This document shows, piece after piece, positions 1 through 64,000 of a stretch of 64,000 nucleotides of DNA. Below the pieces are notes generated by a model. The model saw only the letters and a program-made list of their open reading frames with translations, ran no database searches and was not told the DNA's origin. The translations under genes and the position numbers were made by a program. The DNA comes from an uncultured Bacteroidota bacterium (GTDB lineage Bacteria; Bacteroidota; Bacteroidia; Flavobacteriales_D; Sanyastnellaceae). Each line of letters opens with the position of its first letter. Position 1 is the first letter of the stretch. The stretch covers positions 46,200 to 110,199 of the forward strand of contig CAIZGX010000001.1 in assembly GCA_903932685.1 (NCBI GenBank). Direction: 5' to 3'.

Positions 1-138
1 CGTCATTTGAATAAGTGTGCGTCCCGTTCCAAGAATATCGTGAAACTGCTTTGGAAAAGCGGTGCGACTCATAGGCCAGAATCTTGAACCAATTCCGCCT
101 GCCATGATTACGCAGTAGTTTTTTGAAATATCAGTCAT
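1..138 (-). CDS. manC: mannose-1-phosphate guanylyltransferase, N-terminal fragment (runs off left edge)
   Basis: Reverse complement from ATG at 138 reads MTDISKNYCVIMAGGIGSRFWPMSRTAFPKQFHDILGTGRTLIQMT, the nucleotidyltransferase signature of GDP-mannose pyrophosphorylases. Not in the ORF track because it is truncated. Confidence 0.85.
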   Translation of the reverse strand, partial: MTDISKNYCVIMAGGIGSRFWPMSRTAFPKQFHDILGTGRTLIQMT

Positions 139-155
139 GTACTAAAAGTATCAAA

Positions 156-1559
156 TTATTGTGGAAGTTTTCCTACCATTTTCGAGGGAACTACAATCTC
201 GTCATATTCCTCCGCAGTCACATGTCCTAAACGAATGGCTTCTTCACGAAGCGTAGTTCCATTCTTGTGCGCTGTCTTAGCAATCTCAGCAGCTTTGTAG
301 TATCCAATTTTTGTATTCAATGAAGTCACCAACATTAATGAATTGTTCACTAACTCTTCAATGCGTGAGTAATTCGGCTCAATTCCAACTGCACAATTTA
401 CATCGAAAGAAACGCAAGCGTCTCCCAATAGAATTGCACTTTGCAAGAAGTTATATGCCATCATTGGCTTAAACACATTCAACTCATAATGTCCTTGTGT
501 ACCACCAACAGTGATTGCAACGTCGTTACCCATGACTTGAGCGCAAACCATGGTTAGCGCTTCGCATTGGGTTGGGTTCACTTTACCTGGCATGATGGAA
601 GATCCCGGCTCGTTTTCAGGGATATGAATTTCTCCAATTCCACTGCGTGGTCCGCTAGCCATCATGCGAATGTCGTTCGCGATTTTATTCAATGAAACAG
701 CGAGTTGTTTCAACGCACCGTGCGTTTCAACAATACCATCGTGTGCAGCAAGTGCCTCAAATTTATTAGGGGCGGTAATAAAAGGAAGCCCGCTGAACTC
801 AGCAATTTTTTGAGCTACTAATTCTGAATATCCTTCAGGCGTATTGATTCCTGTGCCAACTGCAGTTCCGCCAAGCGCTAGTTCGCCTAAATGAGAAAGT
901 GTATTGTTCAATGCACGAAGACCGTGATTGAGTTGTGCAACATATCCGCTTAATTCTTGTCCCAATGTAACCGGTGTTGCATCCATTAAATGTGTGCGAC
1001 CGATTTTCACTACGTTCATGAACTCTTTCGATTTCGCAGCAAGCGTGTCGCGCAGTTGCGTTACACCCGGAATGGTAACTCGCACAACCGCTTCGTATGC
1101 CGCCATATGCATAGCGGTTGGATATGTGTCATTTGAAGATTGTGATTTATTGACGTCGTCGTTTGGATTCAATAACATTTGTCCTTCGCCCAATTGTCCA
1201 CCAGCCAAAACGTGTGCGCGATTTGCAACCACTTCGTTCACGTTCATGTTGCTTTGTGTACCTGAACCGGTTTGCCAGATTACCAACGGGAATTGATCGT
1301 ACAATTCACCACGAACAATCTCGTCGCACACGGCAGAAATTGCATCGCGCTTTTCAACTGGCAATACTCCTAACTCGCAATTGGCATGTGCTGCAGCCTT
1401 CTTCAATGTGCCAAAAGCTTTCACAATTTCCTTCGGCATACTTGCCTCTGGACCAATTTTAAAGTTATTTCTAGAGCGTTCCGTTTGTGCTCCCCAATAC
1501 ACATGAGCGGGTACTTTTACTTCACCCATTGTGTCTTTTTCAATACGAAAATTTTCCAT
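156..1559 (-). CDS. fumC: class II fumarate hydratase
   Basis: 467 aa; contains the fumarase/aspartase signature [15 protein letters not shown]. Confidence 0.96.
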
Positions 1560-1576
1560 GTTCGTTATGTGTTAAA

Positions 1577-2696
1577 TTATAAATCGTCGTTATCGGAATG
1601 CTGAACACCTTTTCCTTGACCCATTAAAAATGCTTTCAAGAAATTATCTATTTCACCATTCATTACTTTTTCTACATCGCTCGTTTCTTCACCCGTGCGA
1701 ACGTCTTTCACCAATTTGTATGGTTGCATAACGTAGTTACGAATTTGTGAACCCCATTCGATTTTCTTTTTCCCTGCTTCAATTTCATCGCGTGCAGCGT
1801 GACGTCTAGCCAACTCGGCTTCAAACAATTGTGACTTCAGCAATTGCAAAGCCTTTTCTTTGTTTTGAAGTTGTGAGCGCGTCTCGGTGTTATCGATGAT
1901 AATTCCTGAAGGCTTGTGTTTCAAACGCACACCGGTTTCAACCTTGTTTACGTTTTGTCCACCTGCACCACCGGAGCGGAACGTGTCCCAAGAAATATCT
2001 GCAGGATTGATGTGAATGTCAATGGTATCGTCTACAAGCGGATACACATAAACACTCACGAAAGAAGTGTGACGTTTTGCGTTTGAATCGAATGGTGAAA
2101 TACGCACTAAACGATGCACGCCGTTTTCACCCTTCAACATACCAAATGCAAACGGACCTTCGAATTCGAGCGTGCACTGTTTTACACCTGCTACATCTCC
2201 TTCTTGAAGATCGAGTTCTTTTACTTTGTAGCCACTCTTTTCACCCCACATGATGTACATGCGCATGAGCATACTTGCCCAATCGCAACTCTCTGTACCA
2301 CCAGCACCAGCAGTGATTTGAAGGACCGCGCTTAAGTTATCTTCTTCAGCAGAAAGCATGTTTTTAAACTCAAGCTCTTCGAGCTCGGTAGAAGCAACTT
2401 TATACTGCACATCGAGTTCAGCTTCGTCTACTTCGCCTTCCTTGAAAAATTCATAAAGCACTTGGGTGTCGTCAACCGCAGATTGACATTTTTGATAAGC
2501 ATCTGTCCACAATTTTTTATTGCGGATTTGCTTCATGGTTGCCTCGGCTTTTTTCGGATCGTTCCAAAAGTCGGGGTCTTGTGTTAGTTTTTCGTCTTCA
2601 CGAATTTGGAGGAGTTTTACCTCCACGTCAAAGATACCTCCCGAGCGCTCTCGTGCGCTCTTTCAGTTCGTTGATCGCGTCAATTGATATCGCCAT
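1577..2696 (-). CDS. prfB: peptide chain release factor 2, expressed by +1 programmed frameshift
   Basis: ORF 1577-2626 carries [17 protein letters not shown]. Upstream 0-frame segment from ATG 2696 encodes [22 protein letters not shown] and stops at TGA 2630-2628 within ...GGG AGG TAT CTT TGA C..., the RF2 frameshift site; the +1 frame continues D-V-E-V-K-L. Confidence 0.95.
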
Positions 2697-2717
2697 CTGG
2701 AATGAAATTTTATAGCG

Positions 2718-2725
2718 CAAAAGTA
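2718..2725 (-). promoter_or_regulatory. -7 element TACTTTTG of prfB promoter
   Basis: Match to Bacteroidota consensus TAnnTTTG, 21 nt upstream of the frameshift-ORF ATG at 2696. Confidence 0.55.
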
Positions 2726-2731
2726 CGCCAT

Positions 2732-3223
2732 TTAATCTAAAAACGAATCAAAACTTTCGCTCACCTCACGAAGGACTTTAAACACTTCTTCCGTCTGGAA
2801 ACCTTTTCGAATCAAGGCTTTCGCCGCATACTGATTTTTTAACCTTCCTTTCTTTTCATATTTTTTTTGAAGAACAGGAAGCAGTAATCTTATTTGAAGA
2901 GCATCCCCTTCATTCGGCAGATTTCGAATAGCGTCTTGAATGTTCCGGGGAGAAACGCGTTTAGCTTTGAGATGCAATTCAATTTTTCGCTTGCTCCATT
3001 TTCGAAATTCAAAATGATCATGAGCAAATGCTGAAGCGAAACGCGATTCACTTAATAGATTCTGTGTAATCAACTCCGCCATGAGATCTTGTCGATCCTT
3101 TGGCCACACTCCGTATTGAATTAATTTCTTTTCTACATCGAATGGTGCGCGTTCGGCCTTATCGCAGTAACGTCGAATCTTCAATCGGCATTTCGCTAGA
3201 TCTAATGGCGCTTCGTTTTGCAT
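2732..3223 (-). CDS. recX: RecX family regulatory protein
   Basis: 163 aa with RecX-like three-helix repeats (LMAELITQNLLSESRFASAFAHDHFEFRKWSKRKIELHLKAKRVSPRNIQDAI). Confidence 0.85.
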   Translation of the reverse strand: MQNEAPLDLAKCRLKIRRYCDKAERAPFDVEKKLIQYGVWPKDRQDLMAELITQNLLSESRFASAFAHDHFEFRKWSKRKIELHLKAKRVSPRNIQDAIRNLPNEGDALQIRLLLPVLQKKYEKKGRLKNQYAAKALIRKGFQTEEVFKVLREVSESFDSFLD

Positions 3224-3320
3224 TTTTCTAAATTAGAAATAATACTTTGTCTGGAGTGAAATGTTCAAAGGAATTATGAAAATTCTTTGTTAAATTTGTG
3301 ATAGAATCGAAGATAGAAAA

Positions 3321-5009
3321 ATGAAAGAGGAATTAATAGGCCAGTTGCGCGACTTACTTCAAGCTGAAGATATTATGTTGGTGCGTGATCAAGTAAAGAA
3401 CATTCGCAGTAACTGGAAAGCTGAAAGCGTGAAAGAGCGGCAGTTGCAGTGGGAGCAATTCAAATCTGAAAATGCAGAAGGTGCGGAAGCAGATTTTGTT
3501 TATGCGCCTCATGAATTGGAAGGCACGCTTCAAGAATTACTCAAAGATTACGAAGACAAAATTCAAGTTTCAGGCAAAGCCCTAGCACAAGAGCGCGCGC
3601 GAAACTTCGAAATAAAATCTGACTTGTGTGAACGCATGGAGCGACTTACCAAGAACGAAGAAAATATTGGGAAAGCTTTCTCTCTTCAAAAAGAAATAAA
3701 AGAATACTGGGACAATACTGGAGATGTTCCTGGAGATAAATATCCTGCTTTAATTGATCGTTGGCACAAGGCGAATCAAGACTTTTTCTATCACATCAAT
3801 ATCTACAAAGAACTTCAAGCGAACGATTTAAAAGTAAATCAAAAGTTGAAGGAAGAATTGATGGAGTTAGCGAAAGGACTTTCCGCTATCGAGTCTATTA
3901 ATGAATTGGAAATTGAAGTGCGAAGACTTCAGCGTGAGTGGATGCTCATTGGTCCTTCTCCAAGAGAAACCTTCCAGCAAATGGGCGATGATTTCTTTGG
4001 GGTTCTTCGTATTGAACAAGAACGCGTTCAGACTCATTACGATGCGTTAAGCGCAAGCAGCAACGAAAATTTATCGAAGAAGACACTTCTTATTCAGCGC
4101 ATGAAAGAGATTCTCGAATTGGATCTTACTCAAAGCAACAGTTGGAACAAGTGGACCGAAGAAGTTTTGAAACTTCAAGAAGAATGGAAAACCATTGGTT
4201 GGGTGAAGAAGAAAGAGAACGAAGAGATTTGGCAAGAATTCCGTGGCCTATGCGATTTGTTTTTTACTAAGCGAGGAAATTATTTCGAATCTCGCAAAGA
4301 AGTTTACGAAAAAAACAAGAAAGCGAAAGAGGCGATTATTAATGAAGCGAAAACGCTTCAAGACAGCAGTGATTGGAAATTAGCAACTGAAGGAATTAAA
4401 AAACTTCAAGAAAATTGGAAACAGGTTGGTGGCGCCGATCCGAAAGAGGAGCAAAAACTATGGCAGCGCTTCCGCTCTGCTTGCGACATGTTCTTCCAAA
4501 GAAAGAAAGAACACTTTGGAGAATTGACCGGGATTCAAGAAGAGAACTTACGACTGAAAGAAGCTTTGCTGACAGAAATTGAAAACACTCCGCTTTCAGG
4601 AAACAAAAACGAAGATCTTTCAATGTTGCGTCTGTTCAATGAGCGCTGGCAAGCTTTGGGACATGTTCCAAGAGAGCAATACGCAAGCATGCAAGCGCGT
4701 CATAAGGCCGCTTTCGACGACAAGTATGGTAAGTTGACTGCAGATCGCAAAGAAGCAGACATCACCCGCTACAAATCACGCATTGAAACCATTAAGTCTA
4801 CTGGCGACAAGGGATTGAGTAGAGAAAAAATGATCTTGCGCGACAAAGTAGATAAATTAAATGGCGATATCAAATCCTATGAAAATAACATGGGCATTTT
4901 CACCGGTAAAGGAGCTGAAGGTATGCGCAAAGAAATTGAGAAAAAGATTGCCTCTGCCAAGCGTGAGATTTCAGAAATACTCGAAAAGATTTCTTTAATT
5001 CCGAATTAA
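3321..5009 (+). CDS. DUF349 domain-containing protein
   Basis: 562 aa, repeated motif of the type W....(L)q.eWk.iG.v.k.....W..Fr..CD.FF as in DUF349 proteins. Confidence 0.85.
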   Translation: MKEELIGQLRDLLQAEDIMLVRDQVKNIRSNWKAESVKERQLQWEQFKSENAEGAEADFVYAPHELEGTLQELLKDYEDKIQVSGKALAQERARNFEIKSDLCERMERLTKNEENIGKAFSLQKEIKEYWDNTGDVPGDKYPALIDRWHKANQDFFYHINIYKELQANDLKVNQKLKEELMELAKGLSAIESINELEIEVRRLQREWMLIGPSPRETFQQMGDDFFGVLRIEQERVQTHYDALSASSNENLSKKTLLIQRMKEILELDLTQSNSWNKWTEEVLKLQEEWKTIGWVKKKENEEIWQEFRGLCDLFFTKRGNYFESRKEVYEKNKKAKEAIINEAKTLQDSSDWKLATEGIKKLQENWKQVGGADPKEEQKLWQRFRSACDMFFQRKKEHFGELTGIQEENLRLKEALLTEIENTPLSGNKNEDLSMLRLFNERWQALGHVPREQYASMQARHKAAFDDKYGKLTADRKEADITRYKSRIETIKSTGDKGLSREKMILRDKVDKLNGDIKSYENNMGIFTGKGAEGMRKEIEKKIASAKREISEILEKISLIPN

Positions 5010-5032
5010 TTTTTTAAGAATCTAGACATAAA

Positions 5033-5064
5033 AAAACCTCGGATTCACCGAGGTTTTTCTTTTT
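5033..5064. terminator. bidirectional intrinsic terminator between DUF349 gene and tig
   Basis: AACCTCGG-ATTCA-CCGAGGTT stem-loop flanked by A-tract and T-tract on opposite sides. Confidence 0.9.
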
Positions 5065-5077
5065 TCGAAATTTCTAT

Positions 5078-6424
5078 TTAGTGCTGAGCACGGTGTTTGA
5101 AATCTTCGTATGACAAACGCTCAATTTTCAAGGAGCAATTTGCTTGAACAACTTTCATTACTCCGTCTTCATAAAGCATGTCGTAAACATTCTTCGCTTC
5201 GTCTTGCTTTGCAAGTGTTTGCTTTGCTAATTGATCAAGACGCTCTTCATCTACTGGCATTCCGTAAGACTTGAAACGATCTACCAAAGACGCTTTAACG
5301 TAATCCATAGCATCATCTACGGAAACTTTGATTTCGTTTTCCTTAATAATTTTATTCTCAATCAATTGCCATTTCAATCCGTTTGCGTAGCCAGGGTATT
5401 CCATTTCCAACTGAGCCATTTCAATGGGCTTCTCGTTGGTCATAAGAATGAAGCGCTTCAAGAATTCATCAGGCAATTCAATAGATACCATATCAACAAT
5501 ATCTTTCGCAAAGTCACGCTTGAACATCCACTCAGAATCTTTTTCGAACATAGCAGCTAAGTCAGCCGTTACGCGAGCTTTCATCTCTTCTTCAGAAGTT
5601 ACAGTGCCCGGAGTGAATAACTTATCGAACAATTCTTCATTAAGCTCAGCAGGTTGCATGCGCATAATCTCAGAGATTGTTATTTGGAATTTTGAATCGA
5701 TGTGGTGAAGGTCGTGGTGTGTTACACCCAACATACGAGAAAGATCTTCGTGATCGGCATTCAATAAGAACGGATCAACCACAGCTATTTCACCAATGTT
5801 CTTTCCAACGAACAACGCTTTCGTTGCTTCATCTTTGATGTATTCCAAGAAGATGGAAGTCTTGTTTGAAACACCGCCTTCTTTCACAGAACCGTCTTCA
5901 TTTAGTTCAGCAACTTCAGCCATGATCATGTCTTCCGACTCTGTAAGTTCTGGCTTAGACAATTGACCGTGACGACGAGCGTATTCCTTCATTTGACGAG
6001 ATATTAACTCCTCATTGATGTCTACTTCAAGTTTCGTAAAAGTCTTCGACTTATTTAAATTCAAATCGAATGTTGGCGCATAAGCAATTTCATACATGAA
6101 GATGAAAGTGGAAGGATTGTCCCAATCTCCTACGTCAGTGCCATCAATTGGAATTGGACTACCCAACAGTTCAAGTTTGTTCTCAGCAACATAGTTACCG
6201 ATTGCCTCTTGCAGCATTCTGTTTATTTCGTCGACCAATATAGACTTTCCGTAACGCTGTTTCACCAAAGAAGCAGGAACTGCACCTTTGCGAAAACCAG
6301 GCAATTCAACGCGCTTACGATAGGTCTTTAGGGCCGTTTCGTAAGTCTCGTTGTAATCAATAGGGTCAAGAGTCACCTTCAACTCTCCTACAAGAGAGCC
6401 GGCGTTTAGTTGTTCAATATTCAT
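5078..6424 (-). CDS. tig: trigger factor
   Basis: 448 aa; trigger factor N-terminal ribosome-binding motif (PGFRKGAVPASLVKQRYG). Confidence 0.93.
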   Translation of the reverse strand: MNIEQLNAGSLVGELKVTLDPIDYNETYETALKTYRKRVELPGFRKGAVPASLVKQRYGKSILVDEINRMLQEAIGNYVAENKLELLGSPIPIDGTDVGDWDNPSTFIFMYEIAYAPTFDLNLNKSKTFTKLEVDINEELISRQMKEYARRHGQLSKPELTESEDMIMAEVAELNEDGSVKEGGVSNKTSIFLEYIKDEATKALFVGKNIGEIAVVDPFLLNADHEDLSRMLGVTHHDLHHIDSKFQITISEIMRMQPAELNEELFDKLFTPGTVTSEEEMKARVTADLAAMFEKDSEWMFKRDFAKDIVDMVSIELPDEFLKRFILMTNEKPIEMAQLEMEYPGYANGLKWQLIENKIIKENEIKVSVDDAMDYVKASLVDRFKSYGMPVDEERLDQLAKQTLAKQDEAKNVYDMLYEDGVMKVVQANCSLKIERLSYEDFKHRAQH

Positions 6425-6455
6425 ATCGATAGATTGTTCTTCCGTTTAGGAAGTG

Positions 6456-6692
6456 TTATTCAGCTAAAACCATTACTTGGTTGTTCAATACCTCAACGGT
6501 ACCGCCAAGCACTTCAAAAGTCAATTCTTTGCCTTGAGCATCTTTCACTCGCACGTTTCCTTTTTTCAATGACGAAATAAGAGGGGCGTGATTGTTCAAG
6601 ATTCCCAATCCACCTGAGCTTCCAGGAAGGAAAACATATTCTGCTTCTCCTTGAAAGAGGACGGTTTCTGGGGTAATTATTTCAACGCGCAT
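6456..6692 (-). CDS. atpC: ATP synthase F1 epsilon subunit
   Basis: 78 aa; MRVEIITPETVLFQGEAEYVFLPGSSGGLGILNNHAPLIS. Confidence 0.95.
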   Translation of the reverse strand: MRVEIITPETVLFQGEAEYVFLPGSSGGLGILNNHAPLISSLKKGNVRVKDAQGKELTFEVLGGTVEVLNNQVMVLAE

Positions 6693-6700
6693 AATTGCTA

Positions 6701-9421
<2,721 letters not shown>

Positions 9422-9424
9422 GCA

Positions 9425-10876
9425 GTGAAGGCCTTCACAGCACTTATTCAAAACAAACCAATTCTATTTTGGGGAAGCCTATTCGCTCTTACGCAAGGAA
9501 TTGCTGTTGCGTTTGAAATGAACTTTCTATTTATTCTTCCTGCTGCCCTATTTGCCTTATGGTTGGCCATTCATAAAATCGAATGGGTGTGGTTCTTCAG
9601 CGTAATGGCCACTCCTTTGAGTGTTAATTTGGAGGAAATGGAAGTGGCACACATTGGCATGTACCTTCCAACGGAACCGATAATAGCTGCTCTCTTACTC
9701 TTGATGATTTTTAAAATCATTTCCGGAAAAAGCGTCGACCGAAGAATATTTAAACATCCTTTCACCTACATTATCGGCTTGTATTTATTGTGGATGATTT
9801 TCACGGCGGTTACAAGTGAGTATCCTCTTGTTTCATTTAAGTTCATAGCCACACGCCTGTGGTTTATCTCTGGATTTTATTTGCTTGGTGCTCATCTTTT
9901 CCAGGACCTTTCGAACATAAAAAAATTCTTCGCGAGTTATTTAGCTCCGCTCTGTATTGTGATAATTTACACGGTATCGCGACACGCTCAATTCAATTTC
10001 GACAAAGAAAGTGCGCACTGGGTTATGGAGCCTCTTTTCAAAGATCACACGAGTTACGGTGCTGTTTTGGCCATGTTTTTTCCGGTTTGCATTGGCCTGC
10101 TTTTTTTGAAAAAGAAAAGCCCCTTGGTGACCTTCTTAATATACGCCGCCTTAATCATCGTGTCCATTGGGCTTGTACTGTCGTTCACACGTGCGGCTTG
10201 GGTCTCGGTAGTTGTTGCATTTGGAGTGCTACTAATCATGATGTTACGCATTCCACTGAAATACGTGTTGTATGGAACAGTCATATTCGGAAGTGTTCTC
10301 CTTTTTTCGTGGGATAACATTCAACAAGAACTTGGACAGAATAAGCAAGAGAGTAGCGATAAATTAGATGAACACGTTTCCTCTATTTCGAATGTTTCTT
10401 CCGACGCTTCGAATCTAGAACGATTGAACCGATGGCATTGCGCTATGGAAATGTTTAGCAGAAGGCCTATTGTCGGATGGGGACCTGGAACTTATCAATT
10501 CGTTTACGCGCCGTTTCAGCAAGCGAAAGATCGAACTATTATAAGCACAAACAATGGTGATGGTGGTAACGCGCACAGCGAATACTTAGGTCCGCTGGCG
10601 GAAGAAGGTGTTTTGGGTATGCTGCTATTTATTTCAATTTTTGTGTATACCGTCATACTCGGATTTAAATTGTTTTACGCGGCTGTAGAGAAAGAGCATC
10701 GGGCAATTATAGCCAGTGCGTTCTTAGGATTAATAACGTATTTCGTGCACGGCACCTTAAACAATTATTTAGATACAGACAAAGCTTCGGTGCCGTTTTG
10801 GGGATTCATCGGAATCTTAGTAGCGATGGATTTGTTTCATTTGAAAAAAGAAAAAACAACTATTTCCAGCAAATAG
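9425..10876 (+). CDS. O-antigen ligase/polymerase family membrane protein (Wzy_C type)
   Basis: 483 aa polytopic protein with RRPIVGWGPGTYQF...NAHSEYLGPLAEEGVLGMLLF, the Wzy_C motif. Confidence 0.85.
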   Translation: MKAFTALIQNKPILFWGSLFALTQGIAVAFEMNFLFILPAALFALWLAIHKIEWVWFFSVMATPLSVNLEEMEVAHIGMYLPTEPIIAALLLLMIFKIISGKSVDRRIFKHPFTYIIGLYLLWMIFTAVTSEYPLVSFKFIATRLWFISGFYLLGAHLFQDLSNIKKFFASYLAPLCIVIIYTVSRHAQFNFDKESAHWVMEPLFKDHTSYGAVLAMFFPVCIGLLFLKKKSPLVTFLIYAALIIVSIGLVLSFTRAAWVSVVVAFGVLLIMMLRIPLKYVLYGTVIFGSVLLFSWDNIQQELGQNKQESSDKLDEHVSSISNVSSDASNLERLNRWHCAMEMFSRRPIVGWGPGTYQFVYAPFQQAKDRTIISTNNGDGGNAHSEYLGPLAEEGVLGMLLFISIFVYTVILGFKLFYAAVEKEHRAIIASAFLGLITYFVHGTLNNYLDTDKASVPFWGFIGILVAMDLFHLKKEKTTISSK

Positions 10877-12071
10877 CCAGAATGGCTACATCGTCGTTGA
10901 ACAAACATTCTCCGCGGAAAATATTTGCTGCATGCTCAACTGAAAGACAAACATCCTTTGCATGAGTACCTTTCATATTTCGTTCAATGCCTTCTATTTC
11001 GAAATAATCTCCCTCGGCATTGTTCACTTCAACCAATCCGTCTGTATAGCCCAGTATAACATCACCGGAAAATAACACGTGTTTTACTGCGCTCACTTTC
11101 GGCAATTCGGGAAGCATTCCCAATCCAATGGCTGTCGCCCCGAAATGTTTGAATTCACCTCCTCTTTTGAACACAGGCGCATTGTGACCACAGTTCACAT
11201 ATTCCAACTCTTGACTTTCCGAATTATAGACAGCCAAGAAAAATGTGATAAACTTCTCTCCTTGAGCCGCATCCCAAACGCGCTTGTTTAATTTGTTCGC
11301 AAGGTTTGCCAAGTCTGGACGTTTCTCTTCAAAAGCGTTTCGAACATAGGCTTGGAAATTCGACATTAAAAAAGCTGCAGGCATTCCCTTCCCAGAAACG
11401 TCTCCTAAGCAGAAGACCCATTCGTTTTCGTTAAATTGAAACACATCGTAATAATCTCCGCCCACTTGCTGATGGGCTCTGTAGATCCCCTGAACATTCC
11501 ATTTTTCTGTGTCTGGAAAATGACTGGGCAAAAGCAAGTGCTGCATTTCAGCGGCAAGCTCCAACTCTTTTTTCAATCGTTCTTGTTGAACTAAATTGGT
11601 CAATAGCCGTTTATTCTCGAGCGCTACACTTAATACTGAAGTAAGGGTCTGCAAGAAACGCATATGCTTCACTGTTGGACTCATTCCGCGGGCATCCTCT
11701 GCGTTATCTCCTGCAAGTGCAATGGCCAACGGCCGATTGTCGTGCAATACAGGAACTACAACATCGTATGATTCACGCGAAGCATCTTCTGAAAGTGCAA
11801 CACCCTTGTTTGTGTGAAAAAAATCTTCCGCCGGAATAACAAATTCTGAAACGCTCATGTCGCCATATTGCAGCAAGCATTGCCAATCTTCTCGCTTAAC
11901 AAAGAGTGCTAATTTCTCAATTCCCAAATGTGTTTGCACAATATTTTGAAATTGGAAAATCAAATCCTCTTCCGAGCTATTCGCATTAATAGCTTCGGTT
12001 AATTCAAGAAGAGCGTTCAACTTGAAGTCGCGCTGCTTTATTTTCGATGAGAGTCGCTCAGTATTTGACAT
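10860..12071 (-). CDS. GAF + PP2C-type SpoIIE phosphatase
   Basis: 403 aa; C-terminal QVGGDYYDVF, LGDVSGKGMPAAFLMS, CGHNAP, LGYTDGLVE motifs. Confidence 0.88.
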   Translation of the reverse strand: MSNTERLSSKIKQRDFKLNALLELTEAINANSSEEDLIFQFQNIVQTHLGIEKLALFVKREDWQCLLQYGDMSVSEFVIPAEDFFHTNKGVALSEDASRESYDVVVPVLHDNRPLAIALAGDNAEDARGMSPTVKHMRFLQTLTSVLSVALENKRLLTNLVQQERLKKELELAAEMQHLLLPSHFPDTEKWNVQGIYRAHQQVGGDYYDVFQFNENEWVFCLGDVSGKGMPAAFLMSNFQAYVRNAFEEKRPDLANLANKLNKRVWDAAQGEKFITFFLAVYNSESQELEYVNCGHNAPVFKRGGEFKHFGATAIGLGMLPELPKVSAVKHVLFSGDVILGYTDGLVEVNNAEGDYFEIEGIERNMKGTHAKDVCLSVEHAANIFRGECLFNDDVAILAICWK

Positions 12072-12098
12072 CTTTGCAAAGTAACAACAAAGTACTCA

Positions 12099-12611
12099 AT
12101 GCGCATTGCTTTCACGGGTCCAGAATCAACTGGTAAAACAACCCTTTCGAAATGGCTTTCAACAGAGCTGTCGGATACTATCTTTATCCCGGAATTTGCT
12201 CGCGAATATCTAGAAGAGCGAAAAATTGTTCGAGCAAGTGAGAATGACTTTCGAGCTATTGTAAAACGTCAATGCTCACTTTTTAATCAAACGGAATCAA
12301 ATGCTCATCATATTTTCGATACCGATATTTTTGTTCTACGAGTTTGGAATGATGAGGTTTTTAAATTAAAATTACCTGAACTTGAAATTCTTCCTTCATA
12401 CGGAATGAACATTCACTTCTTGTGTGCTCCTGATGTGGAATGGGAAGAAGATTCACTTAGAAGTGCACCGGCTCAATCAGAGAGAGGGAGATTATTTGAA
12501 AAATATAAAATCGAACTTCGGAATTCACAAGTAAACTTTATAATTCTATCAGGAAGTCTAGATGAAAAAAAATCTCTTATACTATCGTCGATTCAAGACA
12601 ATTCCTTTTGA
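12099..12611 (+). CDS. NadR-like P-loop ATPase/kinase
   Basis: 170 aa; MRIAFTGPESTGKTTLSKWL and FIPEFAREYLEE as in the NadR ribosylnicotinamide kinase domain. Confidence 0.75.
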   Translation: MRIAFTGPESTGKTTLSKWLSTELSDTIFIPEFAREYLEERKIVRASENDFRAIVKRQCSLFNQTESNAHHIFDTDIFVLRVWNDEVFKLKLPELEILPSYGMNIHFLCAPDVEWEEDSLRSAPAQSERGRLFEKYKIELRNSQVNFIILSGSLDEKKSLILSSIQDNSF

Positions 12612-12953
12612 AATCACCAACGCCATAAACACTCCCGTAGCATTAGCCATCACATCAAACCAATCAAAAGAGCGATCGGTCGTAAAATAGAATTGATAAT
12701 ACTCGAGAAGAACTCCGGCACATATCCAAATGACTGCCGACTTCATTCTGCCCCACCCAGAAAACACTGCAAGGGAAGAACCAATGAAAAACATAAAGGC
12801 ATGTACAAACTTATCCAGACCTAAATTTTCCCAAATAGATATTCTCGGGAAAGACTTGCTAGACATGGCGTGTAGGCCAAAAACAACAACTGCCCACAAA
12901 ATGTGAGCAGTTGCAAAATATTTTTTGGGAAAATTAACCAACCAAGGCTTCAT
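12582..12953 (-). CDS. VanZ family protein
   Basis: 123 aa membrane protein; [48 protein letters not shown] typical of VanZ-like proteins. Confidence 0.8.
12877..12913 (-). terminator. candidate intrinsic terminator of gcvH embedded in vanZ coding sequence
   Basis: CAACTGC-c-CACA-AAA-TGTG-a-GCAGTTG stem (11 bp with one internal mismatch) at 12887-12913; minus-strand transcript continues TTGTTTTTGG. Confidence 0.5.
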
Positions 12954-13320
12954 AAGCCGCAGCGTCCAACAAAGAACTTAGGTCAGCTCCCTCTGATAAT
13001 TTCACTTTGATCATCCAACCGCTTCCGTATGGATCGTTATTTACATGCGCAGGATCAGCTTCTAACCCAGCATTCACTTCAACAACAGTTCCTGAAACTG
13101 GCATAAACAAATCACTCACGGTTTTAACAGCTTCCACTGTTCCGAAGATTGCATGTTCCTCAAGGGTTTCACCTTGGGTTTCAATTTCAACAAATACAAT
13201 ATCACCTAATTCGCTTTGTGCGAAATCTGTGACGCCAACAGTAGCTATATCGCCTTCAATGCGAACCCACTCGTGGTCTTTTGTGTACTTTAATTCAGTT
13301 GGAAAATTCATTGTTTTCAA
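12934..13320 (-). CDS. gcvH: glycine cleavage system H protein
   Basis: 128 aa; lipoyl-lysine region [19 protein letters not shown]. Confidence 0.96.
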
Positions 13321-13393
13321 TTTATGTGGAACAAAAATAAGGGAAGTTCGAAGTGGAACAATTAAAAATAAGACTAACTTTCACCCATAGTTT

Positions 13394-13798
13394 ATGAAAA
13401 TGGAAATTACTGCATACGTTGTTTTCTTGCTTCTCGCCATTGGCATGGCCTCGGGCATGCTTAGCGGATTTGTTGGTGTTGGCGGAGGACTTATTATTGT
13501 CCCAGCACTTGTGTACTTCCTCGGTTACACGCAACTTCAAGCGCAAGGAACAAGTCTTGCTGTCCTCTTACTTCCAGTAGGATTCCTTGCCGTTATGCAT
13601 TACTACAAACAAGGAAACGTGAACACCGCTGCAGCCCTCCTTATAGGGGCAGGATTCATTTCAGGAGCGCTCTTCGGAAGTAAATTCGCACATAACATTC
13701 CTATTGCGAAAGTGAAATTCGGATTTGCACTTGTTATGCTTATCGGAGCTTTGAAGCTGCTCTATGAATCAAGTAAAGTTTTGTTCGGGTCGAATTAA
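13394..13798 (+). CDS. half-size TauE/SafE family permease
   Basis: 134 aa; GMLSGFVGVGGGLIIVPALVYFLGYTQLQAQGTSLAVLLLPVGFLA motif, single repeat. Confidence 0.8.
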   Translation: MKMEITAYVVFLLLAIGMASGMLSGFVGVGGGLIIVPALVYFLGYTQLQAQGTSLAVLLLPVGFLAVMHYYKQGNVNTAAALLIGAGFISGALFGSKFAHNIPIAKVKFGFALVMLIGALKLLYESSKVLFGSN

Positions 13799-15069
13799 TT
13801 CACATTGTAAATCCGCTTCATTACGTTTCCGAAAGCGTAAATGTCTTCGAATGAATTGTACATAGGCACAGGCGCCATGCGAATGATGTCGGGTTCTCGC
13901 CAATCGACTACCACTCCTTCCTTCGCTAAAACACCCACAAAATCTTTGGTTCTTCCTTCCAATCGAATAGAAAGCTGACATCCTCTTTCATCGGAATTGT
14001 GAGATGTTAATTGATCAACCGGAACTCCTTTCGACTTCAATTCTTGAAAAATAAATTCCAGGTACGCTGTTAACTCTTTCGACTTGGCGCGCAATGCCGA
14101 CATAGATGTTTTGTCGAAAAGATCCAACGCAGCTCTGTGAGCAGCCATGGATAAAACAGGAGCATTGCTCATCTGCCAGGCTTCTGCGGAATGAGTTGGA
14201 TCGAAATTTTTCTGCATCAAGAATCTCGTTTCCGCTTTGTTGCCCCACCAGCCGGCTAAGCGCAAAATCTCTGCGCCATGAAAGCGCTCGTGAACATAGG
14301 CGCCAGAAACTCCTCCTGGACCGCTATTCAAATACTTATAACTGCACCAACAGGCAAAATCAATGTCCCAATCGTGTAACTTCAAATCAATATTTCCTGC
14401 GGCATGAGCTAAGTCTAAACCCACTTTGGCGCCAACTGCATGACCCGCTTTTGCAAGCGCTTCACAATTAAAATACTGCCCACTGAAATAATTCACTGCA
14501 CCAAAACAAATTACGGCAAGCTCTTCACCGAGTTCGTTAATCTTCGCTAAAATATCTTCTTCACGAATTAGCACTTCTCCTTGACGCGGTTGCATTTCAA
14601 CCAACACCTCATCTGGATTTAAACCGTGCAACTTCGCTTGTGATTCGAACGCATATCTATCGGAAGGAAAGGGTTTGTGTTCGAATAAAATCTTTGTGCG
14701 TTTTCCTTCCGGGCGATAAAAACTAATGAGCAATAAATGTAAATTCACCGTTAGCTGATTCATAGCCACCACCTCTGAGGTCTTTGCTCCAACAATATTC
14801 GCGAGAGATTCAGTAAGCACTTCATGATAATTGAACCACGGACGCTTTGCATCGAAATGTCCTTCAACACCAAACTTCTCCCAGTCGCTTAATTCTTGAA
14901 GCAAATACTCTTTCACACCTTTTGGCTGAAGCCCGAGCGAGTTACCCGTAAAGTATAACATGGGGGCTCCACCATGTTTCGGAATGAAATATTCTTCACG
15001 CAGAGATTTTAACGAATCGTTTTCATCTTTCATCTTCGCAAACTGCTCTGTATTCTCCCAAGCGCTCAT
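13795..15069 (-). CDS. kynU: kynureninase
   Basis: 424 aa; PLP enzyme with GLDLAHAAGNIDLKLHDWDIDFACWCSYKYLNSGPGGVSG. Confidence 0.94.
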   Translation of the reverse strand: MSAWENTEQFAKMKDENDSLKSLREEYFIPKHGGAPMLYFTGNSLGLQPKGVKEYLLQELSDWEKFGVEGHFDAKRPWFNYHEVLTESLANIVGAKTSEVVAMNQLTVNLHLLLISFYRPEGKRTKILFEHKPFPSDRYAFESQAKLHGLNPDEVLVEMQPRQGEVLIREEDILAKINELGEELAVICFGAVNYFSGQYFNCEALAKAGHAVGAKVGLDLAHAAGNIDLKLHDWDIDFACWCSYKYLNSGPGGVSGAYVHERFHGAEILRLAGWWGNKAETRFLMQKNFDPTHSAEAWQMSNAPVLSMAAHRAALDLFDKTSMSALRAKSKELTAYLEFIFQELKSKGVPVDQLTSHNSDERGCQLSIRLEGRTKDFVGVLAKEGVVVDWREPDIIRMAPVPMYNSFEDIYAFGNVMKRIYNVN

Positions 15070-15089
15070 AATTGTGAATTATTTGAATG

Positions 15090-15097
15090 CAAATTTA
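15090..15097 (-). promoter_or_regulatory. -7 element TAAATTTG of kynU promoter
   Basis: TAnnTTTG match 20 nt upstream of ATG 15069. Confidence 0.5.
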
Positions 15098-15113
15098 GTG
15101 GAACCTACGTGAC

Positions 15114-15121
15114 TATCTTTG
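15114..15121 (+). promoter_or_regulatory. -7 element TATCTTTG of lipoprotein gene
   Basis: TAnnTTTG match 9 nt upstream of ATG 15131. Confidence 0.5.
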
Positions 15122-15130
15122 TCCGACTTC

Positions 15131-16705
15131 ATGATTAAAGCAAGTTCTCATATTTTCCTTTCGTGCTTGTGCGTTGCTTTTCTCGCTTCCTGCCAAGGCA
15201 ATTCGAACCATTCAAAAAAAAATGAGGAACGAGAAGTCGTTCCAACAAAAAAAGAAATTAGCTATTTCAATACACTCCTAGATTCAACCTTCAAGATTGA
15301 ATCAAAAGACTCTTCACTCAGCATTATTCAAAATCTATATTTTGAAATCGATGAAGAAAACAAAGATGGGATTTTCACCTTTCGAGGTGGAAATCAGCGG
15401 AACTCACCTGTTCGTGGAGAAATTTCCTTTCAACCCAAAAAAATAAAAATCGATTGGGAATTTAGGACGGCCATAGACTCTATGAACGGTCCGTTCGGTT
15501 ATTGGGGTGGAGGTGCCGGTTGGACAGGACAACCCCTTGTTGTGAATTGGAAGAAAAATGAAATTCCTTTTTTGAGCAATTTGAATCCAGCGTTTCTTTC
15601 GAGCAACGAACTGAAAGAAATCATTCAGATTTCATTGTCCGGAAAAATATACTTCCTCGATTTTGAAACCGGTATTGAAACGCGTCCTCCGCTTTTCATT
15701 CGAAACCCTATAAAAGGAACACCAAGTATTGATCCGAAAAACAAAGATTTATTGTTTGTTGGGCAGGGTATTCCACACCGCGGAAAAATGGCTTGGCGGG
15801 TGTTTCATTTAAAGAAGCAATCGCTCATTCACGAGCAGATTCTACCTTCCGCATTTTCCTATCGGAAATGGGGAGCTTGCGACGCCTCTCCCCTGCTAGA
15901 CACAGCGAGTATGACCCTGATTTGGCCGACTGAATCTGGTGTTATTTATCGCACGAACTACAGTGACACTTCGTTTAATTCTGTTGAACAATTCCGTTAC
16001 AAACTTCCAGCCTCTCATCACCAGGGAATAGAATCGAGTCCATGTGCATACAAGCAACTGGGCTATTTCACAGATAACGGCGGCAATGTTTTTTGCGCCG
16101 ATTTGCGTAACATGCAGCCGCGTTGGCATTTCTTCAACACTGATGATTCTGATGCTTCGCCAGTGCTCTCCCTTGAAAATGAAATCCCTTTTATTTTTAT
16201 CGGAAATGAAGTAGACAAGCAGGGCTCGAAAGGATTCGGATATCTCAGAAAACTTAATGCGCTAACAGGAAAAGAGATCTGGCACTTTGAAAGAGAATGC
16301 TATTCTTCGGTGGGCGAGAAAGTGAACAACGGAGGAATGCTTTGCACACCTTTGCTCGGAAAGAAGCAAGCGGCTAACATTGTGTACACCATTTTTTCCA
16401 GAACAACAGTTAACGGCGCTGGTGAATTGGTTGCGTTGAATAAAGAAACAGGAGCCGTCCTATTCAAAGTGTCTTTCAAACAATACAGCTGGGTCTCGCC
16501 CATTGCCCTATACGATAAAAATGGTTATCCCACTTTATTCGTCCCAACGGTTGGCGGGGTAATTTATCTCATAGACGGAATGAATGGCAGCGTGCTCTAT
16601 TCTGAAAATTTCGGTTGTACTTTCGAGTCTTCTCCAATAGCTTGGGGCAATAGGATTATTCAACCCGCTAGGGGAAACAAAATATTTAGCTTTATCCTCG
16701 AATGA
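15131..16705 (+). CDS. PQQ-like beta-propeller lipoprotein
   Basis: Lipobox-type signal (FLASCQGN); repeats of the form LNALTGKEIWHFE, LNKETGAVLFKV, IDGMNGSVLYSE. Start moved from TTG 15119 to ATG 15131. Confidence 0.75.
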   Translation: MIKASSHIFLSCLCVAFLASCQGNSNHSKKNEEREVVPTKKEISYFNTLLDSTFKIESKDSSLSIIQNLYFEIDEENKDGIFTFRGGNQRNSPVRGEISFQPKKIKIDWEFRTAIDSMNGPFGYWGGGAGWTGQPLVVNWKKNEIPFLSNLNPAFLSSNELKEIIQISLSGKIYFLDFETGIETRPPLFIRNPIKGTPSIDPKNKDLLFVGQGIPHRGKMAWRVFHLKKQSLIHEQILPSAFSYRKWGACDASPLLDTASMTLIWPTESGVIYRTNYSDTSFNSVEQFRYKLPASHHQGIESSPCAYKQLGYFTDNGGNVFCADLRNMQPRWHFFNTDDSDASPVLSLENEIPFIFIGNEVDKQGSKGFGYLRKLNALTGKEIWHFERECYSSVGEKVNNGGMLCTPLLGKKQAANIVYTIFSRTTVNGAGELVALNKETGAVLFKVSFKQYSWVSPIALYDKNGYPTLFVPTVGGVIYLIDGMNGSVLYSENFGCTFESSPIAWGNRIIQPARGNKIFSFILE

Positions 16706-17445
16706 AAAAATTAACCGCCCTTCTTTTTTGTTGTGCATTCTTCGCAATTTCTTTCGGACAAAAATCGAAGTTGTTCAAGGTGGAAAATTCGAAAGCTCCT
16801 TATCATTACTGGTGCTATGAACCCGAAAATTACAATGCTCAAAAAGACAGTGCTTGGCCAGTTATTGTGTTTCTTCACGGAAGAAGTTTAAGCGGAACGA
16901 ATTTAGAAGTTGTTCGGTCTTACGGACTGGTTCATGAATTGGATAAAGGCAGAAATTTTCCAGCAATCATCATTGCGCCGCAAGTGAACAAAGGTGAATC
17001 TTGGAATCCCGATAAGGTAGTTGCTTGCCTTAGTGAAATTCAAAAAAATCATCGCGTAGATTCAACACGCATTTCAATTACGGGAATGAGTTTAGGTGGT
17101 TATGGAACCTTGCATACAGCTGGCCATTACCCTGAAATTTTCTGCGCAGCTGCCGCTTTTTGTGGCGGTGGAAATGCGAAGGATGCGTGCAATCTTTCAA
17201 CAATTCCAGTTTGGGTGGCGCATGGGAAAAAAGACCGGGCGGTTCCTTTTGGTGAATCCTATGGAATTGTAGAGCGTATTAAATCGTGTGACGGGCAAAA
17301 CGTGAAATTCACTGTATTTGAAACGCACGATCACGGTGCATTGGAGCGCATGTTTCGAACAGAGGAGCTTTACGATTTTCTTTTGACCAATAAAAAAGGG
17401 AAGCCAACATACTTCCCTCCTTTCAATAAAAAGTCGTTGAATTAA
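16702..17445 (+). CDS. secreted alpha/beta hydrolase (esterase/polyhydroxybutyrate-depolymerase-like)
   Basis: 247 aa; signal peptide, FLHGRS, nucleophile elbow [27 protein letters not shown]. Confidence 0.82.
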
Positions 17446-17792
17446 ACCAACGTATTCGTTTCTGTATTCGGGAAGATAACCCAAGGCTTGAAGGTTTTTG
17501 CTACTTCAAAGTCCATTTGCGCATATGAACAAACAATAACAATATCGCCTATTGTGCACTTCAATGCAGCTGGTCCGTTCAGGCATATTACGCCACTTCC
17601 TCTTTCACCCAAAATAATGTAGGTTTCAAGACGCTCGCCGTTTGCACAGTTTAGCACTTGAACACGCTCCCCCTCTATCATATTTGCAGCGTCCAACAGA
17701 ATTGGATCTATTGTTATGCTGCCTATATAATTCACATCTGCCTCAGTTACAGTTACTCGGTGAATTTTTGACTTTAAAACCTGAATAATCAT
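17442..17792 (-). CDS. panD: aspartate 1-decarboxylase
   Basis: [29 protein letters not shown] with the Gly-Ser pyruvoyl cleavage site. Confidence 0.95.
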
Positions 17793-17836
17793 AGGCGGCA
17801 AATTTAATCTTCATTTCTCATCTTAGCCCCATAATT

Positions 17837-18523
17837 ATGAGAAAGATTTCGAATATTCTTCTGAATTGTTGGTTTCCTCGGATATGTAGTGCTTGCAATC
17901 GAAGCTTATCTGTTCGAGAGGAGGGACTCTGTTTCTATTGCAAGCAATACCTTCACAAGACCAATCATTTCGCGCGAAAGAACAACACGCTATACATTCA
18001 ATTGGCTTACCGTATGTCGCTTCACAGCGTTCAGTCGCTTTACTTTTTTCAACCTAAAAGCATTGAACAGCGGGCCATTCACGAATTGAAATACAAGAAG
18101 AACATGCAGATTGGAAATTTCTTTGGGAAGGAAATGGGGAAGCGTTTATTGAAAACCCCGTGGTTGCTTGATGTTGATTTATTGGTTCCTATTCCGCTGC
18201 ACAGAAACAAAGAACTTGAACGCGGATACAACCAAGCGCGCGTTCTCTGCGAAGGAATATCTGAAGAAACCAAGCTTCCGATTGCTACTGTTTTAAAGAA
18301 ACAAACCACAGGAAAAGGCGCTACCAAAGGAAACCGTATGGAACGAATGAACAGTCGGAAAATTGATTTTCAAGTCGATAGTAAAATTCCTTCAAACGTA
18401 AATCACATCTTAATTGTAGACGATGTAATAACCACCGGCGCTACTTTAGAATCTGCCTTTCAAGTTATACGAAAAGAGTTTCAAGGTAAAATTTCAGTGG
18501 TGTCTATCGCTCACACCTTTTAA
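17837..18523 (+). CDS. comF: ComF family phosphoribosyltransferase-like protein
   Basis: N-terminal Cys cluster (CSACNRSLSVREEGLCFYC), PRPP motif HILIVDDVITTGATLES. Confidence 0.9.
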   Translation: MRKISNILLNCWFPRICSACNRSLSVREEGLCFYCKQYLHKTNHFARKNNTLYIQLAYRMSLHSVQSLYFFQPKSIEQRAIHELKYKKNMQIGNFFGKEMGKRLLKTPWLLDVDLLVPIPLHRNKELERGYNQARVLCEGISEETKLPIATVLKKQTTGKGATKGNRMERMNSRKIDFQVDSKIPSNVNHILIVDDVITTGATLESAFQVIRKEFQGKISVVSIAHTF

Positions 18524-18526
18524 TCC

Positions 18527-18534
18527 TATCTTTG
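18527..18534 (+). promoter_or_regulatory. -7 element TATCTTTG
   Basis: TAnnTTTG match 21 nt upstream of ATG 18556. Confidence 0.5.
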
Positions 18535-18555
18535 AGAGCTTCAAATTCATTGATC

Positions 18556-19197
18556 ATGACATACCTCGTTAAAAGAATTTTCATTCTACTCCTCCTCGCT
18601 CTTCCTGCCTGCGCATTCACGCAAGTGCAGCAGGGAAAAGTATTGTTAATGAACGGAACCGTGTCAGAGAATACTCTTTGGGAAGAAAAAGACGGCTTAA
18701 TTTACATCTACGATCAGAGAAACAACATTTTCGGAAAAGAAAAAACGCGTGCAATTGAACTGAATAAAAGTGAAGTCTATAGTCTTTCGAACGGAAGCAA
18801 AGAACAGATTCTTTATTACCAAGACACTATGCTTGGCGATTATTATACGCCGGAAGAAATGCGTGTTTATTTAGCTGGAGCAGGCGATGCAAGAAAGAAC
18901 TACAAAGCGCGACACATTAGTGCCATAGGTTTCGCATTGTGCGGTGCCGCCGGCTATCTCGTTGGGGATGGATTGCTCATTTTAATTATTCCGCCTGTAA
19001 CATATGCAGCGATACAATACGTGGGGAAAATTAAAATTAGAGAGAAATACATGTCTGATCCGAACTTCAAATACAACGATCTATATGCTGAAGGATTTGA
19101 GCCACCTGCGCGCTCTCGGAAAATGATTCGCGGCGCTTTAAGTGGACTAGCTGGATCAGTGACAGGTGTTGTGCTCTCCATCATCAAAAACCAATAA
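18556..19197 (+). CDS. hypothetical protein with signal peptide and C-terminal TM segments
   Basis: Start set to MTYLVKRIFILLLLALPACAF because the ORF-track TTG start at 18532 overlaps the promoter element. Confidence 0.6.
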   Translation: MTYLVKRIFILLLLALPACAFTQVQQGKVLLMNGTVSENTLWEEKDGLIYIYDQRNNIFGKEKTRAIELNKSEVYSLSNGSKEQILYYQDTMLGDYYTPEEMRVYLAGAGDARKNYKARHISAIGFALCGAAGYLVGDGLLILIIPPVTYAAIQYVGKIKIREKYMSDPNFKYNDLYAEGFEPPARSRKMIRGALSGLAGSVTGVVLSIIKNQ

Positions 19198-19199
19198 AC

Positions 19200-19862
19200 A
19201 TGTTTATAGCATTGCTTCAGAGTTTATCTCTGGCGGGCGCCTCGTGGTTTTTATTGAATGCCGCTAACCCTCTTACTTTGTTTGAAAACGCGTTATTGTC
19301 TGTCGCGGTATTTTATAGCTATTGGGTTTCTCAAAAACTTCATCAAGCCGCCTACTGGTTACCATTACTTGTTATTGCCGGTACAATTACTCTCTCGCCG
19401 AATGTTCATTCGGTTTTAATGTTAGTCGTTTCTCTTTTCACGATAGCCTATTTCCTTCAACATAAAATTTCATTTCGAAAAACACCCTTGTTAAAGAATA
19501 TCACCGTAGCATTATGCTGGTCTATTCTCATTGCAATTCCAGACACCAAAGAAATTTTTCAGTTAGGAGGAAGTGTCTTCTTCACAACTTTAGCGCTTTC
19601 GCTTTGCATTGATTTCGTGCAGCGAAAAGAAGATGAAGGCAAGGTTGAAACGGTTCCACATATTATTGGCAACAACCTCACGCTTTTCTTCGCTTTGATT
19701 TTCGTGTTGATTGGGCACTTTTTCATGCCGACTTCGTTCTTTGCGGGAATATTGGCATTGGCCATTCAAGCAGGTCTCACCTACTTCCCTCAGGAAAAAC
19801 AAAGGGAAGCCCTTCGAGAACTTCCCTTCCTAGCTTATGCTTTAGGAATTTATTTGCTGTAA
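19200..19862 (+). CDS. polytopic membrane protein, distant UbiA-prenyltransferase-like
   Basis: 220 aa, about 8 TM; CIDFVQRKEDEGKVETVPHIIG resembles the second UbiA motif (D..D...G..T.p...G). Confidence 0.5.
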   Translation: MFIALLQSLSLAGASWFLLNAANPLTLFENALLSVAVFYSYWVSQKLHQAAYWLPLLVIAGTITLSPNVHSVLMLVVSLFTIAYFLQHKISFRKTPLLKNITVALCWSILIAIPDTKEIFQLGGSVFFTTLALSLCIDFVQRKEDEGKVETVPHIIGNNLTLFFALIFVLIGHFFMPTSFFAGILALAIQAGLTYFPQEKQREALRELPFLAYALGIYLL

Positions 19863-21145
19863 ACGTGATCTAAGGCGTCGCAGAAATCTACGATTGCCTT
19901 ATCCATGTCTGCATCTGTATGCGCAGCTGAAACGAATCCAACTTCGTAACCACTAGGTCCCAGATAGACACCTCTCTCCAACAAAAATCTATGAAAAGGT
20001 GCAAACAATTGACCGCTGTTTTCTGGAATTTCATCCATGCGACGAATGGCCTTTTCTTTCGAGAAAGAAACCCAAAAAATACTTCCCATATTGAAAATAC
20101 GGAAGACGTAATTCTTTTGATCGGCATGCGTTTGAATGGCACTTACCATCTTCACTGTTTTTCTTTCTAATTCTTCGTAGAAGCCGGGCTTCGCACATTC
20201 CTTCAATTGAGCCAATCCAGCTGCCATGGCAACAGGATTTCCAGAAAGAGTTCCGGCTTGATACACGGGACCTTCTGGAGCAATCTGAGACATAATTTCT
20301 GCGCTTGCACCGTATGCACCTACGGGCATTCCGCCACCAATGATTTTTCCAAATGCAAGAACATCGGGTTGAATTCCGTAATAGCCTGAAGCTCCTTCAA
20401 AACCTAAACGAAATCCGCTAATTACCTCATCGAACAACAACACAATTCCTTCACGCGTGCATACTTCACGTAGGTGTTTTAAAAACACACCGTCTTGAAT
20501 AAGCAGTCCGTTATTCGCAGGAACGGGCTCAATAGCCACAACTGCAATTTGTCCGCGGTACATTTCAACTGCAGCGTCGAACGCCTCAATGTCGTTCAAC
20601 GGAACAACAATTGTTTCGTTCACATAGGCCTGCGGAATTCCGGCGCTGCTGGATGTTCCCAAAGTTGCCAAACCACTTCCAGCTTTAACCAAAAGCGCAT
20701 CGACGTGTCCGTGATAACATCCCTCAAACTTCAAAACTTTATCTCTTCCAGTATATCCTCTCGCTAAACGAATGGCGCTCATTGCGGCCTCAGTTCCGCT
20801 GCTTACAAATCTTATCTTCTCTAAGTATTTGTGACGTTGTAAAATAAAAGAAGCCAATTCGTTCTCTTCTCTGGTTGGTGCGCCGAAGCTGGCTCCTTTA
20901 GCAGCCGTTGTGCATATGGCTTCAGTAACTGAATCGTTAGCATGTCCTAAAATAAGCGGTCCCCATGAGCAGCAGAAATCAATGAATTCATTTCCATCTG
21001 CATCCCAAACATGAGAGCCTTTTCCTCTTTCAAAAAACACTGGATTTCCACCTACTGATTTGAATGCTCTTACTGGAGAATTCACTCCACCTGGAAAATA
21101 CTTCTTCGCTTCCACAAAAAGTGCTTCGCTGTTGCTCTGTTTCAT
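19850..21145 (-). CDS. hemL: glutamate-1-semialdehyde 2,1-aminomutase
   Basis: 431 aa; PGGVNSPVRAFKSVGGNPVFF, LLFDEVISGFRLGFEGASGYYGIQPDVLAFGKIIGGGMPVGAYG. Confidence 0.96.
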   Translation of the reverse strand: MKQSNSEALFVEAKKYFPGGVNSPVRAFKSVGGNPVFFERGKGSHVWDADGNEFIDFCCSWGPLILGHANDSVTEAICTTAAKGASFGAPTREENELASFILQRHKYLEKIRFVSSGTEAAMSAIRLARGYTGRDKVLKFEGCYHGHVDALLVKAGSGLATLGTSSSAGIPQAYVNETIVVPLNDIEAFDAAVEMYRGQIAVVAIEPVPANNGLLIQDGVFLKHLREVCTREGIVLLFDEVISGFRLGFEGASGYYGIQPDVLAFGKIIGGGMPVGAYGASAEIMSQIAPEGPVYQAGTLSGNPVAMAAGLAQLKECAKPGFYEELERKTVKMVSAIQTHADQKNYVFRIFNMGSIFWVSFSKEKAIRRMDEIPENSGQLFAPFHRFLLERGVYLGPSGYEVGFVSAAHTDADMDKAIVDFCDALDHVYSK

Positions 21146-21149
21146 GATG

Positions 21150-21177
21150 CAAACTTACGCTTGAACGAGAAAAACAA
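21150..21177 (-). promoter_or_regulatory. hemL promoter: -33 TTG, N17, -7 TAAGTTTG
   Basis: Minus strand TTG-TTTTTCTCGTTCAAGCG-TAAGTTTG; last base of -7 is 5 nt before the ATG at 21145. Confidence 0.65.
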
Positions 21178-21206
21178 CGTACTTTCGTTGACCACATTTT
21201 TTCAAT

Positions 21207-24200
21207 TTGAAATACAGTTTCACTCTTATCTTGTTTTTGGTTGCTTCCTATGTTGTAGCAATTGACTTCCCTATTGAGTCTATTCAAAAACTAAGAAAAT
21301 ACGGTATAATCGTTTCTCCAGAATGCGGCGTGTACGCAAATAGCATTGCCGTTTCCTTTGAAAATAATTCTTCCTTCAACCTCTCATACAAACTTGGGAC
21401 TTCAGATTCTGCGGGTTTTCAGAGGTACAAGAACCCCATTCAACTTCAACAGAACACGTATATTCAAGTTAAGCTTGAGGGGTCAGGTGCACCTAACACC
21501 GTTTTTATCGGGACATTTATTGTGGGAAGGAATCATACCCTACCTGTTATCTGTTTGAAGGTTAATCCGAAAGAATTTTTCCCTCCATCTGGAATTTATG
21601 ACGGAAAGCTTATTGTTGCAGGCTCAAACGCAAACCCACCACCCGCGGCAGGAAACCAGTTCATTGGCAATTCGTGGAAGAAGACCCCAATACCTTGTTT
21701 CGCTCAATTCTTTTACAACAATAAATTAGTTGAAGCTACCGCTTGTTATGTTAAAACCTTCGGCGGATGGACGCTCGGTCTTCCTGAAAAATCGCTTCAC
21801 CTTTATACCGACACACTTGTTGGAAAGAAAGAGTTCGAATATAAATTTTTCAAAAACAAACCCTACAACGAATTCGAACATTTGGTTTTAAGAACAAGCG
21901 GAAGTGACCAAAATTTCACACGCTTCAAAGATATTAGTATATCGAGTTTTGCAGCAGAACTCATGGTCGACTATATGGATTACCAGCAGGCTATTTTGTA
22001 CGTAAACGACAACTACTTTGGAATAATCAACCTTCGTGAAAAAATCAATAAGGAGTATCTCGGTTACAATCACAACGCAGCCAAGAACTTCACTCAGCTG
22101 CTCGAGCAAGAAGGAGAAAACTCGAAAGATTACCAGACATTAAAGGACTTCGCTGCCGCGCATTACGCCGATTCAAACTTCCCCGAAGAAATTGAAAAGT
22201 TGATGGATTTGGAAGATTATTTCAATTACAGTTTTCTCGAAATTTATATCGCCAACGTTGATTCGCGGGGAAATATCCGTTATTGGAAAGACGCTTCTTC
22301 AGACAACAAATGGCATTGGATTTATTACGATGGTGATTTAGCCTGTGCTGGGAATTTCCACCGTCAGAATTTTTTGTTAGAACGAATAAGTCCTGTCCCA
22401 ACCGATTGGTACAATCCTACTTGGGTCACGCATCTTCTTCGTTACACCACTTTAAATCCTGAGCTTCGTAATCGCTTCGTTCAGCAAACCTGTTTGCTCA
22501 TGAGCACTGTCTTGCACAAAGACTCCGTTGTAAATCGCATAGATCAGTTTGCTAATGCCATTGCGCCAGAGATTCCGTACCACGTGAATCGATTTCCAAT
22601 TGAACAAAAAGAAACTGAAAAAGGTTGGCGGAACCAAGTAAGTAATTACAGAAGGTTTTGGGAAATTCGTCCTGTTTCTATGTATCGTCATGTGAAAGAA
22701 ACTTATGGATTGGGAGACTCTGTTCATCTCAAGTTGACAACAAATATTCCGAATGAAAAATTACTGATTGTCAATGAATCGAAAATTCATTTCAATAAAG
22801 TTGAAGGAGACTTCTTCAAAAACATTCCTTTACCGTTAGCCGTTCCTGAGCACACGTTCCCTTTTGTATTCAAGCAGTGGAGCGATGGCGTTAAAGACAA
22901 AAAACGCGTTTTAGATTGTTCAAATTCTCTTACAATTGAAGCCACATTCGCACATGCGCCGCTTTCAGAACTGAAAGGAAAATTGCACATCCGAAGATTT
23001 GGTAGCGAGATGAAAGCGAAAAATCCAATGAAATGGATTGAAATTATTAATCAGAGCAACGAACCTATTAATCTCAACGGAATCGTTCTTTACGATTCTC
23101 CGAATGGAATCGTTGACAATCTTTTCACGCATACTGCTGGACAAACGATTGCCCCCTTAAGTTCAGCCATATTCGTAAGTCCATTGCACACCAACGACAT
23201 TGGCAAAACACTTCAGCTGCCGGAAGGAACAACTATCTATCCCCTCGAATTTCCTACAGGGTTTCAAACAAATCATTCATTTTATCTTGGCGATAAAGAG
23301 AACGCGGTTATTGACAGTATGCTCGTTCAATTTCCCGACTCAATTTTTACACATGGTAAGCATTTCGTTTGTTTCTTTGATGAAAATGGAAATATCTCTT
23401 ACGATCGAGTTACGCAAAAAACAAAATTCGACTGGGACGTAACAGAAGTTAAATCGACAAAACTAATTATGAGTAACCTGAGTGAACTTCCCTTGTGGAT
23501 CTATTTGAGCAATGGTTTTGCGTTATTGCTTTATGTTCTTTTGGCTTTTTTCAAAAAAATAAAATGGCGCGATGCTATTCGGTATTTCGCATTTACGGCG
23601 CTTGCAATTGGCCTACTCTTTTGGGCATACAAAGGCGTTTCAATTCAACAGATAGTTGGACAAATTATAAATACAAATTGGGTTTGGATATTGGCTGCAT
23701 TGGCCATTGAATATGTTTCTGTTATATTCAGAGGAATTCGTTGGAACCAATTGTTGAAGCCGCTTGGACATAAAGCAAATACCTGGAATGCCATACACGC
23801 AGTTGCTTTCGGATACTGCATGAACGATTTGGTTCCGAGAAGCGGAGAAGTAGCGCGTTGTACCTTGCTTTTCAAATCAGATAAAATTCCAGTATCCACA
23901 TTAGTTGGAACCGTTATCGTAGAACGTGTGATAGACATGGTGATGTTCGGCTTACTTCTTCTCTGGGGTATTTTACTCTTGCCTTCAACGTTGTCTTCGT
24001 TAATGAATGAAACGAAAAGTCCAGGATTCTCAATGGAATTAGGAATAGCCTTAATCGTTCTAGCGGTTATCGGTATCTTGGTGTTACGCTATATTTTGAA
24101 ACACACCTTCAAAAACAAATTCATTGAAAAATTCGCAGAATTTATTCGTGGCACTTGGAAAGCATTTTTAAGTGTTGGAAAAATTGAAGGCAAATTCAAA

Positions 24201-24563
24201 TTCATTTTTCTAACTGTTGGAATTTGGGGAGCTTGGTTACTCATGACTTGGTTCAATCTTCTGGCTGTTCCAGGATGTGAGCATATGGGCTTGAATGAAT
24301 CTGTATTCTTAATGATTTGTGCAAGTTTGGCCATGCTTGCTCCAACACCAGGCGGACTGGGTGCATTTCATTCCATAACAATCATTGGGTTCATTGTCTT
24401 GGGGTATGCAGATGAAAACAACGCTACTACTTCCCTGCTCGGTTTAACCTTTGCAACAGTTTCTTGGTCTACAAGAACCCTCATGGAGATTTTATCTGGA
24501 TTCGTTGGTTTCCTTATTGTATCGTATCGCATTAAATATGGAAAAACTACTTCAGCAAATTAA
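21207..24563 (+). CDS. fusion protein: CHB_HEX_C-like + CotH kinase + lamin-tail domain + LPG-synthase/flippase (UPF0104-like) TM domain
   Basis: 1118 aa uninterrupted ORF (TTG start). CotH features: GIYDGKLIV, ILYVNDNYFGIINLREKINKEYLG, IANVDSRGNIRYW, WIYYDGDLA. LTD: KWIEIINQSNEPINLNGIVLYDS. TM part from about residue 763: VIFRGIRWNQLLKPLG, NDLVPRSGEVARC, APTPGGLGAFHS. Confidence 0.85.
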   Translation: MKYSFTLILFLVASYVVAIDFPIESIQKLRKYGIIVSPECGVYANSIAVSFENNSSFNLSYKLGTSDSAGFQRYKNPIQLQQNTYIQVKLEGSGAPNTVFIGTFIVGRNHTLPVICLKVNPKEFFPPSGIYDGKLIVAGSNANPPPAAGNQFIGNSWKKTPIPCFAQFFYNNKLVEATACYVKTFGGWTLGLPEKSLHLYTDTLVGKKEFEYKFFKNKPYNEFEHLVLRTSGSDQNFTRFKDISISSFAAELMVDYMDYQQAILYVNDNYFGIINLREKINKEYLGYNHNAAKNFTQLLEQEGENSKDYQTLKDFAAAHYADSNFPEEIEKLMDLEDYFNYSFLEIYIANVDSRGNIRYWKDASSDNKWHWIYYDGDLACAGNFHRQNFLLERISPVPTDWYNPTWVTHLLRYTTLNPELRNRFVQQTCLLMSTVLHKDSVVNRIDQFANAIAPEIPYHVNRFPIEQKETEKGWRNQVSNYRRFWEIRPVSMYRHVKETYGLGDSVHLKLTTNIPNEKLLIVNESKIHFNKVEGDFFKNIPLPLAVPEHTFPFVFKQWSDGVKDKKRVLDCSNSLTIEATFAHAPLSELKGKLHIRRFGSEMKAKNPMKWIEIINQSNEPINLNGIVLYDSPNGIVDNLFTHTAGQTIAPLSSAIFVSPLHTNDIGKTLQLPEGTTIYPLEFPTGFQTNHSFYLGDKENAVIDSMLVQFPDSIFTHGKHFVCFFDENGNISYDRVTQKTKFDWDVTEVKSTKLIMSNLSELPLWIYLSNGFALLLYVLLAFFKKIKWRDAIRYFAFTALAIGLLFWAYKGVSIQQIVGQIINTNWVWILAALAIEYVSVIFRGIRWNQLLKPLGHKANTWNAIHAVAFGYCMNDLVPRSGEVARCTLLFKSDKIPVSTLVGTVIVERVIDMVMFGLLLLWGILLLPSTLSSLMNETKSPGFSMELGIALIVLAVIGILVLRYILKHTFKNKFIEKFAEFIRGTWKAFLSVGKIEGKFKFIFLTVGIWGAWLLMTWFNLLAVPGCEHMGLNESVFLMICASLAMLAPTPGGLGAFHSITIIGFIVLGYADENNATTSLLGLTFATVSWSTRTLMEILSGFVGFLIVSYRIKYGKTTSAN

Positions 24564-25008
24564 GGCCTGGCGTGACGCTGGAGAAACCATTGTTTTTACC
24601 AATGGTGTTTTCGATATTTTGCATGTTGGTCATGTGACCTATCTTGAGCAGGCTGCTGCATCAGGCACTAGGCTGATTATAGGCGTTAACAGCGACGCTT
24701 CTGTGCGCAGCTTGAACAAAGGCCCTGAACGCCCTATCAATCCCGAATGGGCCCGTGTACGTGTGCTTGAAGCACTTCGCTGTGTAGATGCCGCAATCGT
24801 ATTTTCTGACCACACTCCTCTTGAACTTATTCTTGCTATTCAGCCCGATATTTTAGTGAAAGGCGGCGATTACAATCCAGATGAAACCAACGAATCGAAC
24901 AAGACATACATGGTGGGTTCGAAGGAAGTGAAAGCTTCCGGTGGAAAAGCCATTGCTATTCCTTTGGTTGAAGGATTTTCAACGACGAATATTCTTAGTA
25001 AGCGATAA
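24538..25008 (+). CDS. rfaE2: D-glycero-beta-D-manno-heptose 1-phosphate adenylyltransferase (RfaE domain II type nucleotidyltransferase)
   Basis: FTNGVFDILHVGHVTYLEQA, DILVKGGDYNPDET. Start at ATG 24538, overlapping the preceding ORF by 26 nt. Confidence 0.88.
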   Translation: MEKLLQQIKAWRDAGETIVFTNGVFDILHVGHVTYLEQAAASGTRLIIGVNSDASVRSLNKGPERPINPEWARVRVLEALRCVDAAIVFSDHTPLELILAIQPDILVKGGDYNPDETNESNKTYMVGSKEVKASGGKAIAIPLVEGFSTTNILSKR

Positions 25009-25011
25009 GCT

Positions 25012-25518
25012 TTGGAAATTCTAGCCATTCTCTCAAGTCTTGCATACACCGTTCTCTATCTTCTAGAATCGGCGTGGTGTTGGCCTTTAGCCATTCTCGG
25101 TAGCGCAATCTATTTTTATTTGTGTCGAAAAGCCAACCTGCAAGGAGAGAGTTGGCTGCAACTGTTCTATGTTGGCTTCGCAGTGTACGGTTGGATAAAC
25201 GCAACCGCCGCTTTTCAGCATCCTGAATGGAAAATCACACATCATCTGCTCTTCCTACTCGGAGCAATTGTTTTGTGGCAATTGTCTTTTCTGGTATTGA
25301 AAAAAAGAAATTCAGCTTTGCCACAACTAGACGGATTTGTTTTGGCCTTTGCGCTTGCCGGAACAGTTTTGCAAATTTTATATATCGAAAGTAATTGGTA
25401 CTATTTCATTGCAGTTAATTCCATTTCAATATATACTTATTGGACACGCGGATTGAAGAAAAGCATTGTGCTTTACCTCGTATACTTAGGCCTAAGTATT
25501 TACGGAATTATTCACTAA
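25012..25518 (+). CDS. pnuC: PnuC family nicotinamide riboside/mononucleotide transporter
   Basis: 168 aa; WCWPLAILGSAIYFYLCRKANLQGESWLQLFYVGFAVYGW; TTG start. Confidence 0.88.
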   Translation: MEILAILSSLAYTVLYLLESAWCWPLAILGSAIYFYLCRKANLQGESWLQLFYVGFAVYGWINATAAFQHPEWKITHHLLFLLGAIVLWQLSFLVLKKRNSALPQLDGFVLAFALAGTVLQILYIESNWYYFIAVNSISIYTYWTRGLKKSIVLYLVYLGLSIYGIIH

Positions 25519-26734
25519 AATCCTCGAAAAGAAAGTCGTTATAAGGAAAACGTACAACATGAATTTCGCGTGCACGATTGTATAAAATTTCACGAAATTC
25601 TTCCACATGAATTTTCTTAGCAGCACTCATGAACACAACATCTTCAGAACCCATGCGCGACATCCAAGATTCTTCCAATTCTTCAAGCGAATAATTCTCA
25701 ACGGTCTTAGGTGTTAAGTCGTCTTCCTCTTTTTCAATAAATGAATAAGCATCTATTTTATTGAAAGCAAGAATCATAGGCTTATCTCCAGCTCCAATCT
25801 CTTGAAGTGTTTCCATAACCACCTTGTAATGATCTTCAAATTGCGGATGAGAAATATCTACAATGTGCACCAACAAATCCGCTTCGCGAACTTCATCTAA
25901 CGTGCTCTTGAAAGATTCTATCAATTGGTGAGGGAGTTTTCGAATGAAACCCACTGTGTCACTTAACAACAGTGGCAAATTCTTCACAACTACTTTTCGA
26001 ACTGTGGTATCTAAGGTTGCAAATAATTTATTCTCTGCCAACACTTCGCTCTTGCTCATCATGTTCATGATGGTCGACTTCCCTACGTTTGTATATCCAA
26101 CTAGCGCCACACGAACCATGGCTCCGCGATTTCCGCGTTGCGTTGTTTTCTGACGATCTATGACTTTTAAATCTTCTTTCAATTTGGCAATTCGATCACG
26201 AATAATTCTTCGGTCTGTTTCGATTTGAAGTTCACCCGGACCGCGCATTCCAATTCCACCCTTCTGTCTTTCCAAGTGAGTCCAAAGGCGCGTTAAGCGC
26301 GGAAGCAAATATTGATACTGTGCTAATTCAACTTGAACTTTCGCATGAGCGGTTTGAGCACGTGCAGCGAAAATATCGAGAATCAAATTGTTTCGATCGA
26401 GAATCTTCACCTTGTGATCATCGTCGTTGAACAAGTTCTCTAGGTTACGCAATTGAGAAGGAGAAAGTTCATCGTCGAAGATGACCATGTCCACTTCATT
26501 CTCATAAACGAAATTCTTTATTTCTTCAATCTTTCCAGAACCCACGAAGGTTCTATTGTCTGGATGATCCAGATTTTGCCAATAGCGCTTCACGCAGAAC
26601 GCGTCTGCTGTGGTTGCCAAAAAAGCCAACTCGTCGAGATACTCTGTCAGAACATCTATATTCTGTCGCTTATTCACTATCCCAACAAGCACACAGGTCT
26701 CTTGGGGTTTCTTCGTGTCTTCTAGTTTTGCCAT
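25508..26734 (-). CDS. hflX: GTPase HflX
   Basis: 408 aa; GGIGMRGPGELQIETDRR, GYTNVGKSTIMN, DTVGFIRKLPHQLIESFKSTL. Confidence 0.95.
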   Translation of the reverse strand: MAKLEDTKKPQETCVLVGIVNKRQNIDVLTEYLDELAFLATTADAFCVKRYWQNLDHPDNRTFVGSGKIEEIKNFVYENEVDMVIFDDELSPSQLRNLENLFNDDDHKVKILDRNNLILDIFAARAQTAHAKVQVELAQYQYLLPRLTRLWTHLERQKGGIGMRGPGELQIETDRRIIRDRIAKLKEDLKVIDRQKTTQRGNRGAMVRVALVGYTNVGKSTIMNMMSKSEVLAENKLFATLDTTVRKVVVKNLPLLLSDTVGFIRKLPHQLIESFKSTLDEVREADLLVHIVDISHPQFEDHYKVVMETLQEIGAGDKPMILAFNKIDAYSFIEKEEDDLTPKTVENYSLEELEESWMSRMGSEDVVFMSAAKKIHVEEFREILYNRAREIHVVRFPYNDFLFEDFSE

Positions 26735-26735
26735 T

Positions 26736-27071
26736 TTATCTTCCCGACAACTTCATGCAGTAGGTTGTAAGCGCATCAATTTCTTGAACGGTTAACATAC
26801 TTTCAAAAGGTGGCATTCCTGCTTTTCCGTGTGTAATCTGATTCTTAATTTCTTCAGCCGAAAGCTGACTCAACGTTAGGTTTTTTGCTCCACTCAATTG
26901 AAGATTTCCTTCACTACCGTGACACGTTGCGCAACGCTTAATGAAAAGTGCTTGAGCATCAACAGGGCCTTGCGTTTTTGGTTGCTCTGAACACGCTTCG
27001 AAACAAAGCGAAAAAACAAAAGCTACCAGCGAATAAAGCAATACGTATATAAACTTCTTGTTCATTCTCAA
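26736..27071 (-). CDS. small c-type cytochrome (lipoprotein-like)
   Basis: CATCHG haem motif and lipobox FEACSEQ. Confidence 0.85.
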   Translation of the reverse strand: MRMNKKFIYVLLYSLVAFVFSLCFEACSEQPKTQGPVDAQALFIKRCATCHGSEGNLQLSGAKNLTLSQLSAEEIKNQITHGKAGMPPFESMLTVQEIDALTTYCMKLSGR

Positions 27072-27514
27072 TGCATGAATGCCATTTTAGACCAGTATCC
27101 CATGTAGCTCATAGCAAATATGGTAATAAGCAATCCCAATCCGTAGAATATTGCAATTTTCTTCGCACGATCACGTCCGTTCGTTGCACGCTTTGCTTTC
27201 GAATATCCCATAGTGATAAACACAACAGCCAAGATCATCATAATCGGATGTTCGATCAGCTTCATGCGCAATGCAGCGTCCTTCATGATGTTCACGCCCG
27301 TTCCCGAAATCGCAGAAAAATTCATCACCAACAATACTAATCCAACTAGTAGCTGAATGTGAGAAAAAATCAATGTAAACAAAACCAATTTACTTGGCTT
27401 GCCTGAAACGGTTTCGTTCTTCTCTTTCACCAATGAAACCACTATGGCCAACAAAGGAAGAAGTAACAATAAATAAGGAAGTAAAATGTGTAAGTGTTTG
27501 AAACCCGTTTGCAT
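27068..27514 (-). CDS. small four-TM membrane protein (annotated as cytochrome B-like in related genomes, from memory)
   Basis: 148 aa hydrophobic ORF overlapping the cytochrome c gene by 4 nt. Confidence 0.6.
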   Translation of the reverse strand: MQTGFKHLHILLPYLLLLLPLLAIVVSLVKEKNETVSGKPSKLVLFTLIFSHIQLLVGLVLLVMNFSAISGTGVNIMKDAALRMKLIEHPIMMILAVVFITMGYSKAKRATNGRDRAKKIAIFYGLGLLITIFAMSYMGYWSKMAFMH

Positions 27515-27584
27515 AATTATTAATTTTCTTCAAATCTAATCTTCTTTTTGAAAAACTCCACATCTTTGTTCCCAAGAAAAGACT

Positions 27585-27899
27585 ATGAACAAGATTATAT
27601 ATAACGTTACGGTTAGCGTAGACCCCGGAATTCACGAGGATTGGATTACCTGGATGAAGGACATTCATATTCCCGATGTCATGAGCACGGGTAAGTTTCT
27701 TGAAAACCGAATATTAAGAGTTCATGGGGAAGAAGAGAACGGTGTCACCTATGCCGTTCAATACACTGCTGCGAATAGAGCAGAGTTAGATGCATACTTC
27801 GCGGAACATGCTCCCCGATTGCAAAAAGACCATGTCGATAAATACGGTAACAGCGCTGTGGCTTTTCGAACTATTCTTGAATTGCTACACGAATGTTGA
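27585..27899 (+). CDS. DUF4286 family protein
   Basis: IIYNVTVSVDPGIHEDWITWMKDIHIPDVMSTGKF. Confidence 0.75.
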   Translation: MNKIIYNVTVSVDPGIHEDWITWMKDIHIPDVMSTGKFLENRILRVHGEEENGVTYAVQYTAANRAELDAYFAEHAPRLQKDHVDKYGNSAVAFRTILELLHEC

Positions 27900-27926
27900 G
27901 AATTGTTGTTCAATAACATTATACAC

Positions 27927-27934
27927 TATTTTTG
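27927..27934 (+). promoter_or_regulatory. -7 element TATTTTTG of aminotransferase gene
   Basis: Preceded by TTG-N18; 32 nt upstream of ATG 27967. Confidence 0.55.
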
Positions 27935-27966
27935 CGCCACTAATTACCGAGAGACAATTTATTGAA

Positions 27967-29256
27967 ATGAGTTCTACCCTTCAGCAAGAAAAGCAAAACA
28001 TGCGTGTTTCGCAAATGGCAGAGAATCTTATAGGTTCTGAAATTATTAAACTAGGCGGAGAAATTCGCGATCGTATTCTTCAAGGAGAAAAAATATATAA
28101 CTTCACAATAGGAGATTTCAACCCGAAAATTTTCCCAATTCCTGTTGAATTAAAACAGTTCATCATTGATTGTTACAACGAAGATTTAACGAACTATCCA
28201 GTTGCCAACGGAGTGGTTGAATTGCGCAATGCTGTTGTTCAAATTCTAAAAGAAAAACAAGGTCTCGATTATTCTGCTGAAGAAGTTTTAATTGCAGGCG
28301 GTGCGCGTCCTATCATTTACGCCATCTTCCAAGCTATCGTTGACCCAGGAGACAAAGTCGTTTTCCCAGTTCCATCTTGGAACAACAACCACTACACCCA
28401 TCTTTCTCACGCACATCAAGTGTTCGTTGAAACGCTTCCTGAAGACAATTTCATGCCGAATGCAGAATTGTTGAAGGAACATATTGAGGGGGCTACTTTG
28501 CTAGCGCTCTGCTCACCTTTGAATCCAACAGGAACAGTTTTTTCGAAAGATCAATTGGAAAGTATTTGTGATATGGTGTTGGAAGAAAACGCGAAACGCG
28601 GTGAGAATGAAAAACCGTTGTACGTGATGTACGATCAGATTTATTCGTTGCTAACATTCGGAGAAACGCAACACTTCGATCCGGTTACTCTTCGTCCGGA
28701 AATGAGAAAGTACACCGTCTTCGTAGATGGAATTTCAAAATCACTTGCAGCTACTGGCGTTCGTGTTGGATGGGGCTTCGGACCAGAATTTATCATTGAT
28801 AAAATGAAGAGCATTCTTGGACACGTAGGTGCCTGGGCGCCTCGTCCAGAGCAGATTGCAGCAGGAAGATATTTGCAAAACATTTCGCTTCTCGACAACT
28901 ACTTGACTTGGATTAAGGAAGAACTTCAAACACGCTTAAACGAATTTTACACCGGCTTTGAAAGCTTGCGTGAAAAAGGATTTGCCGTTCGTGCTATTCC
29001 TCCAGCTGCTGCTATTTATCTCACGATTCAATTTAATTTAATTGGAAAGAAAACGGCTGATGGCTCCTTGCTCGAAAACACAGGAGACATTACTTCATAT
29101 ATTTTGAATGAGGCGAAAGTGGCGATTGTTCCTTTCCGCGCATTTGGATCTTCAGATGATTCGACCTGGTATAGATTAAGTGTTGGAACGGCTTCTCATG
29201 AAGACGTTACCCAATCTATTGCTTCGTTAGAAGCAGCTCTTTCGAAATTGTCGTAA
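27967..29256 (+). CDS. pyridoxal phosphate-dependent class I/II aminotransferase
   Basis: Start at MSSTLQQEKQNMRVSQMAENLIGSEI; FVDGISKSLAATGVRVGWGFG lysine motif. Confidence 0.9.
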   Translation: MSSTLQQEKQNMRVSQMAENLIGSEIIKLGGEIRDRILQGEKIYNFTIGDFNPKIFPIPVELKQFIIDCYNEDLTNYPVANGVVELRNAVVQILKEKQGLDYSAEEVLIAGGARPIIYAIFQAIVDPGDKVVFPVPSWNNNHYTHLSHAHQVFVETLPEDNFMPNAELLKEHIEGATLLALCSPLNPTGTVFSKDQLESICDMVLEENAKRGENEKPLYVMYDQIYSLLTFGETQHFDPVTLRPEMRKYTVFVDGISKSLAATGVRVGWGFGPEFIIDKMKSILGHVGAWAPRPEQIAAGRYLQNISLLDNYLTWIKEELQTRLNEFYTGFESLREKGFAVRAIPPAAAIYLTIQFNLIGKKTADGSLLENTGDITSYILNEAKVAIVPFRAFGSSDDSTWYRLSVGTASHEDVTQSIASLEAALSKLS

Positions 29257-29727
29257 TTAAATATGATGGTATCCTTCACCACGAATAATGGTGAAGGCTC
29301 TGTACAATTGCTCTACTAAAATTATTCGAACTAAGTCATGAGGGAATGTCATGTCCGATAATCGGACTTGCTCGTTTGCTCGTGCATAGACTTCATCTGA
29401 AAACCCATGCGCTCCGCCTATAACCAACACCCAAGATTTGGTTCCCGCGAGTTGTTTCTTTTCGATATGCTTTGAAAAATTAACTGAGGTGAACGACTTT
29501 CCTCTTTCGTCTAACAGGCAAAGAAAATCTTCGGTTTTGAGTTGCTTAAGAATAAGCTCCCCTTCTTTGTTCTTTTGAATATCTGGGGTTAGGCCTTTGG
29601 CTGCGATGTCCTTCAATTCAACATATTCGAACGTGCAGTAATGTGGAAGTCTTTTGGTGTAACGCGCAATTCCTTCCTTAACGTAAGGTTCATGCGTATG
29701 TCCGATAACTAAGACCTTCACTCTCAT
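29257..29727 (-). CDS. rlmH: 23S rRNA (pseudouridine1915-N3)-methyltransferase
   Basis: 156 aa; VIGGAHGFSDEVYARANEQVRLSDMTFPHDLVRIILVEQLYRAFTI. Confidence 0.95.
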   Translation of the reverse strand: MRVKVLVIGHTHEPYVKEGIARYTKRLPHYCTFEYVELKDIAAKGLTPDIQKNKEGELILKQLKTEDFLCLLDERGKSFTSVNFSKHIEKKQLAGTKSWVLVIGGAHGFSDEVYARANEQVRLSDMTFPHDLVRIILVEQLYRAFTIIRGEGYHHI

Positions 29728-30791
29728 TCGCGACGATCTTCTCTATTCTCTTTAATGTCTTGCTTCTGCAAAGGGTTCGCCGCAAAAGCACGATATTCTT
29801 TTCTTTTGAGGAAGATATCCGTCGCAGTGAAAATAGCAGCACGCAACGAAGACTCATCCGCTGTTCCCTTTCCAGCTAAATCATACGCAACGCCATGATC
29901 GGGAGAAGTTCTTACGATAGGAAGTCCTGCTGTGAAGTTAACACCACTATCAAAAGCCAGTGCTTTAAACGGCGCCAATCCCTGATCGTGATACATAGCT
30001 AATACCGCATCGAAGTGTTTGTAACCACCTGACCCAAAAAAACCATCGGCACCAAAAGGTCCGTATACATGAAATCCTTTTTCCGTTTGCTCACGAACAA
30101 CGGGAAGTATAATTTCTTTTTCTTCCGTTCCAATTAATCCGTTGTCTCCAGCGTGTGGATTCAATCCAAGAACAGCAATGCGTGGAGTTGCGATTCCGAA
30201 ATCACGTTCAAGACTCTCACGCATCAGCAAGAGCTTCTCTACAATTTTCTCCTTCGTTATACTTGCGCTTACCTCTTTCAAGGGAACGTGTCCAGTTACA
30301 ATCCCAATCTTCAGAGCAGGGCTTACTAAGAACATTAACACCTTCTCAGTCCCAGCCATTTTAGCCAAATATTCTGTGTGTCCAGGGAAATTAAACTCTG
30401 CATTCTGAACGTTGTCTTTGTTGAAAGGCGCTGTAACCAGCACGTCTATTTTATTCGATGCTAAATCACTTGCCGCCATTTCTAAACTTCTGCGCGCCAT
30501 TTCACCACCTAAGGCAGTTGGCTTTCCCCATTCAATATCTCCTTTAAAATCCTTCCAACAGTTCACTAAATTCACTTTTTTGGCAACCGCTTCTTCAGCT
30601 GTTGTTGCATTTTGGTAGGTGAATTCTTCCATACCACCTATGCGCTTCGTTTGCTTAATTATTTCAGCATGCGAATAGATAACCGGCACAATATGCTCGA
30701 GCATTCGGGTATCACAAAAAACCTTAATTACGGTTTCAAGACCAACGCCATTCATGTCGCCACAACTAATTCCAACTTTAACTTTTTCCAT
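29724..30791 (-). CDS. pdxA: 4-hydroxythreonine-4-phosphate dehydrogenase
   Basis: ISCGDMNGVGLE, VTAPFNKDNVQ, GLNPHAGDNGLIG, YHDQGLAPFK. Confidence 0.95.
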   Translation of the reverse strand: MEKVKVGISCGDMNGVGLETVIKVFCDTRMLEHIVPVIYSHAEIIKQTKRIGGMEEFTYQNATTAEEAVAKKVNLVNCWKDFKGDIEWGKPTALGGEMARRSLEMAASDLASNKIDVLVTAPFNKDNVQNAEFNFPGHTEYLAKMAGTEKVLMFLVSPALKIGIVTGHVPLKEVSASITKEKIVEKLLLMRESLERDFGIATPRIAVLGLNPHAGDNGLIGTEEKEIILPVVREQTEKGFHVYGPFGADGFFGSGGYKHFDAVLAMYHDQGLAPFKALAFDSGVNFTAGLPIVRTSPDHGVAYDLAGKGTADESSLRAAIFTATDIFLKRKEYRAFAANPLQKQDIKENREDRRE

Positions 30792-30827
30792 TATTCAATG
30801 GTTTTTAAAACCGTACGGTTGTTCGGT

Positions 30828-32258
30828 TTAGTTAGCGTAATTCTTTTTAATGAAATCGTACAACAAACGTACTCCTACACCTACTCCACCTTTCGTGCGG
30901 TAAGCATCTACTTTATTTTGGTAGGCTGGTCCAGCAATGTCAATGTGAATCCATGGATAATCTGTGAAGTGCTCTAAGAATTTCGCAGCCGAGATTTGCC
31001 CAGCAAATGGACCTCCTAAATTCTTCAAATCAGCTACATCGCTCTTCATTTCTTCACCGTATTCCTTCCACATTGGGAATTGAATGAGTCTTTCCCAAAC
31101 TTCAAATCCACTGTCCATAAGATTATTTACCACCTTCTGATCGGCAGTTGCCATAACCGCGCTCGCGTAGGTTCCAATTGAACGCACAGCAGCTCCGGTT
31201 AATGTGGCTAAATCAATTACCAATTCTGGTTTGTATTTCTTCGCATAAACCAACGCATCTGCTAAGATCAATCTTCCTTCCGCGTCTGTGTTCAATACTT
31301 CAACGGTTGTTCCGTCACTTATTGTTAAAACGTCTTGCGGACAAACTGCATTTCCGCCAGGGCGATTGTCTGTTGCGGGAACTAAAGCTATAACATGAAC
31401 TGGAAGATTGTTTAAAGCTATCGCGTAGATGGCTCCAACTACAGCAGCACCACCGGCCATGTCACATTTCATCTCATCCATTGAACCGGGGGTGGGCTTC
31501 AAGCTTAATCCGCCTGTATCGAATACCACGCCCTTTCCAACCAATACAATGGGCTTTTTATTCTTAGCGTTTTTCGGCTTGTACTCCATAATGGTAAACG
31601 AAGGCGGATCAATACTGCCCTTGTTAACACCAAGAAGTCCACCCATCTTAAGCGCTTCAATTTGCTTCTTATTTAAAATTTGAGTTTTGAATCCGGCTAC
31701 TTTTCCAGCCTTGTTCATCTCCTCAGAAAATTGCGTCGCGGTTAAATACGAAACAGGTTCGTTAACTAATGTGCGAGCCAATTCTGTTCCCTCAACAATT
31801 CCGTGAAGCTCTGTCCATTCCGCTTCAGATATTGAAGCATCGGTTACAAATATTTTCGAAAGTGTATTTTTCTTATTTGTTTTTTCCTTGAAATATTTCA
31901 AGAATTGATAGTTGCTCAAAGCAACGCCTTCTGCCAAATACCAAGCGGCTTTCTCGAACGTACTCTGATTCACAATGTGTAACGATTCAAGATTAGTCTT
32001 GTTCACCGCCGCTTGAATTTCAACACCTGTCTTACGCATAGACTCTTTCGCTTCTGCGTTCCAAGTTCCTTCAATTGCTACGTAAAAGTGTTTTTCAGTT
32101 AACGAAGGCATTAATACAGTGTTGCGATTGACGTTGATCTCACTTTCAAGAAAAGTCAATTCAGCCTTTTCCAACTTCAATTTTTTAACTTCTTTCTTAT
32201 TGAAAAGAGTTACAACTACATCTGCGTTCTTAGGCGCCTTGTTGCTAATTTTTGCCAT
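30828..32258 (-). CDS. pepA: leucyl aminopeptidase
   Basis: 476 aa; VGKGVVFDTGGLSLK, NTDAEGRLILADAL. Confidence 0.94.
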   Translation of the reverse strand: MAKISNKAPKNADVVVTLFNKKEVKKLKLEKAELTFLESEINVNRNTVLMPSLTEKHFYVAIEGTWNAEAKESMRKTGVEIQAAVNKTNLESLHIVNQSTFEKAAWYLAEGVALSNYQFLKYFKEKTNKKNTLSKIFVTDASISEAEWTELHGIVEGTELARTLVNEPVSYLTATQFSEEMNKAGKVAGFKTQILNKKQIEALKMGGLLGVNKGSIDPPSFTIMEYKPKNAKNKKPIVLVGKGVVFDTGGLSLKPTPGSMDEMKCDMAGGAAVVGAIYAIALNNLPVHVIALVPATDNRPGGNAVCPQDVLTISDGTTVEVLNTDAEGRLILADALVYAKKYKPELVIDLATLTGAAVRSIGTYASAVMATADQKVVNNLMDSGFEVWERLIQFPMWKEYGEEMKSDVADLKNLGGPFAGQISAAKFLEHFTDYPWIHIDIAGPAYQNKVDAYRTKGGVGVGVRLLYDFIKKNYAN

Positions 32259-32281
32259 TGTTTCGTTCTATTAATTCGGAA

Positions 32282-32310
32282 TAAAAAAGAGAGCTTTTTC
32301 GGCTCTCTTC
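32282..32310 (-). terminator. intrinsic terminator after infB
   Basis: Minus strand AGAGAGC-CGAAAAA-GCTCTCT followed by a T-tract. Confidence 0.85.
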
Positions 32311-32314
32311 ATTT

Positions 32315-35119
32315 TTATAATGTTTGCTTTACTTCTACTTCTTCGAAGGCTTCTACTAAGTCACCTTCTTTAATGTCGTTGAATTTATCAATGTTCAATC
32401 CGCATTCGTATCCTTTCACCACTTCCTTCACATCGTCTTTGAAACGTTTCAAAGATCCGAGGTGTCCGGTGAAGACAACAATACCATCGCGAATGACACG
32501 CACTCGGCTGTTTCGACTAACCTTACCCTCCAACATGAAGCAACCTGCAATGGTTCCAACCTTGGTAATCTTGAACACTTCACGAATTTCCGCAGTACCG
32601 ACAATCTGCTCTTCAATGCGTGCAGACAACATACCTTCCATGGCTTCTTTAATTTCTTCGATAGCCTTGTAGATAATAGAGTAAAGCTTAATTTGAATTT
32701 CTTCGTTCTCTGCAATCTTACGCGCACTCTGACTTGGACGAACTTGGAAACCAACGATGATTGCATCGGAAGCCGATGCCAACAATACGTCTGATTCCGA
32801 GATCTGACCCACACCTTTGTGAATTATGCTTACTTGAATCTTCTCTGTACTTAATTTTTGCAAAGAGTCTACCAACGCTTCTACCGAACCGTCTACGTCC
32901 CCTTTTACAATCAAATTCAATTCCTTGAAATCTCCAAGAGCAATACGACGACCGATCTCTTCGATAGTCAAGTGCTTCTTCGTACGAACACTTTGTTCGC
33001 GTTGAAGTTGTTGACGCTTCGTTGCGATTTCACGTGCTTCACGCTCATCTGCCAATACGTTGAATCGATCACCTGCATTGGGTGCACCTTCAAATCCTAA
33101 GATTGAAACTGGTGTCGCTGGTCCGGCTTCTTCCACCTTCCCACCGCGCTCGTTAAACATCGCACGAACTCTACCGCTGAATTGTCCAGCAAGAATAGGG
33201 TCTCCGACACGAAGTGTTCCCGCTTCAACCAAAAGGGTTGCAACGAAACCACGTCCTTTATCTAATGATGATTCTATGATTGTACCTATCGCGCGTTTCT
33301 TCGGATTCGCTTTTAGATCTAGCATTTCAGCTTCAAGCAATACTTTTTCAAGAAGCTTGTCAATGTTCATTCCTTTTTTAGCAGCAATTTCTTGCGTTTG
33401 GAACTTTCCACCCCACTCTTCCACCAAGATATTCATTTGAGAAAGCTGCTCTCTCAAGCGATCTGCATTGGCATCTGGCTTATCCATTTTATTGAATGCA
33501 AAAATCATTGGTACACCAGCCGCTTGAGCGTGACTAATTGCCTCTTTTGTCTGAGGCATAACGCTATCGTCTGCTGCAATTACAATGATTGCTAAGTCAG
33601 TTACTTGAGCTCCACGAGCACGCATAGCGGTAAACGCTTCGTGACCCGGAGTATCTAAGAATGTTATTTTCTTTCCTGTTGAAAGGGTAACAGTATACGC
33701 ACCAATGTGCTGCGTAATTCCACCGGCCTCACCAGACAATACATCTGCTTTACGAATGTAATCGAGAAGCGAAGTTTTACCGTGGTCAACGTGTCCCATT
33801 ACAGTAATTACCGGAGGGCGTGATTCAAAATCATCTTCGTTGTCTACTTCTTCCGTAATCGCATCAGTAACTTCTGCTCCTACAAATTCAACCTGATATC
33901 CGAAATCTTCTGCAACGATTGCAATGGTTTCAGCATCTAAACGTTGGTTAATAGACGCGAAAATTCCTAACTGCATGCATGCTGCGATAATCTCGGTAGC
34001 ATTGCGTGACATTAAAGTAGCCAACTCACTTACCGTTACGAACTCGGTTAATTTCAACACTGCATTCTCTTCCAACATGCGCGCAGCTTCTTGTTCGCTA
34101 CGACGCGCTACTTGAGAACGCTTATCTCTTCTGTTCTTTGAAGATTTAGATTTTCCACCAACACCAAGACGTGCAAGGGTTTCTTTAATCTGATTTTGAA
34201 TATCCGTCTCTGTTGGAGCAGCTTTCGGCTGAGCCACATAAGGGGTGCGAGTAGGCTTGTTCGCGTTTTTCTTATCTATTTCTTGTTGGCGACCAATATC
34301 TACTTTCGAAATGCGCTTGCGCTTGCGTTTTTCTTTATTTTCTGCAGCTGTAGCCGCAGGTGATTTCTTTTCTGGAGTTGTTGGAAGAATGATCTTACCC
34401 ATCAATTTCGGGCCGGCCAACTTCTCTACATTCACGCGAATCACTTCCTTTTCAACAACCTCTGGTTTTACTTCCACAGGCTCTGGAGTTGGCTCTGGTT
34501 TTGCAACCGGGGCTTGTACTTTGGAATCTTCTTTCTTTCCCTTTTTAGGTTCTTCCTTCTTAGGTTCAGCCGCTTTCTTTCCACGTTTCGGTTTCTCCAA
34601 AGCTGAAAGATCAATCATGCCCACAACTTTAACTTCGTTGGTTCGCTCTTCAGGCTGAGCTTCAGGCTTGGCTTCAACAACTGGCGACAGAATTTCTACT
34701 TGAGCTTTCGCCTCTTCTTTTTTTACTGGTTTTTCAACCTTCAAAGCAACCGGCTCTTCTGCAGACTTAACCTTCGCCTTTGGTTTTTCAACCTCGGCTT
34801 CTGGTCTTTTGAATTTAGCCAAATCAATGTCTGACAATTCTTCATTCTCTTCGTCTTTTCTCTTTTTATTGTCCGAAATACTCAAGGACTCGCGAGATTC
34901 GCGCAATTTCGTTGCTGCAGCTTGAACAGACTCTTTCGCCTTTTGGTCCGTAGAAAATTCAGCACTAAGCATATCGTATACTTCAGCCTCAATTTTCGCC
35001 ATTGGATTATTATCCACTGTGACCCCTTTTTTCTTAAGGAATTCAATAATGGTATCCTTACTAACATTCAAGTTAGTTGCGGCCTTACCTAAGCGTTGTG
35101 GTCCTTTTGTTTCTGACAT
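32315..35119 (-). CDS. infB: translation initiation factor IF-2
   Basis: 934 aa; [39 protein letters not shown]. Confidence 0.97.
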
Positions 35120-35197
35120 AAATCTTTTCCCGTTCCTTATAAAAAACTATTTAACACATTGAAAATGTGCCCGAGCACTTTTGAAAAACGAAACGAA

Positions 35198-36433
35198 TTA
35201 TTCGAACTCAGATTTCAAAATACTCAACACCTCATCTATGGTTTCTTCTTCTAAATCTGTACGCTTCACCAAATCTTCTTTAGGAATTTCGAGAACTGAA
35301 CGAGCGGTATCGCAACCTATCGATTTCAATTCATCGATAATCCAGCTGTCGATTTCGTCTGAGAATTCTTCCAAATCCACATCGTCGATGTCAACATCAG
35401 TTTCGCGATAAACATCTAGCTCATATCCACACAATCTTCCTGCAAGACGGATGTTATGTCCACCCTTACCAATTGCCAAAGACACTTGATCAGGCTTCAA
35501 GAACACGTCTGCTTTAGCATTGTCCTTATCGATACTAATACTTGAAATTTTCGCTGGTGCCAAAGCACGAGCAATCAACAAATTCTCGTTTGTCGTGTAA
35601 TGAATAACGTCGATGTTCTCGTTACGCAACTCACGAACAATTCCGTGAATACGTGAACCCTTCATACCAACGCATGCACCCACAGGATCAATACGGTCGT
35701 CGTAACTTTCAACGGCTACTTTCGCACGCTCACCTGGCTCACGAACAATTTTCTTAATGGTAATTAACCCATCAAATACCTCTGGAACTTCTTGTTCGAA
35801 CAACTTCTCTAAGAATTCTGGAGCTGTACGAGAAAGGATAATTTGTGGACTGTTGTTGCGTAAATCTACACGATAAACAACCGCACGAATGGTATCTCCT
35901 TTTTTGTAGAAGTCAGAAGGAATCTGCTGATCCTTAGGCATAATCAACTCGTTGTTCTCGTCATCAAGAACAAGAATCTCACGCTTCCATACCTGGTAAA
36001 CTTCACCAGAGATGATTTCTCCAATGCGCTCCTTGTATTTCTGATAGATATGATCTTTCTCGAGTTCTTGAATTCGGTTCTTCAATACTTGACCCATGGC
36101 CATAATATTTCTGCGACCGAAATCTTCGATTTTAATCTCTTCAATCAATTCTTCACCTACCTCAAGATCGTCAACAATCTTGCGGGCTAAGCTCACCTCG
36201 ATTTCAGAAACTTCGTCATCAAGTTCTCCGTCTGGAACAACTTGACGCGTGCGCCAAATCTCTAAGTCGCCACGTTCTGCGTTAATAATAATGTCAAAGC
36301 CATCTTCAGCACCCCAGCGCTTTACAATCATAGCTTTGAACATTTCCGCCAAGATGTTTGTGATCGTCTCGCGGTCGATGTTCTTGAATTCTTTAAAGTC
36401 TGCAAAAGACTCTATTAGGTTTAGTCCTTTCAT
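35198..36433 (-). CDS. nusA: transcription termination/antitermination protein NusA
   Basis: 411 aa; S1/KH regions, REPGERAKVAVESYDDRIDPVGACVGMKGSRI, LAIGKGGHNIRLAGRL. Confidence 0.96.
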   Translation of the reverse strand: MKGLNLIESFADFKEFKNIDRETITNILAEMFKAMIVKRWGAEDGFDIIINAERGDLEIWRTRQVVPDGELDDEVSEIEVSLARKIVDDLEVGEELIEEIKIEDFGRRNIMAMGQVLKNRIQELEKDHIYQKYKERIGEIISGEVYQVWKREILVLDDENNELIMPKDQQIPSDFYKKGDTIRAVVYRVDLRNNSPQIILSRTAPEFLEKLFEQEVPEVFDGLITIKKIVREPGERAKVAVESYDDRIDPVGACVGMKGSRIHGIVRELRNENIDVIHYTTNENLLIARALAPAKISSISIDKDNAKADVFLKPDQVSLAIGKGGHNIRLAGRLCGYELDVYRETDVDIDDVDLEEFSDEIDSWIIDELKSIGCDTARSVLEIPKEDLVKRTDLEEETIDEVLSILKSEFE

Positions 36434-36443
36434 AATGACAAGG

Positions 36444-36923
36444 TTAGTTAAAACGTATTACTACTTTGGTTTCTTTTATGTTATCAAATGCAAGGGTGAC
36501 TGTTTTTTCCACCCATTCTTTTTTCTTTTTTCCGGGAAGTGCCTCTTTCTCTTGGTACTTCAATACAATTCCTGTATCACTTACTTCGGCCAAATCGCCT
36601 TCGTATTTCTCTCCTTCAACTAATTTCACTTTCACTGTTCTTCCAATATTCTTGAGATACTGTCGGTGAACCACCAAGGGCTTTCCAACACCAGGAGAAG
36701 AAACTTCCATTGAGAAATCCTCCTTCTCGCGATCCAAAGAAGACTCCACATGTCGACTTATCTTCTTACAATCCTCTACATTCAATCCTGAATCTTTATC
36801 GAGTAGCACCTCAATGACATTGCCTGGACGAACGGATATAGAAACGATAAACGCATCAGACAAGGTGTCTGTTTCGGCTATCTTGGCATTCACCAATTTT
36901 TCTATTTCTGCAACTGTTATCAT
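36444..36923 (-). CDS. rimP: ribosome maturation factor RimP
   Basis: 159 aa; VEDCKKISRHVESSLDREKEDFSMEVSSPGVGKPL. Confidence 0.93.
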   Translation of the reverse strand: MITVAEIEKLVNAKIAETDTLSDAFIVSISVRPGNVIEVLLDKDSGLNVEDCKKISRHVESSLDREKEDFSMEVSSPGVGKPLVVHRQYLKNIGRTVKVKLVEGEKYEGDLAEVSDTGIVLKYQEKEALPGKKKKEWVEKTVTLAFDNIKETKVVIRFN

Positions 36924-36927
36924 GCCT

Positions 36928-36955
36928 AAAAAAAAGAGGGGTTAAAACCCCCTCT
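36928..36955 (-). promoter_or_regulatory. terminator-like hairpin plus U8 tract in rimP-nusA-infB leader (putative attenuator)
   Basis: Minus strand AGAGGGG-GTTTTAA-CCCCTCTTTTTTTTAGGC-ATG(rimP). Confidence 0.7.
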
Positions 36956-36975
36956 CTCGTTGTTCAATTCAGTTG

Positions 36976-36983
36976 CAAATATA
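36976..36983 (-). promoter_or_regulatory. -7 element TATATTTG of rimP-nusA-infB promoter
   Basis: Exact TAnnTTTG match with upstream TTG at N21; directly upstream of the leader hairpin. Confidence 0.6.
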
Positions 36984-37093
36984 GGCATTTTTCAACAATA
37001 AACCCAAATATCTTCTACCTAGCGCTTTTTTCTGTTAGTAAGTTGAATTGAGAGTAGCCGTTAATGCATTGTTTCTTTGCAAAAACTCAGAGC

Positions 37094-38386
37094 ATGAATG
37101 TATTAATCTTAGGTTCCGGTGGTAGAGAGCATGCTTTCGCATGGAAAATTTCTCAAAGCTCTCTTATACACGACATCTTTATTGCTCCAGGAAATGCGGG
37201 CACCGAAGCTTTCGGAACAAACCTTTCCATTGATCCTACAGATTTCAAATCAATAAAAAAAGCCGTAATTGAACACGGCATTAAAATGGTTATCGTTGGT
37301 CCCGAAGATCCTTTGGTAAAAGGGATTGTCGAATTCTTCGAAAAAGATAAGGCCCTTGTTGGAGTTGCCGTGATTGGTCCAAATTCAGTTGCTGCGCAAT
37401 TGGAAGGAAGCAAAGACTTCGCGAAAAAGTTCATGGCAAAACACGGCATTCCAACAGCGAAATACGGATCATTTACTCACGAAACCTTAAAAGAAGGACA
37501 GGCTTACCTCGACACACTTAAATCGCCCTACGTATTAAAGGCCTCTGGCCTCGCTGCGGGGAAAGGAGTGGTCATTCTTGAAGATATAGCGCAAGCTAAA
37601 AAAGAATTGAAAGCCATGCTTTCAGATAAAAAATTCGGTGAGGCTTCTAGCACTGTTGTCATTGAAGAGTTTTTAAAAGGAATTGAATGCTCTATATTCA
37701 TCATGACCGACGGGAACAATTACAAAATACTTCCTGAAGCCAAAGATTACAAGCGCATTGGTGAAGGCGATATGGGATTGAATACAGGCGGAATGGGTGC
37801 CGTTTCTCCTGTTCCGTTTTGCACGCCAGAATTCATCGACAAAATTGAAGCGCAAATTATTATTCCAACTGTGAAAGGATTAAAAGCCGACGGTATAGAC
37901 TACCGCGGATTTATCTTTTTTGGAATTATTAAGGTTGGAAACGAACCCTATGTGATTGAATACAATTGCCGTATGGGTGATCCTGAAACAGAAGTTGTTA
38001 TTCCTCGCATTAAGAGCGACTTGTTACATTTGTTCGAAGGCATAGCCACACAAACACTTGGAGAATGTGACGTTCAGGTAGACCTGCGCTATTGCACAAC
38101 GACCATGCTCGTTTCGAAAGGTTACCCTGAATCTTCGGAAAAGGGCAAAGAAATTTCAAATATTGAAAATGCCCGTGACTGCATAATCTTTCACGCTGGA
38201 ACAAAAAAGAACGGCGCAAAAGTGGTTACCAACGGCGGAAGAGTGCTTACAGCAACTGCATACGGAGGTTCACTTCACGAAGCCATTGGAAAAAGTAACG
38301 AAGCAGCAGACACCATCTCCTTCTCTGGAAAGTATTACAGAAAAGACATAGGAAACGATTTGAAAAAACTGATTAAGGAAAAGTAA
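37094..38386 (+). CDS. purD: phosphoribosylamine--glycine ligase
   Basis: MNVLILGSGGREHAFAWKI, YNCRMGDPETEVVIPRIKSDLL. Confidence 0.96.
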   Translation: MNVLILGSGGREHAFAWKISQSSLIHDIFIAPGNAGTEAFGTNLSIDPTDFKSIKKAVIEHGIKMVIVGPEDPLVKGIVEFFEKDKALVGVAVIGPNSVAAQLEGSKDFAKKFMAKHGIPTAKYGSFTHETLKEGQAYLDTLKSPYVLKASGLAAGKGVVILEDIAQAKKELKAMLSDKKFGEASSTVVIEEFLKGIECSIFIMTDGNNYKILPEAKDYKRIGEGDMGLNTGGMGAVSPVPFCTPEFIDKIEAQIIIPTVKGLKADGIDYRGFIFFGIIKVGNEPYVIEYNCRMGDPETEVVIPRIKSDLLHLFEGIATQTLGECDVQVDLRYCTTTMLVSKGYPESSEKGKEISNIENARDCIIFHAGTKKNGAKVVTNGGRVLTATAYGGSLHEAIGKSNEAADTISFSGKYYRKDIGNDLKKLIKEK

Positions 38387-39110
38387 GCGAAGGACAACTG
38401 TTAGAAATACCATTAACGAAGACACGAATTACTTCGATATCCTTTGAAATAGCACTGCCGAGAAAACCGGTGAGCCTTTCATAATTAATCTGCTCATTGT
38501 ACTGATTTAGTATAACCGACGAAATTGGCATGTAGCTATAATGCCATTTCTCTTCGCAATAACCTGTTCTTCCAGCAATCGTTTTGTTGTCATAAGTCTG
38601 ACAAAATCCAAAATTCGCAGCGTTCTTCTGAAGCCAGTCGTATTCCTTCTTACCTTTTCCACTTGCGAAGTAACTTGGCTCAAGTGAATTAATGTCAAGA
38701 TCCGTTCCCCAATGATGACGAGAAGTTCCGGGCATTGAACTGTATTTCAAAATATCTAGAGCGGTTTCTTTATCTGATTTGAAATTCGGACGACGGGCAT
38801 TCCACTTCTTTTCCCAAATGGCTTTTTGCATGTTGAAATTTCTTCCTCCTGAAATGACTTTCAACACAATCCCCTCCTTCTCGGCAGCAGCAGCCATTTC
38901 CTCAAATGCCCAATTCACTTCAAACAATAAATAACACGATTTTGTAGACCGTTTAGCGGCAACCAAACTAAAGCGAATGTCTTCTTCAAAATTTATTTTT
39001 CCCAAAAGAAAATTCTCATCCACTTGAAAATACCATGGAAAAAGCTGCGCGTTTCCTGGCATAGAAAAAAGAATTGCGGCAACAAATAAGACTATCGCTT
39101 TTTTAATCAT
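38373..39110 (-). CDS. M15 family peptidase (D-alanyl-D-alanine carboxypeptidase-like)
   Basis: Zn motifs SRHHWGTDLDIN and EKWHYSY; signal peptide from MIKKAIVLFVAAILFSMPGNAQ at ATG 39110. Confidence 0.85.
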   Translation of the reverse strand: MIKKAIVLFVAAILFSMPGNAQLFPWYFQVDENFLLGKINFEEDIRFSLVAAKRSTKSCYLLFEVNWAFEEMAAAAEKEGIVLKVISGGRNFNMQKAIWEKKWNARRPNFKSDKETALDILKYSSMPGTSRHHWGTDLDINSLEPSYFASGKGKKEYDWLQKNAANFGFCQTYDNKTIAGRTGYCEEKWHYSYMPISSVILNQYNEQINYERLTGFLGSAISKDIEVIRVFVNGISNSCPSLTFP

Positions 39111-39115
39111 GTTCC

Positions 39116-39123
39116 CAAAGTTA
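39116..39123 (-). promoter_or_regulatory. -7 element TAACTTTG of M15 peptidase gene
   Basis: TAnnTTTG match ending 5 nt before ATG 39110. Confidence 0.55.
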
Positions 39124-39157
39124 ACTATTCGAAGATTGGAATTCATAACTTCGCGAC

Positions 39158-40003
39158 ATGAATGCATTTGACTTTGACAAATGGCTTGCAGAAGCCTTGA
39201 ATGAAGATATTGGTCCAGGTGATTTCACTACACTCGCAACTATTCCCGACAATGCACTTGGCAAAGCACAATTAATAGTAAAAGATAACGGCATACTTGC
39301 CGGAGTGACCATTGCCGAAAAAATCATTCATGCATTCGATTCTTCATTGAAGGTGACAACTTTTATTCAAGATGGTGCAACGGTTCAAAAAGGAGACATT
39401 GCATTTATTGTGGAAGGGAAAAGTCAAAGCATCACAACCATTGAAAGACTCGTTTTGAATGTTATGCAACGCATGAGCGGTATTGCAACTGAAACGAATC
39501 GCCTTGTGCAAATGATCTCGCATACCAATTGTAAACTTCTCGACACGCGCAAGACCACTCCAAATTTCAGATACTTCGAAAAAGAAGCCGTAAGAATCGG
39601 AGGTGGATACAATCACAGATATGCGTTGTACGATATGATTTTGGTGAAAGACAATCACATCGATTTTGCAGGTGGTGTGAAACCTGCTCTTAGCAAGATT
39701 TCTGAATTCATCAAAGAACGTAATTTATCAATCAAGGTTGAAGTAGAAACTCGCAATCTTGAAGAAGTAGATGAGGTAATTGAAACAAGCGTGGCCTTTC
39801 GCATTATGCTAGATAATTTCACTCCTGAAAAACTTCGTGAAGCTGTGCTTCATATTAACGGCAGAGTAGAGACTGAGGCTAGCGGAGGCATAAACGAAAA
39901 TACACTTGTGAGCTATGCCGAAACAGGAGTAGATTTCATAAGCATGGGCGCCCTAACACATCATGTAAAGAGTTTCGATTTAAGTCTGAAGGCGATCAAA
40001 TGA
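39158..40003 (+). CDS. nadC: carboxylating nicotinate-nucleotide diphosphorylase
   Basis: 281 aa; LNEDIGPGDFTT, LLDTRKTTPNFRYFEKEAVRIGGGYNHR. Confidence 0.96.
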   Translation: MNAFDFDKWLAEALNEDIGPGDFTTLATIPDNALGKAQLIVKDNGILAGVTIAEKIIHAFDSSLKVTTFIQDGATVQKGDIAFIVEGKSQSITTIERLVLNVMQRMSGIATETNRLVQMISHTNCKLLDTRKTTPNFRYFEKEAVRIGGGYNHRYALYDMILVKDNHIDFAGGVKPALSKISEFIKERNLSIKVEVETRNLEEVDEVIETSVAFRIMLDNFTPEKLREAVLHINGRVETEASGGINENTLVSYAETGVDFISMGALTHHVKSFDLSLKAIK

Positions 40004-40944
40004 ACAAGAAAAAATTCAAACGTTACGCCACATGGTTTTTTAAGGTTCGACATTTCCTCGAACGTTATCACCCCTATGGTTTCGGAGGACTAAACCTTTG
40101 GGAAATTTCTTCGTTCCTTGTTGTTGCTTTTTCAGATGTTAGAACCACCATGCGTTCTGCGAGTATTTCATTTCGAATTTTCCTTGCCTTCTTTCCCGCA
40201 ATCATTACACTCTTCACTTTAATTCCTTTCATTCCTATTCAGAACTTCCAAGAAGATGTTTTCTTAGGAATGAAAAGTATTCTTCCCGGAGACACCTTTC
40301 AATTTATTGAAGGAACATTGTACGACTTGATTAATAAGAAGCAATCAACGTTATTATCTATCGGTTTTGTGCTAATGTTCTACTACGCCTCTGCAAGTAT
40401 GAATGCAATTATGCAAGCCTTTCAAACGAGCCAACATATGGAGGTCTCGGCTCATCCTTTCATTGTTCGAATTCTCAGTTTTATTATGATGCTCGTTTTA
40501 GGAGTTATGTTTCTGCTTGCTATGATTCTTTCTTCACTAAGTGAGAGCACCTTCCTTATCATGCACGAAAAAGGAATAATTGGAGATAAAGGTGTCATTC
40601 CATTTTTAACCTTTGGCCAATGGTTTATCTCAATATCATTCATCTATGGCATCATTACCATTTTATACAATTCCGGAATGAATTTACGCATACGCAAGAA
40701 CTGGAAATTCATTAATACAGGAAGCCTATTCACAACACTACTTCTGATAGTAACATCTTTCGGATTCAGCTATTTCCTTGAGAATTTCGCCCAATTCAAT
40801 AAACTGTATGGCTCTCTTGGAACACTTATGGTGATTCTCATTTGGCTCAATTTGAACATGGTTATTCTTCTTGTTGGATTCGACTTGAATGCTCTCATTA
40901 GAAAAAAATTAAGAACAACAAGATTGTCTAAGCATAAACTTTAG
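40000..40944 (+). CDS. YihY/BrkB family membrane protein
   Basis: 314 aa; SISFRIFLAFFPAIITLFTLIPFIP and LYGSLGTLMVILIWLNLNMVILLVGFDLNA. Confidence 0.88.
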   Translation: MNKKKFKRYATWFFKVRHFLERYHPYGFGGLNLWEISSFLVVAFSDVRTTMRSASISFRIFLAFFPAIITLFTLIPFIPIQNFQEDVFLGMKSILPGDTFQFIEGTLYDLINKKQSTLLSIGFVLMFYYASASMNAIMQAFQTSQHMEVSAHPFIVRILSFIMMLVLGVMFLLAMILSSLSESTFLIMHEKGIIGDKGVIPFLTFGQWFISISFIYGIITILYNSGMNLRIRKNWKFINTGSLFTTLLLIVTSFGFSYFLENFAQFNKLYGSLGTLMVILIWLNLNMVILLVGFDLNALIRKKLRTTRLSKHKL

Positions 40945-40966
40945 TATTTTAATAAAAAAATTAATT

Positions 40967-41398
40967 ATGAAATCTACTTTCTTCTTAGCCTTAGCGCTTT
41001 TTGCTTCTGTCTCGCTCTCTGCTCAGAGTGTAGTTGGTAAATGGAAAACAATCGATGACAAAACGGGTCTACCGAAGAGCATTCTTGAAATCAGAGAACA
41101 GAATGGTGAACTGTATGGGAAAATTATTCAACTCTTCCGTTCAGAATGGGCCAATCAAAACCCTAAATGTGTCGAGTGTAAAGACGACAGAAAAGACCAA
41201 CCTATGATAGGTATGGATGTCGTTCGCAACATGAAATGGAACGGTAGCATGTATAAAGACGGCACCATCTGTGACCCGAACAATGGCGATATTTATCGTT
41301 GTGAAATGTGGCTTAAATCAGGCGATGCAAACAGATTGGAAGTACGTGGGTACTGGGGATTTGTTTATCGCACACAAACTTGGGAACGCGTTCAATGA
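40967..41398 (+). CDS. DUF2147 domain-containing secreted protein
   Basis: VVGKWKTIDDKTGLPKSILEI ... LEVRGYWGFVYRTQTWERV. Confidence 0.85.
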   Translation: MKSTFFLALALFASVSLSAQSVVGKWKTIDDKTGLPKSILEIREQNGELYGKIIQLFRSEWANQNPKCVECKDDRKDQPMIGMDVVRNMKWNGSMYKDGTICDPNNGDIYRCEMWLKSGDANRLEVRGYWGFVYRTQTWERVQ

Positions 41399-42117
41399 TA
41401 AAGATAATTGCCATTCATGGCTTTTTAGGAAACAATGAAATGTGGAAGGAATTACTCCCTTCCACTTTTTCTTTCTACACACCGCAAATGGCGGGACATG
41501 GCAACAAAGATTCTCTTCCGACAGACTCAATTGAAGATTTCGCGCAACACATTCTTCAACAAATAGATTTGGAAGAGTCAGACGAGTACATCTGGATTGG
41601 CCACTCCATGGGAGGATATGTGGCAGCGCATCTAGCAAAAACATTTTCAGATAAAACAAAAGCACTCGCCTTTTTTCATTCAACCGGAGATGCCGATAGC
41701 GAGTTAAAAAAACAAGACCGACTGCGCGCTATTGAAGCGGCCGAAAAGCACAAAGTACTATACGCAACAAATCTTATTGACGGCTTGTTTCACTCTGCCA
41801 ATGAACACAGAAATACAATAGACGAGCAACTTCAAAAAATTGAAAGCATGTCTGCTGAAAGTATTGTGCAAAGCTTGCGCGCTATGCGTGAACGAGAGTC
41901 TTCCATTTCATTTCTTATAACAGCAAAATTCCCAATATACTATTTCGCAGGAGCGAACGACAAAGTGCTTTCTTTAGAAAAAATGAACGCCGAATGGACC
42001 CTTCTTCCTTCAGCAAAAATCACCATTGTGCCCGAAATCGGACACATGGGACACATCGAGAATATTCCTGCTGCGAAAAAATTTATTGAGGAAGTACTTT
42101 CCGAGTTTGTTTCGTAA
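41395..42117 (+). CDS. alpha/beta hydrolase
   Basis: IHGFLGNNEMW, IGHSMGGYVA; ATG overlaps the upstream stop (ATGA). Confidence 0.88.
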   Translation: MIKIIAIHGFLGNNEMWKELLPSTFSFYTPQMAGHGNKDSLPTDSIEDFAQHILQQIDLEESDEYIWIGHSMGGYVAAHLAKTFSDKTKALAFFHSTGDADSELKKQDRLRAIEAAEKHKVLYATNLIDGLFHSANEHRNTIDEQLQKIESMSAESIVQSLRAMRERESSISFLITAKFPIYYFAGANDKVLSLEKMNAEWTLLPSAKITIVPEIGHMGHIENIPAAKKFIEEVLSEFVS

Positions 42118-42150
42118 ATTCACTACAAACTAACTTCTCAATTTTGCACC

Positions 42151-42978
42151 ATGTGTGGACGTTACGCCGTAGTTTCTAAAATTGAAGAAATTCAAAAAGC
42201 CTTTCGTGCTGAAATAGGCAAAGGAGTTGTGTTTAAACCCCAAGCCAATATCGGTGCTGGAAAACAAGGGCTAATTATTACGCAAGAAAACAAATCTGAA
42301 ATTCGGAATTCAACATTCGGATTTACACCTGCTTGGGCCGATAAGCCGAAGTACGTTTTGAACGCACGCGCAGAAGGTGATCACAACAAAGACAACTCAT
42401 TCTTTTTTTCCGGTTCGAAGGGCATTCTCGAAAAACCGTTCTTCCGAATTCCCATTCGAAGAAAGCGATGCTTGGTGATTGCCGATGCGTTTTACGAAGG
42501 CCCTGAACGTGGCGGATTGTCTCATCCGCATTGCGTCTTCCTTTCAACCGGCAGAATGCCGTTTGCCTTTGCTGGCGTTTACGATGAATGGAGAAATCCT
42601 TCAACGCAAGAAACTATGCACTCTTATGCTATTGTCACAACAGCTGCGCCTCCCGGCGTGCTTCTGCAAATCGGACACCCACGATGTCCGCTTATTCTTT
42701 CTAAACAACAAGAAGAACTGTGGCTCGATCCGCATGCGCATCTCGCTGATATCACTTCCATCCTTCAACCCGTTGTTGATCTTGAATTGAATGCTTATCC
42801 GGTAAGCACTGATATTAAAAACATTCATTCCGAAGGAAGTGATTTACTGAAGCCTACTGGGGATGCGCTTCTTCCGGAAACATCGTTCATCCTTCATCAA
42901 CACATTGAATTGTTTGGAATGGGAGAATCACGCGCGAAAAAAAGAAGAGAAAACGAAGGTCCTACCCTTTTCGATTAA
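42151..42978 (+). CDS. SOS response-associated peptidase (HMCES/YedK family)
   Basis: MCGRYAV catalytic Cys2, NARAE, HPRCPLIL. Confidence 0.92.
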   Translation: MCGRYAVVSKIEEIQKAFRAEIGKGVVFKPQANIGAGKQGLIITQENKSEIRNSTFGFTPAWADKPKYVLNARAEGDHNKDNSFFFSGSKGILEKPFFRIPIRRKRCLVIADAFYEGPERGGLSHPHCVFLSTGRMPFAFAGVYDEWRNPSTQETMHSYAIVTTAAPPGVLLQIGHPRCPLILSKQQEELWLDPHAHLADITSILQPVVDLELNAYPVSTDIKNIHSEGSDLLKPTGDALLPETSFILHQHIELFGMGESRAKKRRENEGPTLFD

Positions 42979-42980
42979 CT

Positions 42981-45929
42981 GTGCTTAACTCACATTCGTA
43001 TTACAGCTTGCGCTACGGAATATTAACCGTAGAGAACATCATTGAACTCGCCGTACAAAACGAATCCGAATTTGTTGCACTTACGGAAATAAATTCCACA
43101 ACAACGCTCCACGATTTTCTTCGACTTTCGAAAAAAAATAACATACGTCCACTGTGGGGAGTTGACTTCCGAAATGATGCGAATCAAGTATTCTTAGCCT
43201 ATGCCTGCAACTCAGCTGGAATAAATGAACTCGCCACATTCCTTTCGGAACATCTGCATCAGAAAAAAGAATTCGAAACGCGCGCACCACAATGGAAAAA
43301 TTGCGTGACGATTTATCCGTTCGAAAACTTTAAAAAGAATGCATTCAATTTGAATGAAACAGAATTCCTCGGTGTGACTTCTGCCGATCTTCCCATCTTT
43401 GAACGAAGTGAATGGAAATCGCAACGAGAAAAAGTGCTCGCTTTTCAGACTTCTACTTTTCAATCGCAGCGGCACTTCAACATGCATCAATTGCTGCGAT
43501 GCATAGAGAACAATATTTTATTGAGCAGACTTCAACTTTCTCAACATGGTAAAAGACGCGATGTTTTTCTTTCGCGAAACGAATTCGAATCGCAATTCGA
43601 AGGTGCGCCTGATCTATTGAAAAATACCTTTCAATTTTCAGAAAATTTTTGTTGGAAGGAAGAGGTTAATCACGCCGTTTCAAAAAATCAAAACACTTTC
43701 ACAGGATCTTTAGAAGAGGATATGAATCTTCTTCGACAACTCACGCAAGAAGGTCTTGCTTATCGTTATGGAAACAAACCGAACAATCATTCGGTTATTC
43801 AAGAACGCATTCAAAAAGAACTCGAAATTATTGAGCAGAAAAATTTCGTTTCTTATTTTTTAATCAACTGGGACATCACGCAATTCGCAAGAGACCGCGG
43901 ATACTACTACGTAGGCCGTGGAAGCGGTGCCAACAGCGTCATTGCATACCTGCTTCGCATTACAGATGTAGACCCGATTGAACTCGATTTGTACTTCGAA
44001 CGGTTCATTAATCTATACAGACAAAACCCACCTGATTTCGACATTGATTTTTCGTGGACCGATAGAGAAGAGATTACTGAATACATTTTCGAGCGGTTTC
44101 AAAATGTAGCGCTGCTCGGAGCTTACAACACCTTTCAATACAAAGCCGTAGTTCGTGAATTGGGAAAGGTATTCGGACTTCCCATTGAAGAAATTGAATC
44201 TTTAAGCAGTGGAAAATTCAATCCGAATAACCTCGATAAGAACCAGCAGAATGTCATGCGCTACGCTTCTTTCCTACAGGATTTCCCGAATAGCCTGAGT
44301 ATTCATTCGTGTGGAATTCTCATTTCGAATGAACCCATTCATAATTATTCCGCAACGTTTCTTCCGCCGAAAGGACATCCAACGGTTATGTTCGACATGG
44401 TGGTTGCGGAAGACATTGGTCTTCACAAATTCGACATTCTTTCACAACGCGGATTAGCGAAAATCAAAGAAGCGGTTCAGTTAGTGAAAGAAAGATATCC
44501 GCTTCGCGAAATAGATTTACACCAAGTTGCGCCACTCAAGCAAGACGAGCGCATCAAAGATTTGCTTCGCAACGCAAAAGCCATCGGATGCTTCTATGTT
44601 GAATCTCCCGCCATGCGCATGCTGCTTACCAAACTTCAGGTAGATGATTACTTGGGATTGGTCGCAGCAAGTTCGGTCATTCGTCCGGGTGTGAGCAGCA
44701 GCGGTATGATGAAAGAATTCATTCACCGTCATCGCGATCCGAAAGCCCGCGAACGCGCGCATCCGCAGCTGCTCGCGATTATGCCTGAGACATACGGGGT
44801 AATGGTTTATCAGGAAGACGTGATTAAAGTTGGACACTACTTCGGTGGGCTCACCTTGGCTGAGGCCGATGTGCTACGCAGAGGCATGAGTGGGAAGTTT
44901 CGTGGAAGAGAAGAATTCGAACGAACCAAAGAATCGTTTTTCGAAAAAGCAATTTCGAAAGGAAATGCACTCAACGATGTTGCGGAAATTTGGAGACAGA
45001 TTGAAAGTTTCGCTGGATATGCCTTCGCGAAAGGACACAGCGCAAGCTATGCGGTTGAAAGTTATCAGAGTTTGTTTCTGAAGGCCTACTATCCCATTGA
45101 ATACATGACAGCTACGCTGAATCATTTCGGCGGATTTTACGACACCGAAATTTATGTGCTTGAAGCTATGAAGCACGGCGCGAAAATTTCTGCGCCATGT
45201 ATTTGGGAAAGCGATGCCACGTGCGTACTTCATGGCAATGAAATTATTTTGGGATTCGGATTGGTGAAAAGTCTAGAAACGAATACCATCATTCGCATTC
45301 TTAAACTTCGTCAGAATGAAGGCATTCGCAGCATTGCTCAACTCATGGATCAAGCGCATGTGTCTGTTGAACAAATGAGTCTGCTCATTCGCATTGGTGC
45401 TTGTCGGAAATTCAACAAACCGAAAAAAGATTTGTTGTGGGAAACACACTTTCATGGCAATCCAGATAAACCTGAAATAGGACCGTCGCTCTTCGAAGAA
45501 CCAGAGAAGAATTTAACGCTACCTAAATTTCATGACGATTGGTTAGAGACTGCTTTCGATGAAATGGAACTCATTGGATTTCCGCTATGCTCCCCCTTTG
45601 AATTAGCATCTGAAGAACTTACGGTTACCGAAGTATCGGCGCAACTTCCCTTCCACCTAAACAAAAAAATTTCCGCGGTTGGGTATCTTGTTAATGTGAA
45701 GAAGACGCGAACGAATAAAGGAGAACTCATGGGTTTCGGAACCTTCCTAGACAAAGACCTTCAATTCTTCGACACAGTGCACTTTCCAAACAGCTCGTCG
45801 TTCGGCAACTTCAGAGGCAGAGGTATTTACAAGATCACAGGAACCGTCCTGGAAGAGTTCGGCGCCTATTCAATCGAGTGCACCGAACTCGAAAAAATTC
45901 CCTTCAAAAAAGACCCGCGATACATTTAA
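42981..45929 (+). CDS. DNA polymerase III alpha-like (DnaE, accessory/translesion type)
   Basis: 982 aa; PDFDIDFSW and HKFDILSQRGL catalytic motifs, GKFRGREEFE, GYAFAKGHSASYAVESYQSLFLKAYYP, C-terminal OB fold; GTG start 2 nt after the HMCES stop. Confidence 0.9.
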   Translation: MLNSHSYYSLRYGILTVENIIELAVQNESEFVALTEINSTTTLHDFLRLSKKNNIRPLWGVDFRNDANQVFLAYACNSAGINELATFLSEHLHQKKEFETRAPQWKNCVTIYPFENFKKNAFNLNETEFLGVTSADLPIFERSEWKSQREKVLAFQTSTFQSQRHFNMHQLLRCIENNILLSRLQLSQHGKRRDVFLSRNEFESQFEGAPDLLKNTFQFSENFCWKEEVNHAVSKNQNTFTGSLEEDMNLLRQLTQEGLAYRYGNKPNNHSVIQERIQKELEIIEQKNFVSYFLINWDITQFARDRGYYYVGRGSGANSVIAYLLRITDVDPIELDLYFERFINLYRQNPPDFDIDFSWTDREEITEYIFERFQNVALLGAYNTFQYKAVVRELGKVFGLPIEEIESLSSGKFNPNNLDKNQQNVMRYASFLQDFPNSLSIHSCGILISNEPIHNYSATFLPPKGHPTVMFDMVVAEDIGLHKFDILSQRGLAKIKEAVQLVKERYPLREIDLHQVAPLKQDERIKDLLRNAKAIGCFYVESPAMRMLLTKLQVDDYLGLVAASSVIRPGVSSSGMMKEFIHRHRDPKARERAHPQLLAIMPETYGVMVYQEDVIKVGHYFGGLTLAEADVLRRGMSGKFRGREEFERTKESFFEKAISKGNALNDVAEIWRQIESFAGYAFAKGHSASYAVESYQSLFLKAYYPIEYMTATLNHFGGFYDTEIYVLEAMKHGAKISAPCIWESDATCVLHGNEIILGFGLVKSLETNTIIRILKLRQNEGIRSIAQLMDQAHVSVEQMSLLIRIGACRKFNKPKKDLLWETHFHGNPDKPEIGPSLFEEPEKNLTLPKFHDDWLETAFDEMELIGFPLCSPFELASEELTVTEVSAQLPFHLNKKISAVGYLVNVKKTRTNKGELMGFGTFLDKDLQFFDTVHFPNSSSFGNFRGRGIYKITGTVLEEFGAYSIECTELEKIPFKKDPRYI

Positions 45930-46040
45930 GAGGGTTCTATTAACCAACGCATCTGAATAACTCAAATTCGAAGGTCAAAAATTCTTGGGCAATTCTTTCC
46001 AAATTTGAACGTTACAATAAACACACAGATTCGAAAAATT

Positions 46041-46709
46041 ATGGAGTCAGCTATTTTATTTCTTCAAGCACCCGTTGCTGAAAGTTCAGATAAACTATCA
46101 ATCACAGACTTAGTTCTTAAAGGTTGGTATATCTACATTCCGCTTTTAATCATGAGCGTAATAACCATTTATATCTTCGTTGAAAGATGGCTCACTGTTG
46201 CGAAGGCGAACAAAGAAGATTCAAACTTCATGACCAACATTAAGCAATACATCAATCAAGGAAAATTAGATTCTGCCAAAAACCTTTGCGCAACAACCAA
46301 CACCCCGGTTGCACGTATGATTGGAAAAGGAATTGTGCGCATTGGCAAACCTTTGGAAGACATCAAAGGTGCCATTGAGAATTCCGGGAAATTAGAAATT
46401 TCAAATCTCGAGAAGAACACCTCCATTCTTGCCATCATTGCATCTATTGCTCCGATGTTTGGATTCTTAGGAACGGTTATCGGAGTTATTACAATTTTCC
46501 ACGACATTTCAAACGTTGGTAAAATTGAAATCGGAGTGGTGTCGCAAGGTCTTTACATTAAAATGATTTCTTCTGCAGCCGGATTGGTTGTGGGTATGTT
46601 GGCTTACGTTGCTTACAACACGCTAGTAACGCGCATTGGAAGACTCGTGAATACCATGGAATCACACGCCGTAGAGTTTGTAGACATTCTTGACGAACCC
46701 ATGAACTAA
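46041..46709 (+). CDS. exbB: MotA/TolQ/ExbB proton channel family protein
   Basis: LEKNTSILAIIASIAPMFGFLGTVIGVITIFHDI. Start set to ATG 46041. Confidence 0.92.
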   Translation: MESAILFLQAPVAESSDKLSITDLVLKGWYIYIPLLIMSVITIYIFVERWLTVAKANKEDSNFMTNIKQYINQGKLDSAKNLCATTNTPVARMIGKGIVRIGKPLEDIKGAIENSGKLEISNLEKNTSILAIIASIAPMFGFLGTVIGVITIFHDISNVGKIEIGVVSQGLYIKMISSAAGLVVGMLAYVAYNTLVTRIGRLVNTMESHAVEFVDILDEPMN

Positions 46710-46720
46710 TAGGAGGCACC

Positions 46721-47119
46721 ATGAACTTCGGAAGAAAACACAAAGTACACATTGAGTCTGGCATGTCCACGCTCTCTGACATCATCTTCATGTTGCTTAT
46801 CTTTTTCATCATCGCCAGTGCGGGTGCTGTACAAGAATTGTCTGCACAAATAGACAAGCCTCAAGCAGGAAATGGAAAAGAAAATCCAGCGGGAATCTCA
46901 GTAACCATTACAAAAGACATGGCCTACAGTTTAAACGGCACTCCGTCTGAAAAAGCAGTCATCTTGAATCAACTTCAAGAACAGCTTAGTGCTTCAGAAG
47001 ACAAGCGAGTGCTCTTGCGCGTAGACCGTTCTGTTCCTACTGGAGAAACCATTGAAATATTTTCAGGCATACAAGCCATTGGAGGAACTCCCTTCATTGC
47101 AACTGAAAAAGCAAACTAA
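46721..47119 (+). CDS. exbD: ExbD/TolR family biopolymer transporter
   Basis: IESGMSTLSDIIFMLLIFFIIAS. Confidence 0.9.
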   Translation: MNFGRKHKVHIESGMSTLSDIIFMLLIFFIIASAGAVQELSAQIDKPQAGNGKENPAGISVTITKDMAYSLNGTPSEKAVILNQLQEQLSASEDKRVLLRVDRSVPTGETIEIFSGIQAIGGTPFIATEKAN

Positions 47120-47898
47120 TGACCGAAGAAAAGAAAAATAAAATTATTGGTGCAGCAGCAAGCGGTGGTGCTCACTTGCTTATTTTACTGCTTGTTTTTC
47201 TTTTACTCGCCTCAGCTCCTCCTATTGAAAAAGAAGAAGAGCCTGGAGGTGGTGGCGGTGGAAATCCCGCAGGTGAAGGACAAGGCTCGGCAGAAGGTGA
47301 AGCTGGCGGTGCAATTGTTCCTGTTGAAATTGCTTTCGCACCAATGCCCGAATCTTATTTGGGTGCCGACATTTCAGCTCCAACTATTTCAGAAAGCAAA
47401 ACTCCGGTTGATAATCGGAACAAACCTTCAACCGACCGCACACAAACCGCGCAAACCAATCCACAACCTTCAGCGCTCGACAACATGCTAGACCAACTGA
47501 ATGGTGGTGGCGGAAGCGACGCAAGCAACGGCGGAGGAGATGGTGGAACAGGAGGCGGAACAGGTGGTGGAGATGGAGGTGGAAACGGTCCTGGTTCAGG
47601 CAACTATACAGGAACCGGATTTGGGAACGGAACAAGTTGGTCACTTAAAGGAAGAGGCAACTTAACCCCACCAAGCACATCTAAAAAGCCAACTGCCAAT
47701 GGTAAAGTGGTTGTAAGTATTACAGTAGACAAAAATGGAAAAGTAACGAAAGCAACGGTTGTAAATTCAAACATCACGGTAGATGTTCCCTACAACAACG
47801 GGTTAGCCTTGGAAGCTGCGCGCAAATGCACTTTTACCGGTTCGAATAGCTCCACTCCGCAAACAGGCACAATTACTATTGTGTTGTCTGTAAAATAA
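47119..47898 (+). CDS. TonB-like energy transducer with Gly-rich linker
   Basis: N-terminal TM, Gly-rich spacer, C-terminal GKVVVSITVDKNGKVTKATVV....ALEAARKCTF TonB-like fold. Confidence 0.8.
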   Translation: MTEEKKNKIIGAAASGGAHLLILLLVFLLLASAPPIEKEEEPGGGGGGNPAGEGQGSAEGEAGGAIVPVEIAFAPMPESYLGADISAPTISESKTPVDNRNKPSTDRTQTAQTNPQPSALDNMLDQLNGGGGSDASNGGGDGGTGGGTGGGDGGGNGPGSGNYTGTGFGNGTSWSLKGRGNLTPPSTSKKPTANGKVVVSITVDKNGKVTKATVVNSNITVDVPYNNGLALEAARKCTFTGSNSSTPQTGTITIVLSVK

Positions 47899-47902
47899 TC
47901 TT

Positions 47903-49126
47903 GTGAATTACGAAGAAGCCGTAGAATATCTTTTCTCGCAGCTACCTATGTTTCATCGCATTGGAGCTGCAGCTTATAAACCCGACATCGGGAACATTTC
48001 ACAACTAAGCGCAGCTCTTGGAAACCCGCATTTGAAATTTCCTGTGGTGCACATTGCAGGCTCCAACGGAAAAGGATCCACCTCACACCTCACAGCATCC
48101 GTTTTAATGGAAGCGGGATACAAGGTTGGACTCTTTACCTCTCCTCATCTCAAAGACTACCGTGAACGCATTCGTGTGAATGGAAAAAAAATTGACCCTT
48201 CCTTTGTTGCAGACTTTGTTGCGCAATCGAAAGAATCGTGGAAAAACATCGAGCCTTCTTTCTTTGAAATTACCACAGCTCTTGCCTTTCATTATTTCGC
48301 GGAAGAAAAAGTAGACATCGCCGTAATTGAAGTGGGTATGGGTGGAAGACTCGACAGCACCAACGTTGTTCATCCTGTCGTGACAGCCATAACATCTATT
48401 AGCAAAGACCACATGCAGTTTCTTGGAGATACGCTCGAATTAATTGCGAAAGAAAAAGCAGGAATTATCAAAGAAAAAATTCCAGTTGTTATAGGTGAAA
48501 TTCCATCAGGAGCGAGACAAGAAATTATTGAAATAGCGAAACTGAAAAACGCACCGCTTACAATCAGCGCTTCCCTACTCCCACCAAAATCAGCGCTTGA
48601 AGGAAGCTATCAACTCTTCAATGAAAAAACTTCATTCGGAATTTTACTTCAACTTAAAAAATTGAATTGGAATATTTCGAATGAAAATATTGAAAATGGA
48701 TTTCTTCGCGTGATTGAAAACACCCATCTCATGGGACGTTGGCAAGTACTTGGCACCCATCCACTAACTGTTGCCGAAGTAGCGCACAACGAAGAAGGAA
48801 TTACTTTTTTGGTTGAAAAACTAAAAACGCTTTCATTCAAGAAACTTCACATCGTAATTGGTATGGTGAACGACAAAGACCATTCGCAAGTGTTGTCATT
48901 ATTACCAAAAGAAGCGGAATACTATTATGTTCAAGCCGATATTCCTCGTGCACTTCCGAAAGAAGAGCTTCAAGCAAAAGCTTTAGAATTTATGTTGAAG
49001 GGAAGCTGCTATGTGAACGTTCATTCGGGTTTGGAAGCAGCAAAATCAGCCAGTTCCAATGACGATTTAATCGTAGTCACCGGCTCAATTTTCACCGTGG
49101 CTGAAATACTTCCGGAAGAAGATTAA
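47903..49126 (+). CDS. folC: bifunctional folylpolyglutamate/dihydrofolate synthase
   Basis: [36 protein letters not shown]. Confidence 0.93.
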
Positions 49127-50037
49127 TCTGCGATTGTCGATTGAATGTGCGCTAAGCCAGCACGCATAAGCGGTGTCTTTCCAAATACAGCATGAAAAGT
49201 TTCTTCTGTCATTTCCTTCCATTCACTTTTTGAAAGATTCAAGCGCTCGGGTTCAGCAAAAAAACGAGGCTCGTTGTGTTGAATAGAGAAGCGATTCCAT
49301 GGGCAAACATCCTGACACACATCGCAACCAAAAGCCCAGTCATCTAACTTTTCCTTCCATTCGCTTGGAACACTCTCTTTCAATTCAATGGTGAAATAAG
49401 AAATGCATTTACTTCCGTCTACGATTTTATCTCCAACAATAGCGCCTGTCGGACAAGCGTCTATGCAGGCTGTGCAGGTACCGCAATGATCAGTCACAAG
49501 CGTATCGGTATCTAAATTCAAATCGAGAATGAGTTCTGCTAAAAAGAAAAAAGAACCCCTCTGTTTTGAAATCAAATTGCTATTTTTTCCAACCCAACCT
49601 AATCCAGATTTAGCGGCCCAAGCCTTTTCCAAGACAGGCGCGCTATCCACGAACACCCTTCCTCCTACTTCACCAATTTGCTCACGAATGAGTTCAACAA
49701 ATTGAAACAGTTTGTCTTTCACCACAACATGATAATCTTCGCCCCATGAGTACTTCGAAATTTTGGGCACCGCCGAATCTTGTGTTTCCTTGGGGTAATA
49801 ATTGAACATAAGCGAAACAACACTCTTCGCGCCGGGAACCAACAAAGTCGGGTCTAGTCGCTTGTCGAAATGGTTCTCCATGTAATGCATTTCGCCGTGC
49901 ATATTCTGTTTCAGCCATTGCTCGAGCCGCGGCGCTTCTTCTGATAAATATTCCGCCTTCGAAATTCCACAATGCGCAAACCCCAATTGATTTGCAATTC
50001 CTTTAACAATGCGTGTATGTTCCGATTGATTCAACAC
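49123..50037 (-). CDS. queG: epoxyqueuosine reductase
   Basis: [16 protein letters not shown] and [11 protein letters not shown] Fe-S motifs. Confidence 0.95.
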
Positions 50038-51056
50038 TAGAACAATTCGCCAGGATTATTTCTAATCTTGCCCAAATGCTTGTAGGTAAGATCTGTCAAT
50101 TGCCTCCCACGCGGTGTGCGAGTTAAGAAGCCTTCTTGAATAAGGAATGGTTCGTAAACTTCTTCAATGGTTCCTGCATCTTCGCCAACAGCAGTTGCTA
50201 TTGTAGTAAGTCCGACAGGCCCCCCATTGAATTTGTTCATCATAGTCATCAATATCTTATTGTCCATTTCATCAAGTCCCAAAGTGTCTACATTCAATGC
50301 ATTCAATGACATTTGAGTTATGTTAATCTCAATCGTTCCATCGCCCTTAATCTGAGCGAAATCTCTAACACGACGAAGAAGTGCATTTGCAATACGCGGT
50401 GTTCCGCGACTTCTACGCGCTATTTCGTAGGCCGCGTCAGGTGTAATTGGTATTTTCAAAATAGCAGAGCTACGCTCAACAATATCTGTCAATGTCTTCG
50501 AATCGTAATAAGAAAGTCTCGCATTAATTCCGAAACGTGCGCGCAATGGAGCGGTCAGCAATCCACTTCGAGTGGTGGCTCCAACAAGCGTAAACGGATT
50601 CAAATTAATCTGAACCGAACGAGCATTCGGCCCTGTATCAATAACCAAGTCAATGCAAAAATCTTCCATAGCGCTGTAGAGATATTCTTCTACAACTGGA
50701 CTTAAGCGATGAATTTCATCAATAAACAAAACATCATTCGCTTCGAGATTCGTAAGCAAACCCGCTAGGTCAGCCGGCTTGTCTAAGACAGGTCCAGAAG
50801 TTGTTTTAATACCAACTCCCATTTCCAAAGAAACAATGTACGCTAAGGTTGTTTTTCCTAAACCTGGAGGTCCGTGAAGCAACACGTGATCTAGTGACTC
50901 CCCGCGCAATTTTGCTGCTTGAACAAATATTTGCAGGTTGTCAAGTACTTGTTTCTGTCCCGTGAAATCCTCAAATGATTTGGGTCTCAGGACTCTTTCT
51001 AAATCCTTATCTGTTGTGCCTTCAGCTTCGTCTCTTATATCGAAATCTTCACTCAT
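50037..51056 (-). CDS. ruvB: Holliday junction ATP-dependent helicase RuvB
   Basis: [46 protein letters not shown]. Confidence 0.97.
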
Positions 51057-51062
51057 AAACTT

Positions 51063-51725
51063 CTAATTAGATTCCATAATTTTTTTACCCATTTCATCTA
51101 AATGGAACAATTCTGCCCAACCGTATGGGTTTAGACTTAGCCGCACCACAAAGTTGGGTGAAGTTAAGCGCTGATCAATGTAATTGTTATTCTTCAACAT
51201 AATTCTATAACCGAATCCTGCACCCACCTCGAATAAATTCGCAATGTCATAACTGAAACTCATGGCAGGCTCATAAAGAATGACGTGACCTTCATTCAAT
51301 TTTACACGATTACCTTCCGCATCATTGTACTTCAAAAAACTTTTTCCGAATCCCAGTTGAATAGGCAAAGTTCCTTTCCAATGTCCACTCTTAAAAAAAT
51401 CGAATTCGGCATACGGACCAAAATAGCGCAATTCGAATTCACAGAGCTTCGAACTTCCATTTTCCAAATCCACATTTTTATAGACCCCGTTCGACAACCA
51501 ATTGTATCCAAAGCCAAGGACAAGTGTTTCGTTAAATTCCGCACCTATCTTCAATGCTTGGGTGTTGAACGTTCTTCCTCCAATGAAGGTTCCCCAAGTG
51601 TCCCACTTCGCAGTCGCTATTGGTTTTCCCTCAAAAACACCTTTGAATGAATCTTGAAGATTAACGGGCTGTGCAAAAAGGGTGATTCCGGCAGCGATAA
51701 ATATTATGACAAAAAAAATCCGCAT
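51063..51725 (-). CDS. hypothetical outer-membrane beta-barrel-like protein
   Basis: Signal peptide MRIFFVIIFIAAGITLFAQ; alternating beta pattern. Alternative start ATG 51767 overlaps the coxA stop. Confidence 0.55.
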   Translation of the reverse strand: MRIFFVIIFIAAGITLFAQPVNLQDSFKGVFEGKPIATAKWDTWGTFIGGRTFNTQALKIGAEFNETLVLGFGYNWLSNGVYKNVDLENGSSKLCEFELRYFGPYAEFDFFKSGHWKGTLPIQLGFGKSFLKYNDAEGNRVKLNEGHVILYEPAMSFSYDIANLFEVGAGFGYRIMLKNNNYIDQRLTSPNFVVRLSLNPYGWAELFHLDEMGKKIMESN

Positions 51726-51746
51726 CGTTCTAAGATACGGATTTTT
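51711..51746 (-). terminator. terminator-like hairpin downstream of coxA overlapping next gene start
   Basis: Minus strand AAAAAATCCGTATC-TTAGAAC-GATGCGGATTTTTTTTG; the ATG of MRIFF lies in the 3' arm. Confidence 0.75.
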
Positions 51747-51766
51747 TAATTTATGAAAGCTATTCA

Positions 51767-53554
51767 TTAATGAGCGTGTTCTCCAGGTTTCAATGGAACT
51801 ACTTGTGGAACGAAATCCTCTTCGTGTTCTGGGTTTGAATAATCATAAGCCCAACGGTGAACTTCAGGAAGAGCACCAGGCCAGTTTCCATGAATGTGTT
51901 GAACCGGTGTCGTCCACTCTAACGTGTTCGACTGCCATGGGTTTTGAGAAGCTTTCTGCCCGTAGAAAATACTGTGGAAGAAGTTCACTAAGAATAGAAT
52001 CTGAGCTGCACCACCTACGATGGCGAAAATACTGATGTACGGATTCAAGTCCATAACCCAATCTAAGAATTCAAATTCTGAGAAACTGTAATAACGACGA
52101 GGTGCTCCTGCCATACCAACAAAGTGCATGGGGAAGAATACTCCGAATCCGCAAACCAAGGTTAACCAGAAGTGAGCGTAACCCAATTTAGTATTCAACA
52201 TTCTTCCGTACATCTTAGGGAACCAATGGTAAACACCGGCCAACATACCGAAGATTGCCGACATACCCATTACAATGTGGAAGTGAGCCACAACGAAGTA
52301 TGTATCGTGAACGTTCACATCTAATGCTGAGTCAGCTAAAATGATACCTGTCAAACCACCCGTCACGAACGTACTTACCAAACCAACACTGAACAACATT
52401 GCTGGAGTGAAACGAACATTTCCTTGCCACAACGTGGTAATGTAGTTGAAAGCTTTAACCGCTGAAGGAATAGCAATCAACAACGTAGTGAATACGAATA
52501 CCGATCCTAAGAATGGGTTCATTCCGGTGATGTACATGTGGTGACCCCATACGATGAAAGACAAGAATCCGATTGCCAAGATAGAACCGATCATGGCCTT
52601 GTATCCGAAGATTGGCTTTCTCGAGTTCGTGGAAATAACTTCTGATGAGATACCCAATGCTGGCAATAATACGATGTATACCTCAGGGTGACCTAAGAAC
52701 CAGAATAAGTGTTGGTACAACAATGGTGATCCACCAGTAACGTCTAATGCTTCACCTTGAATGTAGATGTCAGACAAATAGAAAGCAGTTCCCATGCTTC
52801 TATCCATCAAAAGAAGAACAACAGCAGAAACCAACACAGGGAAAGAGAGGATACCTAAGATTGCAGTTACGAATAAGGCCCATACAGTAAGAGGAAGACG
52901 CGTCATCTTCATTCCTTTTGTACGAAGGTTAATAATGGTTACAACGTAGTTCAAACCTCCTAAAAGTGAAGAGGCTACGAACAATACCATAGAGATTAAC
53001 CAAAGAGTCATTCCCATACCTGATCCAGGCATTGCTTGTGGCAATGCTGAAAGTGGTGGGTAGATTGTCCATCCACCTGAAGCCGCTCCGCCTTCAACAA
53101 ACAATGAAGCCAACATAATCACGCTAGAAACAGCGAAGAACCAGTAAGACAACATGTTCAAGAAACCTGAAGCCATATCACGAGCTCCAATTTGAAGTGG
53201 AATAAGTAGGTTCGCAAACGTTCCTGATAATCCTCCGGTTAATACGAAGAATACCATGATTGTTCCGTGAATCGTTACCATAGCTAAATAAGCATTACGG
53301 TCTAAGATCCCATCCGGTGCCCACTTGTCGCCAAGAAATGCATTCAAAATCTGAAACTTCTCTCCTGGCCATCCCAATTGAAGACGGAAGAAGATAGATA
53401 ACATTACAGCCACGATTCCCATTACAATTGCTGTAATTAAGAATTGCTTCGAAATCATTTTGTGGTCCATAGAGAACACATACTTCGAAATGAAGCTCTC
53501 TTTGTGGTGGTGATGACCGTGGTCTTGTGCGTGCATATTGTCAGTTGCTTCCAT
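51767..53554 (-). CDS. coxA: cytochrome c oxidase subunit I
   Basis: 595 aa; WFLGHPEVYIVLLPALGISSEV, HDTYFVVAHFHIVMGM. Confidence 0.97.
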   Translation of the reverse strand: MEATDNMHAQDHGHHHHKESFISKYVFSMDHKMISKQFLITAIVMGIVAVMLSIFFRLQLGWPGEKFQILNAFLGDKWAPDGILDRNAYLAMVTIHGTIMVFFVLTGGLSGTFANLLIPLQIGARDMASGFLNMLSYWFFAVSSVIMLASLFVEGGAASGGWTIYPPLSALPQAMPGSGMGMTLWLISMVLFVASSLLGGLNYVVTIINLRTKGMKMTRLPLTVWALFVTAILGILSFPVLVSAVVLLLMDRSMGTAFYLSDIYIQGEALDVTGGSPLLYQHLFWFLGHPEVYIVLLPALGISSEVISTNSRKPIFGYKAMIGSILAIGFLSFIVWGHHMYITGMNPFLGSVFVFTTLLIAIPSAVKAFNYITTLWQGNVRFTPAMLFSVGLVSTFVTGGLTGIILADSALDVNVHDTYFVVAHFHIVMGMSAIFGMLAGVYHWFPKMYGRMLNTKLGYAHFWLTLVCGFGVFFPMHFVGMAGAPRRYYSFSEFEFLDWVMDLNPYISIFAIVGGAAQILFLVNFFHSIFYGQKASQNPWQSNTLEWTTPVQHIHGNWPGALPEVHRWAYDYSNPEHEEDFVPQVVPLKPGEHAH

Positions 53555-53569
53555 GATTATCTATTATTT

Positions 53570-54802
53570 TTAGTTGCCCATTGCTGTGGCTACAGTGTCT
53601 TTTTTAGGTTCGTTTGCTAACGTGGTATCGGACGCTTCTTTTACTTCAGGGGCTTTGAACATTTTTTGTTTTGCAACCCAAGCGTTATAATCAGCTTCGC
53701 TTTCAACAACTACTTTCATTTGCATGTTGAAGTGCGCTGCACCACAAACTTTGTTACAAAGTAGAATGTAATTGAAACTATCATTGCCGGTTATCTTACG
53801 CATCTCTTCTGTGGTAACAGTAGGAGTCATTTTCAATCGCGTTGCAACACCAGGAACACAGTTCATTTGAGAACGGAAGTGAGGTAAATATGCCGAGTGT
53901 ATTACGTCTTGTGAACGGAAGATTAATTCAACTTCCTTGTTCACAGGAATGTGCATTTCTCCCTTCACCAAACGGTCATCGTTACCAGCTTCCCATGTGC
54001 TCAAACCGTTCACGCTGTTCTCATCTAAGTCAGAGATACGCTGCTTGTGACGCTTCAAACGACTTACTTTGTCTTCCAATGTTGCTACATAACTCTCTGG
54101 AAGTAATGGCATCATTTTATTCTCTTCCAATTGGTGCTCAATGTTTTCAATTTGGGCGTCCAATTCGTCCATCTTCGCACGAATTCCATCAGGAGTAACT
54201 AAACCCAGTGGGTTCGACGTACTGATCAGGTTGTAATTAGCAGCACCAAATGTTTTGTTCTCACCTGGGTAGCGTGCAGTCCAGTCGAACTGACGAGAAT
54301 ACAACTCAATTTGCAGAGCGTCTGCCGAGGCAGGTCCTGTGATTTTGTTCCAAGTAATCAATCCGTATACAATGATAAACGCTAGAACAACTCCTGGAAC
54401 CAATGTCCAAAGCATCTCTAATCGATTGTCATGTGCAAAGAATCTCGCCTTTCTACCTTTCTTGTACTGGTATTTCCAAGCGAAGAAATACAAGAAGAAA
54501 TTCACAATAAAGAAAACGATGGTAATTAACCAAATGTTCACCTTCATCAATTGGTCAACGTCTACACCATGCGCAGAAGCCGATAACGGAAGGTAGTCAC
54601 CATATCTTACATATAAGAATACGGTGCCCACGAAGAATAAAAACATCCACACTAACATCAAGTTAGCATTCAGCTTATTGTCGGCCGCAGAGATCTCCTC
54701 CTCTTTGTTCTTTCTTAACGAACGGCTCAATTCATATACTTTAGTCAATTGCGCTATGGCAATGATTGCAAGTACGATAACTAAAAGAATTAGTAGTTTC
54801 AT
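53570..54802 (-). CDS. coxB: cytochrome c oxidase subunit II
   Basis: 410 aa; CuA motif CNKVCGAAHFNM; SQDVIHSAYLPHFRSQMNCVPG. Confidence 0.95.
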   Translation of the reverse strand: MKLLILLVIVLAIIAIAQLTKVYELSRSLRKNKEEEISAADNKLNANLMLVWMFLFFVGTVFLYVRYGDYLPLSASAHGVDVDQLMKVNIWLITIVFFIVNFFLYFFAWKYQYKKGRKARFFAHDNRLEMLWTLVPGVVLAFIIVYGLITWNKITGPASADALQIELYSRQFDWTARYPGENKTFGAANYNLISTSNPLGLVTPDGIRAKMDELDAQIENIEHQLEENKMMPLLPESYVATLEDKVSRLKRHKQRISDLDENSVNGLSTWEAGNDDRLVKGEMHIPVNKEVELIFRSQDVIHSAYLPHFRSQMNCVPGVATRLKMTPTVTTEEMRKITGNDSFNYILLCNKVCGAAHFNMQMKVVVESEADYNAWVAKQKMFKAPEVKEASDTTLANEPKKDTVATAMGN

Positions 54803-54830
54803 TTGACTATCTTTTTTTCTTACTCTTCAA

Positions 54831-56072
54831 TTAAATATGATGATTCTCACTTTCTTGTAGGAAAGGATGGTTCTTCGGAATCAGAGGTGCCTTGGTTAAG
54901 GTGGTTAATACCACACGCAAGAACAATCCTAAAAATCCAAGTAACATTCCAATTTCAAACCACCATCCGAAGTTCGCATGATGACCTTCACCAAATCCCC
55001 ACAACAAATGTCCGTGGATAGTTCCAGGAATAACAGCTAAATACAAATCTGCAAAGTGACCAATTAAAATAATCACACCCACTCTTGTTAAATACTTCGT
55101 GTTACGTTTTGCATCGCGAGAAATCAATGTGTAAAAAGGAACAACAAAGTTCACTGCGAATATGACCCACATCAAAACCATGTAATGATCATAACGCTCC
55201 TTGAAATAAGTGATTTCCTCTGGAATATTTGAATACCAAATCAACATGTACTGACAGAACCACAAGTAACTCCACAACATAGATATGGCGAACATCCATT
55301 TACCCATATCGTGAATATGCGATTCGTTCATCATCGCGTAATAACCTTTTCCACGCAACCAAACTAAGATTAACGTTGCCATTGTCATTGCGGTAACCCA
55401 CATTCCAGCGAAGATGTACCAACCGTACATAGTGCTATACCAGTGGGTGTCAATTGACATCAACCAATCCCAAGCCATTGTAGAGGAGAATACCGCGAAC
55501 AACACTAAGAATGTTGCCCCTTTCTTGTACATCTTGTAGTGGATTTCCGTTCCGCCAACTGCATCTTCTTGAATAGACCACTTGCGGAAATAACGAGCAA
55601 ATCCAACAAAAACAGCAGCATATGCTATAACTCTCAACCAAAAGAATCCTGGTGTAAAGTAAGCCTGCTTTCCAGCTATAATTTCATCGTAGTTCTCACT
55701 AGCAGGATCGTAAACAGATGAATCCATCCAATGGTACAAATGATGACCATGAAATTGTCCTACCAATAATACCAAAACAATCACAGCCAAACCATATGGG
55801 ATGTATGAGAAAATAGCCTCGAATAATCGTTTCAACAAGGCAGACCAAGCAACTTCGGCAGCGTATTGTAATGAATAGAAAAACAATATTCCCAATGCAA
55901 TAGCAAAAAAGAAAAACCCACTGATCAATAACATGGCCCACCAATATTGGTGATGATCTGTCTTATCAGCAAACCATCCTAGTATAGCAGACACTCCACC
56001 AATGGCCATCAACGCCGTCGTCCACATTTTTGTTTGTGACGGAAGTTGGAATTGTAATTTATCTTGTGACAT
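54831..56072 (-). CDS. actF: alternative complex III subunit ActF (quinol:cytochrome c oxidoreductase membrane subunit)
   Basis: 413 aa polytopic protein in act operon position between actE and coxB. Confidence 0.88.
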   Translation of the reverse strand: MSQDKLQFQLPSQTKMWTTALMAIGGVSAILGWFADKTDHHQYWWAMLLISGFFFFAIALGILFFYSLQYAAEVAWSALLKRLFEAIFSYIPYGLAVIVLVLLVGQFHGHHLYHWMDSSVYDPASENYDEIIAGKQAYFTPGFFWLRVIAYAAVFVGFARYFRKWSIQEDAVGGTEIHYKMYKKGATFLVLFAVFSSTMAWDWLMSIDTHWYSTMYGWYIFAGMWVTAMTMATLILVWLRGKGYYAMMNESHIHDMGKWMFAISMLWSYLWFCQYMLIWYSNIPEEITYFKERYDHYMVLMWVIFAVNFVVPFYTLISRDAKRNTKYLTRVGVIILIGHFADLYLAVIPGTIHGHLLWGFGEGHHANFGWWFEIGMLLGFLGLFLRVVLTTLTKAPLIPKNHPFLQESENHHI

Positions 56073-56091
56073 ACCTTATTCCTTCTAGTTC

Positions 56092-56784
56092 TTATTTGTT
56101 TGTTGAATCTGCTGCTGCTTCTGCGGCGGCAACCTTTAACATTCCCTTCGCATCAAACTCCGGAGAGGCGTTGCCTTTTTGAAGACACTTCACCCACTCC
56201 AAAATCTGCCAACGCTCTTTTTGATTCAATTGAGAAGCATGTGATCCCATCAATCCTTTTCCATATTGAAGCGTGTGGTACATTTTACCTTCTTCCAAAT
56301 CTTTCAACTTGGTTGCGTAATCTGGAATACCTGCGATCAATCCGTTTTTAGAAATAGCCCCGTCTCCGTGACCTTCTTTACCGTGACAATGCTGACAGAA
56401 GATCAAGTACAATCGCTTTCCTTCTTCAATGTTCACTTTGTTTGCAAGCAATGGCGAGTGAATCTCACGAGCAGCTCTTGAATATCCGGTTGTGTCATTA
56501 GGCAAAGCATATGGCATTCCGAAGATGGCGTCATCGCCTGCATAAGCAATACTACCTTTGGCAGGTACGCGAGACAACACGGCTTGAACTCCCGCTTCGT
56601 CCTTCTGACTCTGCGTCCAATCCATGTGTTTATTTGATCCGTAATCTACGTAAGCCTCCAATGCAGGAGAGCGATACATATCTGGCATGTATTCCACACC
56701 AGGAGAATTCGTGTCTACACCACAAGAAGCAAATGCAATTGCTACTGTGATAGCCGAAAATGTGTTTAGTAGGGGACGCTTCAT
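56092..56784 (-). CDS. actE: alternative complex III monohaem cytochrome c subunit ActE
   Basis: Lipobox ASCGVD and CQHCHG haem motif. Confidence 0.9.
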   Translation of the reverse strand: MKRPLLNTFSAITVAIAFASCGVDTNSPGVEYMPDMYRSPALEAYVDYGSNKHMDWTQSQKDEAGVQAVLSRVPAKGSIAYAGDDAIFGMPYALPNDTTGYSRAAREIHSPLLANKVNIEEGKRLYLIFCQHCHGKEGHGDGAISKNGLIAGIPDYATKLKDLEEGKMYHTLQYGKGLMGSHASQLNQKERWQILEWVKCLQKGNASPEFDAKGMLKVAAAEAAADSTNK

Positions 56785-56785
56785 T

Positions 56786-57319
56786 TTAACAGTCCTTTAT
56801 GCTTAATTCAAAAACTTCAGTTGCACGTATTTTTTCTTCCAAATCAGATACAGAGAACGCGTGATTATCTTCTGTAACAATTTCCATCACAAACTTATCG
56901 TCTGTAGTTCTTGGATCTGGATTAGATGCTGGCATTCCAGGAAGAGTTCCGTTACGCAAAAAATAAGTTATTGCCATACCATGGGCTGCGCAGAAAACTG
57001 AAAATTCAAACATGATCGGAACGAAAGCCGGGGCATTCTCAATCCAAGTAAAGTTTGGCTTGCCACCAATGTTCATAGGCCAATCGTGAATCATGAAATA
57101 CCATGTTCCTAATATTGCCAATAAGGTTCCGGTAGTTGCATACATGAACGATGCAATTGCCAAGCGCGTGCGCTTAACTCCAATTATTGGATCTAATCCG
57201 TGCACAGGGAAAGGAGAAAACACATCTTTCACCTGTATTCCTTGTTTTACCAACGCCGTAGCTGCATCCAACAACTTTTGGTCGTCGTCATACATAACGT
57301 GAAATACTTTATTTGCCAT
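56786..57319 (-). CDS. actD: alternative complex III subunit ActD (DUF3341)
   Basis: 177 aa; LVKQGIQVKDVFSPFPVHGLDPIIGVKRTRLA. Confidence 0.92.
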   Translation of the reverse strand: MANKVFHVMYDDDQKLLDAATALVKQGIQVKDVFSPFPVHGLDPIIGVKRTRLAIASFMYATTGTLLAILGTWYFMIHDWPMNIGGKPNFTWIENAPAFVPIMFEFSVFCAAHGMAITYFLRNGTLPGMPASNPDPRTTDDKFVMEIVTEDNHAFSVSDLEEKIRATEVFELSIKDC

Positions 57320-57338
57320 TTCCTTAATCGTTCAGTTT

Positions 57339-58715
57339 TTAATGTTTGTCTGAGTTCTTGTAGCTTTCACCGGAAACCTTTAAGATTGTCTTCAATTCAT
57401 TCAAGGCCAATACAGGGAAGTAACGAGCGAATAATAAGAACAACGTGAAGAAGATTCCGATTGTTCCTACGAACATTCCGATATCCGTTACACTCGGGTG
57501 AAACTCACCCCATGCTCCAGGCGTGTAGTCACGGTGAATAGAAGTCACAATGATTACAAAACGCTCGAACCACATTCCAATGTTTACTACAATAGACAAC
57601 AAGAACGTTGCAGTTAAACTTGTTCTAATTTTCTTGAACCAGAACAATTGAGGAGAGATTACGTTACATGTCATCATCATCCAATAAGCCCAACTGTAGG
57701 GACCAGAGAAACGATTGATGAATGCATATGATTCGTACTCAACACCACTGTACCAAGAAATAAATAACTCTGTTAAGTAAGCAACACCTACAATAGAACC
57801 CGTTACAATGATTACAATATTCATGTATTCAATGTGAGCGATGTTTATGTAAGCCTCCAAACGCATCGTCTTTCTCATAATCAACAACAGCGTTAATACC
57901 ATTGCAAAACCTGAGAATACTGCTCCAGATACGAAATAAGGAGGGAAAATCGTTGCGTGCCAACCTGGAACAATAGACGTTGCAAAGTCCATGGATACAA
58001 TCGAGTGAACCGAGAATACAAGTGGCGTAGCTATACCCGCAAGAACCAAGGATACTTCTTCGAAACGTGTCCAATGCTTAGCACGTCCAGACCATCCAAA
58101 AGATAAAATTCCATAAATCTTTTTCGGAAGTGGCTTAACCATGCGATCGCGAATTGTAGCGAAGTCAGGAATTAAACCAATGTACCAAAATACCAACGAT
58201 ACAGAGAAGTAAGTCGAAATCGCAAATACGTCCCACATCAATGGTGAGTTAAAGTTCGGCCATAGTGAACCGAATTGATTCGGCAACGGAAGTGTCCAGT
58301 AGGCCTGCCACACACGTCCCATGTGAAATACAGGGAATAAAGCAGCCATCAATACTGCGAAAATGGTCATCGCTTCTGCAGAACGGTTAATTGCCATTCT
58401 CCAACGTTGACGGAAAAGTAACAATACCGCAGAAATCAAAGTTCCTGCGTGACCAATACCCACCCACCATACGAAGTTGGTGATATCCCATGACCATCCA
58501 ACGGTTTTGTTCAATCCCCAGGCTCCAATACCAGTACCTACAAGGTACATGATAGACCCTATTCCATACAATGCAATAACTGCAGCGATGGAGATAGCGA
58601 TTTTCCATTGGCGAGGTGCATTGCCTTCAATTGGACCAACAACATCATTCGTGATGTCATGGTAAGTCTTATGACCAAGAATAAGGGGTTTGCGAATAGC
58701 TGCTTCTTTTATCAT
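57339..58715 (-). CDS. actC: alternative complex III subunit ActC (NrfD/PsrC family)
   Basis: 458 aa; TNFVWWVGIGHAGTLISAVLLLFRQRWR. Confidence 0.93.
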   Translation of the reverse strand: MIKEAAIRKPLILGHKTYHDITNDVVGPIEGNAPRQWKIAISIAAVIALYGIGSIMYLVGTGIGAWGLNKTVGWSWDITNFVWWVGIGHAGTLISAVLLLFRQRWRMAINRSAEAMTIFAVLMAALFPVFHMGRVWQAYWTLPLPNQFGSLWPNFNSPLMWDVFAISTYFSVSLVFWYIGLIPDFATIRDRMVKPLPKKIYGILSFGWSGRAKHWTRFEEVSLVLAGIATPLVFSVHSIVSMDFATSIVPGWHATIFPPYFVSGAVFSGFAMVLTLLLIMRKTMRLEAYINIAHIEYMNIVIIVTGSIVGVAYLTELFISWYSGVEYESYAFINRFSGPYSWAYWMMMTCNVISPQLFWFKKIRTSLTATFLLSIVVNIGMWFERFVIIVTSIHRDYTPGAWGEFHPSVTDIGMFVGTIGIFFTLFLLFARYFPVLALNELKTILKVSGESYKNSDKH

Positions 58716-58718
58716 GGC

Positions 58719-61700
58719 TTATGCTTCAGTTTCTTCAATGTTTCTAACTTTTGTCATGTAGAATACGTTTGGTTGAATTCCAACTTCTTCTAATGAATGG
58801 TATGAACGATTGTTCTTCGAACGCTCTGTGTTCTCTGATTTTGTATCGTTCAAATCTCCAAATACAATGGCGTGTGTAGGACATGCCTCTGCACATGCTG
58901 TAACGATAGATCCGTCTTGAACAGGAGTACCGTCTTTCTTCGCAACCAACTTACCCGCCTGGATACGTTGTTGACACATGCTACATTTCTCCATTACACC
59001 ACGGGTACGAACAGTCACATCTGGATTCAATACCCAACGAAGACTTTCATCTTGTGATGGGTTGAAGTTCGCAAACTTATCGTTTGTTACGTAATTGAAC
59101 CAGTTGAAACGACGAACTTTATATGGACAGTTGTTTGCGCAGTAACGTGTACCAATGCAACGATTGTAAGCCATGTTGTTCAAACCTTCGTTACTGTGTG
59201 TAGTTGCAGCAACCGGACAAACAGTCTCACAAGGAGCGTGGTTACAGTGCTGACACATCATTGGCATGTGAACAGTACGTGGATTCTCTTCTGGATTCTC
59301 CATTTCGCGGTAAGCACCAATTGCACCCTTTCCTGTAGCCTCCTCTGTTTTTTCCAACGTCTGAGATAAATCAATCGGTTGGAATTCAGACGAGAAATAA
59401 CGGTCAATTCGCATCCAATGCATGTCGCGGTGACGACGAACTTCGTCTTTACCTACTACAGGAACGTTGTTCTCTGTGTGACAAGCTGTAATACAAGAAC
59501 CACAACCAATGCAAGAAGACAAGTCAATCGTCAATCCCCAACGGTGTCCGGCTCCCTCTACAGGATGGTCTCTATACAAATCAAATTCTTTAACCGGCTT
59601 GCGGTCTGCTGGATTAATCTTACCATCTCCATTCACATCTTCGTGAACAGGTAAGCTTGGAACCAAATTCCATGAAGCTGTTCCCTTCTCAGCTTCCTTC
59701 TCAGCCAAATATTTACCTAGAACTGTTTCTCTCACAACTGAATCACGACCCATTACAGTGTTGTGAAGTTGTGTTGAAGCCAATTCATATGTTTCCTCTG
59801 TTACTTCCAACGAAGCAATTCCAATGTATTGACGAGTCGTAGATGTTGAAACGAATTGGAAAGCATTCTGACCAATGGTCTTCGGCGTTCCGTTTTCATT
59901 CATCTCATATTCTCCATTTGCAGCTGTTTGGAAAGCTGCCTTACCAATTTTCTCGTTGTTCGCGCCACGACCGTATCCCAATGCGATTCCTATGGTTCCT
60001 GGCTTTTGGCCCGGAGTTGGACAAACCGGAAGGGTTACTGTCTTACCGTTAATGGTCACTTTAACTACAGATGCTGGATCATCCTGAGCGATGTATGAAT
60101 TCAAATTCAAACGCTTAACATCTGTTGGTGACATTGCCACGTAATTGTCCCAGGTTACCTTGGTAATTGGGTCAGGTGTTTCTTGAAGAACGGGGTTGTT
60201 GGCATAATCACCAGCACCCATGGTTACCTTCTGGTAGAAGCTAACTTCCCACTCCCCTGATGCCATTGAACTTGCGTTCGATAAAGCAGTAGCCAAATCA
60301 TAGCTGACAGGAGATGCTGCGATTACAGGAGCAGCTATTGCTGCAGCTGCAGCTACTGGAGCTGCTTCAACAACTGTGCTTCCTGCAGGAGCAATAGAAA
60401 CAAATACCGGTGCATTCTCCGCTGTTGGTAATGTTACGTTGTGTGTTGTGCCGTTGTGGATACTCATGTTGAACAAGTCTGAAGACAAACCTGCATGAGT
60501 TCCTTTGATATAATCGTAATAAGATGTTGAATTACCAGACCAACGCAACAAGCTCTCCTGTGCAGATCGTGTGTTGTAAAGTGGGGTAATTGTTGGTTGA
60601 ACGAAATCTATTCGTCCGGCCATTGGCTCTAAATCATTCCATGACTCTAAGTAATGGTGATCCGGAGCATTGTAAGTCACATTAGCCGAAGTCTCATCGG
60701 CAAAACCGTTGAAACTGACAACTGTTGCTACCTTGCCCATAGCCGCTTTAAATCCAGCTGCATCGGCGTATGAATATCCAGGATTAGCTCCGTAAACGAT
60801 TAACGCTCCTACCTGACCGTTGTTCATTTCACCAACTAAACGATCCATTGCGGCATCGTCTCCTTGGAAGAAATTAACTGGCTTGTCAGCGTTTAATGTA
60901 GATCCGTAGTTTCTTAATTCGTTGTTGATTGCACAAACAATAGACTGAACATCTACGTTGTTACTTCCTGCAACAACAAGACTCTCACCTGCATTCGCTT
61001 TTAACTCTTCAGCAATGCGAGCAATACGCGCTGAATCTACACCCGCAACTTCAGCGCTTCCGCCTTTGATTGCACTGTACAATGCAGCAACTACAGCACC
61101 TTCTTGTGAAGGTTTAATTGGAATTCGAACGTCTGCGTTCGATCCTGTCAATGACATAGTGGCCTCGAACTGATAATGCTTGCTCATCCACTCACCTTCT
61201 GGGCGACGGGTAGAAGCATAATCACCTTGGAATAAATTCGAAGACATCCATGTGCCTAAGAAATCAGCTCCAACGGAAACAATTGTTTTTGCTTTTGAAA
61301 AATCCATGGCAGGAATAACTTCCTTACCTAAAACATTCTTGTGAGCTAGACGAATACCTTGGTAAGAAATAGCGTCCCATTGAATGTGCTGAACCTTTCC
61401 AGTATATTTTGAAGAGAACTCAGCGATTGCGCGCTTAGCACTCGGACTAATTACAGTGTTCGATAAGATTCGGATTGAAGGAGCGGCAGCTAATGCAGAA
61501 GAAACCTCTGCATCTAAGGTACCCCAATCGCTAGAAGCTCCAGCCTTCATTGGCCCTTGAAGACGTGCACTATCATACAGTCCCAATACCGAAGCATTGA
61601 TTCGAGATGAAACAGCACCGCCACCGATTCCGTGTTCTTTGTTTCCTTTAATGAAAATTGGACGACCCTCACGTGTTTTAACAAACAAATTCGCATACTC

Positions 61701-62021
61701 ATTTCCATCATAGAAAGAAGATGCATAATAGTTCGCAATACCCGGAGTAATTTCCTCTGGCTTCACCACGTAAGGAATACTCTTAACTACAGGAGTTTCG
61801 CAAGCCGCAAGCGTTGCAGCCGCTACGCTGAATCCCATAAACTTCAAGAAGTCACGACGTCCAGTGTTACTTTCTGCAAGCTTATCATTGCCTAAAAAGC
61901 TTTCAACGCTCTCAGACTTTGCAAACTCGTTTGACATGCTTTCTTGGAAAGAAGAAGTGTTCTCCAACTCTTCCATTCCTGTCCAGTATTTTTTATTCAT
62001 ACCCATGATATTCAGGTCCAA
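58719..62021 (-). CDS. actB: alternative complex III subunit ActB (molybdopterin-oxidoreductase-like + Fe-S subunit)
   Basis: 1100 aa; Tat-like N-terminus GRRDFLKFMGFSVAAATLAAC; ferredoxin motifs CIGCGSCITACH, CQHCNHAPCETVCP, CIGTRYCANNCPYK. Confidence 0.95.
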   Translation of the reverse strand: MDLNIMGMNKKYWTGMEELENTSSFQESMSNEFAKSESVESFLGNDKLAESNTGRRDFLKFMGFSVAAATLAACETPVVKSIPYVVKPEEITPGIANYYASSFYDGNEYANLFVKTREGRPIFIKGNKEHGIGGGAVSSRINASVLGLYDSARLQGPMKAGASSDWGTLDAEVSSALAAAPSIRILSNTVISPSAKRAIAEFSSKYTGKVQHIQWDAISYQGIRLAHKNVLGKEVIPAMDFSKAKTIVSVGADFLGTWMSSNLFQGDYASTRRPEGEWMSKHYQFEATMSLTGSNADVRIPIKPSQEGAVVAALYSAIKGGSAEVAGVDSARIARIAEELKANAGESLVVAGSNNVDVQSIVCAINNELRNYGSTLNADKPVNFFQGDDAAMDRLVGEMNNGQVGALIVYGANPGYSYADAAGFKAAMGKVATVVSFNGFADETSANVTYNAPDHHYLESWNDLEPMAGRIDFVQPTITPLYNTRSAQESLLRWSGNSTSYYDYIKGTHAGLSSDLFNMSIHNGTTHNVTLPTAENAPVFVSIAPAGSTVVEAAPVAAAAAIAAPVIAASPVSYDLATALSNASSMASGEWEVSFYQKVTMGAGDYANNPVLQETPDPITKVTWDNYVAMSPTDVKRLNLNSYIAQDDPASVVKVTINGKTVTLPVCPTPGQKPGTIGIALGYGRGANNEKIGKAAFQTAANGEYEMNENGTPKTIGQNAFQFVSTSTTRQYIGIASLEVTEETYELASTQLHNTVMGRDSVVRETVLGKYLAEKEAEKGTASWNLVPSLPVHEDVNGDGKINPADRKPVKEFDLYRDHPVEGAGHRWGLTIDLSSCIGCGSCITACHTENNVPVVGKDEVRRHRDMHWMRIDRYFSSEFQPIDLSQTLEKTEEATGKGAIGAYREMENPEENPRTVHMPMMCQHCNHAPCETVCPVAATTHSNEGLNNMAYNRCIGTRYCANNCPYKVRRFNWFNYVTNDKFANFNPSQDESLRWVLNPDVTVRTRGVMEKCSMCQQRIQAGKLVAKKDGTPVQDGSIVTACAEACPTHAIVFGDLNDTKSENTERSKNNRSYHSLEEVGIQPNVFYMTKVRNIEETEA

Positions 62022-62027
62022 TCAAAA

Positions 62028-63467
62028 TTAATAGTGACATTTTCCACATTCCCATCCACCCATTCCTTTTACAGAAATCTCTGGACGTAACGTATCTAAC
62101 TTCTCTCCCAACTTCATTCCGTCTATGTTATCTTGAAGCAAAGCACGTAGGGTGCGCTTTCCAGCCTCGGTAGATTTGAAACGCTCGTGCATTTCTTCAT
62201 AGTATCCGCTTGAAGTCAAGTCGATTTTTTTCTCTTTGTGACATTCAATACACCATCCCATTGTAAGAGTTGGCTTGGTTAACTTAACCAATCCTTCAAC
62301 ATCCTCCTGAAGATTAATCTCCGCAGTTGTCGCTTGACGACCTGTTGTGTAGGTTTGAACTGGACCGTGACATTGCTTACAATCAATCTTTCCAACCGTT
62401 ACGTGCTGGCTGTGGTTGAAGTAAACGTGATCTGGCAAGTTGTGCACTTTATTCCATACGATTGGCTTCTGATCGTAATTAGCGATGTACTGCTTAGTGA
62501 TGGTATCGAAACCAATTGCGGCGTAAATCTTGGCAATTTCTTTCGAACCAGTGATTGGACCTTTGTTTATACCCTTGTGACAGTTCATACAAACGTTTAC
62601 AGAAGGGATACTCGCGTGCTTCGATTTACCAGCGCTGCTGTGACAATATTGACAATCGATTTCATTTTTGCAAACGTGACTTGCGTGAGAGAACCAAATA
62701 GGTTGTTCTGGGTTGTAGCCTTCGTAAACTGCGATATCCATTAAAGTTCCGTAACCTACAACAACGAAGTAACAAACTAAAAATACACCAACGATTCCAA
62801 CGAATCCTTTGTTCTTCCACATCCAAGCCTTCATTGAAGACCAATATCCTTTGTGCTCTTCTTCTTCTGAAATATCTCCCTCTGCGTTCGCTGCTTTCAA
62901 TGAACGAGAAATGTTAGCTGCAGAAACCCCAACGATTGCTAGAATTAAGCCGATAATGATAATCCAGATTACTCCACCACCACCGTTAGCCTCTTCTTCC
63001 AATGCCTTCATCTTGGCCATGTCCTCAACGGTAATGCAATTCGGACCTTCATCCTTCTTTGCCCCACCGGCAGCGCCGCCACCAGACTTGACATACGTCA
63101 AAATATGATTAATCTCTTCCTTGGAAACCGCTTGAGCAGCCATCCAACCGTAGGTCCCAACATATTTGTCAACCAATCCTTTCACATAAGCGTCACCAGA
63201 TGCGGCAGCCGCTTGTGGATTTTGAATCCATTTGACAATCATTTCATCCTTACCCGCCCAACGGTCTGAAATACCTTTCAAACCTGGCGCAGCCAAGATC
63301 TCATCTGTTATTTTGTGACACGACGCACAATTGGCGTTGAAAAGCTCGGCACCCTTTATTGGGTCCCCACCTTCGTGAATGTTAGCAGCGTAAGACGCTG
63401 AAAACAAGGACAGGTTAACAATCGATAATAACGCTAATCCTTTTAAACTTGCTAGAAGTCGCTTCAT
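62028..63467 (-). CDS. actA: alternative complex III multihaem cytochrome c subunit ActA
   Basis: 479 aa with six CXXCH motifs (CASCH, CQYCH, CMNCH, CKQCH, CIECH, CGKCH). Confidence 0.94.
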   Translation of the reverse strand: MKRLLASLKGLALLSIVNLSLFSASYAANIHEGGDPIKGAELFNANCASCHKITDEILAAPGLKGISDRWAGKDEMIVKWIQNPQAAAASGDAYVKGLVDKYVGTYGWMAAQAVSKEEINHILTYVKSGGGAAGGAKKDEGPNCITVEDMAKMKALEEEANGGGGVIWIIIIGLILAIVGVSAANISRSLKAANAEGDISEEEEHKGYWSSMKAWMWKNKGFVGIVGVFLVCYFVVVGYGTLMDIAVYEGYNPEQPIWFSHASHVCKNEIDCQYCHSSAGKSKHASIPSVNVCMNCHKGINKGPITGSKEIAKIYAAIGFDTITKQYIANYDQKPIVWNKVHNLPDHVYFNHSQHVTVGKIDCKQCHGPVQTYTTGRQATTAEINLQEDVEGLVKLTKPTLTMGWCIECHKEKKIDLTSSGYYEEMHERFKSTEAGKRTLRALLQDNIDGMKLGEKLDTLRPEISVKGMGGWECGKCHY

Positions 63468-63652
63468 TCCTGGTTTTTTTACAAAAATCCTTATTTAATG
63501 CGTCGCAAATTTACTTCAGTAGGTTTATCACAGAAATGTCATTTACATCTATTTATCAATTTATACCTATTCTAAATAAGCCTGAGCGTCTTTTGTTCTC
63601 ATACTCGATTGATACAATGCTATTTATGTTTTGAAGTTCAACCGGCAACACC

Positions 63653-63660
63653 TACTTTTG
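63653..63660 (+). promoter_or_regulatory. -7 element TACTTTTG of SPOR-protein gene
   Basis: TTG-N19-TACTTTTG immediately upstream of ATG 63668/63680. Confidence 0.6.
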
Positions 63661-63667
63661 TTGAGAA

Positions 63668-64000
63668 ATGTACTCTGTCATGTTGAAACAATTCGTTTTC
63701 GTAATTCTCTTCCTTCCCGCGCTCGTAAAAGCACAACCTGGGACAACCAATTCCTCGGTAGTGCCGAATAGAACAAGTGCAGATAGCCTCGGTCGAGGAA
63801 TCGTTTCATTCGTTGCTTCTCCCACTGTGATTGCACTTGAGAAGAATTCTAGAGGGCTTAACAACTTGCAAGGATACCGCATACAGATTTTCTTCGGCCC
63901 ATTAGATCAAGCCAAAAATAAACGTCAAGAATACATGACGAAAGGCATAATTCATCAAGCTTATCTTGAACAAAACGTCCCCGATTTCAGTCTGAGAATC
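63668..64000 (+). CDS. SPOR domain-containing protein, N-terminal part (runs off right edge)
   Basis: Open frame to window end: MYSVMLKQFVFVILFLPALVKAQ...GYRIQIFFGPLDQAKNKRQEYMTKG, signal peptide plus SPOR-like start. Missed by the ORF track because it is open-ended. Confidence 0.7.
   Translation, partial: MYSVMLKQFVFVILFLPALVKAQPGTTNSSVVPNRTSADSLGRGIVSFVASPTVIALEKNSRGLNNLQGYRIQIFFGPLDQAKNKRQEYMTKGIIHQAYLEQNVPDFSLRI

Follow-up and report, generated by a model that had tools for sequence, protein, structure and literature searches.

Our analysis showed that one gene of an uncultured Bacteroidota bacterium encodes a genus-restricted, selectively maintained fusion of two known protein families, an exported CotH kinase-like protein and a lipid translocase, in a combination for which we found no description in the searchable literature. 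The gene lies in the window, the 64,000-nucleotide stretch of contig CAIZGX010000001.1 that was analysed here, where an uninterrupted plus-strand frame of 1118 codons (21207-24563) begins at TTG and encodes, in order, a signal peptide, an Fn3-like domain, a CotH kinase domain, a lamin-tail-like domain, a connecting helix (TM0), and a lipid translocase of the MprF type (UPF0104/PplT). The original prediction of a fusion within a single ORF was thus confirmed, as there is one open 1118-aa frame and the same frame is present in orthologues. The predicted domain list of CotH, lamin tail, and flippase also held, although it was incomplete, as the Fn3-like domain (~36-106) and an InlB-repeat-like stretch (~505-583) had been overlooked. 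Similarly, the membrane part had been placed from residue ~763 onward, and while its assignment to a flippase family was correct, the helix at ~761-789 is a separate connecting helix and the flippase proper begins at ~790. The coordinates of all features are given in Table 1.

Table 1. Features of the fusion locus, in positions of the window.
Feature	Position	Strand	Basis
hemL (glutamate-1-semialdehyde aminotransferase)	19850..21145	-	divergent upstream neighbour; name from sequence
Candidate Bacteroidota-type promoter TACTTTCG	21170..21190	+	upstream-region alignment; near -7 TAnnTTTG consensus
Whole fusion gene, 1118 aa, TTG start	21207..24563	+	genes of G001 and G002 equally long, no indels
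Signal peptide, residues 1-19	21207..21263	+	sequence; N-terminus of same kind in relatives
Fn3/chitobiase-like beta domain, residues ~36-106	21312..21524	+	fold model; Pfam in homologues
CotH kinase domain, residues 183-490	21753..22676	+	Pfam PF08757; Foldseek to 5JD9/5JDA
Catalytic core D352, N356 (NVDSRGN) and D375, D377 (YYDGD)	22260..22337	+	invariant in 12 members; mapped via L058
Lamin-tail (LTD) Ig-like domain, residues ~590-700	22974..23306	+	Pfam sub-threshold; lamin Ig domains matched by Foldseek
Linker up to internal Met755, junction coding throughout	23307..23468	+	dN/dS, codon-position pattern
Internal Met755 and connecting helix TM0 (~761-789)	23469..23573	+	alignments, model
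MprF/UPF0104/PplT-type lipid translocase, residues ~791-1118	23577..24560	+	PF03706; Foldseek
rfaE2-like nucleotidyltransferase gene	24541..25008	+	start overlaps fusion gene end

Translation most likely begins at the TTG, to judge from the alignment of the 5' ends. This codon is kept in all four loci that have a 5' end (G000, G001, G002, and G008), and just upstream of it a T-run differs in length by one base, which breaks the frame and makes a start further upstream unlikely. The candidate promoter is kept in most relatives, fused as well as unfused; TAnnTTTG is the -7 promoter consensus of Bacteroidota.

Several lines of evidence indicate that the fusion is genuine. Both halves are present over all 1118 residues in G002 (89% identical) and G001 (86%), while the orthologue of G005 spans residue 320, where its contig stops, to the end. 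The fusion genes of G000, G001, and G002 have identical lengths and zero indels. Where dN/dS could be computed, it was mostly 0.04-0.2 in the segments of the ectodomain and in the linker (701-742), some short segments having higher values that are based on very few synonymous changes, and synonymous sites are saturated relative to G001 over most of the ectodomain. In the 14 codons preceding Met755, 8 of the 13 differences between G000 and G001 fall at third positions, which together with the low dN/dS indicates that the junction is coding and constrained. On these substitution patterns, the fusion frame is under strong purifying selection, junction included. All genomes are draft assemblies, so an assembly or sequencing error that merged two genes must be considered, but we give this reading practically no credence and rule it out, because the identical in-frame junction occurs in the assemblies of four species and is under purifying selection. 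The arrangement named at the outset as a sign of such an error, a stop at the junction that divides the frame into two genes, was not seen; the relatives are either fused or without the CotH part.

To describe the ectodomain, we combined profile matches with a fold model (mean pLDDT 76.5). The Pfam CotH profile (PF08757) scored 89 bits (E 5e-25), above its cut-off of 23.8, and Foldseek matched the fold to B. cereus CotH (5JD9/5JDA) with E 8e-12, probability 1.00, and a TM score of 0.70 on the target. The model has Fn3-like strands at 34-106, a region for which homologues L012 and L020 have Pfam Fn3_assoc/CHB_HEX_C_1 matches, and the InlB-repeat-like stretch is likewise suggested by the model and by Pfam matches in relatives. 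The Pfam LTD profile (PF00932) matched residues 590-662 with 25.2 bits (E 2e-5), below its cut-off of 34.3, and Foldseek matched this region to the lamin Ig-like fold (1ifr, 3umn, and 2lll; probability 1.00, TM 0.65-0.69 on the target). Residues K195, E278, D352, N356, D375, and D377 are invariant across 12 homologues, and the last four of these align, via the paralogue L058, with the NxD...N and DxD motifs in 5JD9. The prediction of an exported CotH-type domain with its catalytic residues was therefore borne out, as D352 and D375 correspond to D228 and D251 of B. subtilis CotH with an equal spacing of 23 residues, and changing either aspartate abolishes the activity of the B. subtilis protein (PMC7821199). 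It was L058 that linked the CotH domain to 5JD9 in a PDB search; the PDB sequence search with the fusion protein gave no relevant match, and the one with the family profile gave weak, irrelevant matches only. The genome has five other CotH proteins, whose C-termini, where the end was read, we take to be of the type 9 secretion kind, and among those with the end read the fusion is the sole CotH protein found to stay in the inner membrane. A CotH protein of 1000 aa with a T9SS-type tail (L063:16-3015) adjoins a panB-like gene, and CotH frames of about this size recur across the genus.

For the membrane part, the earlier claim of a flippase-like domain agrees with both the profile and the fold matches. 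The Pfam LPG_synthase_TM profile (PF03706) matched residues 798-1078 with E 8e-36 and 124.4 bits (cut-off 33.4), and TIGR00374 (NCBIfam) scored 69.7 against a cut-off of 43.2, while the model for bifunctional MprF (NF033480) gave 22.4 bits against a cut-off of 600 and there is no synthase domain. The five best PDB matches in Foldseek were all MprF translocases (probability 1.00, best E 0.0024). In the model of the membrane domain (mean pLDDT 81.5), TM0 precedes the MprF-like fold, and the helix pairs 105-121/126-138 and 275-288/295-310 look like re-entrant hairpins. Proteins of the UPF0104/COG0392 family are predicted flippases for a lipid or lipid-linked sugar, and some are composite (PMC5898192). 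The flippase in the fusion is the sole PF03706 gene of the genome and its pairing with rfaE2 is conserved across the family, so the old flippase job presumably continues. Fused and unfused species cannot be told apart at any site of the flippase core; the only two sites that distinguish them are both in TM0. In most relatives, moreover, the flippase is unfused. The ectodomain thus looks like an accessory module on a housekeeping flippase rather than an integrated part. Upstream, hemL is the neighbour in all genus members where that side is present. In several other genera, a panD-like gene directly precedes the flippase-rfaE2 pair; in the window, a panD-like gene (17442-17801) is ~4 kb off, and hemL occupies its place.

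We found the fusion only in one freshwater Flavobacteriales genus. A frame of at least 799 aa around the flippase is present only in G000, G001, G002, and G005 among 114 genomes of the family. At the order level (245 genomes), no frame >452 aa was found outside the genus among the matches listed, and across the phylum (139 genomes) none >517 aa among the matches listed; a rare distant fusion could exist beyond these. A plasmid search for the fusion gave no match. The architecture itself did not turn up outside the genus in the family genomes or among the matches listed for the order and phylum. The suggestion of an undescribed system stands as far as the combination is concerned, for which our literature search, which did not cover the PplT-fusion survey of Hauser et al. 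2022, found no description of CotH together with a flippase; it does not stand for a widespread system, as the fusion is a rare variant at the genus level. In G003, G004, G006, and G007, the flippase is kept, flanked by hemL and rfaE2 as in the fusion, and the ectodomain is absent, showing that its loss is tolerated. Met755 is the start codon of the gene in these unfused relatives (by sequence in G003, G004, and G006, by alignment in G007) and is kept in all fused ones. In G008 (L035:1027-2689), a divergent N-terminal piece, 65% identical, runs out of frame into the sequence from residue 705 on, and the flippase is intact despite the frame break; the deletion in the CotH part may be real, or the locus may be an assembly chimera. 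This divergent ectodomain allele was constrained in its past. The public records L032, L035, and L036 are titled Chryseobacterium gleum but belong to this genus of small genomes and seem to be mislabelled.

To gain insight into the origin of the fusion, we compared it with unfused CotH homologues (L041, L038, L012, L020, and others), which are 630-860 aa long and have a signal peptide, a single C-terminal helix, and a basic tail. L041, from G006, and L038 show 33% and 34% identity, respectively. Their C-terminal anchor aligns with TM0, which makes the fusion topologically coherent. In the other genera examined, the flippase begins at about residue 788 and is without TM0, while TM0 is present in all members of the genus with a known start, fused or unfused. 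On the simplest reading, a single-anchor CotH gene joined the flippase in an ancestor, and several later losses of the ectodomain left the anchor helix behind. Such an early fusion followed by losses is favoured by the distribution of states on the tree, where the sister species G001 and G004 are fused and unfused, respectively, and by a weak similarity found upstream in G006 (shuffle p ~0.001). The flippase of G000 is nearer to that of G001 than the ectodomain is, and nearer to those of the unfused G004 and G006 than to that of G002, so that recombination at the locus is evident from sequence distances; because of it, the direction (ancestral or lost) is not proven. Elsewhere in its genome, G006 has an unfused single-anchor CotH-LTD relative (L041:2850-5237).

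The reading that we favour, with some reserve, is a true fusion, in which a C-terminally anchored periplasmic CotH/lamin-tail protein is joined to the flippase of the flippase-rfaE2 pair and the CotH domain acts at the periplasmic face. We infer the topology, enzymatic activity, and substrate as follows. The ectodomain of the type-I CotH part would be exported by the signal peptide, TM0 would cross from the periplasm to the cytoplasm with KKIKWRD as a positive-inside loop, and the 8-helix translocase would then have its usual N-in orientation, making the product one inner-membrane protein. The flippase would most likely retain its ancestral translocation of a lipid or lipid-linked sugar, and the CotH domain would most likely be a phosphotransferase (or a related nucleotidyl-transfer enzyme) for substrates on the periplasmic side of the inner membrane; the fusion would keep this domain near the lipid exit site. 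Against this explanation, no core site tracks the fused state, so a coupling of CotH and flippase has left no trace there; Met755 could still give a separate flippase; and, to our knowledge, free ATP is not expected in the Gram-negative periplasm.

Not far behind is the possibility that the CotH protein uses the extra helix of the flippase as a tether and that the two have unrelated jobs. It would explain why the core residues do not follow the fused state while the two TM0 sites do and why the sisters G001 and G004 can differ, and a single anchor suffices for the homologues; however, the fused frame has been retained in both subclades of the genus at saturated synonymous sites, and a plain anchor would be easily regained. 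We consider it doubtful that the gene gives two products, the full-length fusion and a free flippase begun at Met755. This methionine does start the unfused flippases and persists in all fused species, and the flippase of G008 needs its own start because what lies upstream is not in frame with it, but the codons immediately preceding Met755 are constrained as coding sequence. Less probable again is the original idea, which our results do not so far support, that the CotH domain modifies a lipid or lipid-linked glycan brought to the outer leaflet by the fused flippase, with proximity conferring selectivity. The domain of MprF is a promiscuous scramblase, domains of the MprF type are frequently joined to enzymes that modify lipids, and the proximity of the fused enzyme has been proposed to set the substrate (PMC11980842). 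Composite UPF0104 members are known too (PMC5898192), and a survey of kinases places the FAM20/CotH group in a cluster with Legionella families for which an action on lipids has been suggested (PMC9758233). The retained catalytic residues also fit, but the partner enzymes that are known, the MprF synthase for instance, work on the cytoplasmic side, ATP would need a source outside, the described CotH substrates are proteins, and the flippase core is without adaptation. The most specific version, in which the periplasmic CotH domain phosphorylates the lipid or lipid-linked sugar from its own flippase, strikes us as a shade more improbable still.

The design of our favoured true fusion resembles that of other flippase-enzyme fusions, with the enzyme on what would be the opposite side of the membrane. 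MprF (lysyl/alanyl-PG synthase-flippase) also joins a translocase of the same fold to an enzyme, but that enzyme is a cytoplasmic, C-terminal aminoacyl-PG synthase, whereas the CotH domain of the present fusion is N-terminal and exported. AglD-type proteins are likewise composites with a UPF0104 domain, their enzyme being an N-terminal glycosyltransferase (PMC5898192) rather than an exported kinase-fold domain. Standalone UPF0104/PplT proteins (E. coli YbhN, P. aeruginosa GpgF, and Flavobacteriales homologues beside rfaE2) share the translocase domain, and unfused flippases of the same genus are 70-93% identical to it, but they are without the ectodomain and, in the other genera examined, without TM0. 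Spore coat CotH of B. subtilis and B. cereus shares the fold and the catalytic aspartates, with 12% identity in the aligned fold, but the CotH domain of the fusion is exported and membrane-bound. The single-anchor Bacteroidota CotH-LTD proteins have the same ectodomain order (Fn3-like, CotH, InlB-like, LTD), but where the fusion continues into a flippase, they terminate in a single helix with a basic tail. The substrates of UPF0104 flippases and of the many secreted Bacteroidota CotH proteins are mostly unknown. The fusion ties both families together physically and offers a testable guess for each, and close species with and without the ectodomain could readily be compared by lipidomics and phosphoproteomics. 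The fusion also illustrates how a connecting helix of N-out orientation would allow an exported enzyme to be added onto a translocase. In some sister genera, a different insert of ~90 residues lies between flippase helices 1 and 2 (L027:1162-2448 and L029:1489-2778), with similar frame lengths in G014, G020, and G013; this insert is probably periplasmic, an independently added ectodomain on the same flippase.
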